DNA of 64,000 nucleotides from an uncultured Bacteroidota bacterium (GTDB lineage: Bacteria; Bacteroidota; Bacteroidia; Flavobacteriales; Flavobacteriaceae): the NCBI GenBank assembly GCA_913062555.1, contig CAJXVU010000010.1, forward strand, positions 1-64,000, read 5' to 3'. Numbering within the stretch: position 1 is the stretch's first letter; each line of letters opens with the position of its first letter. The notes beneath the pieces are model-generated. The model was not told the origin of the DNA and did not search any database. It saw only the letters and a list, made by a program, of their open reading frames with translations. The translations under genes and the position numbers were made by a program. Positions 1-64,000 of this stretch are shown piece by piece.

Positions 1-74
1 AGAGTGGTCGAATGCACTAGTCTTGAAAACTAGCGAGGGTCACACCTCCGGGGGTTCGAATCCCTCCTTCTCCG
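1..74 (+). tRNA. tRNA-Ser (UGA), 5' end cut by window
   Basis: The anticodon region reads CTTGAAAAC with anticodon TGA. A long variable arm follows, then a T arm (GGGGG, TTCGAAT, CCCTC) at 50-66 and the 3' acceptor strand CTTCTCC at 67-73 with discriminator G74. The long variable arm and anticodon identify a class II tRNA for serine. The first bases, including the 5' acceptor strand, lie outside the window. CCA is not encoded (G74 is followed by CAAAA), as is usual in Bacteroidota. Confidence 0.93.
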
Positions 75-82
75 CAAAAGGA

Positions 83-110
83 AAACCAGAACGAAAGTTC
101 TGGTTTTTTT
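83..110 (+). terminator. Rho-independent terminator of tRNA-Ser
   Basis: A 10-bp stem (AAACCAGAAC at 83-92, GTTCTGGTTT at 97-106) with a GAAA tetraloop is followed by a T run. It sits 9 bp after the tRNA 3' end. Confidence 0.9.
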
Positions 111-115
111 GTTTT

Positions 116-235
116 CAACAGCGTCAAGAGCCTGCTCTTGCGAAGCGTTTGAAAACAAAAAAACCAACACACCACGTGTGTTATGGTTTTCTATGATTGC
201 ATCGGATAACAAAAAAGGATGCACGCAGTGAATCC
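116..235 (+). repeat. Diverged direct repeat, copy A
   Basis: This roughly 120-bp stretch begins CAACAGCGTCAAGAG and ends GCAGTGAATCC. It is repeated with substitutions and small gaps at 306-422. The shared anchors are GCGTCAAGAGC, GTTTTCTATGATTG, GGATGCAC and AGTGAATCC. Short open frames cross it on the minus strand, but they look like chance translation of a non-coding tRNA-flanking repeat. Confidence 0.7.
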
Positions 236-305
236 TTAAACATCTATGCACACTTTCACTGTTCTACTCTGCTGGATTGAGACGTAGTGAATCCCAAACT
301 ACATA

Positions 306-422
306 CAATAGCGTCAAGAGCTTCCTCGTGTAAAGCGATTGGAAACAAAAAAACAAATACACGAAGTGGATTGTGGTTTTCTATGATTGTATTGGACACA
401 AAGGATGCACATAGTGAATCCC
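306..422 (+). repeat. Diverged direct repeat, copy B
   Basis: This is the second copy of the 116-235 repeat. It runs directly into a 16-bp exact copy of the tRNA-Ser 3' end at 416-431. Between the copies, GTAGTGAATCCC at 283-294 is a further trace of the same ending. Confidence 0.7.
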
Positions 423-431
423 TCCTTCTCC
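416..431 (+). repeat. Exact 16-bp copy of the tRNA-Ser 3' end
   Basis: GAATCCCTCCTTCTCC here is identical to bases 58-73 of the tRNA and is again followed by a CA-rich tail. A direct repeat of a tRNA 3' end is what integration into a tRNA gene leaves behind (attL/attR), but no integrase is present and the enclosed 340 bp is only repeat DNA. It may equally be an old tandem duplication. Confidence 0.65.
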
Positions 432-588
432 ACAAAAAAACATAACACATGCTACCAACAGTTATAATTAGAAACTATTCCGTTGGATTTACAAGAATTT
501 CATTTAATTTTAATGCATTGAATATCATAGAGATATAGACAATGGTCTTTAGCCTCATGCTAGACATTCTTAAATTAAACCAATTAAA

Positions 589-2742
589 ATGAAAAAAATA
601 TACTTAACACTTGTCCTATTTCAATGTATTCTATTTTCTGGATTTTCACAAGAGATTACTGGTGATTGGCATGGTCTAGCTGAATTCCCTAGTTCTACCA
701 TACGTATTGATATTCATGTTGTGGCTCTAGAAACTGGCTACTCGGCAACTTTAGATAGCCCTGACCAAGAGATTTTCAATATCCCAACAGATACACTAAT
801 TATTTCTAAGGGTGTTATTGAATTCAAATTAGGGAGTAACACCTACAAAGGGCTAATTTCTAGCAAGCTTCAAACCATTGATGGCGTATGGAAGTCTGGA
901 AGTACCTCGATAAATGTAAGTTTTAGCAGAGATTCGATTCCGCCACCAGAAGGCAGTATTGTGACCTTAAAAAAAGAGTATGCTAAAAAGGAAGAACTGA
1001 TTGAAATGAGAGATGGTATCAATCTATTTACATCAATCTATTCGCCTAGAGACAAATCAAAGAACTACCCGATATTATTAGTGAGAACGCCTTACAATAG
1101 TGAGCCAAATGAAGAACGCTATTCGGGAAGGCTAGGTAATTTAACACATTTATTAAATGAAAAATATATCATCGTTTTTCAAGACGTTCGAGGACGTTAT
1201 ATGAGTGAAGGAAAATTCGAAGATGTCCGTCCTTTTATTCCAAATAAAAAGAAAAATGAAATTGATGAAAACAGTGATACCTATGATACTATTGATTGGT
1301 TAATAAATAACATAGATAACAATAATGGATCGGCAGGTATTTTCGGTATTTCTTATCCAGGGTTTTATTCAACAATGGCTTTGCCAAATGCCCATCCTGC
1401 AATTAAAGCGGTATCACCTCAAGCCCCCGTGACTAATTGGTTTATGGGAGATGATTGGCATCATAATGGTGCATTTTTACTTATGGACGCATTTTCATTT
1501 TACTCTACAATTGGACGTCCAAGACCAGAACCAACTCGAATTGGTCCTTCTTCATTTGAATTCAAAAATAGTGACAACTACGATTTCTATAAAGATCTTG
1601 GCCCTTTAAAGAATGTTCGAAAAAATTTCTTTGGGGATAGCATTCAATTTTGGTCAGACCTTATGGAACATCCTAATTATGACGATTTCTGGAAAGAACG
1701 CAATGTTCTTCCACACCTTAAAAAAGTTAAGCCTGCTGTGCTTGTTGTTGGAGGTTGGTTTGATGCCGAAGATCTTTTTGGACCATTAAATACGTATAAG
1801 GCCATTGAAAATCAAAACCCCAATGCTGAAAACCGTTTGGTTATGGGACCATGGTATCACGGGCAATGGGCTAGTGGAAATGGCGAAAAACTTGGAAATA
1901 TTCACTTCGATAGTAATACATCAACTCATTTCAAAGATTTGGAATTGCAGTTTTTTAATTATTATTTAAAGAATAAAGGAGAAATGAAACTTCCGGAAGC
2001 TTCTATTTTTATCACCGGATCCAATGAATGGAAAGGATTTGAATCTTGGCCACCAAAGAATGTTGAATACAAGGATTTGTACCTTCAGTGTGATGAAAAA
2101 CTTTCATTCACTAATCCTACAGTTGAAGCTTGTTTTGATGAGTATATAGTCGATCCGAATAAACCAGTGCCTTATACTGAAGATGTTCATCTTGACAGAA
2201 CAAGAGAATACTTAACCGATGATCAACGATTTGCTAGTCGTAGACCGGATGTTATGGTATACCAAACTGAAATTTTAGAGGAAGACATTACTGTTGTGGG
2301 ACCTTTAAAAGTAAGTTTTTTTGTGAGCACATCGGGAACAGATGCGGATTATGTGGTTAAGATGATTGACGTTTTCCCTGACGAATTAAAAGATTATCCG
2401 ACGAATGATATGAATGTTCCAATGGGAGGCTATCAAATGTTGGTAAGAGGCGAAGTAATGCGAGGAAAATTTAGAAATAGTTTTGAAAATCCCGAGCCAT
2501 TTACACCTAATGAATTAACTGAAGTATCATTTGAAATTCCTGATACGGCACATAAATTCAAAAAAGGACACAGAATTATGATCCAAGTTCAAAATTCTTG
2601 GTTTCCTTTAGTTGATATTAATCCGCAATCGTTTGTAAATATTTATGAAGCCGATGAAAAAGATTTTATCAAAGCTACACATCGAATTTATCATGATACC
2701 AACCGACCTTCTAAAATATCAATTAGTGTTTTAAAAAATTAA
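589..2742 (+). CDS. Secreted S15-family (CocE/NonD-type) hydrolase
   Basis: This 717-residue protein has a signal peptide (residues 1-21, ending GFSQ) and an N-terminal beta-rich domain to about residue 125. An alpha/beta-hydrolase S15 domain follows, then a C-terminal jelly-roll like that of X-Pro dipeptidyl peptidases (about 515-717). The nucleophile is Ser255 in GISYPG. Plausible triad partners are Asp392 (GGWFDAEDLFGP) and His424 (GPWYHGQW). Family members include cocaine esterase, alpha-amino-acid ester hydrolases and X-Pro peptidases; the true substrate (acyl ester, beta-lactam-like ester or peptide) cannot be fixed from sequence. It is probably periplasmic or exported. The next gene starts 47 bp downstream and may be cotranscribed. 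Confidence 0.88.
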   Translation: MKKIYLTLVLFQCILFSGFSQEITGDWHGLAEFPSSTIRIDIHVVALETGYSATLDSPDQEIFNIPTDTLIISKGVIEFKLGSNTYKGLISSKLQTIDGVWKSGSTSINVSFSRDSIPPPEGSIVTLKKEYAKKEELIEMRDGINLFTSIYSPRDKSKNYPILLVRTPYNSEPNEERYSGRLGNLTHLLNEKYIIVFQDVRGRYMSEGKFEDVRPFIPNKKKNEIDENSDTYDTIDWLINNIDNNNGSAGIFGISYPGFYSTMALPNAHPAIKAVSPQAPVTNWFMGDDWHHNGAFLLMDAFSFYSTIGRPRPEPTRIGPSSFEFKNSDNYDFYKDLGPLKNVRKNFFGDSIQFWSDLMEHPNYDDFWKERNVLPHLKKVKPAVLVVGGWFDAEDLFGPLNTYKAIENQNPNAENRLVMGPWYHGQWASGNGEKLGNIHFDSNTSTHFKDLELQFFNYYLKNKGEMKLPEASIFITGSNEWKGFESWPPKNVEYKDLYLQCDEKLSFTNPTVEACFDEYIVDPNKPVPYTEDVHLDRTREYLTDDQRFASRRPDVMVYQTEILEEDITVVGPLKVSFFVSTSGTDADYVVKMIDVFPDELKDYPTNDMNVPMGGYQMLVRGEVMRGKFRNSFENPEPFTPNELTEVSFEIPDTAHKFKKGHRIMIQVQNSWFPLVDINPQSFVNIYEADEKDFIKATHRIYHDTNRPSKISISVLKN

Positions 2743-2789
2743 TAAGAACGCATAGAAATTAACACTAAAATAAAGGCCTGAGCTAATCA

Positions 2790-3536
2790 ATGATAAAATT
2801 CTTTAGAAAAATACGCTACGATCTTATGGGAAAAAATAAAACGGGTAAGTATTTTAAATATGCCATTGGAGAGATTCTTCTTGTTGTTATCGGAATATTA
2901 GTTGCAATTCAATTGAACGAATGGCGAAATGAAAGTAATAACCGAAATCAGAAACAAGATATATTGAATGCGTTGAAACTAGAATTCGTATCTAATCTCC
3001 AACAATTAGATACCGTATTTTATTTCTTGAATAAAGTACCAAAAGCATATTTCCTGGCTAACAAAATGATGAAAACGCCACAAAATGGATATTCTGACAA
3101 AGACTATGGCGACCTGATTGTAAATTTAAGTTGGACATACACTTTCAATCCAAGTAATGGTGCACTCCGATCTGCTATATCGTCTAGCGAAATTCATTTA
3201 ATTGAAAATAAACGCTTGATAGAGATTTTGTTTAGTTGGGAAGATGTGATAAAAGATTCTGAAGAGGAAGGGCTAACGCTCCGAAAATTTCAATACGAGT
3301 CTCAGTCTTACAAAGGGAAATTCATTAGTTCAATACACGAGTGGGAACCTATGCTGTCAGAAATGGCACCTCCTATTAAAATCTCCGACTATAAACGACT
3401 TCTACAAGATGAAGCTTTTGAGAATTATAGCATCCTCTCTTATGCATATGCCGAAGAATACATGACCGAATTAAAGAACATAAAAAAGCAAAATTCGGAA
3501 ATCCTTTTATTGATTGAACAGGAGTTAATTAAATAA
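2790..3536 (+). CDS. DUF6090 family single-pass membrane protein
   Basis: This 248-residue protein opens with the characteristic MIKFFRKIRYDLM basic segment. A strongly hydrophobic helix at about residues 26-42 (AIGEILLVVIGILVAIQLNE) follows, then a charged, helical, presumably periplasmic domain. This N-terminus is the hallmark of the DUF6090 family, which is abundant and often present in many copies in Flavobacteriaceae. No enzymatic motif is visible and the function is unknown. It lies 47 bp after the S15 hydrolase, and neither the gap nor the start shows an intervening terminator. Confidence 0.8.
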   Translation: MIKFFRKIRYDLMGKNKTGKYFKYAIGEILLVVIGILVAIQLNEWRNESNNRNQKQDILNALKLEFVSNLQQLDTVFYFLNKVPKAYFLANKMMKTPQNGYSDKDYGDLIVNLSWTYTFNPSNGALRSAISSSEIHLIENKRLIEILFSWEDVIKDSEEEGLTLRKFQYESQSYKGKFISSIHEWEPMLSEMAPPIKISDYKRLLQDEAFENYSILSYAYAEEYMTELKNIKKQNSEILLLIEQELIK

Positions 3537-3626
3537 CGAAAGTACAACAGTAGGTATACTGCGTTATATATAATCTAGAAACTCAACTGTAAGACTAAAA
3601 TTTGAAGAAGTTATTAGAACACAACA

Positions 3627-5018
<1,392 letters not shown>

Positions 5019-5145
5019 CGATTTCCAACAACAAGAATAACACCCCTAGTAGTACGGCTATTTGCATATGTCTCTAGGAATGAAAGAAAAGTAGATACAC
5101 AGAAACAGATTTTGATAGCTTAATAAAATACCATGGTAACAACGT

Positions 5146-5158
5146 GTATAAAAATTGC
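5146..5158 (+). repeat. Short repeated motif GTATAAAAATTGC
   Basis: GTATAAAAATTGC, preceded by TAACAACGT, recurs as GTATAAAAAATTGC at 16779-16792. It stands between two unrelated genes and could be a relic of a cassette boundary. The frame open through it (5144 onward) is not taken as the gene start. Confidence 0.35.
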
Positions 5159-5206
5159 TATTTTTGGCCTATACCAATCCTTAGCTCGATTAAAAAAACC
5201 AGAAAA

Positions 5207-5710
5207 ATGAAAGCAGTTGTATTATTACTCCTTCTGATCCCTATGACCATTTTTAGCCAAAACTCAGAACTTTCAATGTTCGACAATCTTGTAGATAAAA
5301 AATGGAAAGCAGAAGGGACTTGGGAAAATGGAACTATTTTTAAACAAGAAATTGAAATTAACTATTCTCTTGACCGAATGATAGTCTTAACCAATTCTAA
5401 AGGATTTATTGACAAAGAACAAATAAAATTTGGTTTAAGAAATCACGGAATTAGAATGTTTGACAAAAAATCAGACTCCGTAAAATTTTGGGAATTTGAC
5501 ATCTTTGGTGAACTAACTGAGGGAGTTGTATTATCTATAGAAAAGAATATAATATATCAATATGCTTATGGGAATTCATTTTTAACTGAAATGTGGGAAT
5601 ATGTAAATGACTCCACTTATAATTTTAAAATAGGGAGTTACGAAAATGGCGTTTGGAAAAAATTGTACTTAACAACCCAATTTATTGAAATAACCGCTGA
5701 TGGAAATTAG
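5207..5710 (+). CDS. Small secreted protein, unknown function
   Basis: The frame is open from 5144, but the start is placed at the ATG of 5207 because it gives a clean signal peptide (MKAVVLLLLLIPMTIFSQ) and is preceded by AAAAACCAGAAAA. The result is a 167-residue protein, about 150 after cleavage. The mature part has alternating strands (TWENGTIFKQEIEINYSLD, VKFWEFDIFGEL, MWEYVNDSTYNFKIG), which suggests a single lipocalin- or calycin-like beta barrel. I do not recognise the family. It stands alone between the YjiH-like gene and lpxD. Confidence 0.65.
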   Translation: MKAVVLLLLLIPMTIFSQNSELSMFDNLVDKKWKAEGTWENGTIFKQEIEINYSLDRMIVLTNSKGFIDKEQIKFGLRNHGIRMFDKKSDSVKFWEFDIFGELTEGVVLSIEKNIIYQYAYGNSFLTEMWEYVNDSTYNFKIGSYENGVWKKLYLTTQFIEITADGN

Positions 5711-5869
5711 AAAATACAAAATTTAAAAATGCGGGGCTGTGTTAATCCTAAAATATAGTGTAATTTTAAACGCTAAGTTTCATACATATACCGGTACAAA
5801 TAATAGGGAGGCGCTTACAACCCCAAAAATCAAAATTTATAACTAACTATTAAATCAATAAAAACACAA

Positions 5870-6865
5870 ATGACATCTTACTCTATAAGTGAAATTAATG
5901 ACATTTTAAAAGGCGAATTAGTAGGTGATACCAGCCAAAAAATTGAAGGTCCTGAGGAATTAAAAAAGGCAAATAGTAATCAAATCACATTTATTGGAAG
6001 CAATAAATATTTGAAATTTTGGGCAGATTCAAAAGCCTGTGCTGCTCTAGTAAATAATAATTTAGATATTGAACCTGGTGACAATCGTGCGTTTATTAAA
6101 GTAAAAAATGTGGACTTGGCGATGGCGAAATTGTTGGAGCTTTTCAATCCACCACCACCTGTGTTTGATACGGATATACATCCAACTGCTGTGATCCATG
6201 AAACAGCAAAAATTGGTAATGGTTGTAAGATTGGACCAAATTGTTTTGTAGGTAAAGATGTTGAATTAGGAAGCGGTGTAATTCTATACCCAAATGTTTG
6301 TGTGTTTGATGAAACCATTATCGGGGACAACACCGTTGTTTGGTCTGGGACTATTATTCGTGAACGCTGCATTATTGGTAGCCATTGTATTTTTCATACC
6401 AATGTAAGTATTGGAGCTGATGGATTTGGATATAGACCAAGTGATGATGGCAGACAATTGGTTAAGATCCCACAAATAGGGAATGTCATCATTGGGCATT
6501 ATGTTGAAATTGGAGCCAATTCATGTGTTGATAGAGCAAAATTCAGCTCCACTATTGTTGGTGATGGTTGCAAAATTGATAACCTAGTTCAAATAGCACA
6601 TAACAGTATTATGGGACGCTCATGTATTATGGCGGGACATAGCGGACTTGCGGGTTCTGTGACTTTAGGTGATGGTGTTATTATTGGTGGAAGTGCCTCT
6701 ATTAAAGACCACACAACAATACATTCTGGTGCTACCGTTGGTGCTGGTTCTGGAGTTATGAATGATGTAGAAGCTGGAAAAACTGTTTTGGGATACCCTG
6801 CTCAAGATGCCAGAGATATGTTAAAACAATGGGTCATGGTAAAAAGGTTTATAAAAAGTCAATAG
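5870..6865 (+). CDS. lpxD: UDP-3-O-(3-hydroxyacyl)glucosamine N-acyltransferase (LpxD-type)
   Basis: LpxD transfers a 3-hydroxyacyl chain from acyl-ACP to the 2-amino group of UDP-3-O-acylglucosamine in lipid A synthesis at the cytoplasmic membrane. This 331-residue protein has the usual length. The N-terminal uridine-binding domain spans about residues 1-100. A left-handed beta-helix of hexapeptide repeats follows (from HPTAVIHETAKIG on), then a C-terminal helix (MLKQWVMVKRFIK). His244 in QIAHNSIMG matches the catalytic-base position. In Flavobacteriia lpxD usually sits beside lpxC/fabZ. This copy is isolated in accessory DNA, so it may be a second, paralogous acyltransferase rather than the housekeeping one. 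Confidence 0.87.
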   Translation: MTSYSISEINDILKGELVGDTSQKIEGPEELKKANSNQITFIGSNKYLKFWADSKACAALVNNNLDIEPGDNRAFIKVKNVDLAMAKLLELFNPPPPVFDTDIHPTAVIHETAKIGNGCKIGPNCFVGKDVELGSGVILYPNVCVFDETIIGDNTVVWSGTIIRERCIIGSHCIFHTNVSIGADGFGYRPSDDGRQLVKIPQIGNVIIGHYVEIGANSCVDRAKFSSTIVGDGCKIDNLVQIAHNSIMGRSCIMAGHSGLAGSVTLGDGVIIGGSASIKDHTTIHSGATVGAGSGVMNDVEAGKTVLGYPAQDARDMLKQWVMVKRFIKSQ

Positions 6866-6888
6866 AGATCAAGAAATAAGCGTGGACT

Positions 6889-6920
6889 CACTATTCAATT
6901 CCCACATTCTCGACAAAAGG
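6889..6920 (+). repeat. Decayed tRNA-Ser 3'-end-like sequence
   Basis: The stretch ending ATTCTCGACAAAAGG aligns with small gaps to the tRNA-Ser 3' end and its first flanking bases (GTTCGAAT, then TTCTCCGCAAAAGG at 68-81). Like the tRNA it is followed at once by a terminator hairpin. No cloverleaf can be drawn upstream, so this is a fragment and not a tRNA gene. It may mark the far end of an ancient tRNA-anchored island covering 0.1-6.9 kb. Confidence 0.45.
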
Positions 6921-6950
6921 AAACCCATAACTCACGTTATGGGTTTTTTG
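6921..6950 (+). terminator. Rho-independent terminator after lpxD / tRNA relic
   Basis: The stem AAACCCATAAC (6921-6931) pairs with GTTATGGGTTT (6936-6946) around a TCAC loop and is followed by a T run. Its layout copies the tRNA-Ser terminator at 83-110. Confidence 0.85.
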
Positions 6951-7010
6951 TTTTCTAAAAACAAATAATAATTGTTTTCATTCCTAGTATTAGATTACTC
7001 TTTGGGAGGG

Positions 7011-7958
7011 CTAATTCTCTAACATCTGAGCACTAAAGTAAGCTGTTTCTTGAGTGATCATGCCTTCGTCATTAAAGTCGTGAATAAAGAATAATGGCAC
7101 CACCAATTTTTTATCATCAGCTTTTCTAATTAATCTAACATTCCACCATGACTGTACAACCTTAGAATTTCTTATCTCATAATGCAAATAATCAGGATAT
7201 CCTCTAATATCAATACTTGTGATTGTAAAATTTTCTTTAAACTTTACGTCCTGTGCTTTTGATTCTTCCAGCGTTAAAGACTGTCCTGCTGGCATATGAA
7301 TATTTCTAAATCTAACATTATCTGCATAAAAACTATATGCTACTTCCATATCATTATTTGCATAAGCATGAACCATTCTTCTCACCTTATTAATATACTC
7401 ATGATGATTATAAAGGGTTCCATTTTCTCTCTCAACAAAACTCTGCCCGTTTTCAATCCAAGGCCGATCATTATCATAAGTAAACATCAGTCTAATTTTA
7501 TTCTCCTTATTTAATTTGAACATTCTATGTATGGGCATATCCAATTTAACACCAGTTACCTTATGTACCCCTTTAAAATGATCCCATGTTTGTACCCAAA
7601 GACCCTCATCACCATCATCATCATCTTTATATTGCAGTGCATCCGGATAAGCTCCAGGAGATCTCTCTAAACTTACATAAGCAATGTTTTTCTTAAACCA
7701 AGCGGCGGCTCCTAAAAACCAAGATCTATCTCTACCCTTTGCATCTGGATTAGTACTGTTACCGCTAAAAGACCTGAAATCGGCTGCAAGATAAGACCCT
7801 GCCTTGGTTGAATCTCCTTCAACAAATAGCGCTTGCATCATGTTTTCAACAGCATTAATTGCTGGATGTTCTTTGTAAATTGTTCCGTTTTTTTCCTTTT
7901 GAGAATACGTGATGATTGTAAACATCATCATCAAAAAAATAATTACATTTTTTTTCAT
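7011..7958 (-). CDS. Secreted tandem SnoaL/NTF2-like protein
   Basis: The start is set at 7958 (MKKNVIIFLMMMFTIITYSQ, a signal peptide) and not at the longer frame start at 8024. The reasons are that CAATTAAAATG precedes it, as for other genes here, and that the extra residues would bury the signal. The protein has 315 residues. Two cone-shaped SnoaL-like modules are suggested: about 35-160 (AVENMMQALFVEGDSTKAGSY, WVQTWDHFKG) and 185-310 (VRRMVHAYANNDMEVAYSFYA, VVQSWWNVRL). Such folds host small ligands or isomerase activity, but no catalytic residues can be assigned. It is a single gene, and a hairpin lies between it and the upstream minus-strand gene. Confidence 0.72.
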   Translation of the reverse strand: MKKNVIIFLMMMFTIITYSQKEKNGTIYKEHPAINAVENMMQALFVEGDSTKAGSYLAADFRSFSGNSTNPDAKGRDRSWFLGAAAWFKKNIAYVSLERSPGAYPDALQYKDDDDGDEGLWVQTWDHFKGVHKVTGVKLDMPIHRMFKLNKENKIRLMFTYDNDRPWIENGQSFVERENGTLYNHHEYINKVRRMVHAYANNDMEVAYSFYADNVRFRNIHMPAGQSLTLEESKAQDVKFKENFTITSIDIRGYPDYLHYEIRNSKVVQSWWNVRLIRKADDKKLVVPLFFIHDFNDEGMITQETAYFSAQMLEN

Positions 7959-8340
7959 TTTAATTGATTTTGGTTGATTAAATATTTGGACAACATGTCC
8001 TATCTGATTCTCAGATGTATTCAATTTTCGATAAAATGAAATGTGGCAAGAGATTGATTCGAGGAAGTAAATCGTGTAGGAATATCTCTTTATAATTTGT
8101 CTAAATATACAAAAAATAATTCAACTTACTCGAAAACCGGCTTTAAAACCAGCCTTAATTGCCTGAAAATCAGACTTATTTATGATCGTCTCTTTTGAGA
8201 AACTATAAAACTTCAATGCCGTGTTTTTTTTTGAAAAAGTAGGCTAAAACATTTAAGCGAGGAATTGGTCAACAAATATTTCTATTCATAAGCCTAAAGA
8301 TTATGAATAGAAATAGATTGCCAATGAATAGTCTAATAAT
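7959..8340. other. Intergenic region, 382 bp
   Basis: The only strong structure is the hairpin at 8279-8313. A 35-codon frame without a start codon is open on the minus strand at 8121-8226 and could be chance. The promoter for the SnoaL-like gene should lie in the 7959-8120 part, but no clean TAnnTTTG box was found. Confidence 0.6.
8279..8313 (-). terminator. 3' hairpin of the minus-strand hydrolase gene
   Basis: A perfect 13-bp inverted repeat (TTTCTATTCATAA at 8279-8291, TTATGAATAGAAA at 8301-8313) has a 9-nt loop and lies 28 bp past the stop codon at 8341. The T tail on the minus strand is weak (ATATTTG), so it may stabilise the 3' end more than terminate. Confidence 0.6.
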
Positions 8341-9015
8341 TTATTGCCTTAAGCGCGCTGCTCTATCCAAAAAGCCTTTTCCTATGAGTGGTCTCATAAC
8401 ATGCACTCCGTTCTTGATAATTTCTATGGTGCTTTCTAGACCTAGACCTTGTAAAAGTTGATGGCTTTTTTTTGCAGAACGCATCCAATAAGAATCTCTA
8501 TCTCCTACAACAAACTGCACCTTCACTCCTTTTAATTGCTTTAGTTTTTCTTTATTGCCATTATTTGGGTTTCCAGCCACGCCTGTTATACCTTCAAAAT
8601 AACTTGGTATTTTCATAACCAAATCAAAAATACTCGCACTGTTAGCACTAAAACAAACGGTATGAAATTTACTGCCTTCTACATTATAGTTTGCTTTTAA
8701 ATGTTCCAATAGTGCAATAATCTCTCCTGTTCTATTTGTCGCACTATAAATTCTGTAGCCAATAAGTATCCAGCCTTGAGTATCTTTGACGCCCTGCCAA
8801 TAAAAACTTTCATCTTTGATTGATTTAGCGTCCGAAGGTCCAATGATGACTGGATATTCTTTAGTCGCATCATAATTTAAAGGCAATTGAATAGTATAGT
8901 TAAAAGCCTTACCCTTGTATTCGAAACTATCAAGCTTCTGTTGTCCCAAAAATGGCAATGTGTAAAGAAAAACTACTGCTACTAACAATAGCACCGAGTT
9001 ATTTGAAAATTTCAT
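8341..9015 (-). CDS. Secreted alpha/beta-hydrolase-like protein with atypical nucleophile elbow
   Basis: This 224-residue protein has a signal peptide (about 1-25). The mature part reads like a feruloyl-esterase or PHB-depolymerase type alpha/beta hydrolase: a first strand IQLPLNYDATKEYPVII, then HTVCFSANSASIFD around a nucleophile elbow, VVGDRDSYW around an acid, and NGVHVM around a His near the C-terminus. The elbow is CFSAN instead of GxSxG, with Ser123 as candidate nucleophile. The fold seems likely, but activity is uncertain. It is a single gene with its own promoter (9054-9080). Confidence 0.65.
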   Translation of the reverse strand: MKFSNNSVLLLVAVVFLYTLPFLGQQKLDSFEYKGKAFNYTIQLPLNYDATKEYPVIIGPSDAKSIKDESFYWQGVKDTQGWILIGYRIYSATNRTGEIIALLEHLKANYNVEGSKFHTVCFSANSASIFDLVMKIPSYFEGITGVAGNPNNGNKEKLKQLKGVKVQFVVGDRDSYWMRSAKKSHQLLQGLGLESTIEIIKNGVHVMRPLIGKGFLDRAARLRQ

Positions 9016-9053
9016 AATAATTAATGTTTTAGTTTTTATAACTTTAGATTAGA

Positions 9054-9080
9054 CAAAAGTATAACCCCTTTAAAAAACCA
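9054..9080 (-). promoter_or_regulatory. Bacteroidota-type promoter of the 8341-9015 gene
   Basis: Read on the minus strand, TACTTTTG (9061-9054) fits the TAnnTTTG -7 box. A TTG (9080-9078) lies 16 bp further upstream as a -33 candidate. The predicted start of transcription leaves a leader of roughly 30 nt before the ATG at 9015. Confidence 0.5.
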
Positions 9081-9250
9081 AAAACATATTTGTGATTGAT
9101 CGTTTGATATGTGATATCTGGTTAACCAAAAATTTGAAAATCACAGAGAATTACGAATGAACGTTTAGAAACAGACATTTAGTGCATAAAACAGGCAAAT
9201 TTTAATTCAGAAGAATGTTGACACCAAGCTGAAAACAACTCAACTTAAAA

Positions 9251-9334
9251 ATGAAGAAAACTTTATATGATTTAACCAAAGACGAATGGAATACTCTTTG
9301 CCATATTGAATGAGTTGAACATAATCCTGAATAA
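9251..9334 (+). pseudogene. Relic of a GrpB-family gene (N-terminal fragment)
   Basis: From the ATG at 9251 the frame reads MKKTLYDLTKDEWNTLCHIE, then TGA (9311-9313), then VEHNPE and TAA. GrpB/UPF0157 nucleotidyltransferase-like proteins often start with a segment of the form LTKEEWNxLFPIELVEHNPEW, so the TGA sits where a Leu codon is expected and the TAA where Trp is expected. No further homologous frame follows before the next gene at 9429. The family assignment rests on this short motif from memory. The rest of 9016-9428 holds only the promoter at 9054. Confidence 0.5.
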
Positions 9335-9428
9335 AAAAACACTTAAAATCATATCTTAACTTTTAAAGATATTATGTACTTTAGTTCATTATATTATTCG
9401 AGTTGACAACTTTAAAAAAAAATAAACA

Positions 9429-10412
9429 ATGTTAAGTTATAAGCCTTTAGTTTTTTCTTCAATATTATTTTTATACACTTTTTATATTAGTGCTCAAGAG
9501 GTAGTTAACCCTTACAACCCTGAGCCAAAGATGGAGCTGTTGAAAGAAAAACTAGGTAAAGAACCAACAAAAATGCATTTTTTGGTGTTTGGCGATTCAA
9601 AAGGGTCTAAATATTTTCCAGATGTCTTAAGGCGAGCAGATAGTTTACATCCTGATTTTTGCTTAACAACTGCCGATTTGGTAAATAGTGGCGCTGGGGA
9701 AAAAGGCCTGCTAAACTATAAACTATTAGATGAAAAAGGAGGCTGGTTTATGCGTAAATATCCGATGTGGCCAACAGTAGGGAATCATGAAGAAGATGGT
9801 GGAGACGACGGCATTGAGAATTTTAAAAATTTTTACGGAATACAAAAAGCCATGTATAGTTTCGAATATGGTAATGCCAAATTCATTGCTTTGCCTTGGC
9901 CCAAAATAAATGAGGATCGAGAAAAACTTAGATGGTTAAAAAAGGAATTGAGAAAAGCTAAAGGAAAGCATATATTCATTTTTAAACACCGTCCACATTA
10001 TACCGTTGGCATAAAATCTTATGATGATGTAGAAGGCGCAGCATCTAAAACCACGAAATTGTACGACAGGTTCAAAGTAACCGCAGTTTTTAGCGGGCAT
10101 GACCATCTTTATTATAGAACCAAACGGAATGATACCAATCACATAATTTCGGCTGGTGCTGGGGCATATATTTATCCTCTGAATCGAGAAAAAGATGCGA
10201 TTAAAGGCGATGCGTATTATGGAAGACGTACCAAAGAAGATATCAATAACGGCATGGCCCCTTTTAAATTTCATGCTGCCGATGGCACAATTACCGATAT
10301 TCCTACTGCTATGTATTATGTGCTTTCTGTAAAAATTGATGGTGATAAAGTATCGATTGAAATGATTGACGAAAAAACTGGTAAAGTCTGGGATAAAGCA
10401 GTTATCAAGTGA
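9429..10412 (+). CDS. Secreted metallophosphoesterase (calcineurin-like)
   Basis: This 327-residue protein has a signal peptide (about 1-22, ending YISAQ). It then carries the full set of calcineurin-like dimetal motifs in order: FGDSKG, TTADLV, GNHEED, FKHRPHY and SGHDHLYY. These bind two metal ions and hydrolyse phosphomono- or diesters, probably in the periplasm. The spacing and the GHDH block resemble small purple-acid-phosphatase-like proteins of Bacteroidota. The upstream sequence has TACTTTAG, one base off the -7 consensus, about 36 bp before the start. It is convergent with the CotH-like gene. Confidence 0.85.
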   Translation: MLSYKPLVFSSILFLYTFYISAQEVVNPYNPEPKMELLKEKLGKEPTKMHFLVFGDSKGSKYFPDVLRRADSLHPDFCLTTADLVNSGAGEKGLLNYKLLDEKGGWFMRKYPMWPTVGNHEEDGGDDGIENFKNFYGIQKAMYSFEYGNAKFIALPWPKINEDREKLRWLKKELRKAKGKHIFIFKHRPHYTVGIKSYDDVEGAASKTTKLYDRFKVTAVFSGHDHLYYRTKRNDTNHIISAGAGAYIYPLNREKDAIKGDAYYGRRTKEDINNGMAPFKFHAADGTITDIPTAMYYVLSVKIDGDKVSIEMIDEKTGKVWDKAVIK

Positions 10413-10434
10413 TATAATAAATCTATTATATTTT
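10412..10434. terminator. Weak bidirectional hairpin between convergent genes
   Basis: ATATAATA (10412-10419) and TATTATAT (10424-10431) form an 8-bp AT stem followed by TTT. It overlaps both gene ends and is weak because it has no GC pairs. Confidence 0.4.
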
Positions 10435-11473
10435 AATTCCTCATTTGTTCTACAATATCATTTTTATACTTTTGTTCGTTTGAAATTATCTTGAAAAAAT
10501 CAGAAATATATGCTATAGCCTTTTCATATTCTGATTCATTTTCAAATTCATTTTCGAAGCTCTTAACAATTGAGAGTATGAGATTTTCCTTTTCAATATA
10601 CTCCTGTCTAACTTGGTTCATTACACCCATATTTCTTTCCACGCCTCTAAATTTTCTTTCTGTCATAGATTTCATCCCTAAAGGTGGTGTCCCATAACTA
10701 GGGTTTACAAGTCCAGATATATCAAAATCATAAGCTAAAGGGTAAATAATTTTATCGACATATAAAAGTTTTGCATTGTGCTGCTCACGAATTGAAAAAT
10801 CAACATTGCCAATCATATATTGAAAAAATGCGTTTTGAACACAGACGATATCTTCTTGTGCAAGAGGATTTATAGCTCTTTCAGTGATTTTGCCATTATG
10901 CCTTTTGGCAACCCTTTTATCATCTTCTATCAATATACCTTTAATCTGATGTTCCCTTACTTTTTTGCCCCTTATTTCTGATAATGAAATATCAACCAAT
11001 CTGGTTTTAAAATGGTATGGAGAAATCACTTCATATAACTTATAAGCGATATACTCTTTTATGACATTATCATTATTGTCTTTTGCGGTTGAACAAGGCA
11101 CAACAAGTTTTAATTTTTTATTACCTTCAAATAAAGTACCCTCAGATTTAGATTTTTTAATTTTTATTTTAACAGGAACATAATAACAAATTTCTCGTCT
11201 AGATTTTCCTCTCGCTCTTATTTCAATCTTTAACTCCTTCCATTGCTTATTAACATCTTCATAAGAAAGTTTTGTTTTTATATAAGTGCTATCATTCGTG
11301 TTTTTCTTTAATTCTTTATTAGAGTAACTTAACTTGAGAGGAAGAATAGATTGTTCTTTAAAAAGAGGAGACACGCTCTCTGTAGCCACCGAATCTATTG
11401 AATTCTGAGCAACCAAAAAAGGCATTAAGGTTAAATGAAAGATGAGGAGAACATATATTATTTGCTTATTCAT
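10433..11473 (-). CDS. CotH-kinase-like secreted protein
   Basis: This 346-residue protein has a signal peptide (about 1-22). It carries IEIRARGKSRREICYYVP near residue 85, which matches the GRGxxRRxxCxxPP signature of the Bacteroidota CotH-like family. Downstream are MIGNVDFSIREQHN and PLAYDFDISGLVNPSYGTP, which resemble the catalytic-loop and metal-binding DFD-like segments of these divergent kinase-fold proteins. Whether it phosphorylates anything is unknown. It stands alone, and the divergent gene at 11522 starts 48 bp from its ATG, so promoters must share that gap. Confidence 0.65.
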   Translation of the reverse strand: MNKQIIYVLLIFHLTLMPFLVAQNSIDSVATESVSPLFKEQSILPLKLSYSNKELKKNTNDSTYIKTKLSYEDVNKQWKELKIEIRARGKSRREICYYVPVKIKIKKSKSEGTLFEGNKKLKLVVPCSTAKDNNDNVIKEYIAYKLYEVISPYHFKTRLVDISLSEIRGKKVREHQIKGILIEDDKRVAKRHNGKITERAINPLAQEDIVCVQNAFFQYMIGNVDFSIREQHNAKLLYVDKIIYPLAYDFDISGLVNPSYGTPPLGMKSMTERKFRGVERNMGVMNQVRQEYIEKENLILSIVKSFENEFENESEYEKAIAYISDFFKIISNEQKYKNDIVEQMRN

Positions 11474-11521
11474 AATATTGGTTCTATATTAACAAATATA
11501 GTATTTTTTAAATAAGTTATA

Positions 11522-12259
11522 ATGCATAAATATTTTTCAATAATTAATTTCAGAACTTTAATTGCTGTTATAATTTCAATTATAACACCTATTATTGCTT
11601 ATTACTATAATATCAATTACAATATTGATTTAACTCTTATTAGTATTGCTATTGTATTTCCATTAGTCTTTACAATTAGAAGCTCATTCAGGCGAAGAGA
11701 AAAAGCATTAGAGCATTTGAGCCAGTTTAGAGGTGCTATTAAAACAATAGATTATCTTTTCGCAACTACTAAAGGCTTATCCGATGAAAAGAAAAATGAA
11801 ATATCTCAAATTTTATTGGAAATTAATGAAAAAGTAATTGCGCATTTAAAAGACAGCGATTTTGACACGACAGATCTTGATGCTTCAATACATAAAGTAT
11901 CTCTATTTATTTTAGAGAATAATGAGGTCTGGCCTAAAAGTTTAAAGGATAGAGTTATTCGTTTTATGTATGATTTACATGAAGCAATCGATAATTTACA
12001 TGCCATACATACGCATAGAACACCTATTAGCTTGAAAGCGTATTGTTTGATATTTATTTATATTTTCCCTCTTATTTACACCCCTACTATTATAGGCAAG
12101 ATAGGTGTTGATACTACAATTTGGATTACTTATTTTGTTGTTATTTTAAGTGAATTTATATTGATTTCCCTTTATAATATTCAGGATCATATGGAGTATC
12201 CTTTTGATCAAGATGGTTTGGATGATATAGATTTGGATATTTTTAAAATGAATAGATAA
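11522..12259 (+). CDS. Four-TM membrane protein, possibly bestrophin-like
   Basis: This 245-residue protein has two hydrophobic helices near the N-terminus (about 11-29 and 35-52), a long cytoplasmic-looking helical middle (RRREKALEHLSQFRGAIKTID and onward), and two more helices (about 172-190 and 196-217). It ends in IQDHMEYPFDQDGLDDIDLD. The paired-helix layout and the acidic YPFDQDGLDD tail recall bestrophin-type anion channels, whose C-terminus has an ENPFG-like acidic motif. The assignment is tentative and a DUF4239-type protein is an alternative. It is divergent from the CotH-like gene with a 48-bp shared upstream region. Confidence 0.5.
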   Translation: MHKYFSIINFRTLIAVIISIITPIIAYYYNINYNIDLTLISIAIVFPLVFTIRSSFRRREKALEHLSQFRGAIKTIDYLFATTKGLSDEKKNEISQILLEINEKVIAHLKDSDFDTTDLDASIHKVSLFILENNEVWPKSLKDRVIRFMYDLHEAIDNLHAIHTHRTPISLKAYCLIFIYIFPLIYTPTIIGKIGVDTTIWITYFVVILSEFILISLYNIQDHMEYPFDQDGLDDIDLDIFKMNR

Positions 12260-12500
12260 TTATTATTTTATTTTCTTCTGATTTAGGAAGAGGTATAAGT
12301 CACTACACGAAAATATATTCGGATTCAATCCTTTACAAAATACATTAGAACAAAATTCGCCAATGAAAAGTTTGAAGGGATGTCTCTAGAAATTGATGCA
12401 ATTACTAAATTCTTTGAAAAGGAATAAAAAGATAACTAATGCTTACAAAACCGCTACACAGTATAACCAAATCCCTAGCCACAAGCTAAACATTATTCAA

Positions 12501-13067
12501 ATGAACGAAATCAGAAAGTTTATTGAAAACATCACTCCAATGAATGATTCTGATTGGAAATTCTTTTCTTCAAAATTGCAAGAAGTAAAGTATCAGAAAC
12601 ATGCCATTCTATTGAAAAGTGGTGAGGTAGAGGACCATTTATATTTTATAAAAAAAGGAATGGTTAGACTTTATATCCCGAGGGAAGAATCCGACTTAAC
12701 TTTTGGTTTTCTATTCGAAAATGAATTCGTGACAGCTTATGATTCATTTTTAACACAAATGCCTTCCGAATACCAAATTGAAACCTTATTAGAAACCACT
12801 GTATTGAAAATTTCTCATAAAAATTTGCAAGAAGTTTATGAAAGAACAAATAGCGGAAATATTATCGGACGAAAAATGGCTGAAAACATGTTTTTGATAA
12901 AATCGAAAAGAGAACTTTCCTTATTGAGTAAAACAGCAGAAGAACGATATTTGGACTTATTCTCTGAGAGACCAAAATTATTACAACAAATCCCATTAAA
13001 ATATATTGCCTCTTATATTGGGGTAACTCCTCAAGCCTTGAGCAGAATTAGAAAACGTATTACTTAA
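12501..13067 (+). CDS. Crp/Fnr-family transcriptional regulator
   Basis: The start is taken at 12501 (MNEIRKFIENITPMNDSDW), because Crp-family proteins of this subgroup begin there and the extension back to 12393 looks unlike coding sequence. The 188-residue protein has an N-terminal cyclic-nucleotide-binding-fold domain (QKHAILLKSGEVEDHLYFIKKG at about 33-54) and a C-terminal winged helix (PLKYIASYIGVTPQALSRIRKR). The Arg and Ser typical of cAMP binding are absent, so another effector or none is likely. The DoxX gene starts 63 bp downstream in the same direction. This is a recurrent pairing in which the regulator probably controls its neighbour. Confidence 0.85.
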   Translation: MNEIRKFIENITPMNDSDWKFFSSKLQEVKYQKHAILLKSGEVEDHLYFIKKGMVRLYIPREESDLTFGFLFENEFVTAYDSFLTQMPSEYQIETLLETTVLKISHKNLQEVYERTNSGNIIGRKMAENMFLIKSKRELSLLSKTAEERYLDLFSERPKLLQQIPLKYIASYIGVTPQALSRIRKRIT

Positions 13068-13130
13068 CTTGGGTTCATTGTTTTTACTTTATTCTTTTCT
13101 GACCTTTGAAATTCAATAATTTAAGAAAAT

Positions 13131-13583
13131 ATGAAACCATTAATTGTGCTTTTATTAAGTTTTTCAATCTCTATTTTTGTAATTAAAATTATAAAAAAAG
13201 AATATGATTTCGCATTATCAGCAAGAATTGCAATGTCGATAATGCTTGTATTCACAGCGATTGGTCACTTTGCCTTTACAAAAGGTATGTCAATGATGGT
13301 TCCCAAAATTATCCCTTTTAAAGAAAGTTTTGTTTATATAACAGGAATCTTTGAAATTTTACTAGCCATAGGTTTACTTATTCCTAAATTAAAAGAAATA
13401 TCTGGATGGACTCTTATAATTTTTCTTTTACTAATGCTTCCTGCAAATATTTATGCCGCAATAAATAATGTTAATTACCAAAAAGGAACATTTGATGGAA
13501 ATGGCATACTCTATTTGTGGTTTAGAATCCCATTACAAATCCTGTTTATTATTTGGACATATATTAGTGCAATCCGCATTTAA
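13131..13583 (+). CDS. DoxX-family membrane protein
   Basis: This 150-residue protein has four hydrophobic helices. The DoxX-like core is ARIAMSIMLVFTAIGHFAF, MMVPKIIPF, ITGIFEILLAIGLLIP and LLMLPANIYAAINN. DoxX relatives are small four-TM proteins linked to quinone or thiol redox metabolism, and no catalytic function is established for this subgroup. It follows the Crp-type regulator gene by 63 bp with no terminator between them. The 166 bp to the next gene hold a boundary-like motif at 13721. Confidence 0.8.
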   Translation: MKPLIVLLLSFSISIFVIKIIKKEYDFALSARIAMSIMLVFTAIGHFAFTKGMSMMVPKIIPFKESFVYITGIFEILLAIGLLIPKLKEISGWTLIIFLLLMLPANIYAAINNVNYQKGTFDGNGILYLWFRIPLQILFIIWTYISAIRI

Positions 13584-13720
13584 TATTATAAATATAAGCC
13601 TTGCACAAAACTGCCTTTAACTCATGCAGTTGAATTCCTTATCGAAAACTCCAAACTGCAAATAATTGGTTCGCCCCTATTCGCTATATTAGTACCAACC
13701 TAACAACCCATACACTAACG

Positions 13721-13737
13721 GTTGTGTTCAATTAAAA
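13721..13737 (+). repeat. Cassette-boundary-like motif GTTGTGTTCAATTAAAA
   Basis: This fits GTTRTNTKCNATTAAA, which is also seen at 14928-14945 and 15771-15787, each time shortly before the start of an unrelated single gene. Here it is preceded by CTAACAACCCATACACTAACG, giving an imperfect AACAACC/GGTTGTGTT inverted repeat reminiscent of an integron attC end. Confidence 0.4.
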
Positions 13738-13749
13738 ATCATAAAAGCT

Positions 13750-14595
13750 ATGAAGAAATGTTTATCGGTGTCAATCATTGTATTATTATTTAATTTGAAT
13801 GGCTTTAGTCAATCAGTCAACAATAAAGCATTTAATGATTTTACTAACCACTCAGAATTCCCATCTTTTAATGAAGAAATTATTTTCAATATAAAAGGAG
13901 ACTCTGTTGCTGGCTATGCCTTTATTGCAAATGGAGAAGGGTCTAAAGAGACCGTAATAATGCTACACGGATTACCCGGAAATGACAACCAATTTGACAT
14001 CGCTCAATCTTTAAGAAGAACAGGTAGAAATGTGATTCACTTCAATTATAGAGGCGCATGGGGAAGCCAAGGAGATTTTTTATATTCTCATAGCCTTGAA
14101 GAAGTCGATGAGGTCATAAAATACTTATCAAATTCTGAAAATTCCAAAAGATTAAAAATAGACACGAATGCTTTCGTATTGCTAGGACGTAGTTATGGTG
14201 GTGGACTCGCATTAATTCAAGGAAGTAAAAATGAAAGGGTAAAAAAAATCATAGCCATTTCGTCTATGAATGCAGGCTCTCGTTTTAATCCAATTCAAGC
14301 CTTAAGTGAACTTTCAGGATGGAAAAATTATTTAAACAGACAAGTTATGCTAAAGGTAAACGCTCATATCTTCTTACAAGAGATGTTGGATAATAAAGAA
14401 AAGTATAACGTGGTGACTTATAAAAACCAATTGAAGCATAAGAAAGTATTGCTTATTGAGGGGTCTAAAAATAATCACAGCTGGATTAGTTTACTGGAAA
14501 ATATTGACCTGAAAATGTTTGAATCTGATCATAATTTCATCAGCAATCGAATTGAATTAACAACCGTTTTAATAGAGTGGTTAAACAAAAACTAA
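13750..14595 (+). CDS. Secreted alpha/beta-hydrolase
   Basis: This 281-residue protein has a signal peptide (about 1-21, ending NGFSQ). The alpha/beta-hydrolase landmarks are clear: an oxyanion strand (VIMLHGLPGND), then HFNYRGAWGSQG, then a nucleophile elbow LLGRSYGGG with Ser148, and a C-terminal ESDHNF that supplies the His. It is likely a carboxylesterase or a serine aminopeptidase-like (S9/S33) hydrolase. The substrate is unknown. It is a single gene, and a boundary-like motif precedes it by 13 bp. Confidence 0.78.
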   Translation: MKKCLSVSIIVLLFNLNGFSQSVNNKAFNDFTNHSEFPSFNEEIIFNIKGDSVAGYAFIANGEGSKETVIMLHGLPGNDNQFDIAQSLRRTGRNVIHFNYRGAWGSQGDFLYSHSLEEVDEVIKYLSNSENSKRLKIDTNAFVLLGRSYGGGLALIQGSKNERVKKIIAISSMNAGSRFNPIQALSELSGWKNYLNRQVMLKVNAHIFLQEMLDNKEKYNVVTYKNQLKHKKVLLIEGSKNNHSWISLLENIDLKMFESDHNFISNRIELTTVLIEWLNKN

Positions 14596-14978
14596 TCATA
14601 ACAATATGTAGAAATCACAAACCTTTCTGCAATTTAAAAAACGTTGAGATTATTAATAAATATAACTCCTAATATATCTCTAAGAATTGCAACCTTTTAT
14701 TCACGTATATAATTGACAGACAATGAAGAAGAAAATGTACAACCAAATATTTAGAGAAATATCTTTACTTAGAATGGTATGAAAAATGGAACTATGAATA
14801 TTTATCTAAAAATGCTTTAGTTATCGTTCAGGCTATTTGTCTTAGTAAAATTCATCGGGATTTTTCTCAGGTTGGTTTTCTTTTACTAATTTAGTCCTAT
14901 TCAACACAACTAACCACACAAGAACGCGTTATATGCAAATTAAAAAGCAATATTTATTAATCTTTAAAACTTAAAATT
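14596..14978. other. Intergenic region, 383 bp
   Basis: No gene is supported here. A 20-codon frame at 14723 (MKKKMYNQIFREISLLRMV) has no recognisable homology. The only notable element is the boundary-like motif GTTATATGCAAATTAAAA at 14928-14945, just before the peroxiredoxin gene. Confidence 0.55.
14928..14945 (+). repeat. Cassette-boundary-like motif GTTATATGCAAATTAAAA
   Basis: It matches the motif at 13721 and 15771 with one extra base and is preceded by AGAACGC. It ends 33 bp before the peroxiredoxin ATG. Confidence 0.4.
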
Positions 14979-15620
14979 ATGAGCACAATTAGATTAGGTG
15001 ATGAGGCCCCAAACTTTACGGCACAATCTACAGAAGGTGAAATAAACTTTCATAACTGGCTTGGAGATAGTTGGGGGATTTTATTTTCACATCCAGCAGA
15101 TTATACTCCCGTTTGTACTACCGAACTTGGGACAGTAGCTAAATATAAAACTGAGTTCGACAAGAGAAATGTAAAAGTAGCTGCATTAAGTGTGGATGGA
15201 TTGACATCTCATAACGGTTGGATTAATGATATTAATGAAACACAAAATACAGTGGTCAACTTTCCTATTATAGCAGATGAGGATAAAAAAGTAGCGCTGT
15301 TATATGATATGATTCATCCAAATGCTGATAGCAAATTAACTGTGAGATCAGTATTTGTTATTGGTGCAGATAAAAAGGTGAAATTAACTATTACCTATCC
15401 GGCGTCAACAGGTAGAAATTTTGATGAATTATTAAGAGTAATCGATTCATTACAATTAACCGCTTATCATAAAGTAGCAACACCTGCCAATTGGAATAAT
15501 GGAGATGACTGTGTTATTGTACCCTCGGTTTCTAATGAGGATATTCCAAATTTGTTTCCAAAAGGACATATTGAAGTTAAACCATATTTAAGGTTGACTC
15601 CTCAGCCAAATCTCAACTAA
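14979..15620 (+). CDS. 1-Cys peroxiredoxin (AhpC/TSA, Prx6 class)
   Basis: This 213-residue cytosolic thiol peroxidase reduces H2O2 and organic hydroperoxides. The peroxidatic Cys46 lies in HPADYTPVCTTELG, the canonical PxxxTxxC motif. The long C-terminal extension (DDCVIVPSVSNEDIPNLFP, then KPYLRLTPQP) and the lack of a 2-Cys resolving motif place it in the Prx6/1-Cys class, in which an external thiol resolves the sulfenic acid. A second Cys in DDCVIVP is family-typical. It stands alone in the accessory strip, flanked by boundary-like motifs. Confidence 0.95.
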   Translation: MSTIRLGDEAPNFTAQSTEGEINFHNWLGDSWGILFSHPADYTPVCTTELGTVAKYKTEFDKRNVKVAALSVDGLTSHNGWINDINETQNTVVNFPIIADEDKKVALLYDMIHPNADSKLTVRSVFVIGADKKVKLTITYPASTGRNFDELLRVIDSLQLTAYHKVATPANWNNGDDCVIVPSVSNEDIPNLFPKGHIEVKPYLRLTPQPNLN

Positions 15621-15640
15621 AATTAGCATCTAATACCTAA

Positions 15641-15790
15641 AAAAATAATTGCTGGTGCAAGCCTACTTATGAAATTCCACGTGGATTTACTACCTGCCCT
15701 GCGGTAGGCAGATTCGGTATGTATTTGCTAACTTAGATATTTAAACAAAGTAACTAATCTATTACAAACCGTTGTCTGCCATTAAAGTTG
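15641..15790 (+). repeat. Structured intergenic element ending in a boundary-like motif
   Basis: After the peroxiredoxin stop comes a block with several short inverted repeats, for example CTACC/GGTAG and CTGCC/GGCAG within 15690-15712. It continues through TTCGGTATGTATTTGCTAACTTAGAT and ends in GTTGTCTGCCATTAAAG at 15771-15787. The organisation, a hairpin-rich region before a GTTRTNTKC end, recalls intergenic elements that I associate with flavobacterial single-gene cassettes. I cannot verify copy number here. Confidence 0.4.
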
Positions 15791-15861
15791 AACTCAATAA
15801 TGACAAGTACGTTATATCAACAAAATAAATATTCAATAGGATATAAAAATTACTTTAAATA

Positions 15862-16200
15862 ATGAAAACAGCATCTCTATTAAAAGAACTTATTTATAAT
15901 GATACCAAAGTCTCTATTAAAGTATTGATGGAAACAGAATCCTCAAAGGAAATCAGAATTTTGTTCAAAAAAGGACAACTAATGAAAGAGCATAAAGCAG
16001 GTTTTCCAATTACAGTTGCAATTCATCAAGGAATTATCGCTTTTGGAGTTAATGGGGAGAAAATGATTTTAAAAACAGGGGATTTAATTAGCTTAGATGC
16101 AAATGTTCCTCACGATTTATTAGCTGAGGCAGATAGTATTGTAAGACTAACTTTATCAAAATTTGACAAGATTGAAAGAGTGAAAAAGGTAATTGCATAG
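15862..16200 (+). CDS. Small cupin-domain protein
   Basis: This 112-residue protein is a single cupin barrel. Strands run through IRILFKKGQLMKEHKAGFPITVAIHQGIIAFGV, with EHKAG in place of the usual HxH of motif 1. GDLISLDANVPHDLLAEADS forms motif 2 with its His. The reduced metal set (one His in each motif) makes metal binding uncertain. It is cytosolic with no signal peptide. The function is unknown; small cupins of this kind are often general stress or sensory proteins. A boundary-like motif lies 75 bp upstream. Confidence 0.75.
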   Translation: MKTASLLKELIYNDTKVSIKVLMETESSKEIRILFKKGQLMKEHKAGFPITVAIHQGIIAFGVNGEKMILKTGDLISLDANVPHDLLAEADSIVRLTLSKFDKIERVKKVIA

Positions 16201-16641
16201 AACACAAGGAGTTACAGTATTGTATAACATTAAAGAAAACTAAACATACATAAAAACATCATCAATCTAGCTTGTAGTTTGTGACGTATACCACTCATTT
16301 ACAAGTGTTTAATATAATTTATTTATAGTCTTGAAATCAGCCAATTAGCTCTTAATTTTATCCTTTTTTGAGATAATTTCATTCCGCTTTTTTCATAAGT
16401 AACAGATTATATTGCTCTGCTTTCACCAAGAATAATTATGCTGAATTTTTTAATGCCTCTCTGTGAATATTCTATTGTAATTTTATCTCCAGATTTCTAT
16501 TGTAATTTTATCTCCAGATTTCAATCTAAAAAAAATGAACTGGTCGACTGGAGTTATAATTGCAACATAAAAGGACTAGTCATAACATCTCGCAAAATTT
16601 TTGCTTACATTTAAACTAATAAACATTTAAAATAAAATATC
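16201..16641. other. Intergenic region, 441 bp
   Basis: No coding frame is supported. The region holds the 25-bp perfect tandem duplication at 16471-16520. The sequence just upstream of 16642 (AATAAAATATC) serves the microprotein start. Confidence 0.6.
16471..16520 (+). repeat. Perfect 25-bp tandem duplication
   Basis: The unit TCTATTGTAATTTTATCTCC + AGATT is present twice without mismatch (16471-16495 and 16496-16520). A single recent slippage or duplication is the simplest origin. Confidence 0.95.
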
Positions 16642-16740
16642 ATGTCAAAAGGAAAAGACTCAAAGAAGAACGTTAAAAAAGAGCCCGCTAAAACTGCTAA
16701 AGAAAAAAAAGCAGAAAAGCGACTAAAGAAAGCTAAATAA
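16642..16740 (+). CDS. Lys-rich 32-residue microprotein
   Basis: ATG at 16642 to TAA at 16740 encodes 32 residues that begin MSKGKDSKKNVKKEPAK and end AEKRLKKAK. Nearly half are Lys or Arg. I recall nearly identical very small basic proteins across Bacteroidota, usually unannotated or hypothetical. The start context (AAAATATCATG) and the hairpin terminator 32 bp after the stop support a real gene. It may bind nucleic acid or ribosomes, but this is inferred only from charge. Confidence 0.7.
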   Translation: MSKGKDSKKNVKKEPAKTAKEKKAEKRLKKAK

Positions 16741-16771
16741 GGTTACTGGTATTCTGAAAATATTAAGCACT

Positions 16772-16826
16772 ACAATGGGTATAAAAAATTGCAGTTTTCA
16801 AAACGTATTTTTTCGATACCCATTGT
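16772..16826 (+). terminator. Extended hairpin after the microprotein gene
   Basis: ACAATGGGTAT (16772-16782) pairs perfectly with ATACCCATTGT (16816-16826), and inside it AAAAAAT can pair with ATTTTTT and GTTTT with AAAAC. It is followed by TTTTG. It contains the GTATAAAAAATTGC motif. It is probably a terminator, though the 33-nt apical region is unusually long for one. Confidence 0.6.
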
Positions 16827-17002
16827 TTTGGCATCAACTTATAAAAAGACCGGATACAAATAATGTTTCCTTCCGGAATTTATGACTGAAATTTGGATTT
16901 TAACTTGAACAAATCTATAAATACAAAAGGTTTGATCAATAGATGCAGTCAAGTTTTTGAAGGATTGACTGACGGTAATGAAACAATTATGAATAATTTA
17001 AA

Positions 17003-17338
17003 ATGAAAACAAAAAAAGAACTTAAAGAAGAATACAAGCTACGGAAAATCCCAATGGGAGTTTTTAAAATTAAAAACATTAAGAATAATAAAGTTCTGAT
17101 TGACAACAGTATTGATATGGAGTCAAAATGGAATAGGCATAAAATGGAACTTAAATTTGGAAACCATAGGAATAGAAACTTTCAAAAAGATTGGAATGAG
17201 TATGGAGAGGACAATTTTATTTTTAACGTATTATCTGAATTAAAAGAAAGTGAAGAGGAAAATATCAATTACAATAAAGAATTAAAAACGCTTCAAGATA
17301 TGGTAATTGAAGATCTGAATTTTGAAAGCATCTATTAG
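17003..17338 (+). CDS. GIY-YIG nuclease-like small protein
   Basis: This 111-residue protein has the sequence GVFKIKNIKNNKVLIDNSIDMESKWNRHKMEL in two runs, continuing NHRNRNFQKDWNEYGEDNF. It resembles the GIY-YIG fold: GVF and VLID replace GIY and YIG, followed by the WNRHK helix and the QKDWNEYGEDNF block with its Glu. Many Bacteroidota carry this shortened, possibly inactive variant. It is cytosolic. Degeneration of the GIY and YIG tyrosines makes nuclease activity doubtful. Confidence 0.6.
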   Translation: MKTKKELKEEYKLRKIPMGVFKIKNIKNNKVLIDNSIDMESKWNRHKMELKFGNHRNRNFQKDWNEYGEDNFIFNVLSELKESEEENINYNKELKTLQDMVIEDLNFESIY

Positions 17339-17705
17339 TACAAAGCAAGTTCTAAAAAAGTATTTGGAACATAGTAAATAAAACTTTAAATCGTTCACGA
17401 GATTATACTACCCTTTGTGAAGAACAACAAAAATGGAAGCTATATCGAGCAAATACAAGGTCAAAGGTCAAATTGAAAATAATAAGTGCACTTTAGACTA
17501 CTAATCTACAAACAAAGAAAAGTGCCATGTTCATGATAAGAAGTGTTATATAAAATAATACTTGTCTGTTTTTTTTAGCAAAAACTTAACATTAAGTTTT
17601 TAAGATTTTCATAATTTTACGACAAAATTGAGAACTATTCCCTAAAAGTTAGGGAATAGTTTTTTGTTTTTTACAAACTGAAAATTAAATTATTACAATC
17701 ATATT
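17339..17705. other. Intergenic region, 367 bp
   Basis: No gene is supported. The region holds a boundary-like GTTATATAAAATAATA at 17545 and a strong hairpin at 17633-17668 that ends only 38 bp before the LRR lipoprotein start. Confidence 0.55.
17633..17668 (+). terminator. Rho-independent terminator or leader attenuator
   Basis: A perfect 11-bp stem (AACTATTCCCT at 17633-17643, AGGGAATAGTT at 17651-17661) with a 7-nt loop is followed by TTTTG and another T run. No identified gene ends just before it, so it either closes a small unrecognised transcript or lies in the leader of the LRR gene at 17706. Confidence 0.75.
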
Positions 17706-18602
17706 ATGAATATTAAATTCAATTACTTATTTTCAATTATAATCATTAGTATATTTTTATCATGCACAAATGATTCCATTGATTCTGAACCTGAATACGT
17801 CGAAATTCCTGACTCTCAATTTGAAGCCAAATTAATTAGTCTTGGTATAGATAGCGATGGTGTTATCAATCAAAGAATATTAAAATCGGATGCTACTAGC
17901 ATTGATTTTTTAAATTTATCAAATGAATCTTCACTTGACGAGATTTATGATTTGACAGGCATAGAAAGCTTTGTTAATTTAAAAAAATTGGATGCCTCTG
18001 GAAATAGACTGTCTGAAATAAATTTGAGTAAAAATATTTTATTGGATACTTTAAATTTAATTAATAACACTCTAACTACAATTGACTTAAGTAACAATTC
18101 AAATTTATCAGAGCTAAATTTATTGGCAAATGAGCTAACATCCATTTCTGGCTTGTCAGCGGCTACAAATTTAAAATGGTTGAATTTATCATTGAACTAC
18201 TTTGAAAACTATACTATTGAAAACCCAAGTTTAGTAAATATCTTAATGAGTCATAATGATTTGGAGTCATTTGACACTAGTGTGGCGGTGAATTTAGAAA
18301 CCATTTATATCCCAACAAATAAAATTACCGAATTAGATCTTTCTAATAATCCTTTGTTAGAGGCAATGGATGTTGGTGATAACAAATTAACTCAAATCAA
18401 TTTTGGAGAAAAAGAGAGCCTCTTTTATCTCTCTTGTTTTAGTAATTTCTTGACAGAATTGGATGTAAGTAATTATGAGGCTTTGTCGTATTTAAGCGCA
18501 AATAGAAATCCAGATTTGTTATGTATAAATATCAATAATGGTCAATATATAGCAACACTTAAATTATCAGATTACCAACAGGTCAATCAAAATTGTAATT
18601 AA
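17706..18602 (+). CDS. Leucine-rich-repeat lipoprotein
   Basis: This 298-residue protein has a lipoprotein signal with lipobox IFLSC (Cys20), so it is predicted to be lipid-anchored. After EYVEIPDSQFEAKLISLGIDSDG, a segment found at the start of many Bacteroidota LRR proteins, come about eight irregular LRRs of the NLxxLDASGNRLSEINLS type. It ends with a Cys pair near the C-terminus (LLCININ, QNCN) that may close the solenoid. Such proteins mediate protein binding at the surface. It is a single gene with a strong hairpin 38 bp upstream. Confidence 0.85.
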   Translation: MNIKFNYLFSIIIISIFLSCTNDSIDSEPEYVEIPDSQFEAKLISLGIDSDGVINQRILKSDATSIDFLNLSNESSLDEIYDLTGIESFVNLKKLDASGNRLSEINLSKNILLDTLNLINNTLTTIDLSNNSNLSELNLLANELTSISGLSAATNLKWLNLSLNYFENYTIENPSLVNILMSHNDLESFDTSVAVNLETIYIPTNKITELDLSNNPLLEAMDVGDNKLTQINFGEKESLFYLSCFSNFLTELDVSNYEALSYLSANRNPDLLCININNGQYIATLKLSDYQQVNQNCN

Positions 18603-18731
18603 TTGTTACACTGTTATTTATAGGCATCAAAATCTCACGAAAAGCCCCACTCTAAGATTGAATATTTAGCTGATGAAACATTAAGAATTTATTCAGTAAA
18701 ATAATAAGGTATTACAACAATGAATAACAGT

Positions 18732-18770
18732 AATAGCGGTCGAAGTATTAACTTTAGCCGCTATTTGTAT
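18732..18770 (+). terminator. Hairpin downstream of the LRR gene
   Basis: AATAGCGG...AAGT (18732-18746) pairs with ACTT...CCGCTATT (18751-18765) with a 3-bp internal mismatch and an ATTA loop. It is followed by TGTATTTAGTTTATT. Confidence 0.5.
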
Positions 18771-18850
18771 TTAGTTTATTATCTTGCTATTTGAAGAATA
18801 GCAGTGATTTAGTCAATACTGCTATTATACTTACCTTTAAAATATTGTTT

Positions 18851-19401
18851 ATGGACCCTGCACTTAAAACGATGATTGAAAACATGCCAGAAAAAACAGG
18901 TAAATCATTAGATGGGTGGAAAAAAATATTGAAAACAAAAGCTTTCGAAAAACATTCAGAAGGCGTCAAATATCTTAAATCTGAACATAGTGTCACCCAC
19001 GGATATGCAAATACAATTGTAACGCTATCAAAGGAAGATAATTCTACATCAGTAGATCTTGTGGAAACTCAATACAAGGGAAAAGAAGATTTAATTCCTA
19101 TTTTACGAAGAATTTATCAAGTATATTAAATCTACTAGGTCCTGATGTTAGCATAAATCCAAAAAAAGGAAGTGTCAGCATTATACGAAAACGGCAATTT
19201 GTTTTAATTAAACCCGCGACCAAAACGAGAATCGACTTAGGCTTTAAATTAAAAGACACATCAATTACTAATAGGCTTGAAAACTCTGGGCCATTTGGAA
19301 CTATGTGTACTCATAAAGTAAGAATATCAGACGCTGCAGAAATCGATGGTGAATTGAAAGGTTGGATTTCAAAGAAAGAGTTAACTTCATATATTACCTA
19401 A
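18851..19401 (+). pseudogene. Frameshifted DUF4287 + DUF5655 gene
   Basis: The first part (18851-19129) reads MDPALKTMIENMPEKTGKSL and continues through SEHSVTHGYANTIVTLS to LRRIYQVY, then stops. This is a typical DUF4287 N-terminal domain. From about 19126 the next frame continues without a break: LNLLGPDVSINPKKGSVSII, then RQFVLIKPATKTRIDLGFKL, NSGPFGTMCTHKVRIS and a stop at 19399. That is the DUF5655 C-terminal domain that normally follows in the same protein. Both halves are well preserved, so the change is recent, a sequencing error, or less likely a programmed shift. The full-length family protein has about 185 residues, which is what the two halves add up to. Confidence 0.85.
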
Positions 19402-19601
19402 TAGCTTAGCTAAACATCTTCTAGGAAGTGCAGTCAATCTAAGTTAGATTCAGTTATTAGTGAAACATAATTCTACCAAACAATTTAACTATACTCACAT
19501 AACCGTAAATTCCTTTATGGGCATAAAAGTTTTATTATCTTAGGCCTCATATAATAGATCCTAGTAACTATATTCATAGATTATTCTCAATTACATAAAA
19601 A

Positions 19602-21134
19602 ATGAAAATCAAAATAAACCTCTTTTCCATAATTGGATTACTAGTATTCTCCAATACGTTCTCTCAACAAATACAATTAGATTCGCTTGATTTGCAAATT
19701 CATCAAGTTATTGAAGACTTTGAAATACCTGGACTTTCAATAGGTATAGTTAGGAATGATTCTATAATATTTTCCAAAGGATATGGAAATTTAAAAATAC
19801 ATAATGAAAGAAAAGTTGATGTAAATACAATTTTTGGTATAGGCTCAATTTCTAAGTCATTTACAGCTTTAACCTTGGGGATTTTGGTAGATGAAGGCAA
19901 AATTGATTGGGATGATAGAGTTAAAAAGTACCTGCCCTATTTTGAATTATACGCGCCTTATGTAACTGACAATTTTACGATTAGAGATTTACTCACCCAT
20001 AGAAGTGGCTTGAAAGATGTTAGTGGCGGAACACTTTGGTATCACTCAGATTATTCAAGAGAAGAAATAATAAAACGACTCAAATATTTGGAACCTGTAT
20101 CTACTTATAGAGAAAAACCGGCTTACCAAAATGTGATGTATGTTGTTGCCTCAGAAATTGTAAAAACAGTGGTGGGAACATCATGGGATGAGTTCCTTAG
20201 AACTAGAGTATTTGATGAATTAAAAATGACTAACAGTACCTCATTATCAACTGAAAGAGAAGCTAACAGCAACCTCGCACAACCTCATATTTGGAATGAA
20301 GATTACGAAAAATCGGCTATAATTCAAGAAAAAGGAGATAATCTTGCTCCGGGAGGGTTTATCTATTCCTCAGCAATTGAAATGTCAAATTATATGAGAT
20401 TAATGTTGAATAATGGCGTATTTGAAAATGATACAATCGTTAGTCCTGCAGTAATTGGGGAAATTTTTAAACCTCAAATTATTTATCCTATAGGAAGTCC
20501 TTTCAATAATGAATTTTCATCCTATGGATTCGGTTGGTGGCTTACACCTGTAAATGGACATAAGGTAATTGAACATAGTGGTGGGATTGACGGCATGGCT
20601 GCACAACTCATAATGGTAAAGGACATGAACTTAGGGTTTGTGATACTTACAAATGCATCAAAAGAGCCCGCAACATATGTTTTGAGAGCATTGCTGTTAA
20701 AAGAGATTCTTAAAGATGAAGATAATATCCCTGATGATTTTTATTCTAGAGTGAAAGAATGGAGAGAAAACCGAATAAAAGAGAAAAAAGAATCTTCCAA
20801 AAACCTTTTAAAACCAGAGAACACAAAACCTTCATTAGCAATTAGCGCATATTCTGGAAAATATACTGATAAGATGTATGGCAACATATTAATAAATAAA
20901 TCCAATGAAGGCGAATTAGAGATTTCATTTTCTCATACTAAAGTATTCAGAGGAAAATTGAAACATTGGCATTTTGACACCTTTAAAATAGACTGGTATG
21001 ACCTTCGTGTTCCTGATGGGTTTTTAACTTTCAATTTTAATTCAAAAAGAGAAATATTAGGATTCTCCATCGATCAAGAAAATTTGCTTGACGTTGATTT
21101 CGGAGAACTGAATATTTTAAAAAATAAAAACTAA
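19602..21134 (+). CDS. Secreted class C beta-lactamase-fold serine hydrolase
   Basis: This 510-residue protein has a signal peptide (about 1-21, ending TFSQQ) and the three motifs of the family: SxxK (Ser82-Ile-Ser-Lys85), YxN (Tyr175-Gln-Asn) and HxG (His325-Ser-Gly). The beta-lactamase-type domain spans about 25-370. A C-terminal extension (about 400-510) with beta strands is usual for D-aminopeptidase or esterase-like members of peptidase family S12. Such Bacteroidota proteins are usually esterases or peptidases and not resistance enzymes. A second family member lies convergently 0.7 kb away, with a dead metallophosphoesterase gene in between. Confidence 0.88.
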   Translation: MKIKINLFSIIGLLVFSNTFSQQIQLDSLDLQIHQVIEDFEIPGLSIGIVRNDSIIFSKGYGNLKIHNERKVDVNTIFGIGSISKSFTALTLGILVDEGKIDWDDRVKKYLPYFELYAPYVTDNFTIRDLLTHRSGLKDVSGGTLWYHSDYSREEIIKRLKYLEPVSTYREKPAYQNVMYVVASEIVKTVVGTSWDEFLRTRVFDELKMTNSTSLSTEREANSNLAQPHIWNEDYEKSAIIQEKGDNLAPGGFIYSSAIEMSNYMRLMLNNGVFENDTIVSPAVIGEIFKPQIIYPIGSPFNNEFSSYGFGWWLTPVNGHKVIEHSGGIDGMAAQLIMVKDMNLGFVILTNASKEPATYVLRALLLKEILKDEDNIPDDFYSRVKEWRENRIKEKKESSKNLLKPENTKPSLAISAYSGKYTDKMYGNILINKSNEGELEISFSHTKVFRGKLKHWHFDTFKIDWYDLRVPDGFLTFNFNSKREILGFSIDQENLLDVDFGELNILKNKN

Positions 21135-21193
21135 GTATAATCACGCATATAAAACAGAGTAAGCTACTATAGCTGTGAATCTAACCACACTTC

Positions 21194-21770
21194 ATGAAAC
21201 GTCGATCATTCTTTAAAAAAAACTCCAACAGCACTGATGGGACTTGGATTTACGACAAGTTATATTGCAAATACAACCAATAAGAAAATAAAAAGACCTG
21301 TTAAGGTTTGTGCTACAATAGACCAGCAAAAAGTGTTTTTTTATGCCGAAGTAATTAAGGAGTCGATAAAGGTAGTTCATATTTCCAATACACATTTGTT
21401 CAAAGATGATGACAGAGGGATTCCTTATCAAGAGTATAGTAATCCAATGGCAAAGGCTTATAATCAAACAACTCATTTCCAAACACGAATTAAAACGAAT
21501 CCAGAGGAAGGCTTTGAACAAGCTCTAGCATTTGCAAAAGAAGTAAATGCTGATGTGATTACATTGATTGGTGATATTTTTAGTTTTCCATCTGAAGCGG
21601 CAATAGCGTGGGTGTAATCAAAATTGAAGAACACGGGTATTCCATACATTTATACAGCAGGAAATCACGATTGGCATTATGAAGGGATGGAAGGAACTCT
21701 AGAGTCTTTACGTAATACCTGGATTGAAAAGCGGTTACTGCCCCTGTACCAAGGCAATCACCCCTTCAAA
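21194..21770 (+). pseudogene. Broken secreted metallophosphoesterase gene
   Basis: Three lesions are visible. From ATG 21194 the frame reads MKRRSFFKK and then shifts in a run of eight A (21215-21222); deleting one A restores KKTPTALMGLGFTTSY, a Tat-like signal. The frame then carries VVHISNTHLF and DVITLIGDIFSF (dimetal motifs) and meets TAA at 21615, where a sense codon is expected. It continues in the same frame with SKLKNTGIPYIYTAGNHDWH to LYQGNHP near 21766. The remaining C-terminal half, including any GHxH motif, is missing. This is certainly non-functional as a phosphoesterase. Confidence 0.88.
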
Positions 21771-21784
21771 ACTTTAAAGGGGTG
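21759..21784. terminator. Hairpin between pseudogene and convergent gene
   Basis: CACCCCTTCAAA (21759-21770) pairs with TTTAAAGGGGTG (21773-21784) with one mismatch. It marks the point where homology of the metallophosphoesterase relic ends and lies 10 bp from the stop of the minus-strand gene. Confidence 0.5.
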
Positions 21785-21793
21785 CTGTCAAAT

Positions 21794-23257
21794 TTATTTT
21801 TTAGCTTCAATTTTTGCTACCATCTCTTTTGCATAACTATTCTCTGAGTCAAGAACTACTGCTTTTTTATAAGCCCTTAATGCTTTTAAATTATTACCAC
21901 TAATATAATAGACATGTCCCAAACTATCCCATATATTACTATCCGTAGGAAATAATTCGATGTTCAACTCTGCAATTATTATGGCTTCATCATGTCTATT
22001 ATTTCTCAAATTTATTCCGCTTAATCTATTCAAATAAAATGGCTTGTCTAATTTATCACCAAATTTATTTTTTATACTAGAAGCTAATTCATTGGCTGCC
22101 CCCTTATAGTTATAAGTAAAGTTTAAAAGTGTGCTTACAAAATCTACTTCAACGGCTTTGGGAATATAGGTTTCATCAAAAAACATTTTATCAACCCACC
22201 AAGCCATTCCTCCTATTTTTCCTGTAAATGAAGGAGTAGCATATAGTATCGCTACATCTTCTTCTGGTAGCCATCTAAAATCGTAAAAGAAAGTGGCGTT
22301 GCTTCCATCATGAGCAACCATATTTGTTCCCCGTGGTGTTTTAAAAATGACCCAGCCATAAGCATAATAACTTGTTTCCCCTTCGAACTCGAGAATATAT
22401 GGAGTGGTTAACTTTTTGGTAGCTGATTTAGACAAGATTTTATTTGACCGCAAGGCTAAATACCATTTAAACATATCTTCTTGGGTCGAGTTAATACCAC
22501 CATTTCCTATTATAACTCTAGATACTTTACCATCTTTTTGGTAACGAGCTATCATACTTCCTGTATTTATTACATTATAGCTATATCCATTAGCTAGCGT
22601 ACAGTTTTCCCATTTTGGCAACAAATAACCAGTATAATTCATTCCTGCAGGTTGGAATAAATACTCATTTAAAAAAGACTCATAAGATTGACCAGAAACC
22701 AATTCAATAATTCTTGCCAAAATACTGTACCCCGCATTGGAGTAATCGTGTTTAGAACCAGGTTCATGTAATAGTTTTGTCGCAAACAATTGTTTAAAAT
22801 AATCATCAACTGGAATTTGATCAAAGTCGGTTTCACCAATATCCCGAGTTATTCCAGCCGCGTGAATTAATAATTGATGAATAGTGATGTTTTGTTTGTC
22901 ATGAGGTAAATTTTTGAAATAGCTACTCAATACATCTTCCACTTTCAGTTTCCCTTGTTCTTCCAACTTTAAAATTGCCGTGGCAGTAAATTGTTTAGAT
23001 ACAGAACCAATGTCAAAAACTGTTTTGGTGGTATTTTTAATATTCTTTTCTTTATCGGCCATTCCAAAAGCTTCATTGTAAAGGATCTTATCTCCTCTAG
23101 CTATTAACATAGCCCCAGTTAGACCGTTTTTCTCGCTTTCATGCAGATACGCTGAAATTCTATCGATGGCTTGCTTGTCCTTATCTTGTTGTGCAGTTAA
23201 CATAGATGTGCCTATTGTTAAATAAGCAAGTATGATTGTGAGTGCTACATTTTTCAT
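21794..23257 (-). CDS. Secreted beta-lactamase-fold serine hydrolase with TPR tail
   Basis: This 487-residue protein has a signal peptide (about 1-22). The catalytic motifs are Ser85-Val-Ser-Lys88 (IGSVSKQFTA), YSN in HDYSNAGYSIL, and HDG in VAHDGSN, which fills the HxG/KTG position. Residues 410-487 form tetratricopeptide-like helices (INLRNNRHDEAIIIAELNIE, DSLGHVYYISGNNLKALRAY), a common C-terminal addition in Bacteroidota family members. The role is likely peptidase or esterase and the substrate is unknown. It is a single gene. CAAAGTTA at 23317-23324 gives TAACTTTG on the minus strand as a possible -7 box. Confidence 0.87.
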   Translation of the reverse strand: MKNVALTIILAYLTIGTSMLTAQQDKDKQAIDRISAYLHESEKNGLTGAMLIARGDKILYNEAFGMADKEKNIKNTTKTVFDIGSVSKQFTATAILKLEEQGKLKVEDVLSSYFKNLPHDKQNITIHQLLIHAAGITRDIGETDFDQIPVDDYFKQLFATKLLHEPGSKHDYSNAGYSILARIIELVSGQSYESFLNEYLFQPAGMNYTGYLLPKWENCTLANGYSYNVINTGSMIARYQKDGKVSRVIIGNGGINSTQEDMFKWYLALRSNKILSKSATKKLTTPYILEFEGETSYYAYGWVIFKTPRGTNMVAHDGSNATFFYDFRWLPEEDVAILYATPSFTGKIGGMAWWVDKMFFDETYIPKAVEVDFVSTLLNFTYNYKGAANELASSIKNKFGDKLDKPFYLNRLSGINLRNNRHDEAIIIAELNIELFPTDSNIWDSLGHVYYISGNNLKALRAYKKAVVLDSENSYAKEMVAKIEAKK

Positions 23258-23507
23258 TTTACTATATATTTTAAATTATGCCACAAAGAAACAAGTCATT
23301 AGCCTTTTTAAATTAACAAAGTTATATACCACCTCTTTTTGGGTACTAAACCTCATAAAAATGGGATGTCCTATTTTTATAGACTTTCATAACATATTTT
23401 AGCCTTTAGCCATCAAAAAATTAAATCCTAATAAGAACGTAATCAAGTATTGATAGTATTCATTTTTTTTATACTTTTAATACTACTAATTCTAAAAATT
23501 TTCAGAT

Positions 23508-23897
23508 ATGAAGTATCAAGAATACACAATTCCATTAAAAGTTGCAGAAGCATGGACAAAAGAATGGCGTTCAAGGGAATCTCAACAAAACCCTAATCAA
23601 AAGTGCAATGCTTTTTTAATCCACGCAGAGGTTTTAGAAGCTGTGCTCGCCGAAATTCAAAATCAACCTGATAAGAAAATGGTTCGCGCTTATTTAGGAA
23701 TAGATTCAGCTACAAAAGAAGAAAAGCTAATGATAGTAGGGACAACTCCTGAAACTCAAGAAGACGGCAGCGTTATTTATAGAGACCTTATTAATGGTAC
23801 TGTTGATGGTACTGAACTTGGTGAAGGAGGTAGTGGTATTTGGGATTTCTCAAAACCTTGTCCACCAGAATGTGACCCAAATAGCCCTTTAAATTAA
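23508..23897 (+). CDS. Conserved small protein with Pro/Cys-rich tail, first gene of a signalling operon
   Basis: This 129-residue protein has no signal peptide or TM. It opens YTIPLKVAEAWTKEWRSRE, carries CNAFLIHAEVLEAVLAEI and KKMVRAYLGIDSATKEEKLMIVG, and ends WDFSKPCPPECDPNSPLN. I recall related small flavobacterial proteins with the same RAYLGID core and a PCPxxCxxxSPL tail, all of unknown function. Its stop codon overlaps the ATG of the next gene (TAATG at 23895-23899), which shows translational coupling to the membrane protein and two-component pair. The operon context suggests an accessory, target or sensory partner. The two tail Cys could bind metal or form a disulfide. Confidence 0.72.
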   Translation: MKYQEYTIPLKVAEAWTKEWRSRESQQNPNQKCNAFLIHAEVLEAVLAEIQNQPDKKMVRAYLGIDSATKEEKLMIVGTTPETQEDGSVIYRDLINGTVDGTELGEGGSGIWDFSKPCPPECDPNSPLN

Positions 23898-24535
23898 TGG
23901 ACGGATTCTTAGACTTAATTAGGGATATAACTATTTATTTTTCAATATTTTATCCCTTACTATATATTAAAAGCTTTGTTAGCAATAATAAAGCTTTTAA
24001 AATTTTCACTATTTATTTAGTAGTCATTGCTATTATTCAATTCTCACTAGTTTTAATTGTCAAAATGAAGCTTGGAAGCAATATTTTCCTGTCTCATTTT
24101 TACTTTACAACACAGTTCGTCTTACTATCACTTTTCTATGCCGAATTATTAAAGTTTAAATGGATTATAATTGTCATGACATTAGTTTTAATTGGAGTTG
24201 CCTATCAATTCATTGATGATCCTAGCTTATTTTATAGATATAATCCTAGTGGTTTTACAGTAACACAGTTACTCATTGTTATTTACGCTTTATTATACTT
24301 TTATAAGTCTCTATCCAAAAAGAATGAATTTCTAATTGTGAATATTGGTATATTCTTTTATTTATTATCAAGCGCTTTAATTTTTGCATCTGGAAATTTA
24401 ATATTTGATGTTAGCATCTCAGAATCTGTATCAGCTACATTAGGAGATATCAATATTGTTCTATATTTAGCTTTTCAATTTCTTATATTCGTTGAATGGT
24501 GGAAGAATTATTCAATACCGAAAATCAAATCGTAA
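23897..24535 (+). CDS. Six-TM integral membrane protein of the signalling operon
   Basis: This 212-residue protein has six to seven hydrophobic helices (about 8-26, 33-54, 63-82, 87-103, 120-137, 145-165, 180-196) and short loops, with almost no soluble domain. I do not recognise a family; the shape is like the 7TM-type sensor modules that sit beside histidine kinases. It overlaps the kinase gene by 40 bp, so the two are almost certainly coexpressed and could form one split membrane receptor. No binding residues can be named. Confidence 0.65.
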   Translation: MDGFLDLIRDITIYFSIFYPLLYIKSFVSNNKAFKIFTIYLVVIAIIQFSLVLIVKMKLGSNIFLSHFYFTTQFVLLSLFYAELLKFKWIIIVMTLVLIGVAYQFIDDPSLFYRYNPSGFTVTQLLIVIYALLYFYKSLSKKNEFLIVNIGIFFYLLSSALIFASGNLIFDVSISESVSATLGDINIVLYLAFQFLIFVEWWKNYSIPKIKS

Positions 24536-25296
24536 ATATCGTCCTAATCGCTATTTCATTGCTACTAGTAATGGGGATTGCTATTGTTTTATTTTTCTAT
24601 TTTTCACGAAATCGAATCAAGAAGGTTCAATTAGATAAAGCCAATTTGGAAATTTCTCATCAAAAAGAAATATTCAGATCTACTATAATTACGCAAGAAA
24701 AGGAACGTCAACGTATTGCTCAAGATTTACACGATGCTATAAGTTCAAAACTTAATATCGTATCATTAAACGCCAATCTGCTTTCTAAAAATGACATTAC
24801 TTTAGAAGAAGCAAATAATATTGGGGCTAATATTTTAAAAGTTACAAACACCGTTTTAGAAAGCTCTCGAAAAATTGCTCATGAACTTTTGCCTCCAACA
24901 CTTCAAAAATTTGGTTTAGAGGCCGCAATAGAAGAACTCTATGAGGAATTATTTGATACTCGAACATTTAAAATTAATTATTCAGTTAATTACACACAAA
25001 ACTTTTTAGCGTCGAATCTTGAATTACATCTCTTTAGAATTGTACAGGAATTACTGAGTAATTCAATAAAATATGCAGAAGCGACAATCATTTCTTTTGC
25101 CTTAGAAACAAAAAAAAACTCATTATATTTACAATACAATGACAATGGTAAAGGAATGGATCTTGAAAATAGTCATAAAAAGAAAGGGCTCGGTATGATA
25201 GGCATTGAAAATAGAGTCGTCATTCTTAATGGAAAAATGAATATAGACACAAGTCCCAATAATGGAATCACAGTAACTATAGAACTAAATAAATGA
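24496..25296 (+). CDS. Sensor histidine kinase, HisKA_3/NarL class
   Basis: This 266-residue protein has one TM helix (about 12-36) and a short coiled linker. A HisKA_3 dimerisation helix follows with phospho-acceptor His79 in EKERQRIAQDLHDAISSKL, then a HATPase_c domain with N box (LLSNSIKYAEA), G1 (DNGKGMDL) and G2 (KKGLGMIGIENRV). It has no extracytoplasmic sensor of its own, so signal input must come from the TM segment or from a partner such as the preceding six-TM protein. It overlaps that gene by 40 bp and the response regulator by 4 bp (ATGA). Confidence 0.92.
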   Translation: MVEELFNTENQIVNIVLIAISLLLVMGIAIVLFFYFSRNRIKKVQLDKANLEISHQKEIFRSTIITQEKERQRIAQDLHDAISSKLNIVSLNANLLSKNDITLEEANNIGANILKVTNTVLESSRKIAHELLPPTLQKFGLEAAIEELYEELFDTRTFKINYSVNYTQNFLASNLELHLFRIVQELLSNSIKYAEATIISFALETKKNSLYLQYNDNGKGMDLENSHKKKGLGMIGIENRVVILNGKMNIDTSPNNGITVTIELNK

Positions 25297-25964
25297 GTTT
25301 AAAAATTAACGTTGCTATTGTTGATGACGAAGAGTTATTTCGTGTTGGTATATCTTATATTCTAACGAAAGACGAAAAAATAAATATTGTTTTTGATGCC
25401 TCCAATGGCGAAGAACTCTTAGAATACCTTGCTGAAACTAAAGCATTACCAGATGTTATTATTATGGATATAAAAATGCCTAAATTAAACGGCGTTGAAG
25501 CTACCAAAATAATAAGCAAGACCTATCCTAAAGTTAGTATCATAGCCCTTTCCACCTATAATACCAAACCCTTTATAAGAAATATGCTTGACGTAGGAGC
25601 TGCGGCATATCTTGTAAAGAACTCTAGTCCTAGTGAGGTCATTCATACCATAAAACAAGTCTATTTTAATGGGTTTTATTATGATAATAAGGTTTTAAAA
25701 ATCATAAATAATCGTTTCGCATTAAATAACAAGGCTTCAAAAAAATCGATATTTGATGAAAAATTTCTTACCGCTCGTGAAAAGGAAATTCTTGAATTAA
25801 TTTGTCTTCAATTCACCACTGCCCAAATTGGGGAAAAACTTTGTATTAGTCCGCGTACTATTGAAGTACACCGTAAAAATTTACTTGTAAAAGCGGGTGT
25901 TAAAAACAGTACTGGCTTGGTTATATTTGCAATAACTAATAGCCTAGTCCCTCCTCTTTTTTAA
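25293..25964 (+). CDS. NarL/LuxR-family response regulator
   Basis: This 223-residue protein has a receiver domain (about 5-125) with acidic pocket Asp11-Asp12, phospho-acceptor Asp59 (IIMDIKMPKLNG), a Ser/Thr switch (IIALSTY) and Lys in AAYLVKNSS. A GerE-type HTH follows at about 155-215 (LTAREKEILELICLQFTTAQ, then LCISPRTIEVHRKNLL). It is the cognate partner of the kinase encoded 4 bp upstream. Its targets are unknown and may include its own operon. Confidence 0.94.
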   Translation: MSLKINVAIVDDEELFRVGISYILTKDEKINIVFDASNGEELLEYLAETKALPDVIIMDIKMPKLNGVEATKIISKTYPKVSIIALSTYNTKPFIRNMLDVGAAAYLVKNSSPSEVIHTIKQVYFNGFYYDNKVLKIINNRFALNNKASKKSIFDEKFLTAREKEILELICLQFTTAQIGEKLCISPRTIEVHRKNLLVKAGVKNSTGLVIFAITNSLVPPLF

Positions 25965-25994
25965 ATGAATGTTTAGATTGGTAGCTCTGTTTAA

Positions 25995-26549
25995 TCATAA
26001 TGATTTAATCCCATCATATAATAGCTGAGCTGTTTTGTTTCTAAAATCATCCTCCAACAAAACATCTAAATCACTTTTAGTGGTCATAAACCCCATTTCA
26101 AATAATACCGCAGGACTCTTGGTTTCTCTAAGCACTTTAAAGTTTTCTCTCATTGGAACTCTTAAACTCAATTGATAACCATTGTCTTTTAAAAATTTGG
26201 TTAGTTTCTCAGCTATTTTCCTTCCGGATTCTGAGCGATAAAAAAATCGACCTCCCCGAGCTTGATTTTTAAGATGAAAAGCATCGGCATGGATGCTAAT
26301 AAAGATCGTATTATTAGAAGCCAACTCACGCTCTCTACGAACTCTTTCTGATAATGAAATATCAATCCATTCATTCGAAATAAAATGTGCTTCATCATCA
26401 TTATGCCAAAACAAAAATGACAACTTATTGCCAACGGCTTCATTAACGGAATTTTCCTTTAATAAAACACGTCCATTGCCATCAACAAATCCATCACTCC
26501 TCTTTCCTGGTGTATTAAAACCATGTCCTGTGTCAATTATTGGTATCAT
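25995..26549 (-). CDS. N-acetylmuramoyl-L-alanine amidase (Amidase_3)
   Basis: This 184-residue zinc amidase cleaves the amide bond between MurNAc and L-Ala in peptidoglycan. Family residues are His9 (DTGHGF), a Glu in LLKENSVNEA (Glu32 or Glu37), His87 (IFISIHADAF) and the catalytic Glu in VLFEMGFMTT. The protein consists of the catalytic domain alone and lacks a signal peptide. That is more typical of phage, tailocin or contractile-system lysins, or of proteins exported by other means, than of AmiA/B/C-type division amidases. A decayed frame overlaps its start upstream. It is convergent with the LuxR operon. Confidence 0.88.
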   Translation of the reverse strand: MIPIIDTGHGFNTPGKRSDGFVDGNGRVLLKENSVNEAVGNKLSFLFWHNDDEAHFISNEWIDISLSERVRRERELASNNTIFISIHADAFHLKNQARGGRFFYRSESGRKIAEKLTKFLKDNGYQLSLRVPMRENFKVLRETKSPAVLFEMGFMTTKSDLDVLLEDDFRNKTAQLLYDGIKSL

Positions 26550-26745
26550 ACTTTCAAATGTTTTAATAATGGAAGAATCTTATTTTTAATTTGACCATCA
26601 ATCAATTCTTTTATCTGACTTTCTAATGCGCTTTTATCATACAAAGTTCAACCAATTCCATATAAATTCATATACCCAAGCTTGGGCATTTTTAATGATT
26701 TAACATCACGCACCACTCCAAAAACCTATACTTTTCCAATCATAA
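26546..26745 (-). pseudogene. Possible decayed gene upstream of the amidase
   Basis: On the minus strand, codons reading VFGVVRDVKSLKNAQAWVYE and FIWNWLNFV are open up to a TGA near 26641. The adjacent frame then reads YDKSALESQIKELIDGQIKN and KILPLLKHLKV to a TGA that overlaps the amidase ATG (ATGA at 26549-26546). Two good-looking segments in different frames with an overlapping stop suggest a frameshifted gene once coupled to the amidase. The family is not recognised. The rest of 26550-26859 holds only the start region of the next gene. Confidence 0.3.
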
Positions 26746-26859
26746 AAACAACACTATTGCCTTGTAATACAATATTTTGTAACTTTAGAGACTTCCTAAT
26801 TAGATAATAGTAATCACTTTTAATGTTTTATTAAAAGCAGAAATTTTAAATCAATTAAA

Positions 26860-27894
26860 ATGAAAAAAGATTTACTATTATTATTCATATTGATAGGGTT
26901 TTGCAATATTATAACTGCTCAAAATTCCAATGATTCAATAAACTCAAAAGCAGATATGTCAGCGTTTAAAGAATATTACCCAATTCATATTAAACCCAGC
27001 ATCAGCTATTTATCGAATACCAATCCCTATGAAGACATCTTATTTGATGCCAAGCCAACTGTATATTATAGTTTTTTTAATAACATGCGTGATAACATGC
27101 AAAATTCAAGAAAGAAACCAAGTCATGCTGCTTATATATTGTTTCAGCCACATATTAGAATGTATTCTGAAAACTCCTTACCTGTTAAAACACCTTCCTA
27201 CAGAGTATTATTAGGGTGGCAGGGACTTGTAAAAACCACCAGCAACGACTTTTTTGCTTGGGCGATTGAGTCAGGACATTATTCTAATGGGCAATCGGGT
27301 TGTGCTTTTGGATTAGGAGTTATCGATGAGACTCCAGCGTGTGAAGCGATTCATCAAACAATTAATAATCAATCCAACTTATCAGCCCTATTAAATAGAG
27401 CCAACGGTAACTTTTCTACTAATATTACCAAATTATCTGTAAGCTTCAGAATTAATAATTTAAGTAAAACAAATAAACCATATATGGTACACTCCTTCTC
27501 AGCACATTGGGAACGCTATCACTTTAAAATGTTTGGTGTTTTTAACAAGGGAGGCTATACAGATTTTGATATAGAAATTTATGGAAAAAACAGATTTGGT
27601 TTCGATTATGAATACATGCATACGCTTTCTAACGCGACCAGGTACACTTTAAGCTTAAAAACTGAAATCATTCAAGGAGCACATCCTTTTGTAGAACCAT
27701 TCAGGAATGAATTAAATATCACATGGTATCCCTTTAATAGAGATATTGGATTATATATTTCATATATCTCAGGGCATGATAATTATAACTATCGATTTGT
27801 TGATTCAGGAAATCAAATTAACATTGGACTTACTTGGGACTGGTTCACTCCTTTTGAAATCAAAAGGGCTCAGAAAATAAAGAAAAGTATTTGA
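26860..27894 (+). CDS. Outer-membrane phospholipase A-like barrel protein
   Basis: This 344-residue protein has a signal peptide (about 1-21, ending ITAQN). Many alternating amphipathic strands follow and it ends in an aromatic-rich region, which predicts an outer-membrane beta barrel. Around residue 140 it reads ESGHYSNGQSG: His140, Ser142 and Asn143-Gly match the HxSNG active-site motif of OMPLA (PldA), where His142 and Ser144 are catalytic. If active it would hydrolyse acyl esters of phospholipids in the outer leaflet. The Asn of the OMPLA triad is not certain here (candidate in NITKLSVSF). The rest of the protein is divergent, so the call is tentative. Confidence 0.55.
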   Translation: MKKDLLLLFILIGFCNIITAQNSNDSINSKADMSAFKEYYPIHIKPSISYLSNTNPYEDILFDAKPTVYYSFFNNMRDNMQNSRKKPSHAAYILFQPHIRMYSENSLPVKTPSYRVLLGWQGLVKTTSNDFFAWAIESGHYSNGQSGCAFGLGVIDETPACEAIHQTINNQSNLSALLNRANGNFSTNITKLSVSFRINNLSKTNKPYMVHSFSAHWERYHFKMFGVFNKGGYTDFDIEIYGKNRFGFDYEYMHTLSNATRYTLSLKTEIIQGAHPFVEPFRNELNITWYPFNRDIGLYISYISGHDNYNYRFVDSGNQINIGLTWDWFTPFEIKRAQKIKKSI

Positions 27895-27937
27895 ATCTTA
27901 TAAAAATAGACGGAAATATATACTAAAAATATTCAGT

Positions 27938-30523
27938 TTAAAACACAAACTTCAGCGCACTACTATTGGGGGTAACACCTTTTTTTTCTTTCCAAGTATT
28001 AGTATCTGGCTCTCCTATTCTGACAGTATACAGAACAGATTTATCAAATACTTTAGCTTTAAAACTAGTCGTGTTTAAACGCAAAGCATATTCAATTTCG
28101 TCCGTAGCTTCATTAATAATTTGTATCACAGGGTTTATTAAGCCTTCAATATTAATTGAAGGTAAAAAAGCGATGGCCTCTCGACCGTAATTGTCTCCTT
28201 GTGAAATTGTAATTGGCCATCCGTCATATTGTTCGGCAACTCCTGTTTTGTAATCAACCTGTCTAGGCCAACACTCTAAAGTAATGGTTCTTTCCTTTTT
28301 GTTTAAACGCACAATACCATATCCAGTAGCTCGATCATATAGTCTTGAAGGTTCTTTGCCCGTAAATAAGGGGTTTGAAACCGCATGAACTGTCATTTTA
28401 TTTCCAAATCCATCTTTAAATTCTCCTGTATACTTAGGCTTTGTCAAATCTCTATGATTACCTTCTTTTGAAGGATACCAACGTCTAGGCCAGTGATTAC
28501 TTATAGATGGTACACAAAAGGCAAATCCGCTATCATTCCATTGATCAACTCCATATTGTACAGTACTACCCAAATGTTGATCACCTGCCAAGTGAAATGC
28601 AAATCCTTTTCTGATGCTTTTAACAGCCTTATCCCTTCCTGTTTGTGGCCAACTGTTAGAATCAAAATCTGAAACAGGTCTATCTCCTAAAGGATATTCA
28701 CCTTTATTCATTATTCTTAAAGTCGGAATTATTGCTCCTGACATGGCCGCTTTTGGTAGTGTTGCTACATTTACAAATATGGTTTGTGATAATACCATTT
28801 TCATTTGAGATTGATAACTCCAATCTGTTGCCCAAGCGTCCAAAAATGATAATTGTCGATCCCCAAGAAGTTTTGCATTTGGCACATCAGCTTCTTTAAT
28901 AACATCAAATTCTTTGTTTTGAGGCCAACCATTAGCTATTAAAGCTTTGGGTAATAGTTGTCTTGGTGCCGATTTAAATTTGCGGTCTTCAAGAATTGCA
29001 AAACTTATGCCTCCATAAACCATATCTGTATAATACACGCCTATCCCCTGTTCTATTGGTGTTGGATCAAACGGATCTGGTAGATGACTCGTTTGTGTAC
29101 GCTCTACCATTTTAACCCAAGCTGCTGGCATTTTATAACCTCCGGCATCTTGTGCTTTAGCGCCTTGACCAAAATCAGATGGTGTTGGTTTACCTCCAGC
29201 ACCCCAAATGTTCCCATGATAGACATCGTGATCATCGGTAATACTCACTGTGGGTCTATCTTTCATTAAATCGCGATAAGCCCAGCCATACATATACCAT
29301 TTACGTAAATAATCTAGAGTCGCCTTATCATGTGGCGAGCGCTGAGCACCATAGCCTCCATTAGGTTCATAAATTTGATCTCCAGAGAAAAAAAGAACAT
29401 CTGGATTATGTTTCTGAACTTGATTAAAAATATCTGTGTTTGGGAACCCCATATGATCATTCCCAGTAAAACCAGCTATTACAAGTTCATCGGTAGCATT
29501 TGGTTCTTCTCTAATAGTACCTTCCCAATACCATTCTTCTTTAGTCGCATCTCCTTTATCAATTTTATACGCCAAACGGTATGGGATATCCATCGAAGCA
29601 TCCCAGGATTCAAATCGGAATGTGGCCACACGTGCATCTTTATCTATTTCGGCTTGATTTTGAGTTTTCCATTCTCCATCTTCTTTTATTTGAAACTGAA
29701 CCTGTTCTGCATTCAAAATGACAGGGGCCATTTGAGCTGTGAGTTTCAAGGTCCCTTTGCTTAGGGTATATTGGGAAAATAAAATAGGTCCTAAAGCATA
29801 CTCAGGATGATTTTTCAATTTAGTACCAGAAATTGTCCAATCTTTGAAAGAAACACTTTTTTGAAGCGCACTCGGATCGTTCTTTTCTAAATTAAAGTCA
29901 CTAACCAATACTAGGTCTCCTATTAATTTCTCAGAAAGAATTTGAGACCTAGAGATTTCTGAAATAACGTCGTTATCCTTTGTTTTAATAGATACGTTAA
30001 CCTGGTAGCCCTTCTCTTTATGAATTACTTCAACAACTAATTTAATGCCTTCATTGAGTAGCTTTTTAACATCATGATTCCTGTTATTTTCTTCTGGAAA
30101 CTCCCCAATAAATAAATTACCGTTGGTGGTCACACCAATATTAAGTCCTTTACCAAAAACAGCACTATCCCGATAATCATTAAATTCACCTTTAGAACCA
30201 ACACTAAATCCGACCCAATTTTGATGAATTGTATCGGTATCAATACTGAAAAGCTTAAGGTCGACTTGCATTTTCAATCCACCATTAACGCTATCTAATT
30301 TTTGAGTTAACAGATGAATATTACGATTTTTTTTACGTACTAAACATTCTAATGAACCATTCTTAATTTGCCAATCTTGCAATGGGTTTGCCCAATAGTC
30401 GGGACCAATCCAAACACGATCTTGACTTGAACTAAAATCACTCTTAAACTCTGGTTCTGTTTTACAGGAAGAAAATAATACTAACAAAAAAGGTAAACTT
30501 AAAACTAGTCCTTTTAATTTCAT
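27938..30523 (-). CDS. PhoD-like metallophosphatase lipoprotein
   Basis: This 861-residue protein has a lipobox in LVLFSSC (Cys20). The first 230 residues look like a concanavalin-type beta-sandwich. A PhoD N-terminal beta domain follows, then the metallophosphatase core: FTGNDHMG (about 353-360), FFSGDQIYEP (about 378-387), SITDDHDVYHGN (about 427-438) and FHLAGDQHLGS. These match metal and phosphate ligands of PhoD-type alkaline phosphatase/phosphodiesterase. It is probably periplasmic or surface-anchored and involved in phosphate scavenging from organic esters. It lies 17 bp downstream of the M14 peptidase gene and is cotranscribed with it. It may not be PhoD itself, because the N-terminal domain is extra. 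Confidence 0.87.
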   Translation of the reverse strand: MKLKGLVLSLPFLLVLFSSCKTEPEFKSDFSSSQDRVWIGPDYWANPLQDWQIKNGSLECLVRKKNRNIHLLTQKLDSVNGGLKMQVDLKLFSIDTDTIHQNWVGFSVGSKGEFNDYRDSAVFGKGLNIGVTTNGNLFIGEFPEENNRNHDVKKLLNEGIKLVVEVIHKEKGYQVNVSIKTKDNDVISEISRSQILSEKLIGDLVLVSDFNLEKNDPSALQKSVSFKDWTISGTKLKNHPEYALGPILFSQYTLSKGTLKLTAQMAPVILNAEQVQFQIKEDGEWKTQNQAEIDKDARVATFRFESWDASMDIPYRLAYKIDKGDATKEEWYWEGTIREEPNATDELVIAGFTGNDHMGFPNTDIFNQVQKHNPDVLFFSGDQIYEPNGGYGAQRSPHDKATLDYLRKWYMYGWAYRDLMKDRPTVSITDDHDVYHGNIWGAGGKPTPSDFGQGAKAQDAGGYKMPAAWVKMVERTQTSHLPDPFDPTPIEQGIGVYYTDMVYGGISFAILEDRKFKSAPRQLLPKALIANGWPQNKEFDVIKEADVPNAKLLGDRQLSFLDAWATDWSYQSQMKMVLSQTIFVNVATLPKAAMSGAIIPTLRIMNKGEYPLGDRPVSDFDSNSWPQTGRDKAVKSIRKGFAFHLAGDQHLGSTVQYGVDQWNDSGFAFCVPSISNHWPRRWYPSKEGNHRDLTKPKYTGEFKDGFGNKMTVHAVSNPLFTGKEPSRLYDRATGYGIVRLNKKERTITLECWPRQVDYKTGVAEQYDGWPITISQGDNYGREAIAFLPSINIEGLINPVIQIINEATDEIEYALRLNTTSFKAKVFDKSVLYTVRIGEPDTNTWKEKKGVTPNSSALKFVF

Positions 30524-30540
30524 CGATACTAAATATTAGA

Positions 30541-33237
30541 TTAATTTTCGTCAGACTTAGTTTTATCACTTGAAGGTGCTTTCCAGAAATCAGTTGCAAT
30601 TTTATGATTTTTAGAAACCTCCCCACCATATAACAATGCATTAAATAAAGATCTATAAGTACCCATAGGTTGTCCTCTCCATTGCGGCCTGAACCCTAAT
30701 AAAATGACATGCCCTTCACCATGATGTACATCCAAAGCAGCTGCAAAACCATTTAAATATTTGCTCCCCAATAGGTATCCAGATCGTAATGCCGAGCCGT
30801 GTAATTGGTATTTTGCCAATGCCTCACCTTTAAACCCTTCTAAAGTTGTAAACACCGGACTTCTAGATACAAATATATTTGCTTTTTCAGGCATTCCTGC
30901 CATTACTGGGTGATCCTCATTTATGGTTACGCCCATAATAGATCCTCCGGTAAAAAAATCTTTTCGTTTAAGTCCTTTAATTGCGTTTTTAACTGGTAAA
31001 TACAACGCATTGATTGCAAATTCACTACTCTGGTTCATGCAAACTAGAGTTCCTCCTTTAGAGACAAATTCATCCAAATTCCTAACGCCTTCTGCTCCAA
31101 TCCCTCCTTCATATCGCGGCGGTGCTTGACCTTTGCCATAGCCATTTATTATAGAACGCTCTCTTTCTGAAGCCATTAAAATAACATCATAACGCTCATT
31201 TAAATTACCAACTATAAAATCCGAATTACGAAGACCAACATATTCTATTTCAAAATTATCTAACAACCATCGGGTCCATCCCATATCCATACTGGCCGTC
31301 CATGGTCTATAAATTCCTATGCGTGATTTTACAACCGTTTTAGATGATTTTGACGTCAGCCTAATATTAACAGCAAAATCAGTAACCCACTGTCGTAATT
31401 GAGCACTAGATGCGCCTTTAATACTATATTTCTGATTCGTAAATCCAACGGTTAGCCCTTTTTTCCATGCCTCAGCGAGTACTCTAAAAGTATTATTCTC
31501 TTTAGGATCGAGCAAAGCAATCGTTCCATTGCCTTTTAATGATCCTGGTAGGGGTATAATTCCCGCAGCAACGGCATTGGTATTAAAGCCTGTTCCAGAT
31601 ACAAAATCAACTTTATTCAAATCATGAGTACTCTTTGATTTCCAATCCAATACGGCCCCCTTAACTTCCTTAAATGAAGCTCTGATCTCTGATGGAATCG
31701 GACTTACTGCAGCAATTACATCGAGTTCAAATTGTAATGGTAAAGTCCATCCAGCTGCATCATAAGGTTGCTCTGGTGGGCCTCCTGGGAATTCACGTAA
31801 ATCGGGGTAAGTTTGTACTTCTAATACTTGTCTGGCGAGCTCCCCAAATTCTTGATCCATAGGAATGACCCAGGTCCCTTTTGGATATACTACATTATCA
31901 AATGTAATTTGTTTAACCAATTGAGAAATTTTAATCCCATTAAATGCCAGTCGTTTTAATAATTCCACAGGACGTACATTATCGCGCTGTTTTTGTGGAA
32001 TAAAATACGCATATGGCGGCTCCTTCTTATATTTTTCAATCGTATTTTTAGCAGCTTGATATTTATTAAACAAAAGTACCTCACTATATTTTGAAGCATA
32101 GTCTAATACAGCAACAGATGACGTTTGCATATAATTAATCGCATCACTAATTCTCCACCATCCACCTTTCCAAGGACTTGAATACAAGGATTCTATTCTG
32201 AAACCATTCCTGTCTTTAGGAAAATCTCTTATGGTATAAAAATGAGGTGTTGCATAACGATATAAGGCTGTTTCTGTCCAAAACGAAGGAATATTTTGTA
32301 GCACAGGTAAATAATCAATATAACCCGGATACCAGGCATCAAAGCCTTTTCCCATGTGAACAGCACCTTCTAATCCTTTTGATTCTAAGCGTTGAGCAAT
32401 GGCCATTCCTATCATATTCACCTCTCTGGCAACCAAAGGCGGTGTACGAGAAGCTATTGGCTCTGCAAATGGCGGTAACCAAATACGTGTTGGAAATGGT
32501 GATGATTGATGATGTACATGAATAATATTAGGCTCCCAATCTCTCCAAACTCTTGCTATAACCCGAGATTCTATCATATTTGCCATATAGGCGTCACGAT
32601 TATTGTCATGGCCAACATATTTTTGATATAACCAAGGTACCGTTGTCACTTCATAAGGGGTGCCTACATTATCCTTATACCAATTGGCAATAATATCCTG
32701 ACCATCGGGGTTAAGTGATGGCCAAAGAATTAAAATAACATCGTCTAAAATTCGCTTTATATTTTCATCTTCTGATTTGCTAATCAGTTCATAAGCCAAT
32801 GATATGGTATGCTGAGCCCCAGCAACTTCTGATGCGTGCAATCCCCCATCAATATGCACAATAGGTTTTCCCTCTTTTGAAAGTTGCTTGGCATCCTCTC
32901 GACTTAAATCTCCAGGATGTGCCAATTGTTGGGATATATTTCTATAATGCTCTAATTTACTCAGATTATCCTTTGATGAAATAAAAGCGGCATACCATGG
33001 ACGACCTTCTGAAGTTTCTCCAATAACTTTTAATTCTATTAAATCACTGGAAGCATCTAATTTTTTAAAATAAGCTATAGATTGCTCGTAAGTGGCCAAT
33101 TTAAAATCTGCACCTACCTTAAATCCTAAGGTTTGTTCAGGGTTAGGAGTTTGAGACTGAGCCTGAACGATTGTGGCCATTAAAAAAAGCACCAATAGAG
33201 TGCTCCTTATTTTTAATTGTTGAAAATGACTTCTCAT
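30541..33237 (-). CDS. Secreted M14-family metallocarboxypeptidase
   Basis: This 898-residue protein has a signal peptide (about 1-26, ending VQAQS). Its N-terminal M14 zinc carboxypeptidase domain has HxxE ligands His134 and Glu137 (HIDGGLHASEVAG), the substrate-binding LWPSLNPDGQ block, and a third His in NIIHVHHQ. The large C-terminal half (about 480-880) has a glutamine-amidotransferase-like Rossmann pattern, typical of long Bacteroidota M14 members. It probably trims exported peptides. It is the first gene of a two-gene operon with the PhoD-like gene and has a good promoter at 33267-33298. Confidence 0.88.
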   Translation of the reverse strand: MRSHFQQLKIRSTLLVLFLMATIVQAQSQTPNPEQTLGFKVGADFKLATYEQSIAYFKKLDASSDLIELKVIGETSEGRPWYAAFISSKDNLSKLEHYRNISQQLAHPGDLSREDAKQLSKEGKPIVHIDGGLHASEVAGAQHTISLAYELISKSEDENIKRILDDVILILWPSLNPDGQDIIANWYKDNVGTPYEVTTVPWLYQKYVGHDNNRDAYMANMIESRVIARVWRDWEPNIIHVHHQSSPFPTRIWLPPFAEPIASRTPPLVAREVNMIGMAIAQRLESKGLEGAVHMGKGFDAWYPGYIDYLPVLQNIPSFWTETALYRYATPHFYTIRDFPKDRNGFRIESLYSSPWKGGWWRISDAINYMQTSSVAVLDYASKYSEVLLFNKYQAAKNTIEKYKKEPPYAYFIPQKQRDNVRPVELLKRLAFNGIKISQLVKQITFDNVVYPKGTWVIPMDQEFGELARQVLEVQTYPDLREFPGGPPEQPYDAAGWTLPLQFELDVIAAVSPIPSEIRASFKEVKGAVLDWKSKSTHDLNKVDFVSGTGFNTNAVAAGIIPLPGSLKGNGTIALLDPKENNTFRVLAEAWKKGLTVGFTNQKYSIKGASSAQLRQWVTDFAVNIRLTSKSSKTVVKSRIGIYRPWTASMDMGWTRWLLDNFEIEYVGLRNSDFIVGNLNERYDVILMASERERSIINGYGKGQAPPRYEGGIGAEGVRNLDEFVSKGGTLVCMNQSSEFAINALYLPVKNAIKGLKRKDFFTGGSIMGVTINEDHPVMAGMPEKANIFVSRSPVFTTLEGFKGEALAKYQLHGSALRSGYLLGSKYLNGFAAALDVHHGEGHVILLGFRPQWRGQPMGTYRSLFNALLYGGEVSKNHKIATDFWKAPSSDKTKSDEN

Positions 33238-33266
33238 TTTTAGTTAGTTTTTAATAGGTTGGTCAT

Positions 33267-33298
33267 CAAATATAAACAATAAAGGAATACAATATCAA
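33267..33298 (-). promoter_or_regulatory. Promoter of the M14/PhoD operon
   Basis: On the minus strand, TATATTTG (33274-33267) is a perfect TAnnTTTG -7 box with a TTG (33298-33296) 21 bp upstream. The expected transcript starts near 33260, leaving a leader of about 23 nt. Confidence 0.6.
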
Positions 33299-33418
33299 GG
33301 CTTTAACATAACAAAATAGACTATTAGAAGCTTGACATTGGTCCATTACAATTATGGTTAAAATTATCCCAAAACTCCCATTTTAACATATCCTTTTATT
33401 CATTTAATACAGAATTGT

Positions 33419-33426
33419 TACATTTG
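33419..33426 (+). promoter_or_regulatory. -7 box of the copper-efflux operon
   Basis: TACATTTG is a perfect TAnnTTTG element ending 9 bp before the ATG at 33436. No clear TTG lies at -33. If used, the mRNA would have a leader of only about 5 nt and the first gene would be almost leaderless. Confidence 0.5.
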
Positions 33427-33435
33427 TAATATAGA

Positions 33436-33849
33436 ATGAAAACATTTTTTAGAAATACTACAGCCATTTGTTTAGCCACCTTAGTGCTATTCTCCACAAT
33501 GTCGTTTGCTATAAACGAACATTATTGTGGTGGTAAATTAGTATCTACAGCTGTGTTTGCAAAAGCTAAAACCTGTGGTATGGAAATGCAAAATGCAATT
33601 CCAGAAGAAGAAAATAATGTAAAAAATAATTGCTGTAAAGATCTTGTAAAATTAGTTGAAGGTCAGGATGATTTGAAATTAACTTATTCAGGTTTAGAGT
33701 TTCAACAACAACTGTTTATAGCTTCTTTTGTATATTCTTATATCAATCTCTTTGAAGGTGTCACAAAAGAAACTGTTCCTTTTAAGGATTATACTCCTCC
33801 ACTCATTATTAAAGACATACATGTTCTTGATAATGTTTTCTTAATTTGA
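33436..33849 (+). CDS. HYC_CC_PP family secreted protein of the copper operon
   Basis: This 137-residue protein has a signal peptide (about 1-25, ending SFA). It shows the motifs that give the family its name: EHYCGG (His-Tyr-Cys), NNCCKDL (Cys-Cys) and DYTPPL (Pro-Pro). Family members are small, probably periplasmic proteins encoded beside heavy-metal RND pumps in Bacteroidota. The conserved Cys and His suggest metal binding, but no function has been shown to my knowledge. It is the first gene of the operon, 112 bp before the CusA-type pump gene. Confidence 0.88.
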   Translation: MKTFFRNTTAICLATLVLFSTMSFAINEHYCGGKLVSTAVFAKAKTCGMEMQNAIPEEENNVKNNCCKDLVKLVEGQDDLKLTYSGLEFQQQLFIASFVYSYINLFEGVTKETVPFKDYTPPLIIKDIHVLDNVFLI

Positions 33850-33961
33850 TTTAAAGCTTAGAAAATTAACAACTCAACTTAGCATTGCTAGTTTGGGCTT
33901 GTTTTGTTGTTCCTAATAATAACACTATTCACCGTTCTATACACTTTAAATCAAAATACTT

Positions 33962-36900
33962 ATGCTAAATAAAAGCATTAAATTTTTAATAGAAAATAAA
34001 TTAGTAGCAGTTTTATTACTAACCATATTTATTGGCTGGGGAGTTATGGTTGCTCCTTTTGACTGGAATACTGGAAATTTCCCTCGTAATCCCGTCGCCG
34101 TTGATGCCATTCCTGATATTGGAGAAAATCAACAAATTGTTTTTACCAAATGGGATGGTCGTTCACCACAAGATATTGAAGACCAGATCACCTATCCATT
34201 AACCACCTCGCTTCTGGGGATACCTGGTGTAAAAACCATTCGTAGCTCGTCTATGTTTGGCTTCTCTAGTATCTATATTATTTTTGAAGAAGACATTGAG
34301 TTCTACTGGAGTCGAAGTCGGATTCTGGAAAAATTAAATTCATTACCCAAAGGATTACTTCCTAATAACGTACAACCAAGTTTAGGTCCTGATGCTACTG
34401 GTCTCGGACAAATATTCTGGTATACTATCGAGGGACGTGATGAAAATGGCAATGTTACCGGAGGATGGGATTTACATGAAATTAGATCTGTTCAGGACTA
34501 TTATGTAAAATATGGATTATCATCAGCTTCAGGGGTATCTGAGGTTGCGTCTATTGGTGGTTATGTACAAGAATATCAAATAGATGTAAATCCTGACATA
34601 TTAAAAGAGTATAAAATTTCGTTACAACAAGTGGTTAACGCTGTTCGTAAGACCAATAAAGATATTGGTGCCAAAACTCTTGAGATTAATCAAGTTGAGT
34701 ACTTAGTCCGCGGATTAGGTTATGTAAAATCTGTTGCTGATATTGAAAATGCCGTAGTTTCCTCAACAAATACAACCCCCATATTAATTAAGGATCTTGC
34801 TAAAGTAAGTCTAGGCCCTGCAGCACGTCGAGGAATCCTCGACAAAGAAGGCGCAGAAGTTGTTGGTGGTGTTGTGGTTGCACGTTATGGTGCCAACCCA
34901 ATGGAGGTTATAGCCAATGTAAAAAAACAGATCAATGAACTTAGTGCTGGCTTACCCTCCAAAGTATTAAAAGATGGACGGACATCACAGCTTACCATTA
35001 TTCCATTTTATGACCGTACTGAACTTATTCAGGAAACACTTGACACCTTAGATGAAGCACTTACTTTAGAAGTTCTAATTACCATATTGGTCATAATCAT
35101 TATGGTGTTTAACCTGAGAGCTTCTATTTTAATTTCAGGATTGTTACCAGTTGCTGTTCTCATGGTATTTATAGGTATGAAATTTTTTAATGTAGATGCC
35201 AACATCGTAGCCCTTTCAGGAATTGCAATTGCGATTGGTACGATGGTAGATGTTGGAGTTATTCTCTCTGAAAACATTATTCGACATATTGATGAAGACA
35301 GCTCAAAAACTGCCATTAATACTATTGTTTATAATGCCACAAAAGAAGTATCAGGTGCCATACTAACAGCAGTTGCAACCACCATAGTAAGTTTTATACC
35401 AGTGTTTACAATGATTGGAGCCGAAGGCAAATTATTCCGCCCTTTAGCTGCAACAAAAACCATGGCATTAACAGCTTCAGTAATCGTTGCTTTATTTTTA
35501 ATCCCTCCCTTTGCAGCCTGGCTATTTGGATGGAAACCACCTAAGAAAAAAATTGGGATCCTTTTAAATATAATACTCGCTTTATTAGGCGTCTATACCG
35601 TTATTAGCGGTTATACTATAGGATTAATACTTATTGCATTTGCCATTGTTAGCTATTTAAAGTCGAATGAAATACTAACGACTATAAAGGCGAACAATAT
35701 CAATATTATTATTTCATCTTTTGCTATTGTAATGTTATTAAGTGTGTATTGGAGGCCTCTAGGTGTGGATTATACGATTGTTTCTAACCTTGTGTTTGTC
35801 AGCGTAATTTGCTTTAGTTTATTGGCTGTGTTTACACTATTTAGGCGTTATTATGTCCGTATTTTAAACTGGGCCTTGGCGAATAAAATACTCTTTTTGA
35901 GTCTTCCTGCCTTAATTGTTGTGTTTGGAATAAACATATGGAGTCATACAGGAAAGGAATTTATGCCTTCTTTAAATGAAGGATCCTTTTTATTGATGCC
36001 AACTTCTCTACCACATTCAGGTGTTGCAGAAAATAAACGTGTCTTACAACAATTGGATATGGCAGTAGCTACCATTCCAGAAATAAAAACCGTAGTAGGA
36101 AAAGCGGGACGTGTTGAAAGTGCTCTCGACCCTGCACCGCTTTCAATGTATGAAAATGTGATTATTTATAAACCGGAATATAAATTAAGTCCTGATGGTG
36201 ATCGCCTAACATTTAAGGTCAATGACGATGGTTTATTTGAAACCAAGTCAGGAAGGTCTATTCCTTCAGGAACTAAAATAGATACCAAAAGACTTATTGC
36301 TGATGAAGATGGTGAATACTACCGCAATTGGCGTAAGCATATAAAATCAGCCGATGATATTTGGAATGAAATTATAAGAGTCACCAAATTACCAGGAGTG
36401 ACTTCAGCACCAAAATTACAACCTATTGAAACGCGTTTGGTAATGCTACAAACAGGAATGCGTGCTCCAATGGGAATAAAAGTAAAAGGAGAAAATCTCA
36501 AAGAAATTGAGGAATTTGGGGTAAAATTGGAAGGCATTTTAAAGCAAGTCAAAGGGGTTAAAAAAGAAGCCGTTTTTGCCGATAGAATTGTGGGCAAACC
36601 ATACCTATTAATGGATATCGATAGAGACAAAATTGCACGTTACGGATTAGCAATTGAAGACGTACAAACCATTTTGGAAGTTGCTGTTGGTGGAAAAATG
36701 CTAACTCAAACGGTTGAAGGACGTGAACGCTATGGTGTTCGTGTTCGTTATCCAAGAGAACAGCGTTCAAGCCCTAGTGATTTAGAAAACATATATGTAC
36801 CAACCCCCAACGGAAATCCTATTCTATTAAAAGAATTAGTAACTATTAAATACGAACAGGGTCCACAGGTCATAAAAAGTGAAGACACCTTTTTGGTAGG

Positions 36901-37651
36901 TTACGTACTTTTTGACAAGGAAGATAAAGAAGCAGAAGTTACAGTTGTTGAACGCGCGCAAGATGCCATTATTGGTGCCATTGATCGTGGTGAGTTAATT
37001 GTGCCTAAAGGCATTAATTACAAATTTACTGGAACTTATGAAAACCAAATAAGAGCAGAAAAAACCTTGTCTCTGGTCGTGCCTTTAGCCTTAGCTATCA
37101 TTTTTATGATTTTGTATTTTCAATTCAAATCTGTAGCGACATCTTTGATGGTGTTTACAGGAATTGCAGTTGCTTTTGCTGGTGGATTTATAATGATTTG
37201 GCTTTATGGTGAATCCTGGTTTTTAAATATTGATCTCTTTGGATTTAATCTTCGAGAACTATTTCAAATGAATCCAGTAAACCTAAGTGTTGCTGTTTGG
37301 GTAGGATTTATTGCTCTATTTGGTATCGCTACTGATGATGGGGTTGTAATGGCTACCTATTTAACCCAAACATTTAAGAAAAACACACCTAAAACAAAAG
37401 CGAGTATCAGAGCCGCAGTTGTAGAAGCAGGAGAAAAAAGAATCAGACCTTGTTTAATGACAACAGCGACAACCATATTAGCGCTTTTACCAATTTTAAC
37501 ATCAACAGGTAGAGGAAGTGATATTATGATCCCAATGGCCATTCCGAGTTTTGGAGGAATGCTAATTGCATTAATTACCCTATTTGTTGTTCCTGTATTG
37601 TACAGTTGGAATAAAGAAATTTCATTAAAAAGAATACACAATGAAAACTAA
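33962..37651 (+). CDS. cusA: CusA/CzcA-type heavy-metal efflux RND transporter
   Basis: This 1229-residue inner-membrane pump exports metal ions from periplasm or cytoplasm through a tripartite complex, driven by protons. It starts with the usual TM1 segment and VAVDAIPDIGENQQIVFT. The proton-relay acidic residues appear in GIAIAIGTMVDVGVILSENI and in FGIATDDGVVMATYL. At about 1230 residues it is some 180 longer than E. coli CusA. The extra part, about 525-620, is hydrophobic (IGILLNIILALLGVYTVISG and onward) and adds TM helices in the middle, a variant common in Bacteroidota. Methionines in the central pore and the neighbouring adaptor and HMA proteins favour Cu(I)/Ag(I), although Co/Zn/Cd cannot be excluded. 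It overlaps the TolC gene by 11 bp. Confidence 0.94.
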   Translation: MLNKSIKFLIENKLVAVLLLTIFIGWGVMVAPFDWNTGNFPRNPVAVDAIPDIGENQQIVFTKWDGRSPQDIEDQITYPLTTSLLGIPGVKTIRSSSMFGFSSIYIIFEEDIEFYWSRSRILEKLNSLPKGLLPNNVQPSLGPDATGLGQIFWYTIEGRDENGNVTGGWDLHEIRSVQDYYVKYGLSSASGVSEVASIGGYVQEYQIDVNPDILKEYKISLQQVVNAVRKTNKDIGAKTLEINQVEYLVRGLGYVKSVADIENAVVSSTNTTPILIKDLAKVSLGPAARRGILDKEGAEVVGGVVVARYGANPMEVIANVKKQINELSAGLPSKVLKDGRTSQLTIIPFYDRTELIQETLDTLDEALTLEVLITILVIIIMVFNLRASILISGLLPVAVLMVFIGMKFFNVDANIVALSGIAIAIGTMVDVGVILSENIIRHIDEDSSKTAINTIVYNATKEVSGAILTAVATTIVSFIPVFTMIGAEGKLFRPLAATKTMALTASVIVALFLIPPFAAWLFGWKPPKKKIGILLNIILALLGVYTVISGYTIGLILIAFAIVSYLKSNEILTTIKANNINIIISSFAIVMLLSVYWRPLGVDYTIVSNLVFVSVICFSLLAVFTLFRRYYVRILNWALANKILFLSLPALIVVFGINIWSHTGKEFMPSLNEGSFLLMPTSLPHSGVAENKRVLQQLDMAVATIPEIKTVVGKAGRVESALDPAPLSMYENVIIYKPEYKLSPDGDRLTFKVNDDGLFETKSGRSIPSGTKIDTKRLIADEDGEYYRNWRKHIKSADDIWNEIIRVTKLPGVTSAPKLQPIETRLVMLQTGMRAPMGIKVKGENLKEIEEFGVKLEGILKQVKGVKKEAVFADRIVGKPYLLMDIDRDKIARYGLAIEDVQTILEVAVGGKMLTQTVEGRERYGVRVRYPREQRSSPSDLENIYVPTPNGNPILLKELVTIKYEQGPQVIKSEDTFLVGYVLFDKEDKEAEVTVVERAQDAIIGAIDRGELIVPKGINYKFTGTYENQIRAEKTLSLVVPLALAIIFMILYFQFKSVATSLMVFTGIAVAFAGGFIMIWLYGESWFLNIDLFGFNLRELFQMNPVNLSVAVWVGFIALFGIATDDGVVMATYLTQTFKKNTPKTKASIRAAVVEAGEKRIRPCLMTTATTILALLPILTSTGRGSDIMIPMAIPSFGGMLIALITLFVVPVLYSWNKEISLKRIHNEN

Positions 37652-38858
37652 ACACGCATATTTGACACTTACAATCTTATTAAGTTTTAGCATTTGTAAT
37701 GCTCAAACTTTAGAAGACTACTTGGCGATTGCAAAACAAAATAGTTCAGAAATTAAAGAACAAAAATTTGAACTGGAAATCGCCAAAGAAAAAGTAAATG
37801 AAGTAGGAAACCTTGCAGCTACCGATGTATCAATTGGTTACTTTGCATCGACTCCTGAGACCCGTGTAGGGGCGCAAATAACCAAACTTGGTGTACAACA
37901 AGAGTTGCCTTGGTTTGGCACACTTAAAGCTCAAAAGGAGCTTACACAAGCAATTTCTGAGACCAAGCACTTCGATATTGATTTAACCGAAAGGGAGCTG
38001 CTATATCAAGTTAAAGCAGCCTATTTTGAATTGTATCAAAAAGAAGCCATTACGTCTATTCTAAAAGAAAACAAACAGGTGTTAAGTACTTATGAAAACA
38101 TGGCTTTGGCTGCCTTAGAGAACAATAAGGCTTCCATGAGTGATGTGCTTCGTATTCGGGTTCAAAAAAATGAATTACACAGTAAAATATTTCAAAACTT
38201 AAATACTGTCAATGCTTTGAGCAAAAATTTTAACAGGCTTTTGCAACGAAGCACCAATACACCACTATCTATTCGCGATGATCTTAATGTTTTGGATATA
38301 TTAATAGCTAGTTCAACGGTGAATGAACACCCTAGTTTAGGAAAAATAGAGCATTTAAACACAATCTATAAGCAGGAAGACCTTCTTATTAATAAGGAAC
38401 GACTACCAAAACTTCGCTTTGGGTTGGATTATATTTTAGTTGAAGAGCGCAGTGACCTAAAACTTATTGATAATGGCAAAGATATCGTGATGCCAAAAGT
38501 TTCTTTATCAATACCTCTTTTCACTAAAAAGCACAAATCGAAATTACATCAAATTCAAATCAAACAAGAGGTCTTAGTATCACAAAAAGAAGTGAGACTA
38601 AAGCAACTTGAAATAGCCTTAGAGGAAGGGGTTTTAGAAATTAACAATGCAATTTTGAGTGTGGTTGCGGCACAAAAAAACAAAGAAGAAACACAACTGG
38701 CTATTAATGTTGATTTAAAAGCCTATGAAACAGGAATTTTAGATTATGATAAAATTTTAAAACTTCAACTTCAAAAAATAAAATTCCAACTCATGGAAAT
38801 TGAAGCGACGAAAAACGCCTTTAAAGCAAAAGCAAAAACAATCTATTTAACAAATTAA
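37641..38858 (+). CDS. TolC-family outer-membrane channel (CusC/CzcC-like)
   Basis: This 405-residue protein has a signal peptide (about 1-21, ending CNAQT). Two long coiled-coil halves follow (EDYLAIAKQNSSEIKEQKFE near the start and KQLEIALEEGVLEINNAILS near the end), typical of TolC-like trimeric outer-membrane channels, though at the short end of the family. It forms the exit duct for the RND pump. Its ATG lies inside the last codons of the pump gene (11-bp overlap), indicating translational coupling. Confidence 0.9.
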   Translation: MKTKHAYLTLTILLSFSICNAQTLEDYLAIAKQNSSEIKEQKFELEIAKEKVNEVGNLAATDVSIGYFASTPETRVGAQITKLGVQQELPWFGTLKAQKELTQAISETKHFDIDLTERELLYQVKAAYFELYQKEAITSILKENKQVLSTYENMALAALENNKASMSDVLRIRVQKNELHSKIFQNLNTVNALSKNFNRLLQRSTNTPLSIRDDLNVLDILIASSTVNEHPSLGKIEHLNTIYKQEDLLINKERLPKLRFGLDYILVEERSDLKLIDNGKDIVMPKVSLSIPLFTKKHKSKLHQIQIKQEVLVSQKEVRLKQLEIALEEGVLEINNAILSVVAAQKNKEETQLAINVDLKAYETGILDYDKILKLQLQKIKFQLMEIEATKNAFKAKAKTIYLTN

Positions 38859-38875
38859 GTTTAAAAAAAATCAAA

Positions 38876-39472
38876 ATGAAACATACAATATATCTATTAG
38901 CAATCACAGTACTATTATTTACAGGATGCAAACAAGAAACCAAAAACAACATGGACTCTAATATGAACCATGAAGCGCATCAAGTTGAACAAACTAATGA
39001 AAGCGCTAATAAAAAACCATTAAGTCCACACACATCGGCTATGGCAATGATTGGAGCAGCACATATTCATATTGATTACTCATCACCAGGCGTTAGAGGG
39101 CGTGTTATTTTTGGTGGTTTAGTTGGATATGATAATGTTTGGCAAGCAGGTGCTCATAAAGCCACTTGGATAGAAACTAACAAAGCTTTAGTTATTGCCG
39201 GTAATACACTCCCTGCTGGTAAATATGGCATTTTTACAATCCCTTCAAAAGGCGATTGGACGGTTATGATCAATAAAAAATGGGACCAGCACGGTAAGGA
39301 CGAATACGATCAAAATGACGATGTAATTAGGTTTAGCACAAGTCCTAATATCTCTGAAAATATTCAAGAACATTTGGAGTACAAAGTATCAAAAACAGAC
39401 GAGACAAAAGGAAATATTTCTTTGGCTTGGGAAAAGCTTACAATAAATATTCCGTTTGAAGTAGTAGAATAA
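38876..39472 (+). CDS. DUF2911 lipoprotein
   Basis: This 198-residue protein has lipobox LLFTGC (Cys19) and a His/Met-rich linker (NNMDSNMNHEAHQVEQ). The DUF2911 domain follows: IDYSSPGVRGRVIFGGLV, VWQAGAHKATWIETN, LPAGKYGIFTIPSKGDWTVM and NKKWDQHGKDEY. DUF2911 is a common Bacteroidota periplasmic domain of unknown function. Its insertion between the channel and adaptor genes (17 bp and 37 bp gaps), together with the metal-friendly linker, suggests a periplasmic accessory of the efflux system. Confidence 0.9.
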   Translation: MKHTIYLLAITVLLFTGCKQETKNNMDSNMNHEAHQVEQTNESANKKPLSPHTSAMAMIGAAHIHIDYSSPGVRGRVIFGGLVGYDNVWQAGAHKATWIETNKALVIAGNTLPAGKYGIFTIPSKGDWTVMINKKWDQHGKDEYDQNDDVIRFSTSPNISENIQEHLEYKVSKTDETKGNISLAWEKLTINIPFEVVE

Positions 39473-39509
39473 TCTATGGTAATTAAACAACAAGATAAAT
39501 AATATTAAG

Positions 39510-41291
39510 ATGAAAAAATATAGTATTTACATCGGAACATTAGCAGTGGGATTAATTCTTGGCTGGCTTATTTTTGGAGGTTCACAAGCTTCCAATCAAG
39601 ACCACAATCACGAAGTTGGTGAAACTGGAAATGAAATGTGGACCTGTTCCATGCATCCACAAATTATGCAACCCGAATTTGGTGACTGCCCAATTTGCGG
39701 TATGGACTTAATTCCTGCGGAAACTTCTGCGGAAGGCTTAGCCGCCGATCAATTTAAATTGACTGAAAATGCCATGGCACTGGCAAATATTCAAACCACT
39801 GTAATCGGTGATACTAAAGACAAAGCAGCAATAAATAATTTGGTGCTTTCAGGAACAATTTTGGCAAATGACAAAGCTACTGCCATGCAAACAGCACATT
39901 TTGGTGGTCGTATAGAAAAACTTTATTTTAAAAGTAAAGGAGAGCTGATAAAGCAAGGCGCACTAATTGCATCCATTTATTCTCCTGAATTAGTAACCGC
40001 ACAAAATGAGCTAATTGAGGCCTTAAACATAAAAGAAGCGCAACCCGAATTATATAAGGCAGTTCGTAATAAACTAAAATATTGGAAAATCTCTGAACAA
40101 CAAATTCAAAGTATTGAGCAAACAAAAAAAGTGATTGCAAACTTTAATATGTACGCCAATACTACTGGATATATTGATGTGATTTTTGTGGAAGAAGGCA
40201 ATCATGTGAAAGAAGGGGATCCATTATTTAAAGTTACCAATTTAAACAGTGTCTGGGCCAATTTTGATGTCTATGAACAAGATATTAAAAATATAAAAAC
40301 AGGTCAAACCATAACCATAACGCTTAATGCTTACGCTGGTAAATCTATAAATGCAAAAATAAATTATATAGATCCAATTTTAAATTCGGCAACTCGAACA
40401 GTTTCTATAAGAACGACGCTCAAGAATACTGACAATGCCTTAAAACCTGGTATGTTAATATCTGGACAGGTACAATTAGCAACAAATGACGACAACTCGA
40501 CAAGATTAAGCATACCTCAATCTGCAGTACTATGGACTGGAAAGCGTTCTGTTGTCTATATTAAAACATCAAAAGAAGCTCCTATTTTTGAATTGAGAGA
40601 AGTGAGTTTGGGAAATAGTGTGGGATCTAATTATATCGTTTTATCGGGATTGGAAAAAGGTGAAGAAATAGTGACCAATGGTACATTTACTATAGATGCA
40701 GCTGCACAACTTCAAGGGAAAAAATCCATGATGAACCCTAAAGGAGGCAAAACTACTACTGGTCATGAAGGACATACAGCCATGACAAATTCAAACAGCA
40801 ATACAAAACATGAAGATACCAGTTCAAATGAGCACTTAGTGGTATCTACAGGTTTTCAAAAAGAATTAAAGCTTGTTTTCGATTCCTATATTGCTTTGAA
40901 AAATGCACTAGTAGCAGATAACCCAACAGAAGTACAAAGTAATGCAAAACAATTGGGCAAGATTATCACTGAAGTAGACATGAAACTTCTAGCTGATGCT
41001 TCAGCTCATAAAGCATGGATGAGTCTTGAAAAAGAGCTAAAAAACACTGCAGGTGCAATTGCAAATACTCTAGATATTAAAATACAACGCGACCACTTCA
41101 TTGGTCTTTCTAATAATATCATTAAAGGGGTAAGCTCTTTTGGTATTAATCAAAAAGTATATGAACAATTTTGTCCCATGGCCGATGGGAACAAAGGTGC
41201 GTCTTGGTTAAGTACAGAAAAAATAATAAACAACCCTTACTTTGGAGAATCAATGCTAAAGTGTGGGAGTATCACTCAAACAATTCAATAA
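39510..41291 (+). CDS. cusB: CusB-type periplasmic adaptor with metal-binding N-terminus and DUF3347
   Basis: This 593-residue membrane-fusion protein links the RND pump to the channel. After an N-terminal anchor (about 5-23) comes a heavy-metal-binding domain, EMWTCSMHPQIM ... CPICGMDLIP (Cys46, Met48, His49, Cys60, Cys63, Met65). The lipoyl/hairpin and beta-barrel adaptor domains follow (about 120-400). A His-rich linker (HEGHTAMTNSNSNTKHED) leads to a C-terminal DUF3347 domain (about 450-590) with YEQFCPMADGNKGASWLS, a copper-binding-type CPM motif. The fusion of HMBD, adaptor and DUF3347 strongly points to Cu(I)/Ag(I). Confidence 0.94.
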   Translation: MKKYSIYIGTLAVGLILGWLIFGGSQASNQDHNHEVGETGNEMWTCSMHPQIMQPEFGDCPICGMDLIPAETSAEGLAADQFKLTENAMALANIQTTVIGDTKDKAAINNLVLSGTILANDKATAMQTAHFGGRIEKLYFKSKGELIKQGALIASIYSPELVTAQNELIEALNIKEAQPELYKAVRNKLKYWKISEQQIQSIEQTKKVIANFNMYANTTGYIDVIFVEEGNHVKEGDPLFKVTNLNSVWANFDVYEQDIKNIKTGQTITITLNAYAGKSINAKINYIDPILNSATRTVSIRTTLKNTDNALKPGMLISGQVQLATNDDNSTRLSIPQSAVLWTGKRSVVYIKTSKEAPIFELREVSLGNSVGSNYIVLSGLEKGEEIVTNGTFTIDAAAQLQGKKSMMNPKGGKTTTGHEGHTAMTNSNSNTKHEDTSSNEHLVVSTGFQKELKLVFDSYIALKNALVADNPTEVQSNAKQLGKIITEVDMKLLADASAHKAWMSLEKELKNTAGAIANTLDIKIQRDHFIGLSNNIIKGVSSFGINQKVYEQFCPMADGNKGASWLSTEKIINNPYFGESMLKCGSITQTIQ

Positions 41292-41310
41292 TAACTTTAA
41301 AAAGAAATAG

Positions 41311-41745
41311 ATGAAAAAAGTAATTTTAAGTTTAGGTATAATCGCAGCTTTTGCATTCACTAGTTGCAAAAGCGAAACAAAAACGGATAGCCGAATAGCC
41401 GTAAATACAGCAATAGTATTAAATTCAGAAACAGTAGATATTACCTTTGGCGTTCGTGGGAATTGTGGTATGTGTAAAACGACCATTGAAAAAGCAGCTC
41501 TCAGCGTTGAAGGCGTTGGAAGTGCAGATTGGGACAGAGATAATAAAAGTATAAATGTATCTTTTACCGATTCTAAAACAAACGCAAATGCAATCCACGA
41601 AGCAATTGCTGCATCAGGATATGATACTGAAAAAGTAGCAGGAAACTTAGGTGCTTACGAAAACTTACCAGGATGTTGCAAATATGATCATGAAATGGAA
41701 ATGAATCAATCGGGTAACTCTAAAGACGATAAACATGGACACTAA
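41311..41745 (+). CDS. HMA-domain lipoprotein, periplasmic metal chaperone
   Basis: This 144-residue protein has lipobox FTSC (Cys19). Its heavy-metal-associated domain has the soft-metal site Cys52-Gly-Met-Cys55 (RGNCGMCKTTIEK) followed by the usual GVGSADWDRDNKSINVSF and AIHEAIAASGYDTE elements of the ferredoxin-like fold. The tail adds LPGCCKYDHEMEMNQ and a final His-rich KDDKHGH, further candidate ligands. It probably hands Cu(I) to CusB or CusA in the periplasm. Its end overlaps the next gene by 11 bp. Confidence 0.92.
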   Translation: MKKVILSLGIIAAFAFTSCKSETKTDSRIAVNTAIVLNSETVDITFGVRGNCGMCKTTIEKAALSVEGVGSADWDRDNKSINVSFTDSKTNANAIHEAIAASGYDTEKVAGNLGAYENLPGCCKYDHEMEMNQSGNSKDDKHGH

Positions 41746-43099
41746 AATCATCAAAAGTTTCGCGATATTTATGATCACTACACTCTTTATTACCGCCTGT
41801 AAAGATGGAGGAACAAAGGGTGAAATTGAAGGAGTAGTCTCTACATTTGGCGATCAACCATCAATAGTTCAAGGCGCAAATAATGAAATTGTTGTCGTTT
41901 TTGGAGAAGAAGAATCAATATATTTTTCAGAATCTAATAATGGTGGTGAATCTTTTAGTGAACCAGAACTTGTTGGGAATCTTGAGGGTTTAGTACTTGG
42001 CTTTTCTAGTGGCCCTGGTGTAGCAATTACAAAAAACAATATTGTTGTTACAGCTCCAAGTAGGACTGGCAATATATTTGCATGGACGAAACCAATTGAT
42101 GGTAACTCTTGGGATGGACCATTTCAGATAAATGATGTAGAAGCCTCAGTTAAAGAATGTCTTATGGCAATTACTTCAACACCGAGTGGACGTTTGTTTT
42201 CTACATGGATTGATACACGTGTAGTGAAAAAAAGCATGGCTGAAGACCATAATGAAACTAAAAAGAAACCTGAAGCTCAACACAAAGAGCAAAAAGAGGA
42301 ACTGGATTTAAATCAAATGACACCATTAGGCATTAGCTATAAACAATTGTTTGAAAAGATTGGTGATGTCCCAAAAGATGCTAAACTGGCTTTTCATGGC
42401 GATAGTGATGACAATATACTATGGGTGTTTTTAGACGCCAATGGCAATGCTGTCAAGGCTGAGAATCTTGAAGAGTTTAAAAAATTTCGTGAGAAAAATA
42501 AAAATCATGCCAAAATAGAAGGAAAAATTTATGTCTCTTATTCTGATGATGATGGTAAAACTTGGTCACAAAGTAAACTCGTATATAAATCTCCAGATGG
42601 CTCAGTATGCGAATGCTGTAAGCCTTCCATCACTAGTGATACTAAAGGTGAAGTTTATATCATGTTTAGAAACAATGTTGCTGGATCAAGAGATTTACAC
42701 GTTACAAAATCTGTAGATAACGGTGCTTCATTCTCAGAACCTGAAAAAATGGGAACTGGAACTTGGAAAATTAATGGTTGCCCGATGGATGGTGGCGGAA
42801 TAATAATTGATGACAATGGAGTATTCAATACGGTTTGGCAAAGAGATGGAGAAGTTTTTATGGCCAATTCAAATACCAATGAACAGCAGCTCGGCTTTGG
42901 AAGGTCACCTTCTATTTCTTCTAATGCCAATAAAACAAATATCGTCTTTACAATGGGAGAAGATATTATGACCACCGATTCAAAGCTAGCATTACCAGAA
43001 AAAATAGGAACAGGAAGTTTCCCTAAAGTTATATCAACTGAAAATGGCGCCATCTATTTCTGGGTTGGTGAAGCAGGCATTCAATATAAAAGAATTTAA
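41735..43099 (+). CDS. Cys-containing BNR/sialidase-like propeller lipoprotein of the copper operon
   Basis: This 454-residue protein has lipobox FITAC (Cys22). Asp-box (BNR) repeats such as SESNNGGESFSEPELVG, SYSDDDGKTWSQ and TKSVDNGASFSEPEKMG predict a six-bladed beta-propeller like exo-sialidases. An inserted helical/charged segment (about 165-260, rich in Lys/Glu) interrupts blade spacing. Two Cys clusters, CECC (292-295) and NGCPMDGG (Cys349), lie at blade positions facing one side and could bind copper. The sialidase Arg triad is not evident. It is the last gene of the operon, coupled by an 11-bp overlap to the HMA gene. I recall uncharacterised relatives near copper genes in Bacteroidota. 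Confidence 0.72.
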   Translation: MDTKIIKSFAIFMITTLFITACKDGGTKGEIEGVVSTFGDQPSIVQGANNEIVVVFGEEESIYFSESNNGGESFSEPELVGNLEGLVLGFSSGPGVAITKNNIVVTAPSRTGNIFAWTKPIDGNSWDGPFQINDVEASVKECLMAITSTPSGRLFSTWIDTRVVKKSMAEDHNETKKKPEAQHKEQKEELDLNQMTPLGISYKQLFEKIGDVPKDAKLAFHGDSDDNILWVFLDANGNAVKAENLEEFKKFREKNKNHAKIEGKIYVSYSDDDGKTWSQSKLVYKSPDGSVCECCKPSITSDTKGEVYIMFRNNVAGSRDLHVTKSVDNGASFSEPEKMGTGTWKINGCPMDGGGIIIDDNGVFNTVWQRDGEVFMANSNTNEQQLGFGRSPSISSNANKTNIVFTMGEDIMTTDSKLALPEKIGTGSFPKVISTENGAIYFWVGEAGIQYKRI

Positions 43100-43154
43100 G
43101 ATATTCGATTCATTTCGAATCCGTGTAATCTCCCTGATTACTTTTTTTTGTGAT

Positions 43155-43190
43155 ACCCGAGGTCAATAATTTGATCTTGGGTGTTTTTTT
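43155..43190 (+). terminator. Terminator of the copper-efflux operon
   Basis: ACCCGAGGTCA (43155-43165) pairs with TGATCTTGGGT (43172-43182), including two G-U pairs, and is followed by GTTTTTTT. It lies 56 bp past the operon's last stop. Confidence 0.75.
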
Positions 43191-43269
43191 CTTCTCCCCT
43201 TTCAATAATATCTAAAATAATTGAATAAAAAAAACAACCCTAAACACCAGTATCTTAAAGATTTAAATG

Positions 43270-43306
43270 TATATTTGTTATACAAGACTTTTTTATCCTG
43301 TATAAA
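43270..43306 (+). promoter_or_regulatory. Promoter with abutting palindromic operator, site 1
   Basis: A perfect -7 box TATATTTG (43270-43277) is followed without spacer by TTATACAAGA (43278-43287) and, 8 bp on, TCCTGTATAA (43296-43305). The arms share TTATACA/TGTATAA and GA/TC. The operator would cover the transcription start. The same arrangement occurs at 43747-43783 in front of the multicopper oxidase. Confidence 0.6.
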
Positions 43307-43457
43307 GTCTAGACCTTTTTACATTTAAAACTGTACAATTAACATGGAGATTAGGCCGGTATCAGTTTGAGATTTGAAAACCATATATTAATGGGACTTA
43401 AATCGAAATAATATACTACAAATTTACTTTAGCTTTCAAATTAGCATCGACGGAAAA

Positions 43458-43574
43458 ATGGAAGCTATTCCCTACTTAATTGATACCAAAAGGACTAATC
43501 TCCTTGTTGTTGTAACAGCACTGAATAACAAACGCAAACTCTTAATGGGAAACCAACAATTTTATTATAGCTAA
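43458..43574 (+). CDS. Possible 38-residue ORF in the hidden transcript
   Basis: ATG 43458 to TAA 43572-43574 reads MEAIPYLIDTKRTNLLVVVT and continues ALNNKRKLLMGNQQFYYS. The frame is open further upstream to about 43393 (FQISIDGK just before the Met), so it may be the tail of a lost gene instead of a complete microprotein. It has no recognised family and no good ribosome-binding site. Confidence 0.25.
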   Translation: MEAIPYLIDTKRTNLLVVVTALNNKRKLLMGNQQFYYS

Positions 43575-43620
43575 TTGAGCCCCTTTGTTAACATTATTAC
43601 TAACTAATTAACCTTTGTAA

Positions 43621-43660
43621 GGCTGTCCAAGATTAAAAAGTTAATCTTGGACAGCCTTTT
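43621..43660 (+). terminator. Strong Rho-independent terminator
   Basis: A perfect 15-bp stem (GGCTGTCCAAGATTA at 43621-43635, TAATCTTGGACAGCC at 43642-43656) with a 6-nt loop is followed by TTTTATTTT. No annotated gene ends before it; the efflux operon already has its own terminator 430 bp upstream. Confidence 0.9.
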
Positions 43661-43746
43661 ATTTTGGTTCCTCTTTCCAATCTTGTCGAATGGCTTTAAA
43701 AATTGCTTTTAATCTAAAATTTACTCATTATTAAGCATTTATATCA

Positions 43747-43783
43747 TATATTAGCAATACAAGACAATTTTGTCTTGTATTAA
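43747..43783 (+). promoter_or_regulatory. Promoter with abutting palindromic operator, site 2 (multicopper oxidase)
   Basis: A near-consensus -7 box TATATTAG (43747-43754) is followed by C and then a 12-bp perfect palindrome, AATACAAGACAA (43756-43767) TT TTGTCTTGTATT (43770-43781). Aligned without gaps to site 1 it shares TATATT, G, ATACAAGAC, TTTT, TC, TGTAT and AA. It ends 20 bp before the oxidase ATG. Confidence 0.65.
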
Positions 43784-43802
43784 TATTATCCTTTTTTTGC
43801 TT

Positions 43803-45530
43803 ATGAAATCTTTACGACCTACCTGGATCCTATGCCTGTTTTCAATGGCATTATTCTCTCAAAATCCGATTATCATTCCCGGAACCATTGAAAGTACAAA
43901 CGTGAACTTAACGCTACAAGACGGTACGTTTCAATTTTTTACAGGAATTAACACCACAACTATGGGCATAAATGGTCCATTACTTGGGCCTACCCTAATC
44001 ATGACCAAAGGTGATGACATGAATATTAGTATTACCAATAATTTAGGACAAGAATCTACGATACATTGGCATGGTATGCACGTTTCAGCAGCAAATGATG
44101 GTGGACCACATACAGTGATTGGCGTGGGAGAAACTTGGAATCCTCAATTTACAGTTTTAGATAAAGCAAGTACATATTGGTATCATCCTCATCTCCTTAA
44201 TAGCACCGATGAACAAGCAAGTAAAGGTCTTGCAGGTTTCATCATTGTTAAAGATACTGAAGAAGCTGCTTTAGTTCTCCCAAGAACATATGGAGTAGAT
44301 GATATCCCATTGGCTATTCAAACAAAATCTTTTGATGGTAGTTCTCAAATATTAAGTAATGTCAATAGTGATACCACTTTAATGGTGAATGCCACAATCG
44401 ATGCTCAACTGGATGTACCAGCACAAGTCGTTAGACTTAGATTATTAAATGGATCATCACAGCGAACTTTTAATTTTGGTTTATCTGGTGATATGACTTT
44501 TCATCTTATTGGAACCGATGGCGGACTTGTAGCTGCTCCTGTAGCATTAACACGATTACCACTATCCCCAGGTGCCAGAGCAGAAATATTGATTGATTTT
44601 TCTGGTTTACAAAGTCAAACGATTAACTTAATGAGTTATGCTTCCGAACTCACTAATGGGACTTATGGAGCAACTTACCCAGGGTTAAATCAATCAATGG
44701 TTTTAACAGGATACAATCCCAACACAATGAATGGAGCAGATTTTAATGTCCTTCAAATGGATGTGATTGCGCAAACAGCAAGTCCTATCACAACCATTCC
44801 AACAAGTCTAGTGACTGCCACGCCAATTGCAGAAATAAATTCAGATCAGACCAGATCATTTGAGTTCAGCCCAATTATTTCAGGAATGAATCAATTAAAT
44901 GGGGACTTTTCTATAAATAATGTCACCATCGACATGAATACCATCAACGTTACTATTCCATTAAATAATACTGAGATATGGACATTTCAAAATAATTCAG
45001 CTATAGACCATCCTTTTCATATGCACGATGTACAATATTATATTTTGGACATCAATGGCAATGCTCCACCTTCATATTTACAAGGTAGAAAAGACACTTT
45101 TACTGTTCCAGCAGGTGGAATAGCAAGAGTAATTACAAAATTTGAAGACTATTCTGATGATACCATACCCTATATGTATCATTGTCATATGCTCAAGCAT
45201 GAAGATGCCTTAGCTGGGATGATGGGACAATTTGTAGTTGTAGATCCACTCGCAGGTGTTGATGATTTCGAAATTAGTAATGCGATTCTCTACCCAAATC
45301 CAACACAAGGAGCCTATTTAAGCATTCAATTAAAGAATCAAGCTGAAAATATTCTCGCTTACTCAATAATTAATCAATTAGGTCAAATAATAAGTTACCA
45401 TAAAATTCATGAAAATGAGCTTAATAATACCTACTCCTTTCCAATCTTTAAATTAGCACAAGGACAGTATTTTGTTAAAATATATACTGAGACTCAAATA
45501 ATAACAAAAACATTTACTAAAAATAATTAA
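43803..45530 (+). CDS. Secreted multicopper oxidase with type IX sorting domain
   Basis: The start is set at 43803 (MKSLRPTWILCLFSMALFSQ), which yields a proper signal peptide; the longer frame from 43770 would overlap the operator. The 575-residue mature-type protein has three cupredoxin domains with all copper motifs: TIHWHGMH (His88, His90), WYHPH (His128, His130), DHPFHMHD, and YHCHMLKHEDAGMMG with the T1 Cys, His and Met. The C-terminal 75 residues, from GVDDFEISNAILYPNPTQGA, are a type A T9SS sorting domain, so the enzyme is exported to or beyond the cell surface. It probably oxidises Cu(I), as CueO does, complementing the efflux operon upstream. Confidence 0.93.
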   Translation: MKSLRPTWILCLFSMALFSQNPIIIPGTIESTNVNLTLQDGTFQFFTGINTTTMGINGPLLGPTLIMTKGDDMNISITNNLGQESTIHWHGMHVSAANDGGPHTVIGVGETWNPQFTVLDKASTYWYHPHLLNSTDEQASKGLAGFIIVKDTEEAALVLPRTYGVDDIPLAIQTKSFDGSSQILSNVNSDTTLMVNATIDAQLDVPAQVVRLRLLNGSSQRTFNFGLSGDMTFHLIGTDGGLVAAPVALTRLPLSPGARAEILIDFSGLQSQTINLMSYASELTNGTYGATYPGLNQSMVLTGYNPNTMNGADFNVLQMDVIAQTASPITTIPTSLVTATPIAEINSDQTRSFEFSPIISGMNQLNGDFSINNVTIDMNTINVTIPLNNTEIWTFQNNSAIDHPFHMHDVQYYILDINGNAPPSYLQGRKDTFTVPAGGIARVITKFEDYSDDTIPYMYHCHMLKHEDALAGMMGQFVVVDPLAGVDDFEISNAILYPNPTQGAYLSIQLKNQAENILAYSIINQLGQIISYHKIHENELNNTYSFPIFKLAQGQYFVKIYTETQIITKTFTKNN

Positions 45531-45553
45531 TTCCGTTAATAGCTGTCATTATG

Positions 45554-45613
45554 AGTGTAACAAGACCAATGCATTATTTAAATAAATAATGCATTGGTCT
45601 TGTTACACTTTTT
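45554..45613. terminator. Long bidirectional terminator between oxidase and usp genes
   Basis: AGTGTAACAAGACCAATGCA (start of the left arm, 45554 on) pairs without mismatch with the arm ending at 45609 (GGTCTTGTTACACT). The stem is at least 25 bp with a short AT loop, flanked by A-rich and T-rich sequence on either side. Confidence 0.92.
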
Positions 45614-45631
45614 GTAATGGTGAATATAAAA

Positions 45632-46507
45632 TTAATTTTCAGATGTTTTTTGAGTATTTTTCATAACTAAAAATGGAATATCAATTTTAAACCCAAATGT
45701 TTCAACGAGATGTTTGGTAAATAAACGTTCTAAGAAGGAATGCTTTCTATTCATCATAGTTAGCATTTTTATATTATTAGTTTCTATATAATCATGAATT
45801 GCTTTAAACACTTCCTTACCATCAATATCTATAAATTGATGTTTAATTTTTCCAAAACTAGAATCCAATAATTTTGTGATTTGATTATGAGATTCAGATA
45901 GATAATCTTCATCTGACAGATGAAGTACATTGAGTTCAGAATCATATAATTTAATGATATCAACCAAAGTTAATAACTCTTCATCTTTAAAAATTGAAGA
46001 ATAATTAGAGGTAAATGCCACGGCATCCAAACCTTCAAATTGACATCCATTTGGAATAGCCAATACATTTACATTACAACGTTGCATGACATGAACCGTA
46101 TTGCTCCCGAATAACATTTTCTCTGCTCCTGCTGCTCCTTTGGTACCCATTATGATTAAATCAATGGCTTTAATTTCACAAATCTGATTTATGCCATCAA
46201 TAAAATTATCATAGTCAACAATAGAATGAAAACTATGAAGTTTATTAGCATATTTTGATTCAACATTATGAATAATATTTTTAATAGATTTTTTCGCTGC
46301 AGCAATTAATGTTTGATAAATTGTTGCCGTAGATGACATCATCATCAAATCATCCGATACAAATGAAGACGCCTTCTGAATATTTATAATATAAAATTCA
46401 CAAGGAATATCCTTATATAGTTCCATAGCATAATCTATGGCATTCATTGAATTTTTAGAAAAATCTGTCGGTAATAATATGGACTTCACAAGAATAATTT
46501 TTTTCAA
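45632..46507 (-). CDS. Two-domain universal stress protein (UspA family)
   Basis: This 291-residue cytosolic protein has an N-terminal Usp domain starting ILLPTDFSKNSMNAIDYAMEL and containing LIIMGTKGAAGAEKMLFGSN, close to the ATP-binding G2xG9xGS pattern. A degenerate second Usp domain ends in PFLVMKN. Tandem Usp proteins of this kind are typical of Bacteroidota and are often induced under low oxygen or stress. It is a single gene, convergent with the oxidase. An inverted repeat at 46515-46548 sits immediately upstream of its start. Confidence 0.88.
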   Translation of the reverse strand: MKKIILVKSILLPTDFSKNSMNAIDYAMELYKDIPCEFYIINIQKASSFVSDDLMMMSSTATIYQTLIAAAKKSIKNIIHNVESKYANKLHSFHSIVDYDNFIDGINQICEIKAIDLIIMGTKGAAGAEKMLFGSNTVHVMQRCNVNVLAIPNGCQFEGLDAVAFTSNYSSIFKDEELLTLVDIIKLYDSELNVLHLSDEDYLSESHNQITKLLDSSFGKIKHQFIDIDGKEVFKAIHDYIETNNIKMLTMMNRKHSFLERLFTKHLVETFGFKIDIPFLVMKNTQKTSEN

Positions 46508-46514
46508 AAGTAAC

Positions 46515-46548
46515 CTGACATTAGTTGATAAACTATGACAAATGTCAG
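46515..46548. promoter_or_regulatory. Inverted repeat upstream of the usp gene
   Basis: CTGACATT (46515-46522) and AATGTCAG (46541-46548) are perfect 8-bp arms separated by 18 bp that contain a second small palindrome (TAGTTGATAAACTA). It begins 8 bp before the usp ATG on the minus strand and looks like an operator overlapping the promoter. Confidence 0.4.
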
Positions 46549-46660
46549 TTGCAAGTCACCATAAGTGCTCAAAAGTCAGATAGCTATCCTTTTGAGTCCA
46601 CTATATTATGTACAACAACTTTTTTTAACGTTCTTTGTTACAGACTAATCCTGACCCTTT

Positions 46661-47698
46661 ATGAAAATTCTTTTGTATGCCTCGGCTTTAATAATTGTTG
46701 GATCTTGTGCGACTTTAAGCCACAAGGAAAAAATTCAAGCCATCAAAAAAAGGATTGTCATTGCACATCCTACAAAAGTAAAAGCATACGCTAATACGAT
46801 CACAGCTAGTGAATTGAAAAAACATTTACTTAAGTTCTCTTCAGATGACTATCAAGGTAGAAAGGTTGGTACAAATGGTCAAAAATTAGCTGTAAATTAT
46901 CTAAAAAACTATTATATTTCTGAAAATATTGCGTCACCTTTTGGAGGATCAAATTATTTTCAAAACATCCCAAAATCATATTTGGGTGAAAAATATGACG
47001 ATTCTGAAAACGTAATCTCTTATATTGAAGGTTCAGAAAAACCTAATGAAGTAATTATTATTTCCGCACATCATGATCATGAAGGCATTCATGAAAATGG
47101 TGAAATTTATAATGGAGCAGATGATAATGGATCGGGAACTGTTGCCTTATTAGAAATGGCTCAGGCCTTTAAAAAAGCAAAGCTAGATGGTAATGGCCCT
47201 AAGCGAAGTATTTTATTCTTGCATCTTACTGCCGAAGAAGTTGGTCTTCAAGGATCTCGTTTTTATACTCAAAACCCAGCTTTTCCCTTAAAAAATACAG
47301 TCGCAAATTTGAATATTGATATGGTTGGTCGCGTTGATAAGTCTCACAAATACAATCCAAATTATTTGTATATAATTGGAGCAGACAGACTAAGTACAGA
47401 ATTACATTATATATCGGAAGTGGTAAATGAAACTTTTTTTAATATAAAATTGGACTATAAATATAACGAAGAAAATGACCGTAATCGTTACTATTATAGA
47501 TCTGATCACTATAATTTCGCAAAACATAATATTCCCGTAATTTTCTATTTCAATGGTGAACACAATGACTATCACCAAACTACAGATACAGAAGATAAAA
47601 TAAACTATCCATTGTTAGAAAAACGCACACGATTAATATTTGCAACAGCTTGGCAGTTAGCAAATCAAAAAAAACGAATTATTGTCGACAAGTCATAA
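46661..47698 (+). CDS. M28-family metallopeptidase lipoprotein (short paralogue)
   Basis: This 345-residue protein has lipobox VGSC (Cys17). The M28 di-zinc aminopeptidase core is complete: HHDHEG (first His), NGADDNGSGTVALLE (bridging Asp), LTAEEVGLQGSRFY (catalytic Glu pair), NIDMVGRVD (Asp) and HNDYHQTTDT (last His). It lacks the protease-associated insert found in its downstream paralogue at 47804, with which it shares the N-terminal SDDYQGRKVGT/SDEHQGRETGS segment and the C-terminal half nearly block for block. It probably digests peptides in the periplasm or on the surface. It is spaced 105 bp from the paralogue. Confidence 0.9.
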   Translation: MKILLYASALIIVGSCATLSHKEKIQAIKKRIVIAHPTKVKAYANTITASELKKHLLKFSSDDYQGRKVGTNGQKLAVNYLKNYYISENIASPFGGSNYFQNIPKSYLGEKYDDSENVISYIEGSEKPNEVIIISAHHDHEGIHENGEIYNGADDNGSGTVALLEMAQAFKKAKLDGNGPKRSILFLHLTAEEVGLQGSRFYTQNPAFPLKNTVANLNIDMVGRVDKSHKYNPNYLYIIGADRLSTELHYISEVVNETFFNIKLDYKYNEENDRNRYYYRSDHYNFAKHNIPVIFYFNGEHNDYHQTTDTEDKINYPLLEKRTRLIFATAWQLANQKKRIIVDKS

Positions 47699-47803
47699 AC
47701 ACAATTCTACTGTTAAATTATGTTAAAAAAAATAACATAACTGCTTCATCAGTAGTTCTTTTTCGTAATATCGCACATCACTAAACAAAACAATTCTCAT
47801 ATA

Positions 47804-49351
47804 ATGAAAAAAACACTGTTAATTTTAGGAGTTTCCTTAGCTGTTTTCGCTTGTAAAAAGGAAGCAACTCAGGAAGAGATTATTGGATATGCCAGTACAA
47901 TTACTTCCGATGAACTAAAAGAAAAATTATATACCTATGCTTCAGATGAGCATCAAGGTCGTGAAACGGGTAGCGAAGGACAAAAGAAAGCATTAGAATA
48001 CATAAAAAATCATTATGTCTCTATTAATGTACCATCAGCGGTTTCTCCTGATAATTATTTCCAAGAGGTTCCTTTAAAAAATATTAAAACTCCAAAAGTT
48101 AGTTTGACTGTAAATGGAATTTCATACAATTATTTTGAAGATTTTATTTCACAAACATCAGCAGCAACTGGATCATTTTCGGCTAAAGAAATTGTTTATG
48201 CCGGTTATGGAATTAACCATGAAAACACTAACGATTACGAAAACCTAGATGTTAAAGGGAAAATTGTTATTGTAAAAAGTGGAGAACCAAAAGATAAAGC
48301 TGGTAATTATTTAGTGAGTGGAACTAAAGAAATTTCAAAATGGTCAAATGGTCGTCAAGCGATATCTGCAAAACGTACTGCCGCTAAAGATAATGGAGCA
48401 AAAGCTTTGTTTTTTATGGATGATGCACTGTTTACTAGATACTCGAAATTTTACAAAGCGAGACATGATAAAGGGACATCAAGAAGCTTATCCCTTCCTA
48501 AAAAGAATGAAGAAATTTATCATTTTCTTATTAGCGAAAAATTAGGTAACGCCATGGTTAGTAATATCAATGATTCTACAAACTCAGCTGTTGTTGCTAG
48601 TACAGTAGATGTAGATTACGAAAGCGTATCAATAGATTTACCTTCATCGAATGTTGCTGCAATTATAAAAGGTTCAGAAAAACCAGAAGAATACATCATT
48701 ATTTCTTCTCATTCTGATCATATTGGTTTAACTAATGACGGACTAATAAATAATGGTGCTGATGATGATGGTTCAGGTTCTGTAGCTGTACTTGAAATTG
48801 CAGAAGCTTTTAAAGCAGCTGCCGAAAATGGTCATGGACCGAAACGTTCAATTGTATTTTTACATGTAACCGGTGAAGAAAGAGGTTTGTTAGGCTCTAG
48901 ATATTATACGGATTACAGCCCTTTATTTCCTCTTGAAAATACTGTTGCCGATCTAAATATTGATATGATTGGTCGTATCGACCCTAAGCGAGATAGCGAT
49001 AATCGTAATTACCTATACATTATTGGTAGTGATAAATTAAGTACAGAACTACACAACATTTCAGAAGAAGTGAATAAAACATATACCAATATTGAGTTTG
49101 ATTACACTTATAATGATGAAAATGATCCGAATCGTTTTTACTACCGATCAGACCATTATAACTTTGCGAAAAATAATATTCCAATTATATTTTATTTTAA
49201 TGGTACTCATGACGATTATCACAGACCTACAGATACGCCTGATAAAATTGAATATGATTTATTAGAAAACCGTACAAGACTTGTTTTCCATACGGCATGG
49301 GAATTAGCAAATAGAGAAAAAAGAATTGTTGCTGATAAAGCGACAGAGTAA
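47804..49351 (+). CDS. M28-family metallopeptidase lipoprotein with PA domain (long paralogue)
   Basis: This 515-residue protein has lipobox AVFAC (Cys17). After the N-terminal SDEHQGRETGSEGQKKALEY comes a protease-associated (PA) domain at about 95-285 (VYAGYGINHENTNDYENLDV, KGKIVIVKSGEP). The M28 core follows: SSHSDHIG, NGADDDGSGSVAVLE, VTGEERGLLGSRYY, NIDMIGRID and HDDYHRPTDT. It has all five metal ligands and the catalytic Glu. The pair arose by tandem duplication with loss or gain of the PA domain. A perfect terminator follows at 49375. Confidence 0.92.
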   Translation: MKKTLLILGVSLAVFACKKEATQEEIIGYASTITSDELKEKLYTYASDEHQGRETGSEGQKKALEYIKNHYVSINVPSAVSPDNYFQEVPLKNIKTPKVSLTVNGISYNYFEDFISQTSAATGSFSAKEIVYAGYGINHENTNDYENLDVKGKIVIVKSGEPKDKAGNYLVSGTKEISKWSNGRQAISAKRTAAKDNGAKALFFMDDALFTRYSKFYKARHDKGTSRSLSLPKKNEEIYHFLISEKLGNAMVSNINDSTNSAVVASTVDVDYESVSIDLPSSNVAAIIKGSEKPEEYIIISSHSDHIGLTNDGLINNGADDDGSGSVAVLEIAEAFKAAAENGHGPKRSIVFLHVTGEERGLLGSRYYTDYSPLFPLENTVADLNIDMIGRIDPKRDSDNRNYLYIIGSDKLSTELHNISEEVNKTYTNIEFDYTYNDENDPNRFYYRSDHYNFAKNNIPIIFYFNGTHDDYHRPTDTPDKIEYDLLENRTRLVFHTAWELANREKRIVADKATE

Positions 49352-49374
49352 ATCTTTATAAATCAATATATTTT

Positions 49375-49403
49375 AAAGCCTTCCAAATTTGGAAGGCTTT
49401 TTT
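49375..49403 (+). terminator. Terminator of the M28 gene pair
   Basis: The palindrome AAAGCCTTCC (49375-49384) AAATTT GGAAGGCTTT (49391-49400) is followed by TTT. Confidence 0.9.
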
Positions 49404-49484
49404 TATAATCCTTCTATTTGATTAGCTGCGCTGATCCGTTTTAAGGAAACCTGACAATGACCTCTTCAGGAGCACGCCTGATCC

Positions 49485-49537
49485 TTTTTTTATACCTTAA
49501 ATCTTCAAGCAAGCTTCAATTTAGGGTATAAAAAAAA
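49485..49537. terminator. AT-flanked bidirectional hairpin
   Basis: TTTTTTTATACCTTAAAT (from 49484) pairs with ATTTAGGGTATAAAAAAA (ending 49537) with one or two weak pairs; the loop is about 16 nt. It directly abuts the tRNA-His terminator, so transcripts from both sides are stopped here. Confidence 0.65.
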
Positions 49538-49566
49538 GTCTCCAAATTTCTTTGAAGACTTTTTTT
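49535..49566 (-). terminator. Terminator of tRNA-His
   Basis: On the minus strand, AGTCTTCAAAGAAATTTGGAGACT forms a stem with a small internal mismatch and is followed by a long T run. It begins 2 bp after the tRNA 3' end. Confidence 0.75.
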
Positions 49567-49567
49567 G

Positions 49568-49642
49568 GGTGGAAGACCGGATTCGAACCGGCGACCCTTG
49601 GTACCACAAACCAATGCTCTAACCAACTGAGCTACAACCACC
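49568..49642 (-). tRNA. tRNA-His (GUG)
   Basis: Read on the minus strand the gene begins GGTGGTTGTAGCTCAGTTGG. It has anticodon stem TTGGT/ACCAA around loop TTGTGGT with anticodon GTG, and T arm GCCGG TTCGAAT CCGGT. The extra 5' G (position -1) opposite C73 that marks tRNA-His is encoded. The acceptor stem has two U-U mismatches (GTGGTTG against CTTCCAC). CCA is not encoded. Confidence 0.95.
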
Positions 49643-49715
49643 GTGTAACATGCATTTTGTAATGCGTGTGCAAATGTAAATTATTTCATATTTATGGCAA
49701 AGGTTTTTTTAATAA

Positions 49716-50432
49716 TTATTTCAAATTGTAAAAACTATCTACCGCAACATAACGTTCAACGGTAAATCCTTCGGCAAATTCCACACCTACTAATCGGCCT
49801 AAGTCTCTAGCCCGATACTTAATACTTTCTATAAAATTACTACTGGATATTGGAGTTTCAGGCGCTTCACTCTCAGAATCAAAGAATTGTGTTTTATAAG
49901 CCATCACAGCATCCATTTTTGTGTCAATAAATCCAGTTACATCCACTACAACATCAGGCTCCAAATTTTTCCACTGGATATAATGATAAACAAATTTTGG
50001 CCGCCATGAATCTTGATCCTCGCCATCAATTTCTGTTTTAATTTTCATTAATCCACTTAAAAAACAGGCATCACTAACCAGTTTACTACCTTTTCCATGA
50101 TCAATATGTCGATCATCTACAGCATTGCAAAGCACAATATCCGGTTGATATTTCCGAATCATTTTAATAATTTCCATTTGATGCGCTCTATCATTACTAA
50201 AGAACCCGTCGGCAAACTTCATATTAACACGTTCAGAAACTCCCAAAATTCGTGAAGCTTCCATAGCTTCTGCATCTCTGGTCTCTGCAGTACCACGAGT
50301 GCCTAATTCTCCTCTGGTTAGGTCAATAACCCCTACTTTTTTACCATTGGCAATCTCTTTTGCAATCGTGGCTCCACAACCCAATTCTATATCGTCAGGA
50401 TGTGCACCAATAGCGAGTATATCTAATTTCAT
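49716..50432 (-). CDS. bshB1: Bacillithiol biosynthesis deacetylase BshB1
   Basis: This 238-residue zinc deacetylase of the LmbE/PIG-L fold removes the acetyl group from GlcNAc-malate, the second step of bacillithiol synthesis. The metal site AHPDD (His11, Asp13, Asp14) is near the N-terminus, followed by DLTRGELGTRGT and DDRHIDHGKGS. These are the blocks of the BshB1 subgroup, and the length fits. It is cytosolic. Upstream in the same direction are rlmF (74 bp away) and a Cys/Met PLP enzyme, which may supply the thiol side of metabolism. Confidence 0.95.
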   Translation of the reverse strand: MKLDILAIGAHPDDIELGCGATIAKEIANGKKVGVIDLTRGELGTRGTAETRDAEAMEASRILGVSERVNMKFADGFFSNDRAHQMEIIKMIRKYQPDIVLCNAVDDRHIDHGKGSKLVSDACFLSGLMKIKTEIDGEDQDSWRPKFVYHYIQWKNLEPDVVVDVTGFIDTKMDAVMAYKTQFFDSESEAPETPISSSNFIESIKYRARDLGRLVGVEFAEGFTVERYVAVDSFYNLK

Positions 50433-50506
50433 GTGTTTATTTCTTATTTCTTTCTTAAAAGTCTAAATTATGAATTATTACTAACATAAATTTTCTAATA
50501 ATATCA

Positions 50507-51403
50507 TTAAAATTTATCTCTCCATTGTTTTTGTTCATCTTCCGTTAAAAATGTCCAAGCTATTATTCGAGATATTTTTTGTCCTTGATTCATGGGAATA
50601 GTTTTAATTGCCGTTGCTCCTAATTTATTTAAAGAGCTTAACATTGATTTTACATTTTCCTTTTTTGAAACCAGCGTGGTATACCAATAACATTGTGATT
50701 TAAACAATGAACTTTCGTATAAATAATTATGCAAAAAGGCCTTCTCACCACCAGTATACCACAGCTCATTCGCCGTACCACTAAAATTTCTTGTGCCTTT
50801 ATTCGTTGAATTTCCCAATCCTTTTAATTTTCTGGCAGTAACATCCTGAGCCTCATCTTTCGATTTATAAAATGGGGGATTACACATACATGCTGATATG
50901 TGCTCACCAGCGTTTAAAATCCTATTTAATATCTGAGATGCATCAGGTTGATGTTTTAGCTCAATACTTTTATTAAAATTATTCTTATCCACTATTTGTT
51001 GTGCATATTCTAATGATGTTTTATCAATATCAGTGGCTATAAAACTCCAATCATATACGGCATGTCCCAAAAGGGGATATATACAACTAGCGCCAGTACC
51101 AATATCTATAACGCTAACATTTTTATCTATTCCAGACAATTCTAATAAATCTGCCAAATAATGAATATAATCAACTCGACCCGGAATTGGTGGACACAAA
51201 TTTTCCTCTGGGAATTCCCAAAACTTAATATTATAATAGGTCTGTAACAAGGCTCTATTTAAAGTTTTTACCGCTTTAGGATTGGCAAAATCTACTGAAA
51301 GTGATTGGTGTTTATTTTCAAAAACAAAATCTTTTAACTCAGGATGAACCTTACATAAAGATTCAAAATTATAGTCTGATTTATGTATGTTATTTTTATG
51401 CAA
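50507..51403 (-). CDS. rlmF: 23S rRNA (adenine-1618 N6)-methyltransferase RlmF
   Basis: This 298-residue SAM-dependent methyltransferase modifies A1618 of 23S rRNA. Family blocks are clear: VDFANPKAVKTLNRALLQTY, LCPPIPGRVDYIHYLADLL, the SAM motif DIGTGASCIYPLLG, and the catalytic MCNPPFYKS. The start at 51403 (MHKNNIHKSDYNFESL) fits the usual start region. It lies 14 bp after the PLP enzyme gene and is presumably cotranscribed. Confidence 0.93.
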   Translation of the reverse strand: MHKNNIHKSDYNFESLCKVHPELKDFVFENKHQSLSVDFANPKAVKTLNRALLQTYYNIKFWEFPEENLCPPIPGRVDYIHYLADLLELSGIDKNVSVIDIGTGASCIYPLLGHAVYDWSFIATDIDKTSLEYAQQIVDKNNFNKSIELKHQPDASQILNRILNAGEHISACMCNPPFYKSKDEAQDVTARKLKGLGNSTNKGTRNFSGTANELWYTGGEKAFLHNYLYESSLFKSQCYWYTTLVSKKENVKSMLSSLNKLGATAIKTIPMNQGQKISRIIAWTFLTEDEQKQWRDKF

Positions 51404-51417
51404 TTGTCTTTGAATTA

Positions 51418-52590
51418 TTAATTATCAATTAAAGTCGAAGCATTAATTTGAGAAATTGCCCGATGTATATCATGCTTTAGATCTTTAGCACTTTCAATTC
51501 CAACTGAAAAACGTATCAATCTATTGCTTATTCCTTGAGCATCACGTTCTTCCTGACTCAACAAGGCATGCGATGCAAGGTATGGCAATATCATTGTACT
51601 TTCTACACCTGCCAAACTCATCGAAGGTTTTATCAATTTTAAGGCTTTTAAAAATGCCGAGGCATCTATCCCTTCTTTCAATTCAAAGGATAGCATTGCT
51701 CCAAAACTTCGCATTTGTGTCTTTGCTAATTCATGATCCGGATGTGATTTTAACCCTGGATAATACACCTTACTTACATAGGCATGTGTTTCTAGAAATT
51801 TTGCTATTTTTTTAGCATTCTTGTTTTGTGCTTTTACTCGAATTGCTAATGTTTTCATACTTCGTTCTAACATCCAAACCGTAAAATCACTAAGACTACC
51901 ACCTGTATCTTTTGCTAAACTCCAAATTGTATCAATATGTGATTGACTTGCAGCTACTGCCCCAGCCGTAATATCACTATGTCCTCCAAAATATTTAGTA
52001 GCGCTATGCACGACTATATCTATCCCCAAATCGATTGGGTTTTGGACTATTGGTGTGGCAAAAGTACTGTCTATAACCGTTACTATTTTTTTGGATTTTG
52101 CCAATTTGGATACAGCCTTAATATCTACCAATTTTAATAATGGATTTGAAGGCGTTTCAATATAAATGATTTTTGTCTGAGGCTTGATCGCCTTTTCGAA
52201 ATCCAAAACAGACGTCCCTTCAATAAATGTATATCCAATTTTATATCTATCAAACTGTGATTCTATCAAATTTCGAGTCCCTCCATACAAATCGTTTTGT
52301 AATACAATATGATCACCAGCACCTAAAAAAGCTAATAAGGTTGTACTAATGGCTGCCATACCAGATCCAAAAATCAATGCTGCTTCAGAATGCTCTAAAG
52401 CGGCAATTTTTTTAGACAAATATTCTTGATTTGGAGTATTAAAATAGCGCGGATAGCGTTTTACATCGACATCTTCAAATGCATAGGATGTTGATAAATA
52501 CATAGGTGAAATAGCCCCTTTAAATTGGGTGTCTTTAATTTCTCCAACATGCGTACAAATGGTATTTACGCCTAGATTTTTCTTCGCCAT
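51418..52590 (-). CDS. Cys/Met-metabolism PLP-dependent enzyme (cystathionine synthase/lyase family)
   Basis: This 390-residue fold-type I PLP enzyme has LIFGSGMAAISTTLL around the phosphate-binding loop and VIDSTFATP around the PLP-ring Asp. The Schiff-base Lys199 lies in DIVVHSATKYFGGHSD, and GVESTMILPYLASHA is near the C-terminus. It belongs to the MetB/MetC/MGL family, that is cystathionine gamma-synthase, beta- or gamma-lyase or methionine gamma-lyase; sequence alone does not separate these. It is cytosolic and the first gene of a run with rlmF and bshB1. Confidence 0.9.
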   Translation of the reverse strand: MAKKNLGVNTICTHVGEIKDTQFKGAISPMYLSTSYAFEDVDVKRYPRYFNTPNQEYLSKKIAALEHSEAALIFGSGMAAISTTLLAFLGAGDHIVLQNDLYGGTRNLIESQFDRYKIGYTFIEGTSVLDFEKAIKPQTKIIYIETPSNPLLKLVDIKAVSKLAKSKKIVTVIDSTFATPIVQNPIDLGIDIVVHSATKYFGGHSDITAGAVAASQSHIDTIWSLAKDTGGSLSDFTVWMLERSMKTLAIRVKAQNKNAKKIAKFLETHAYVSKVYYPGLKSHPDHELAKTQMRSFGAMLSFELKEGIDASAFLKALKLIKPSMSLAGVESTMILPYLASHALLSQEERDAQGISNRLIRFSVGIESAKDLKHDIHRAISQINASTLIDN

Positions 52591-52641
52591 TAGTAATTTG
52601 TTTAGGATGTTATAAAGTTAGAAAACTTTGTGGAAAACCAT

Positions 52642-54048
52642 CTAAACTTTAACCGTTTTCCATTTTCCCTTTCGAAACCATATAATTCCAATAATTGCAA
52701 TTAGAACCTCAGCTAAAGTTATGGCCCAAAAAACACCCTCTGGGCCTGCGTCAAAATAAATAGCTGTCAAGTAAGCAAATGGTAATTGTACCACCCAAAA
52801 GCAGACAAAATTTATATAGGTTGGTGTTTTAGTATCGCCCGAACCATTGAAAGATTGAATAACAACCATCCCGTAAGCATAAAACACATAACCTGCTGCT
52901 ATGATACGTAAACACTTACTTCCATAATCGACTACATTGGGCTCTGAACTAAAAAATAATAATATTTGCTTAGCAAAAATCAAATAAAGAACAGATACAA
53001 AAGCCATAAAATAGGCATTGTACTTTCCTGTAAGCCAAACCGACTTTTCGGCACGTTCCGGATGTTTGGCACCCAAATTTTGGCCAACCAAAGTTGCAGC
53101 GGCATTGCTCATTCCCCAAGAAGGCATGAGTGAAAAGAGCATCACTCGGATTGCAATGGTGTAACCTGCTAGGACATCGCTTCCAAATTCACTCATAATT
53201 CGCATTAGAAATACCCAACTTGAGGTTGCAATCAAAAATTGACCAATGCCTCCAATGGATACTTTAATTAAATTCATTAGGATATTCATTCTAATAACAA
53301 GATCCTTAAATCCTATTTTTAGTTTACTCCAACCATAAAACAATACGAGGAGTTGGAACACCACAGCTGTTCCACGACCTATTGTTGTTGCAATTGCAGC
53401 TCCCTCTACTCCCATCGCTGGAATGGGGCCAAATCCAAAAATAAACATGGGATCCAAAATAAGATTTAACCCATTTGAAAGGATTAATGTCCACATGGCA
53501 ATAGAAGCATTTCCTGCACCTCTGAATACTGCATTGATTAAAAACAAGAGCATAATAGTGACATTTCCTCCTAACAATACTTGAGTATAACCATAGCCTT
53601 CAGCTATAAGCTCTGGTTCTCCTCCCATTAGTCCTAATATTTCTTTAGGGTATAAGATGCCTATAATACTAATAATTACAGCAATAGCTACACCAAGAAA
53701 TATGACTTGAACAGTAGCCTGACTAGCTCCTTTAATATCCTTTTCTCCAATTCGTCTTGCGACTATTGCTGTGGCTGCCATACTCAACCCTATGGCAACA
53801 GCATAAACCAATGTAATGACAGATTCTGTCAATCCAATAGTAGCCACGGCATTGACACTAACTTTAGATACATAAAAAATATCGACAATGGCAAAAATAG
53901 ACTCCATTAGCATTTCCAAAATCATGGGAATTGCTAACATAAAAACAGCGCGACGAATACTACCAGAAGTAAACTCCTGCTCTTTACCTGTAATAGCTAT
54001 TTTAAAATATTTATATAATTTGGGTAATGAAGGTATGTTTGATAACAT
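52642..54048 (-). CDS. MATE-family efflux transporter
   Basis: This 468-residue protein has 12 predicted TM helices in two related halves. N-terminal features are SIRRAVFMLAIPMILEMLM, IFYVSKVSVNAVATIGLTES and TAIVARRIGEKD; the second half has MSNAAATLVGQNLGAKHPER. These are typical of DinF/NorM-type MATE exporters that use Na+ or H+ to expel drugs or metabolites. The substrate is unknown. It is transcribed alone, 51 bp upstream of the PLP enzyme gene in the same direction, and divergent from the glycosidase gene. Confidence 0.92.
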   Translation of the reverse strand: MLSNIPSLPKLYKYFKIAITGKEQEFTSGSIRRAVFMLAIPMILEMLMESIFAIVDIFYVSKVSVNAVATIGLTESVITLVYAVAIGLSMAATAIVARRIGEKDIKGASQATVQVIFLGVAIAVIISIIGILYPKEILGLMGGEPELIAEGYGYTQVLLGGNVTIMLLFLINAVFRGAGNASIAMWTLILSNGLNLILDPMFIFGFGPIPAMGVEGAAIATTIGRGTAVVFQLLVLFYGWSKLKIGFKDLVIRMNILMNLIKVSIGGIGQFLIATSSWVFLMRIMSEFGSDVLAGYTIAIRVMLFSLMPSWGMSNAAATLVGQNLGAKHPERAEKSVWLTGKYNAYFMAFVSVLYLIFAKQILLFFSSEPNVVDYGSKCLRIIAAGYVFYAYGMVVIQSFNGSGDTKTPTYINFVCFWVVQLPFAYLTAIYFDAGPEGVFWAITLAEVLIAIIGIIWFRKGKWKTVKV

Positions 54049-54230
54049 AATCTATGATGATTAAATATAAAAGATGACCAAATACAATTTGTGTTTAGTA
54101 TGAAAGGGTCAAGAAGTGCTTGACAAGTACGGAAACTTTAGTTAATCAATCATAATGACAAATATGACAAAAAAAAATGAGACCCACAATTGTTAACATT
54201 TTATAAGCCAAATGTTAGACATCATAATTG

Positions 54231-54238
54231 TACATTTG
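54231..54238 (+). promoter_or_regulatory. -7 box upstream of the GH113-like gene
   Basis: TACATTTG matches TAnnTTTG and lies 28 bp before the TTG start. No good -33 TTG is present at the usual spacing. Confidence 0.45.
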
Positions 54239-54266
54239 TTTTTTAAAATCATAATTTACTATACAT

Positions 54267-55652
54267 TTGAGGTCAAAACCTTCCATTTTAAAGACTTTCA
54301 AGCTGTTTTTCCTGTATTACGCCATCGCAATCGTAATTCTTATAGGAATATTGCTTGTTTTTGTACTCACCAATGATTTTGGAAGTCGCGGTACAATTAG
54401 TATTGTACTTGATATGTTATCGAGACTTATTAAGTACCCTCTAGCCTATGTTATTCTACTTATTCCTTATCTGCTCTATCGTCTTATTAAGTCATTAATT
54501 AACGATTATAAGCGTAGGCAATTATATGGGTTTTGTAAAGGATTGTTCCTAAAAGTCATTCTGCCCATAATCATCATTTGGGGAGGTGTTTTGTCAATAA
54601 ACTGGTATCGCCAGGCAGAAAATTATAATTATGATTGGGATTACAGTGTTGAAAATAAATCAGCAGCAATTCGAAATTTATATCTAAAAGACAAAAAACA
54701 GCGAGGGATTCATTTTTTTGGCAGGTCAAAAGACAGTATCTCTTTTGAGATTTTAAAAACAAATAATATTGAATGGCTAACATTAGTCCCGTTCTTATCT
54801 CAGGAATATCATGACAAACCAGAACTTAATACAGGCTTTAGAAGTAATGATTCTACACCTAGACATCAACGATGGCGACGATTAATAAATAAAGCCAACA
54901 GTTATGGTTTTAAGATTATGTTTAAGCCTCATATCTGGTTAAATAACAGATCTAATGGCATATGGCGTTCTAATATAAAAATGAAGTCACAAGAAGATTG
55001 GAATGCGTGGTTTAATGAATACTCTGCATGTATTTTAGACTATGCCTCCTTAGCTGAAGAGTTAAACATCGCATTATTTTGTATTGGTACAGAATTACAT
55101 ACCCCAGCAATAGAACAACCCGAACAATGGCAAGACCTCATCAAGAAAATCCGAGGTGTGTATTCCGGAAAGCTTACCTATGGTGCCAATTGGGATTCGG
55201 AGTTACAAGATATTCCGTTTTGGGATGCCTTAGATTATATTGGTGTACAAGCCTATTTTCCAATCGCTACAGGTAATAATCCAACTCTTAGCGAACTTGA
55301 ATTGGGTTGGCGAAAACATTTAAAAACATTGGAAACGCTACACAAAACCTATAAAAAACCAATTTTGTTTACAGAGTTGGGTTATAAATCGACCATTGAT
55401 GCCGGACTAAAACCTTGGGAATGGAATACGGTTGGCAACCGATTTTATAAAAGAATATCAAAACGAACACAAGCACTTTGTTATGAAGCTTTTTTTAATA
55501 CGGTATGGCAACAAGATTGGCTTGAAGGTGTACACTTATGGGAATGGCAATCCCGAAACCATAATGGTGATGGTAATAATAATGCCTTTACAATACAACA
55601 TAAACCGGCTTTAAATGTTGTCGCTAAAGGATTTGGGGAGGTTTTAAAATAG
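54267..55652 (+). CDS. Membrane-anchored GH113-like glycoside hydrolase
   Basis: This 461-residue protein uses a TTG start at 54267; no ATG precedes the first TM helix. Two TM helices (about 16-33 and 50-70) and a third near 95-115 anchor a TIM-barrel domain from about 130. Family-like features are GFKIMFKPHIWL, LFCIGTELHTPAIEQ (acid/base Glu candidate), YIGVQAYFPIATGN and PILFTELGYKS (nucleophile Glu candidate), as in GH113 beta-mannanases and relatives. The membrane anchor suggests a role in envelope glycan turnover, not polysaccharide digestion. The next gene starts one base after its stop. Confidence 0.75.
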   Translation: MRSKPSILKTFKLFFLYYAIAIVILIGILLVFVLTNDFGSRGTISIVLDMLSRLIKYPLAYVILLIPYLLYRLIKSLINDYKRRQLYGFCKGLFLKVILPIIIIWGGVLSINWYRQAENYNYDWDYSVENKSAAIRNLYLKDKKQRGIHFFGRSKDSISFEILKTNNIEWLTLVPFLSQEYHDKPELNTGFRSNDSTPRHQRWRRLINKANSYGFKIMFKPHIWLNNRSNGIWRSNIKMKSQEDWNAWFNEYSACILDYASLAEELNIALFCIGTELHTPAIEQPEQWQDLIKKIRGVYSGKLTYGANWDSELQDIPFWDALDYIGVQAYFPIATGNNPTLSELELGWRKHLKTLETLHKTYKKPILFTELGYKSTIDAGLKPWEWNTVGNRFYKRISKRTQALCYEAFFNTVWQQDWLEGVHLWEWQSRNHNGDGNNNAFTIQHKPALNVVAKGFGEVLK

Positions 55653-55653
55653 G

Positions 55654-56229
55654 ATGGAAATTAAAAAACATCAACATTTTATATTGCACAAACCATACGG
55701 CTATTTGTGCCAGTTTATTTATGAAGGTAAACGAAAAACTCGTAAAAAACTACTAGGAGAGCTCTATGATTTTCCCCAAGGCACTATGGCTATTGGTCGT
55801 TTAGACGAACCTTCGGAAGGATTACTGTTACTAACAACAGATGGGAAAGTAAGTGAATATATCCGAAGCAGGAAAGTTGAAAAAGAATACTATGTTCAAG
55901 TTGATGGTATCATCACCAAGGCAGCCATTGAACAACTCGAACAAGGTGTTGAAATAGGTGTAGATGGTGGAAAATATCTCACCAAACCCTGTAAAGCAAA
56001 ACTCGTGACTTCTGTTACTCATTTACCTTTAGCTAATCGACATGTCCGCGATGAACGCCATGGACCAAAAAGTTGGGCATCTATAACAGTTACCGAAGGG
56101 AAGTTTAGACAGGTTCGTAAAATGACTGCTGCAGTTGGATTTCCAACATTACGATTAGTGCGGATTAGGATTGGTAGCATTTACCTCAAGCATCAAATGG
56201 GGCATGTGGAGCCTGTTGATTCTTTTTAA
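55654..56229 (+). CDS. RsuA/RluE-type pseudouridine synthase
   Basis: This 191-residue protein lacks an S4 domain and has the catalytic block AIGRLDEPSEGLLLLTTDG with nucleophile Asp51, KVEKEYYVQVDG and TEGKFRQVRKMTAAVGFPTL. These are signatures of the RsuA/RluB/E/F family; the short S4-less form best matches RluE, which modifies U2457 of 23S rRNA. It is coupled to the glycosidase gene (1-bp gap), an operon of unrelated functions. Confidence 0.88.
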   Translation: MEIKKHQHFILHKPYGYLCQFIYEGKRKTRKKLLGELYDFPQGTMAIGRLDEPSEGLLLLTTDGKVSEYIRSRKVEKEYYVQVDGIITKAAIEQLEQGVEIGVDGGKYLTKPCKAKLVTSVTHLPLANRHVRDERHGPKSWASITVTEGKFRQVRKMTAAVGFPTLRLVRIRIGSIYLKHQMGHVEPVDSF

Positions 56230-56252
56230 CTTTACATTTTAATGACAATTAA

Positions 56253-56284
56253 AAATGCGCCTTATAATTAAACAAGACGCATTT
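56253..56284 (+). terminator. Weak hairpin downstream of the pseudouridine synthase gene
   Basis: AAATGCG (56253-56259) and CGCATTT (56278-56284) pair, with a further CTT/AAG inside. No T run follows. It could mark the 3' end, since a converging gene lies 100 bp on. Confidence 0.4.
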
Positions 56285-56382
56285 GACTATAGTTCTCCCT
56301 AAGAACTAAATAATAGTTGAATGCAATGTTATAACAATATCACACAGGAATTTTACGGAAAACCGTAATCGGAAGTTTTTTT

Positions 56383-57048
56383 TTAAATTAATCCCAAATC
56401 TTTTACAATAGCGACCAAATGGATAGCATTACTGGCCTTAAATTGCACGCGAAGTTTATTTAATCGTTTTTCAATCGTACTTAAACTATTAGGCGAAAGA
56501 CTCTTGCTTTTAAAATGAACGCTAATTTCATCATGAGAAAGTCCTCTAGAGAGCTGTTTTACCAATTCTATATCGTAATCTTCAATTTCCAGATTAACTT
56601 TTGGACTTAAGGCATGTGCCACTTCTGGTGACAAATATAGCACATCGTTATAGGTTGAGAATACGGCTTGTGTCAGTTCTTTTAAGCCATATCTGCTCTT
56701 ACATACATAGCCATTAATATTGTAATTATTAACTAAGGATCTTACCCGCTGTAGCCTATCTTCTACTGAGAATACAATAACTTTTAAATTGGGATGCTCT
56801 GCTTGTAATTCATGAATTAAGGCCTCTCCTCCTAAGTATTTTTGTGTTCGATAATCGGAAGTAAACGACAAATCTGTAATTAATAATTGGTAGGGCTCCT
56901 TATCCATAACGGCCTTCTTAACTTTTAAATACGCATCGTCGCAATATTGTACCTGATCAATTTCTGCGATACCCAGCTCACTAAGTGCTGCATATACACC
57001 TTTATTAATATCGTCCATATCTTCGGACACTAAAACTTTTGTGAACAT
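56383..57048 (-). CDS. NarL/LuxR-like response regulator
   Basis: This 221-residue protein has a receiver domain with acidic residues Glu9-Asp10 (VLVSEDMDD) and phospho-acceptor Asp59 (LLITDLSFTSD). The switch segment is VIVFSVEDRLQR and the Lys lies in NGYVCKSRYG. The C-terminal HTH (about 150-215) reads VKQLSRGLSHDEISVHFKSK followed by STIEKRLNKLRVQF, a divergent GerE type. It pairs with the TPR histidine kinase gene that ends 2 bp upstream. The DNA targets are unknown. Confidence 0.88.
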   Translation of the reverse strand: MFTKVLVSEDMDDINKGVYAALSELGIAEIDQVQYCDDAYLKVKKAVMDKEPYQLLITDLSFTSDYRTQKYLGGEALIHELQAEHPNLKVIVFSVEDRLQRVRSLVNNYNINGYVCKSRYGLKELTQAVFSTYNDVLYLSPEVAHALSPKVNLEIEDYDIELVKQLSRGLSHDEISVHFKSKSLSPNSLSTIEKRLNKLRVQFKASNAIHLVAIVKDLGLI

Positions 57049-57050
57049 AA

Positions 57051-58715
57051 TTAAACTTTAATTTTAACTTTAAAACCTTTTTCTAACTCTGTTTCAAAAT
57101 TAATAGTTCCATTAATAGAAAGAATACGGTTTTCCGCATTTTGTAATCCACTGAATTTCAATGTATTAAGGCCGATTCCATTATCGGTGTAGCCAATTTC
57201 TACTTTATTTTTCGCTTTCAAAAAGCTTAAAACCACAAGAGAGGCCTCAGAGTGCTTTTTCATATTGGTCATAAGTTCCTGAAGGACTCTATAAATTGTC
57301 ATTTTTCTGATATCAGAGATGGCATCCCATTCTATTTTAGAGATATTTCGAGTAATTATATTCACAGTCGGGCTACTATAGCTCAATAATAAATCCCTCA
57401 AGAGCTCTTCAAATTTTTCCGATACTTCTATGCTGTTGTTTTCTCTTGAGATATCTCTGGTTTTATTATATATTCCTTCCAAAGTATCTACTATTGCCTC
57501 GTTAGCCTCTGCCCCACGTTCTAGTCTATTCATGACATGAAAAACATCATTTGCCACTTCATCATGTACTTTTTTAGAAATTCGAGTTTCGGTATTATAC
57601 ACTTCCATTAAGGTGTTTTTTTTATACTTCGCCTTTAAATATAAATAGGTAAATAATCCTAGAATAATTATAAGCCCTATTCCAGCTTGAGCTTGCAGCC
57701 GTTTTGATTTTTCTTTTTCACGAGCCAATTCACTCTCAATAGTTCGGCCCTGTTCTTTTGTCAAATTATACTTTGCACTTGAAAATTTTTTGTCATTTGA
57801 TAATCTCGCCTCAGTTAAGCTATCGTTCAATTTAATATATTCTTTGTTCAAAGGATTATCTTCTAACAGTAATAAATTGGCTATGGCTTCCATTTTATAA
57901 GGCTGTCTATATATACTAGTCGCCTCATACCCTAATCTTGCATAATACCTAGCTGTTTTAAAATTGTCTCTATCCCTATAGTATTCTGTTAAATGCTTAT
58001 AACTTATATAAAAAGATTGATAATCTTGTTCTTCCTTTCTAATTTCAAGTGCATTTAGCATGTTAGTCAATCCTTTTGGTTCTCCCAATTTTCCTTGAAC
58101 CGATCCCAGATTATCTAAAGCTTTAGCTATCATCTTATTGGTATCAAATTTTAATCGATTGATATAGACATATTCAAACTTTTCTCTGGCTAATTGAAAC
58201 CGGCCCTGATCTCTATAAATAGTAGCCTTATTATTATATAAGGTCATACTGTCACTAATTTCTTGTGCAATTATTAAGGCTGTATCATAAATTTCAATAG
58301 CCTTATCGTAATCATTCAAAGATCTATAAATACGTCCTAAACTATTATATAACCCAATTTTGTCAGCAATTATACTGCTATCATCGAGTTCCAAATGGTC
58401 TATTAAATTCAAAGCCTCGACCACTGAAGCTTCACTATCATATGGGAGAGCCAATTTGTATTGACCTATAATAATCATTCTTAAATCATAAATTGCCGCA
58501 ATCGTATCCTTTCGATATAAACTATTCTCTTTATGATTATTAAAAAACAAATACCCTGAAACTAAGTCATCATTATTTTTTGGTTCTGTAATCAAATCGT
58601 AATAATACCATGTACTATCAATTGCTTGTTGTGCATTAACAGAGTTTACAAAACATCCAGTTTGGCATAAATAATAGAAATAAAAAAAGAGGAATGATTT
58701 TTTTAAGGATTTCAT
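57051..58715 (-). CDS. TPR-containing sensor histidine kinase
   Basis: This 554-residue protein has a signal or first TM (about 1-28). Periplasmic tetratricopeptide repeats span about 70-290 (LYNSLGRIYRSLNDYDKAIE and similar), followed by a coiled segment and a TM helix (about 343-361). The kinase core has a probable phospho-acceptor His384 (RISKKVHDEVANDVFHVMN) and a HATPase domain with ELMTNMKKHSEASL, DNGIGLNTL and SGLQNAENRI. It is the Bacteroidota-type TPR-HK with a NarL-like partner. The signal ligand is unknown. A 58-residue lipoprotein gene lies 40 bp upstream in the same direction. Confidence 0.9.
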   Translation of the reverse strand: MKSLKKSFLFFYFYYLCQTGCFVNSVNAQQAIDSTWYYYDLITEPKNNDDLVSGYLFFNNHKENSLYRKDTIAAIYDLRMIIIGQYKLALPYDSEASVVEALNLIDHLELDDSSIIADKIGLYNSLGRIYRSLNDYDKAIEIYDTALIIAQEISDSMTLYNNKATIYRDQGRFQLAREKFEYVYINRLKFDTNKMIAKALDNLGSVQGKLGEPKGLTNMLNALEIRKEEQDYQSFYISYKHLTEYYRDRDNFKTARYYARLGYEATSIYRQPYKMEAIANLLLLEDNPLNKEYIKLNDSLTEARLSNDKKFSSAKYNLTKEQGRTIESELAREKEKSKRLQAQAGIGLIIILGLFTYLYLKAKYKKNTLMEVYNTETRISKKVHDEVANDVFHVMNRLERGAEANEAIVDTLEGIYNKTRDISRENNSIEVSEKFEELLRDLLLSYSSPTVNIITRNISKIEWDAISDIRKMTIYRVLQELMTNMKKHSEASLVVLSFLKAKNKVEIGYTDNGIGLNTLKFSGLQNAENRILSINGTINFETELEKGFKVKIKV

Positions 58716-58755
58716 TCCTCTAAAATAAAAACTAATTTTTAGTTAGCCATAGCTT

Positions 58756-58932
58756 TTATCCATTTCCTCCACCTGGTGGTGGTGGTGGTGGTGGTGGTGG
58801 TGGTGGAATATCATCTCCATCATCACAACAGGCTTGTTGGCTGCTCTCATCCACAGCTAATTCCTGTGGTGTACACGAATAAAACCCCAAATTGAGGATA
58901 ACCGTAAAGATTATTACATAAATTTTTTTCAT
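58756..58932 (-). CDS. 58-residue polyproline lipoprotein preceding the TPR kinase
   Basis: The minus-strand ATG (58932-58930) to TAA (58758-58756) encodes MKKIYVIIFTVILNLGFYSC, that is a lipoprotein signal with lipobox Cys20, then TPQELAVDESSQQACCDDGDD, 11 consecutive Pro and GGGNG. All 11 Pro codons are CCA, an uninterrupted trinucleotide repeat (58774-58806). The mature peptide of about 39 residues would be acidic, with a Cys-Cys pair and a rigid polyproline tail. It ends 40 bp before the kinase ATG and is likely cotranscribed with it. The function is unknown; a periplasmic sensor accessory or signal peptide is possible. Confidence 0.65.
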   Translation of the reverse strand: MKKIYVIIFTVILNLGFYSCTPQELAVDESSQQACCDDGDDIPPPPPPPPPPPGGGNG

Positions 58933-59287
58933 TTTGTATTTTCTAAAAGTTGGACATGCCTATGGCCGTCCGAGTTAATACTCCGTTAAAATTGTGAAAT
59001 AGTATTGCCTTAAAAATTGAAGAGACGTCTCCCTTCGTTGAGAAGTGTAACTGTTGAAATAAATTGGCATGACTACTTCTCAAATCGAAATACCAACCTA
59101 CTTTACAGTGCTATAATAGTATCATAAGCTTATTAAAAGCTACGCTTAAAATGTTGTGCAATACTGAGGCGAATGACGCAAGAAACGCCTAAAAGTGATG
59201 GAAATACAATGGAAATATTATGGAAATAAAATTTCAGATTCAATACCAATAAAAAAATAAATATTAATAGCTAAAAATTAACAAATT
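58933..59287. other. Divergent intergenic region, 355 bp
   Basis: It separates the lipoprotein-kinase-regulator unit from the plus-strand 117-residue gene. It holds three 11-bp direct repeats at 59198-59230 and a short inverted repeat AGGCG/CGCCT at about 59167-59190. No coding frame is supported. Confidence 0.6.
59198..59230 (+). repeat. Three phased 11-bp direct repeats (ATGGAAATA)
   Basis: ATGGAAATACA, ATGGAAATATT and ATGGAAATAAA follow each other without spacer (59198, 59209, 59220). The 9-bp core is perfectly conserved and the last 2 bp vary. The 11-bp period is one helical turn, so all three present the same DNA face. They end 57 bp before the start of the 117-residue gene. Confidence 0.85.
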
Positions 59288-59641
59288 ATGCACAGAGAAT
59301 TAATCACAAGAGCTTTTGAAAAAGCAAATATGGAAGCAAAAAGAAGTGGTATTAACAGGCCATCGAATAATCGATTGGCAAAAATATTATCTGATTTTAT
59401 ATCCAATGAACTAAAGACTCCAATTGGAGAAAGACGATTAAGAGATTATTACAATGCCACCATGCTAACAAATACCTCCAATTATGACGATATAAATATT
59501 AGACAATTAAACGTTGTCATTGGTTTATGCAACTATTTGGGATATGAAGAATATGAAAGTTTCATGTTAGAAACGAATTTAAAAAAGAAAAAAACGGATC
59601 AAAAAAAGTTGAATTTGTCTTTACATTACAACTTAGAGTAA
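59288..59641 (+). CDS. Conserved hypothetical basic protein, 117 residues
   Basis: There is no signal peptide or TM. The sequence is mainly helical and basic: ELITRAFEKANMEAKRSGIN, RPSNNRLAKILSDFISNE, GERRLRDYYNATM, RQLNVVIGLCNYLGYEEYESF and a final KKKKTDQKK segment. The pattern of two helical bundles with NRLAKILSDFI and a following RxLRDYY resembles the small N-terminal modules of flavobacterial regulators, but I do not recognise a named family. It could bind nucleic acid. The phased repeats upstream make it a candidate for tight or auto-regulation. Confidence 0.55.
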   Translation: MHRELITRAFEKANMEAKRSGINRPSNNRLAKILSDFISNELKTPIGERRLRDYYNATMLTNTSNYDDINIRQLNVVIGLCNYLGYEEYESFMLETNLKKKKTDQKKLNLSLHYNLE

Positions 59642-59709
59642 ATATGAGAATTGGCTTGCGAAAAGCAAAAGCGAGGAAAAAGATAATCCTATAACTTCAA
59701 AATGAAAAA

Positions 59710-59754
59710 TGCCCTTTCCTAAAGCATAATAAATTCTTACTTAAGGAAAGGGCA
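59710..59754. terminator. Hairpin between convergent genes
   Basis: TGCCCTTTCCT (59710-59720) pairs perfectly with AGGAAAGGGCA (59744-59754). The loop is 23 nt. On the minus strand it is followed by TTTTTCATTTT, which would terminate the TPR lipoprotein transcript. Confidence 0.6.
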
Positions 59755-59803
59755 ATACTATTATTAGCGATGAGTATTGCTTCTAAAAATAAAGACTTAG
59801 TGT

Positions 59804-60742
59804 TTATTCACTACTTAAATGGGCTTCTGCTGCGATAAAACCAAAACCTGCCCAGTTGCCAGTTTCTATAAGAGCTTCAAATATTGATTTAGCTTTTTCT
59901 CGATCCCCATTGTAATAATACCAGTTTGCAATACCATATTGCACAGCTTCACTTGAACCCAATGATTCATTGCCTGCAAATTCTTTTTCAGATAAATCTC
60001 CTTTATAAAATAATAACAACTTATGATAGGCCATATTTTCAATAATATTCATATCCTTATGGATAGGTTCCAAAATCTTCATGGCTTCTTCTGGTGACTC
60101 CATAAGTCTCAATATCATATACAACCAATGTGAAGTTGCGACCAACATATCATCATTCCTGGAGGCAGATAGACATTTCTGAAAAGCTGCTAAGCTATTT
60201 TTTAGATCTCCTTTTAAATAATAAGCCAAGCCCAAATGGTACCAAATATTAGTGTGTAATGATGAAACAGGGGTGTTTAAACGGTTCGGAATCCCATCAG
60301 GCTCAATAATATCTTTACGCCCTTCTATTAATGTTGTGGCAAATTCAAAATCTGAGATCGCCTTATCAAGTTGCCTTGTACTAATATAACGATGGCCTCG
60401 ATGCCTATAAAAACGTGGCTCCTTTGGGAACTTTTCAATGCCCTCGGTATAAATGTCTATCGCTTTTTTGTAATCTCCTAAATAGGCTGTACGCCTGCCT
60501 AACCAAACAATATTATCGGCTAAGTCCTTATCAGTCGCATAGGTATTTAATGCCAAAATATAATTTTGTATTTGCAGGGTATCTGCTTGAGGGTTTACCT
60601 GTCTTCTAATTAATGGGGTTTGAAGTAATGAGGTCCCTTGAAGTGTATCAATTAATACTGTATTTGCTTCAGGGTTATTTTGAAGTTGATTACAGCTGCA
60701 CAAGAGTAGTCCTGTAAAAATAAAGATAAGTAATGTTTTCAT
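59804..60742 (-). CDS. TPR-repeat lipoprotein
   Basis: This 312-residue protein has lipobox LLLCSC (Cys17). It carries about five tetratricopeptide repeats from residue 70 on (IVWLGRRTAYLGDYKKAIDI, RFYRHRGHRYISTRQLDKAI, WYHLGLAYYLKGDLKNSLAA, GIANWYYYNGDREKAKSIFE). It is probably a periplasmic or outer-membrane scaffold, and no enzymatic motif is visible. It is a single gene, with a Lys-rich microprotein gene 55 bp upstream in the same direction. Confidence 0.85.
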   Translation of the reverse strand: MKTLLIFIFTGLLLCSCNQLQNNPEANTVLIDTLQGTSLLQTPLIRRQVNPQADTLQIQNYILALNTYATDKDLADNIVWLGRRTAYLGDYKKAIDIYTEGIEKFPKEPRFYRHRGHRYISTRQLDKAISDFEFATTLIEGRKDIIEPDGIPNRLNTPVSSLHTNIWYHLGLAYYLKGDLKNSLAAFQKCLSASRNDDMLVATSHWLYMILRLMESPEEAMKILEPIHKDMNIIENMAYHKLLLFYKGDLSEKEFAGNESLGSSEAVQYGIANWYYYNGDREKAKSIFEALIETGNWAGFGFIAAEAHLSSE

Positions 60743-60797
60743 AAGTGTAAATATAATAATTTTATAAACGCTTATATTCCATTAACGACATCCAGGT

Positions 60798-60959
60798 CTA
60801 TGCATCAGACTGTTCTTGTTGTTTTTGTTTCGCAACAATAGCTTTTAGTCGTTCTTTATGAGCTAATTTTTTTTGAGCGAGCTTATTTTTTTTTCGCGCC
60901 ATGAGCTTGCTGTGCTTCGCTTTATTCTTGGTGTTTTTTTCTTGTCCCTTTTTAGCCAT
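60798..60959 (-). CDS. Lys-rich 53-residue microprotein
   Basis: The minus-strand ATG at 60959 to TAG at 60798 reads MAKKGQEKNTKNKAKHSKLM, then ARKKNKLAQKKLAHKERLKA, then IVAKQKQQEQSDA. About 40 percent of residues are Lys or Arg with strong helix propensity and no hydrophobic core. It lies 18 bp downstream of the stop codon of the large cytochrome c assembly gene, so it is cotranscribed. It may be an RNA- or ribosome-binding microprotein, inferred from charge only. It resembles in style, not in sequence, the 32-residue protein at 16642. Confidence 0.6.
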   Translation of the reverse strand: MAKKGQEKNTKNKAKHSKLMARKKNKLAQKKLAHKERLKAIVAKQKQQEQSDA

Positions 60960-60977
60960 TACACCTTTTTAATTCCT

Positions 60978-63900
60978 TTAATTCTTAAAGTATTTTTTAT
61001 ATTTACGATATGCAAAGAATCCTAAAACTACAACAATAGCAACAGCTATTAAGATATAGAGCTGACTAACTTCTTGATCGTCTTTAGCATATGAATGTAA
61101 ACCAGCTAAGTAGAAATTCACACCAAAATAGGTCATTAAAATACTGGCAAAAGCAACAATTGAAGCTAAGTTAAATACGAAGCGTCCACGAAGTCCTGGT
61201 ATCAGACGCATATGCACTACAAACGCATAGATCATAATACTAATTAAAGCCCAAGTTTCTTTAGGATCCCAGCCCCAATAGCGTCCCCAGCTTTCGTTGG
61301 CCCACATACCCCCTAAAAAGTTTCCAATAGCCAACATCACCAATCCAACAGTAAGTGCCATTTCGTTAACTATAGTAAGCTCTTTTATATTGAGCTTCAT
61401 TTTCTTTTTGTTCTTATCATTGGTTAATATCATTAGTAATAATGATACCACTCCTAAAATCATTCCTAATGTAAATGGCCCATAACTCCCCACAATAATC
61501 GCCACGTGAATCATTAACCAATAGCTGTTTAAAACAGGTTGTAGATTTGCTATAGCTGGATCCATCCAGTTCCAGTGAGCAATCATCAAAATCATTGAGG
61601 TTACAAAAGCTGTTGATGCAAATGTAATGTCACTTTTACGTCCAAAAACAATTCCGAATAACATGGTCGCCCAGGCGACATAGATCATAGATTCATAAGC
61701 ATCACTCCATGGTGCATGTCCTGAAATGTACCAACGTGCAATGAGTCCCATAGTATGCAATACAAACAGACCTACAATTATATATTTAAAACTTCTAACT
61801 GCAATATTTATACTTTTATTTCTATCTCTAAATATTTGTACTATTAAGAGTATAAACATTAAAGTTCCTGCATACATATACCAACTAAACAGCTTTTTAA
61901 AGATGTCATATTTGTTATACATAATTTCGGCATCAATCTTATCATCAGTTAGCATCACAGCAGTACCATATTTATGCTGTGTCTTTTTTAAAGCTTCCAA
62001 CAGTTTATCACTCTCGGTAAAATCGCCAGAGGATTTACCTTGATTAAGCATGTATAAATAAGCTTTAAATCCAGTATTTATAAAATTCCCGTATAGAGAA
62101 TCTTTAAATTTATGCCCTTGTTCTCTATATTCAATTGAAGAGATCCAAGTATTATTTTCGTCTTCTGGCAATGGGAATATTTTTAAAGGCCGGCCTTCAA
62201 TGGTATTATATAATAAAGTTACACGCTGATCGGTTTCTTTAAACTCCTTTTGAAAAGCATTTGGAACTTGTGCCTTATAAGCATCTTGCAAATATGGCGC
62301 TAATTTATAGACGCCTTCTTCTGTTAGAAAATCGGCCAGAGTCACATATTTTTGAGACTTGTCAACCCCAATTAAACTTCTAATGGAATCTCCTTTTTTT
62401 GCTTTTAAATATAATATTGGTACATTATACCATAAGATAGGACTTTCCTGAATGGATAGAAACAGTTGATTGGCATCAAAACCTTCATAGCTATCATGTT
62501 TACTCAGTTTACGCATCAATTCGGAAGCATAAGTATTGACAGGCATCATACGTCCGCCAAGATCCTGAATTACGAGTTTACCAAATTTATCAGCTTGCTC
62601 TTTCGATGTTATATTAGCTGCTAAAATGGAATCAATTTGTGTTTTGGTAGGTTTACTATGGTCGTGCCCATCATCTTGACTGTGCTGCTCTTGAGCAAAG
62701 GATGTTACCGTAAATGCGATAAATAGTACAGACAATAACTTTGCCTTTCTAGCTTTTATTTTTCTCAATTGTTTGCGTAAATCATCAAAACGGGTATGCT
62801 TAGCAAATAAGATTGATAATAAGCCAAAGTATAATAATATATAACCCAAATACGTAAGGCGTGTCCCCCAGGTATCATAATTTACAGATAGAACTGTTCC
62901 TTTTTCATCTGGATCAAAACTCGATTGAAAGAAACGGTAGCCACGATGATCTAATATATTGTTCATGAAAATGCGATAATCGTAATCACCACTTTGTTCA
63001 TCTAGAACAGTGACTTCACTGGCAAAAGCTGAATAGCTATTCTCAGTTCCCGGGTAACGATCGGCAATAAAATCATTTAATTTAATGTTGAATGGCAACT
63101 CTAAAACTCTAGAGCCATATTTGAATGCAAAGTCCAATCCTCCAACTTTAATTTGTTTAAAAGCATTATTAGTTCCTTGACCTCCAAGTAATTTTACTGT
63201 TTTTGTTTCATTATTTGTAGTAACCTTTAACGCAATACCATCTTCATCACCCCTTAATAATTGTGATTTCTTGACCACGTCAAAAACACCTTTAGTCACT
63301 GGCTTTGGGAAAACCAAGGCTTGATTTCCTATCACATATCGCGATCGTAATATTAATGGTTGAATACTATCTTTTACCAACTGCCCTTTTGCCCCTGTGG
63401 CCATGGTCATATATTCTCCATCAAAAGGCGATTGAATGCTAAGGGTTGTATCGGTAAATGTTATGTTGACAGCGCCTTCAGTAAGTTTATTTAAACTGTA
63501 TAAAACACTATGAATACTTTGTACTTGTCCTTCTTTTAAAAAGTGGTTATGTGGCCCATTGGCTCCTGCTTCGACAACTTTTATATAGTTTTCTCCGGAT
63601 GCATCTGGTACAATATCTTCTTCAGCACCAGAAATAAATTCGGTTAATTCTATGCTAACATCTTGATTGTTATAATCTGTTGTGCCTACAAATTTATTAT
63701 CCAAGCGTGGCGAAAAATCGACTTCATAATATTTTACACGTCGTTGTTGTTGACCATTTACAACATAATCACCATCAACATAGGCGGTGATATATGTTTT
63801 CTGTGATAAAAACGCATTTTCCGTAGCACCTTCACGAATTGCCATCATGCCTTCAAAACTAACATAACGGGTAACAAAAGCGCCCAATAATATAAAAATG

Positions 63901-64000
63901 AAAGACAAATGCATAATTAATGTTGCCCATTTTTCTTTTCTCAATAATTTAAATCGGAAAATATTACCAACAAAATTGATCACGAAAAGTACCATTATGG
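60978..64000 (-). CDS. Fused ResB-CcsA cytochrome c biogenesis protein, 5' end outside window
   Basis: About 1007 codons are visible. The first visible ATG (63995) is not taken as the start, because the frame stays open to the edge (Ile and probably Ala precede MVLFVINF) and homologues have about 45 more residues with another TM. The N-terminal half is ResB/CcsB-like, with TM helices, a long periplasmic region and LSVNYDTWGTRLTYLGYILL. The C-terminal half is CcsA-like, with the haem-binding WWD motif WGRYWGWDPKETWALI and flanking His in TM helices (LIMIAHWNWMD, YAFVVHMRL). System II proteins of this kind carry haem across the membrane and attach it to apocytochrome c. The periplasmic middle has a His-rich EQHSQDDGHDHSK stretch. 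Confidence 0.93.
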   Translation of the reverse strand, partial: IMVLFVINFVGNIFRFKLLRKEKWATLIMHLSFIFILLGAFVTRYVSFEGMMAIREGATENAFLSQKTYITAYVDGDYVVNGQQQRRVKYYEVDFSPRLDNKFVGTTDYNNQDVSIELTEFISGAEEDIVPDASGENYIKVVEAGANGPHNHFLKEGQVQSIHSVLYSLNKLTEGAVNITFTDTTLSIQSPFDGEYMTMATGAKGQLVKDSIQPLILRSRYVIGNQALVFPKPVTKGVFDVVKKSQLLRGDEDGIALKVTTNNETKTVKLLGGQGTNNAFKQIKVGGLDFAFKYGSRVLELPFNIKLNDFIADRYPGTENSYSAFASEVTVLDEQSGDYDYRIFMNNILDHRGYRFFQSSFDPDEKGTVLSVNYDTWGTRLTYLGYILLYFGLLSILFAKHTRFDDLRKQLRKIKARKAKLLSVLFIAFTVTSFAQEQHSQDDGHDHSKPTKTQIDSILAANITSKEQADKFGKLVIQDLGGRMMPVNTYASELMRKLSKHDSYEGFDANQLFLSIQESPILWYNVPILYLKAKKGDSIRSLIGVDKSQKYVTLADFLTEEGVYKLAPYLQDAYKAQVPNAFQKEFKETDQRVTLLYNTIEGRPLKIFPLPEDENNTWISSIEYREQGHKFKDSLYGNFINTGFKAYLYMLNQGKSSGDFTESDKLLEALKKTQHKYGTAVMLTDDKIDAEIMYNKYDIFKKLFSWYMYAGTLMFILLIVQIFRDRNKSINIAVRSFKYIIVGLFVLHTMGLIARWYISGHAPWSDAYESMIYVAWATMLFGIVFGRKSDITFASTAFVTSMILMIAHWNWMDPAIANLQPVLNSYWLMIHVAIIVGSYGPFTLGMILGVVSLLLMILTNDKNKKKMKLNIKELTIVNEMALTVGLVMLAIGNFLGGMWANESWGRYWGWDPKETWALISIMIYAFVVHMRLIPGLRGRFVFNLASIVAFASILMTYFGVNFYLAGLHSYAKDDQEVSQLYILIAVAIVVVLGFFAYRKYKKYFKN

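Follow-up and report, generated by a model that had tools for sequence, protein, structure and literature searches.

The closest described system is the regulon of the NO-sensing repressor NsrR, in which an Rrf2-family repressor gene goes together with palindromic operators, of consensus gATGyAT-N5-ATrCATc, that overlap the promoters of dnrN/RIC, nirK, nor and, in some taxa, nos (PMC1274295). Rrf2 genes have also been reported in the clade II nos clusters of marine Bacteroidetes, where the neighbourhood was described and the role of the protein was called hard to predict (PMC6264515), and we found no operator in the literature for the Rrf2 proteins of the clade II nos (N2O reductase) clusters of Flavobacteriaceae. 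A nitric oxide-regulated small RNA, RoxS/RsaE, is conserved across Bacillus and Staphylococcus and is activated by ResDE/SrrAB (PMC4409812). The system proposed here likewise combines an Rrf2-family repressor gene with palindromic operators that overlap promoters, but it differs from the NsrR regulon in the sequence of the operator, ATAnAAGAY-N6-RTCTTnTAT, which does not match the NsrR consensus, in predicted targets that include nrdG/nrdD, a cupin gene and a CueO-like oxidase gene, and in a candidate regulator that scores below the NsrR cut-off. As in the marine clusters, an Rrf2 gene adjoins a Sec-type nosZ cluster in the host genome; the published account is of the neighbourhood only, whereas an operator and a wider set of targets are proposed here.

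The window, the 64,000-nucleotide stretch of DNA that was analysed, lies on contig C10 of a 3.8-Mb Flavobacteriaceae genome (the host genome). The interval of interest is preceded by genes for a CusB-like adaptor, an HMA protein and a BNR-like protein, the operon of the BNR-like gene ending in an intrinsic terminator (43152–43185, plus strand; 15-pair stem with a T-tail), and is followed by the gene of a multicopper oxidase (43803–45530, plus strand). The oxidase matches the Pfam domains Cu-oxidase, Cu-oxidase_2, Cu-oxidase_3 and Por_Secre_tail, the last a C-terminal T9SS sorting domain. It resembles CueO in domain order, and CueO entries are its nearest solved structures, but it differs in carrying the sorting domain, in a score of 338.9 bits against the NCBIfam CueO equivalog model, below the cut-off of 525, and in a nitrogen-oxide-type operator at its promoter. 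In L049, the locus of a related species in which a BNR-like gene likewise precedes the oxidase gene, the spacer between the two is shorter than in the window by about 490 bp. The BNR-repeat lipoprotein-like gene of the window (41735–43099), which encodes a CxCC motif and receives no name from NCBIfam, is present in only 5 of 397 family genomes (E 1e-40) and in some of these adjoins HMA and oxidase genes. A long near-perfect inverted repeat at 45548–45614, after the oxidase gene, is probably the oxidase terminator.

Two matching sites lie in and at the end of this spacer, site 1 at 43270–43303 (TATATTTGTTATACAAGACTTTTTTATCCTGTAT) and site 2 at 43747–43780 (TATATTAGCAATACAAGACAATTTTGTCTTGTAT). 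The reading that we consider reasonably probable, from sequence comparison, is that both are promoters with a predicted operator of an NsrR-like repressor of the Rrf2 family, for which the Rrf2 protein encoded on contig C5 is the best candidate in the host, and that site 1 is a duplicate arisen in this lineage that drives a folded transcript. The assignment of an operator and regulon to Rrf2, and the membership of the oxidase in that regulon, are proposed as new.

The sites are 477 bp apart and align without gaps at 73% identity over 51 nt, as the first-pass annotation had described. In a genome-wide pattern search, a 34-nt pattern allowing up to 3 mismatches found only these two sites in 3.8 Mb, and a control found none. 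At site 1 the −7 box TATATTTG (43270–43277, plus strand) fits TAnnTTTG exactly and the operator ATACAAGACTTTTTTATCCTGTAT occupies 43280–43303; at site 2 the −7 box TATATTAG (43747–43754, plus strand) is followed by the operator ATACAAGACAATTTTGTCTTGTAT (43757–43780). The G of the −7 box lies 15 nt upstream of the operator centre at site 1, at the host oxidase promoter and in five relatives, and 14 nt from it in L049. The site 2 palindrome is a near-perfect 20-bp inverted repeat and scores 22.6 with a position weight matrix trained with oxidase sites excluded. In site 1 the right half-site is imperfect, with TCC for TCT, and there are two mismatches to the regulon pattern; its score of 14.4 is weak on its own, the best scores in shuffled 64-kb sequences being about 15. 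Sites 1 and 2 are the only hits of the regulon matrix in the window. The common operator and the common spacing to the −7 box support the first-pass suggestion that one regulator acts on both.

Conservation of site 2 was examined in 80 loci of oxidase relatives (649 kb). At the six loci with the closest oxidases of the lineage (L015–L018, L020 and L049) the block TAwATTnGcAATAnAAGAynAwwTwrTCTnnTAT stands directly before the start codon. Over all 80 loci a matrix built from non-oxidase sites gave scores of at least 12 only at those six closest oxidase promoters, and without oxidase training sites the scores were 12–25 at all seven related oxidase promoters, the host's included. On these sequence grounds site 2 is a promoter-operator that seven species have kept at their oxidase genes, in keeping with the earlier proposal that it drives the oxidase gene. 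An upstream element, TTTTAATCTA(A) at 43709–43718 (plus strand), is invariant at the oxidase promoters of the seven species and is absent at site 1. The TTTAATCTAA element found upstream of these promoters has a very similar counterpart near unrelated genes in L013 and L014, and may be a general flavobacterial promoter element.

Across 299 family genomes the palindrome was found at 43 distinct places. The total number of matches in the family is not much above that of a reversed-pattern control, and the case for a regulon therefore rests on gene contexts. These were read by eye, and 26 of the 43 places lie at nrdG (whose product activates the class III ribonucleotide reductase), RIC (Fe-S repair), nirK, norC/qNor-like, nos, Rrf2 or multicopper oxidase genes; about a dozen are within genes or at unrelated genes, and the others are ambiguous (cupin, HMA, cytochrome). 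NCBIfam models named representative operator-linked proteins as NrdG, NrdD, RIC (several over the cut-off), Cu nitrite reductase and Sec-type NosZ, and gave no name for norC and qNor, which were assigned by eye. In agreement with a regulon of NO detoxification, NO-damage repair and denitrification like that of NsrR, the operator is borne by RIC, nirK, norC/qNor-like, nos and Rrf2 genes. The host genome has an operator at C5:53426, between the nos operon (cytochrome c, fasciclin-like and NosZ genes, with NosL/D/F/Y recognized by eye) and a divergent Rrf2 gene, and a further one ahead of nrdG/nrdD on contig C25. A small cupin gene bears the operator in two genomes (L164 and L167); its homologue in the window (15862–16200) does not.

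The motif also recurs upstream of Rrf2 genes themselves. Of about 31 Rrf2 upstream regions sampled by way of Pfam from 12 genomes, 8 score at least 12, at a fixed distance to the start codon, against a shuffle rate of 0.27 per 64 kb. The simplest reading of the motif at these genes would be an autoregulated Rrf2 repressor acting like NsrR. In the same 12 genomes the motif was not found upstream of the IscR-like group of Rrf2 paralogues. Other paralogue groups (L205, L221, L223 and L228) have variant palindromes resembling AGGAT..RTCCT, placed equally far from the start codon, which suggests that Rrf2 paralogues have paralogue-specific operators.

The C5 protein belongs to the Rrf2 family, with 90 bits to PF02082 and 94.7 bits, over the cut-off, to TIGR00738. 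Against the NsrR model NF008240 (NCBIfam) it reaches 42.3 bits, the cut-off being 182; the IscR and RirA models outscore the NsrR model on this protein, yet it is below their cut-offs as well. Because the score is far below the NsrR cut-off and the operator is unlike the published consensus, we have not filed the protein as NsrR. It contains three cysteines in the arrangement C-x6-C-x5-C (SCVLSLEKCDLDKPC), which are predicted to be able to hold an Fe-S cluster. This trait is also shared by IscR-type proteins.

Given this distribution of the operator, control of the two sites probably lies with an NsrR-like repressor of nitrogen-oxide and anaerobic genes and not with a copper regulator. The first-pass annotation had proposed instead that a copper-responsive repressor or activator governs the oxidase together with an undescribed copper RNA or microprotein. 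The locus does hold copper-handling proteins (the CusB-like adaptor, the HMA protein and the CueO-like oxidase), but elsewhere in the family the operator stands at genes of denitrification, N2O reduction, NO-damage repair and anaerobic ribonucleotide reduction and at Rrf2 genes, several of which (nrdG, RIC, Rrf2) are not copper genes, and the matrix run over all 64 kb finds no operator at the copper-efflux genes upstream in the window. The copper reading of the two sites is not supported by these sequence contexts, and we regard it as improbable. More improbable again is that the palindrome works at the RNA level, as a 5'-leader stem-loop affecting mRNA stability or translation, and not as a DNA operator. 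The palindrome of the oxidase promoter begins 2 nt past the −7 box and would be mostly transcribed, but at nos, some nirK, RIC and Rrf2 genes it precedes the −7 box and would stay outside the transcript.

A regulator of the Crp/Fnr type, responding to anoxia or NO, is the stronger competitor, although still an unlikely one; on that model anoxia or NO would repress the oxidase and site 1, where the operator lies over the start site, and would activate nos and nirK. The content of the regulon (nos, nir, nor, nrdDG) would also fit Fnr-like factors, and in this phylum group NnrR-like genes lie close to some nos clusters (PMC6264515). The position of the operator bears on both models: across the loci it varies between just past the −7 box and 34 nt ahead of it, and in one class of operators (nos, cupin, some nirK, RIC and Rrf2 sites) the centre lies about 30–34 nt upstream of the −7 box, near a position that an activator could also use. 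This range suits a repressor covering the promoter, which the many operators overlapping the −7 box or start would fit, and the upstream class also leaves room for a dual-acting Crp/Fnr-type factor. Against a Crp/Fnr regulator, a homologue of the Crp protein of the window was found within about 2.5 kb at none of 41 operator loci (40 fetched loci and the host nos locus), whereas an Rrf2 gene lies within that distance at 9; the Crp/Fnr gene of the window itself (12393–13067) was rejected as the regulator, having no homologue beside any operator locus checked. The motif also looks autoregulatory at Rrf2 genes, and its half-site is unlike the Fnr-like TTGAC..GTCAA and Crp-like TGTGA..TCACA consensuses (PMC1274295).

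In the Rrf2 model, a dimer of the protein would bind ATAnAAGAY-N6-RTCTTnTAT over the transcription start and block initiation. Nitric oxide, or loss of the Fe-S cluster, would release the dimer, and its release would free the nos operon, nrdG/nrdD, the multicopper oxidase gene and site 1 from repression at the same time. Under NO or anoxia the oxidase should respond in one direction on the Rrf2-repressor model and in the opposite direction on the Crp/Fnr model. Together with the consistent set of genes at which it recurs (nos, nirK, nor, RIC, nrdDG, Rrf2 and multicopper oxidase), the palindrome amounts to a testable regulon that bears on N2O consumption, and the proposed assignment would tie a secreted multicopper oxidase to the genes of that process.

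Site 1 itself looks like a copy of the 5' end of the oxidase gene that is specific to this lineage and has decayed. By blastn the copied stretch (43255–43360, plus strand) matches, at 66% over 109 nt, the segment 43731–43839, which holds the promoter, leader and first codons of the oxidase; the homology extends beyond the oxidase ATG to about 43360 and 43839, respectively. The part of this homology that lies beyond the operator has moderate significance (p about 0.004 against shuffled sequences) and is confined to the host's own oxidase, which suggests duplication in this lineage. Site 1 retains 17 of the 17 core positions that are invariant in the seven oxidase promoters (5 of 5 in the −7 box and 12 of 12 in the operator), a conservation that is partly ascertained, site 1 having been chosen for its resemblance; it retains 1 of the 14 invariant upstream positions and has lost the start codon. 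With a promoter matrix of the oxidase type, no other non-oxidase site in the 2.9 Mb of sequence fetched scores as high. An oxidase pseudogene reaching past the first codons was rejected, the interval having no protein similarity to the oxidase.

Site 1 reads into a non-coding stretch of about 340 nt, which is closed by an intrinsic terminator at 43619–43658 (plus strand) with an 18-bp stem, a loop of 4 nt and a T-rich tail. The first-pass annotation had placed a perfect 15-bp terminator at 43621–43660; the pairing is indeed perfect, and the stem length and coordinates are revised. Its remark that site 1 drives nothing annotated is fair, no ORF of at least 40 aa being present between the sites. 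The longest ORF clear of the flanking genes has 38 aa (43458–43574), the others being shorter, and six-frame fragments gave no credible match to any fetched ORF, so that a hidden microprotein was rejected. Within the interval, 43330–43520 (plus strand) forms a long inverted repeat and candidate structured RNA, with a predicted energy of −54.3 kcal/mol and z of −6.7. In a coarse scan of 322 equally long windows, with 24 shuffles per window and z values that are noisy and milder than −6.7, this segment has the two lowest z values, one per strand. Because it is symmetric on the two strands, the fold reflects in the first place an inverted repeat in the DNA, and the fold alone does not prove an RNA.

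Rfam 15 had no match to 43284–43660 at the gathering threshold and only sub-threshold matches at E of at most 10; with nothing credible from either the gathering or the permissive search, a known RNA family was rejected. No homologue was found in 397 family genomes, none of them of the same genus, by blastn or a single-sequence covariance model, and there was no match in the plasmid collection. The interval is single copy in the host genome and shows no target-site duplication by eye, and a mobile repeat or MITE was likewise rejected. A match in IMG/VR to a 19-mer of the stem was put down to chance, its flanks having no similarity. Pairing of a small RNA with the oxidase mRNA was rejected too, the duplex energy being matched by 30–58% of shuffles.

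The favoured account of site 1 is that it was born in the host lineage by duplication of the oxidase 5' end, keeping the promoter and operator and losing the start codon, and that it would drive a strongly folded, non-coding transcript of about 370 nt ended by the 43619–43658 terminator. We judge the chances to be evenly balanced that site 1 is instead a non-functional relic of a tandem duplication of the oxidase 5' end, whose coding part was lost, with the repeat and terminator as unrelated leftovers and any transcript without function. The homology to the oxidase 5' end with loss of the start codon and upstream element speaks for such a relic, as do the lack of any homologue or coding similarity in the interval and an inverted repeat that folds on both strands, like a decayed DNA element; what a relic does not readily account for is a −7 box and operator with every invariant position intact although the flanks have decayed, the exact fit of that −7 box to TAnnTTTG, and an interval closed by a perfect terminator and containing the strongest fold among the sampled windows. 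Judged from the promoter and what follows it, transcription of site 1 is moderately probable, and a function for the resulting RNA is doubtful; a transcribed relic and a functional RNA are equally compatible with the data. Of the undescribed RNA or microprotein unit first proposed for this interval, a short transcript stays plausible on account of the promoter, fold and terminator, and a functional RNA or microprotein is unlikely, no homologue having been found and site 1 looking like a decayed oxidase 5' end. The proposed operator and regulon of Flavobacteriaceae Rrf2 is a plausible result, and a more solid and more useful one than the hidden RNA unit.

An extension of the Rrf2 model, speculative and in our judgement unlikely, is that a structured small RNA derepressed by NO, born by duplication of the oxidase promoter-operator, joined the Rrf2 (NsrR-like) regulon together with a secreted oxidase that may handle NO or protect copper enzymes. 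Such an RNA would be a functional analogue of RoxS/RsaE by virtue of its co-regulation with nitrogen-oxide and redox genes (PMC4409812), but RoxS is spread over two genera and has an activator, whereas no counterpart of the putative site 1 RNA was detected outside the host genome. If transcribed, site 1 would be a small, clean case of promoter duplication creating a new RNA gene. Elsewhere in the window, the coarse scan picked out a second strongly folding segment, at 58901 on the minus strand, with a z of −4.4.
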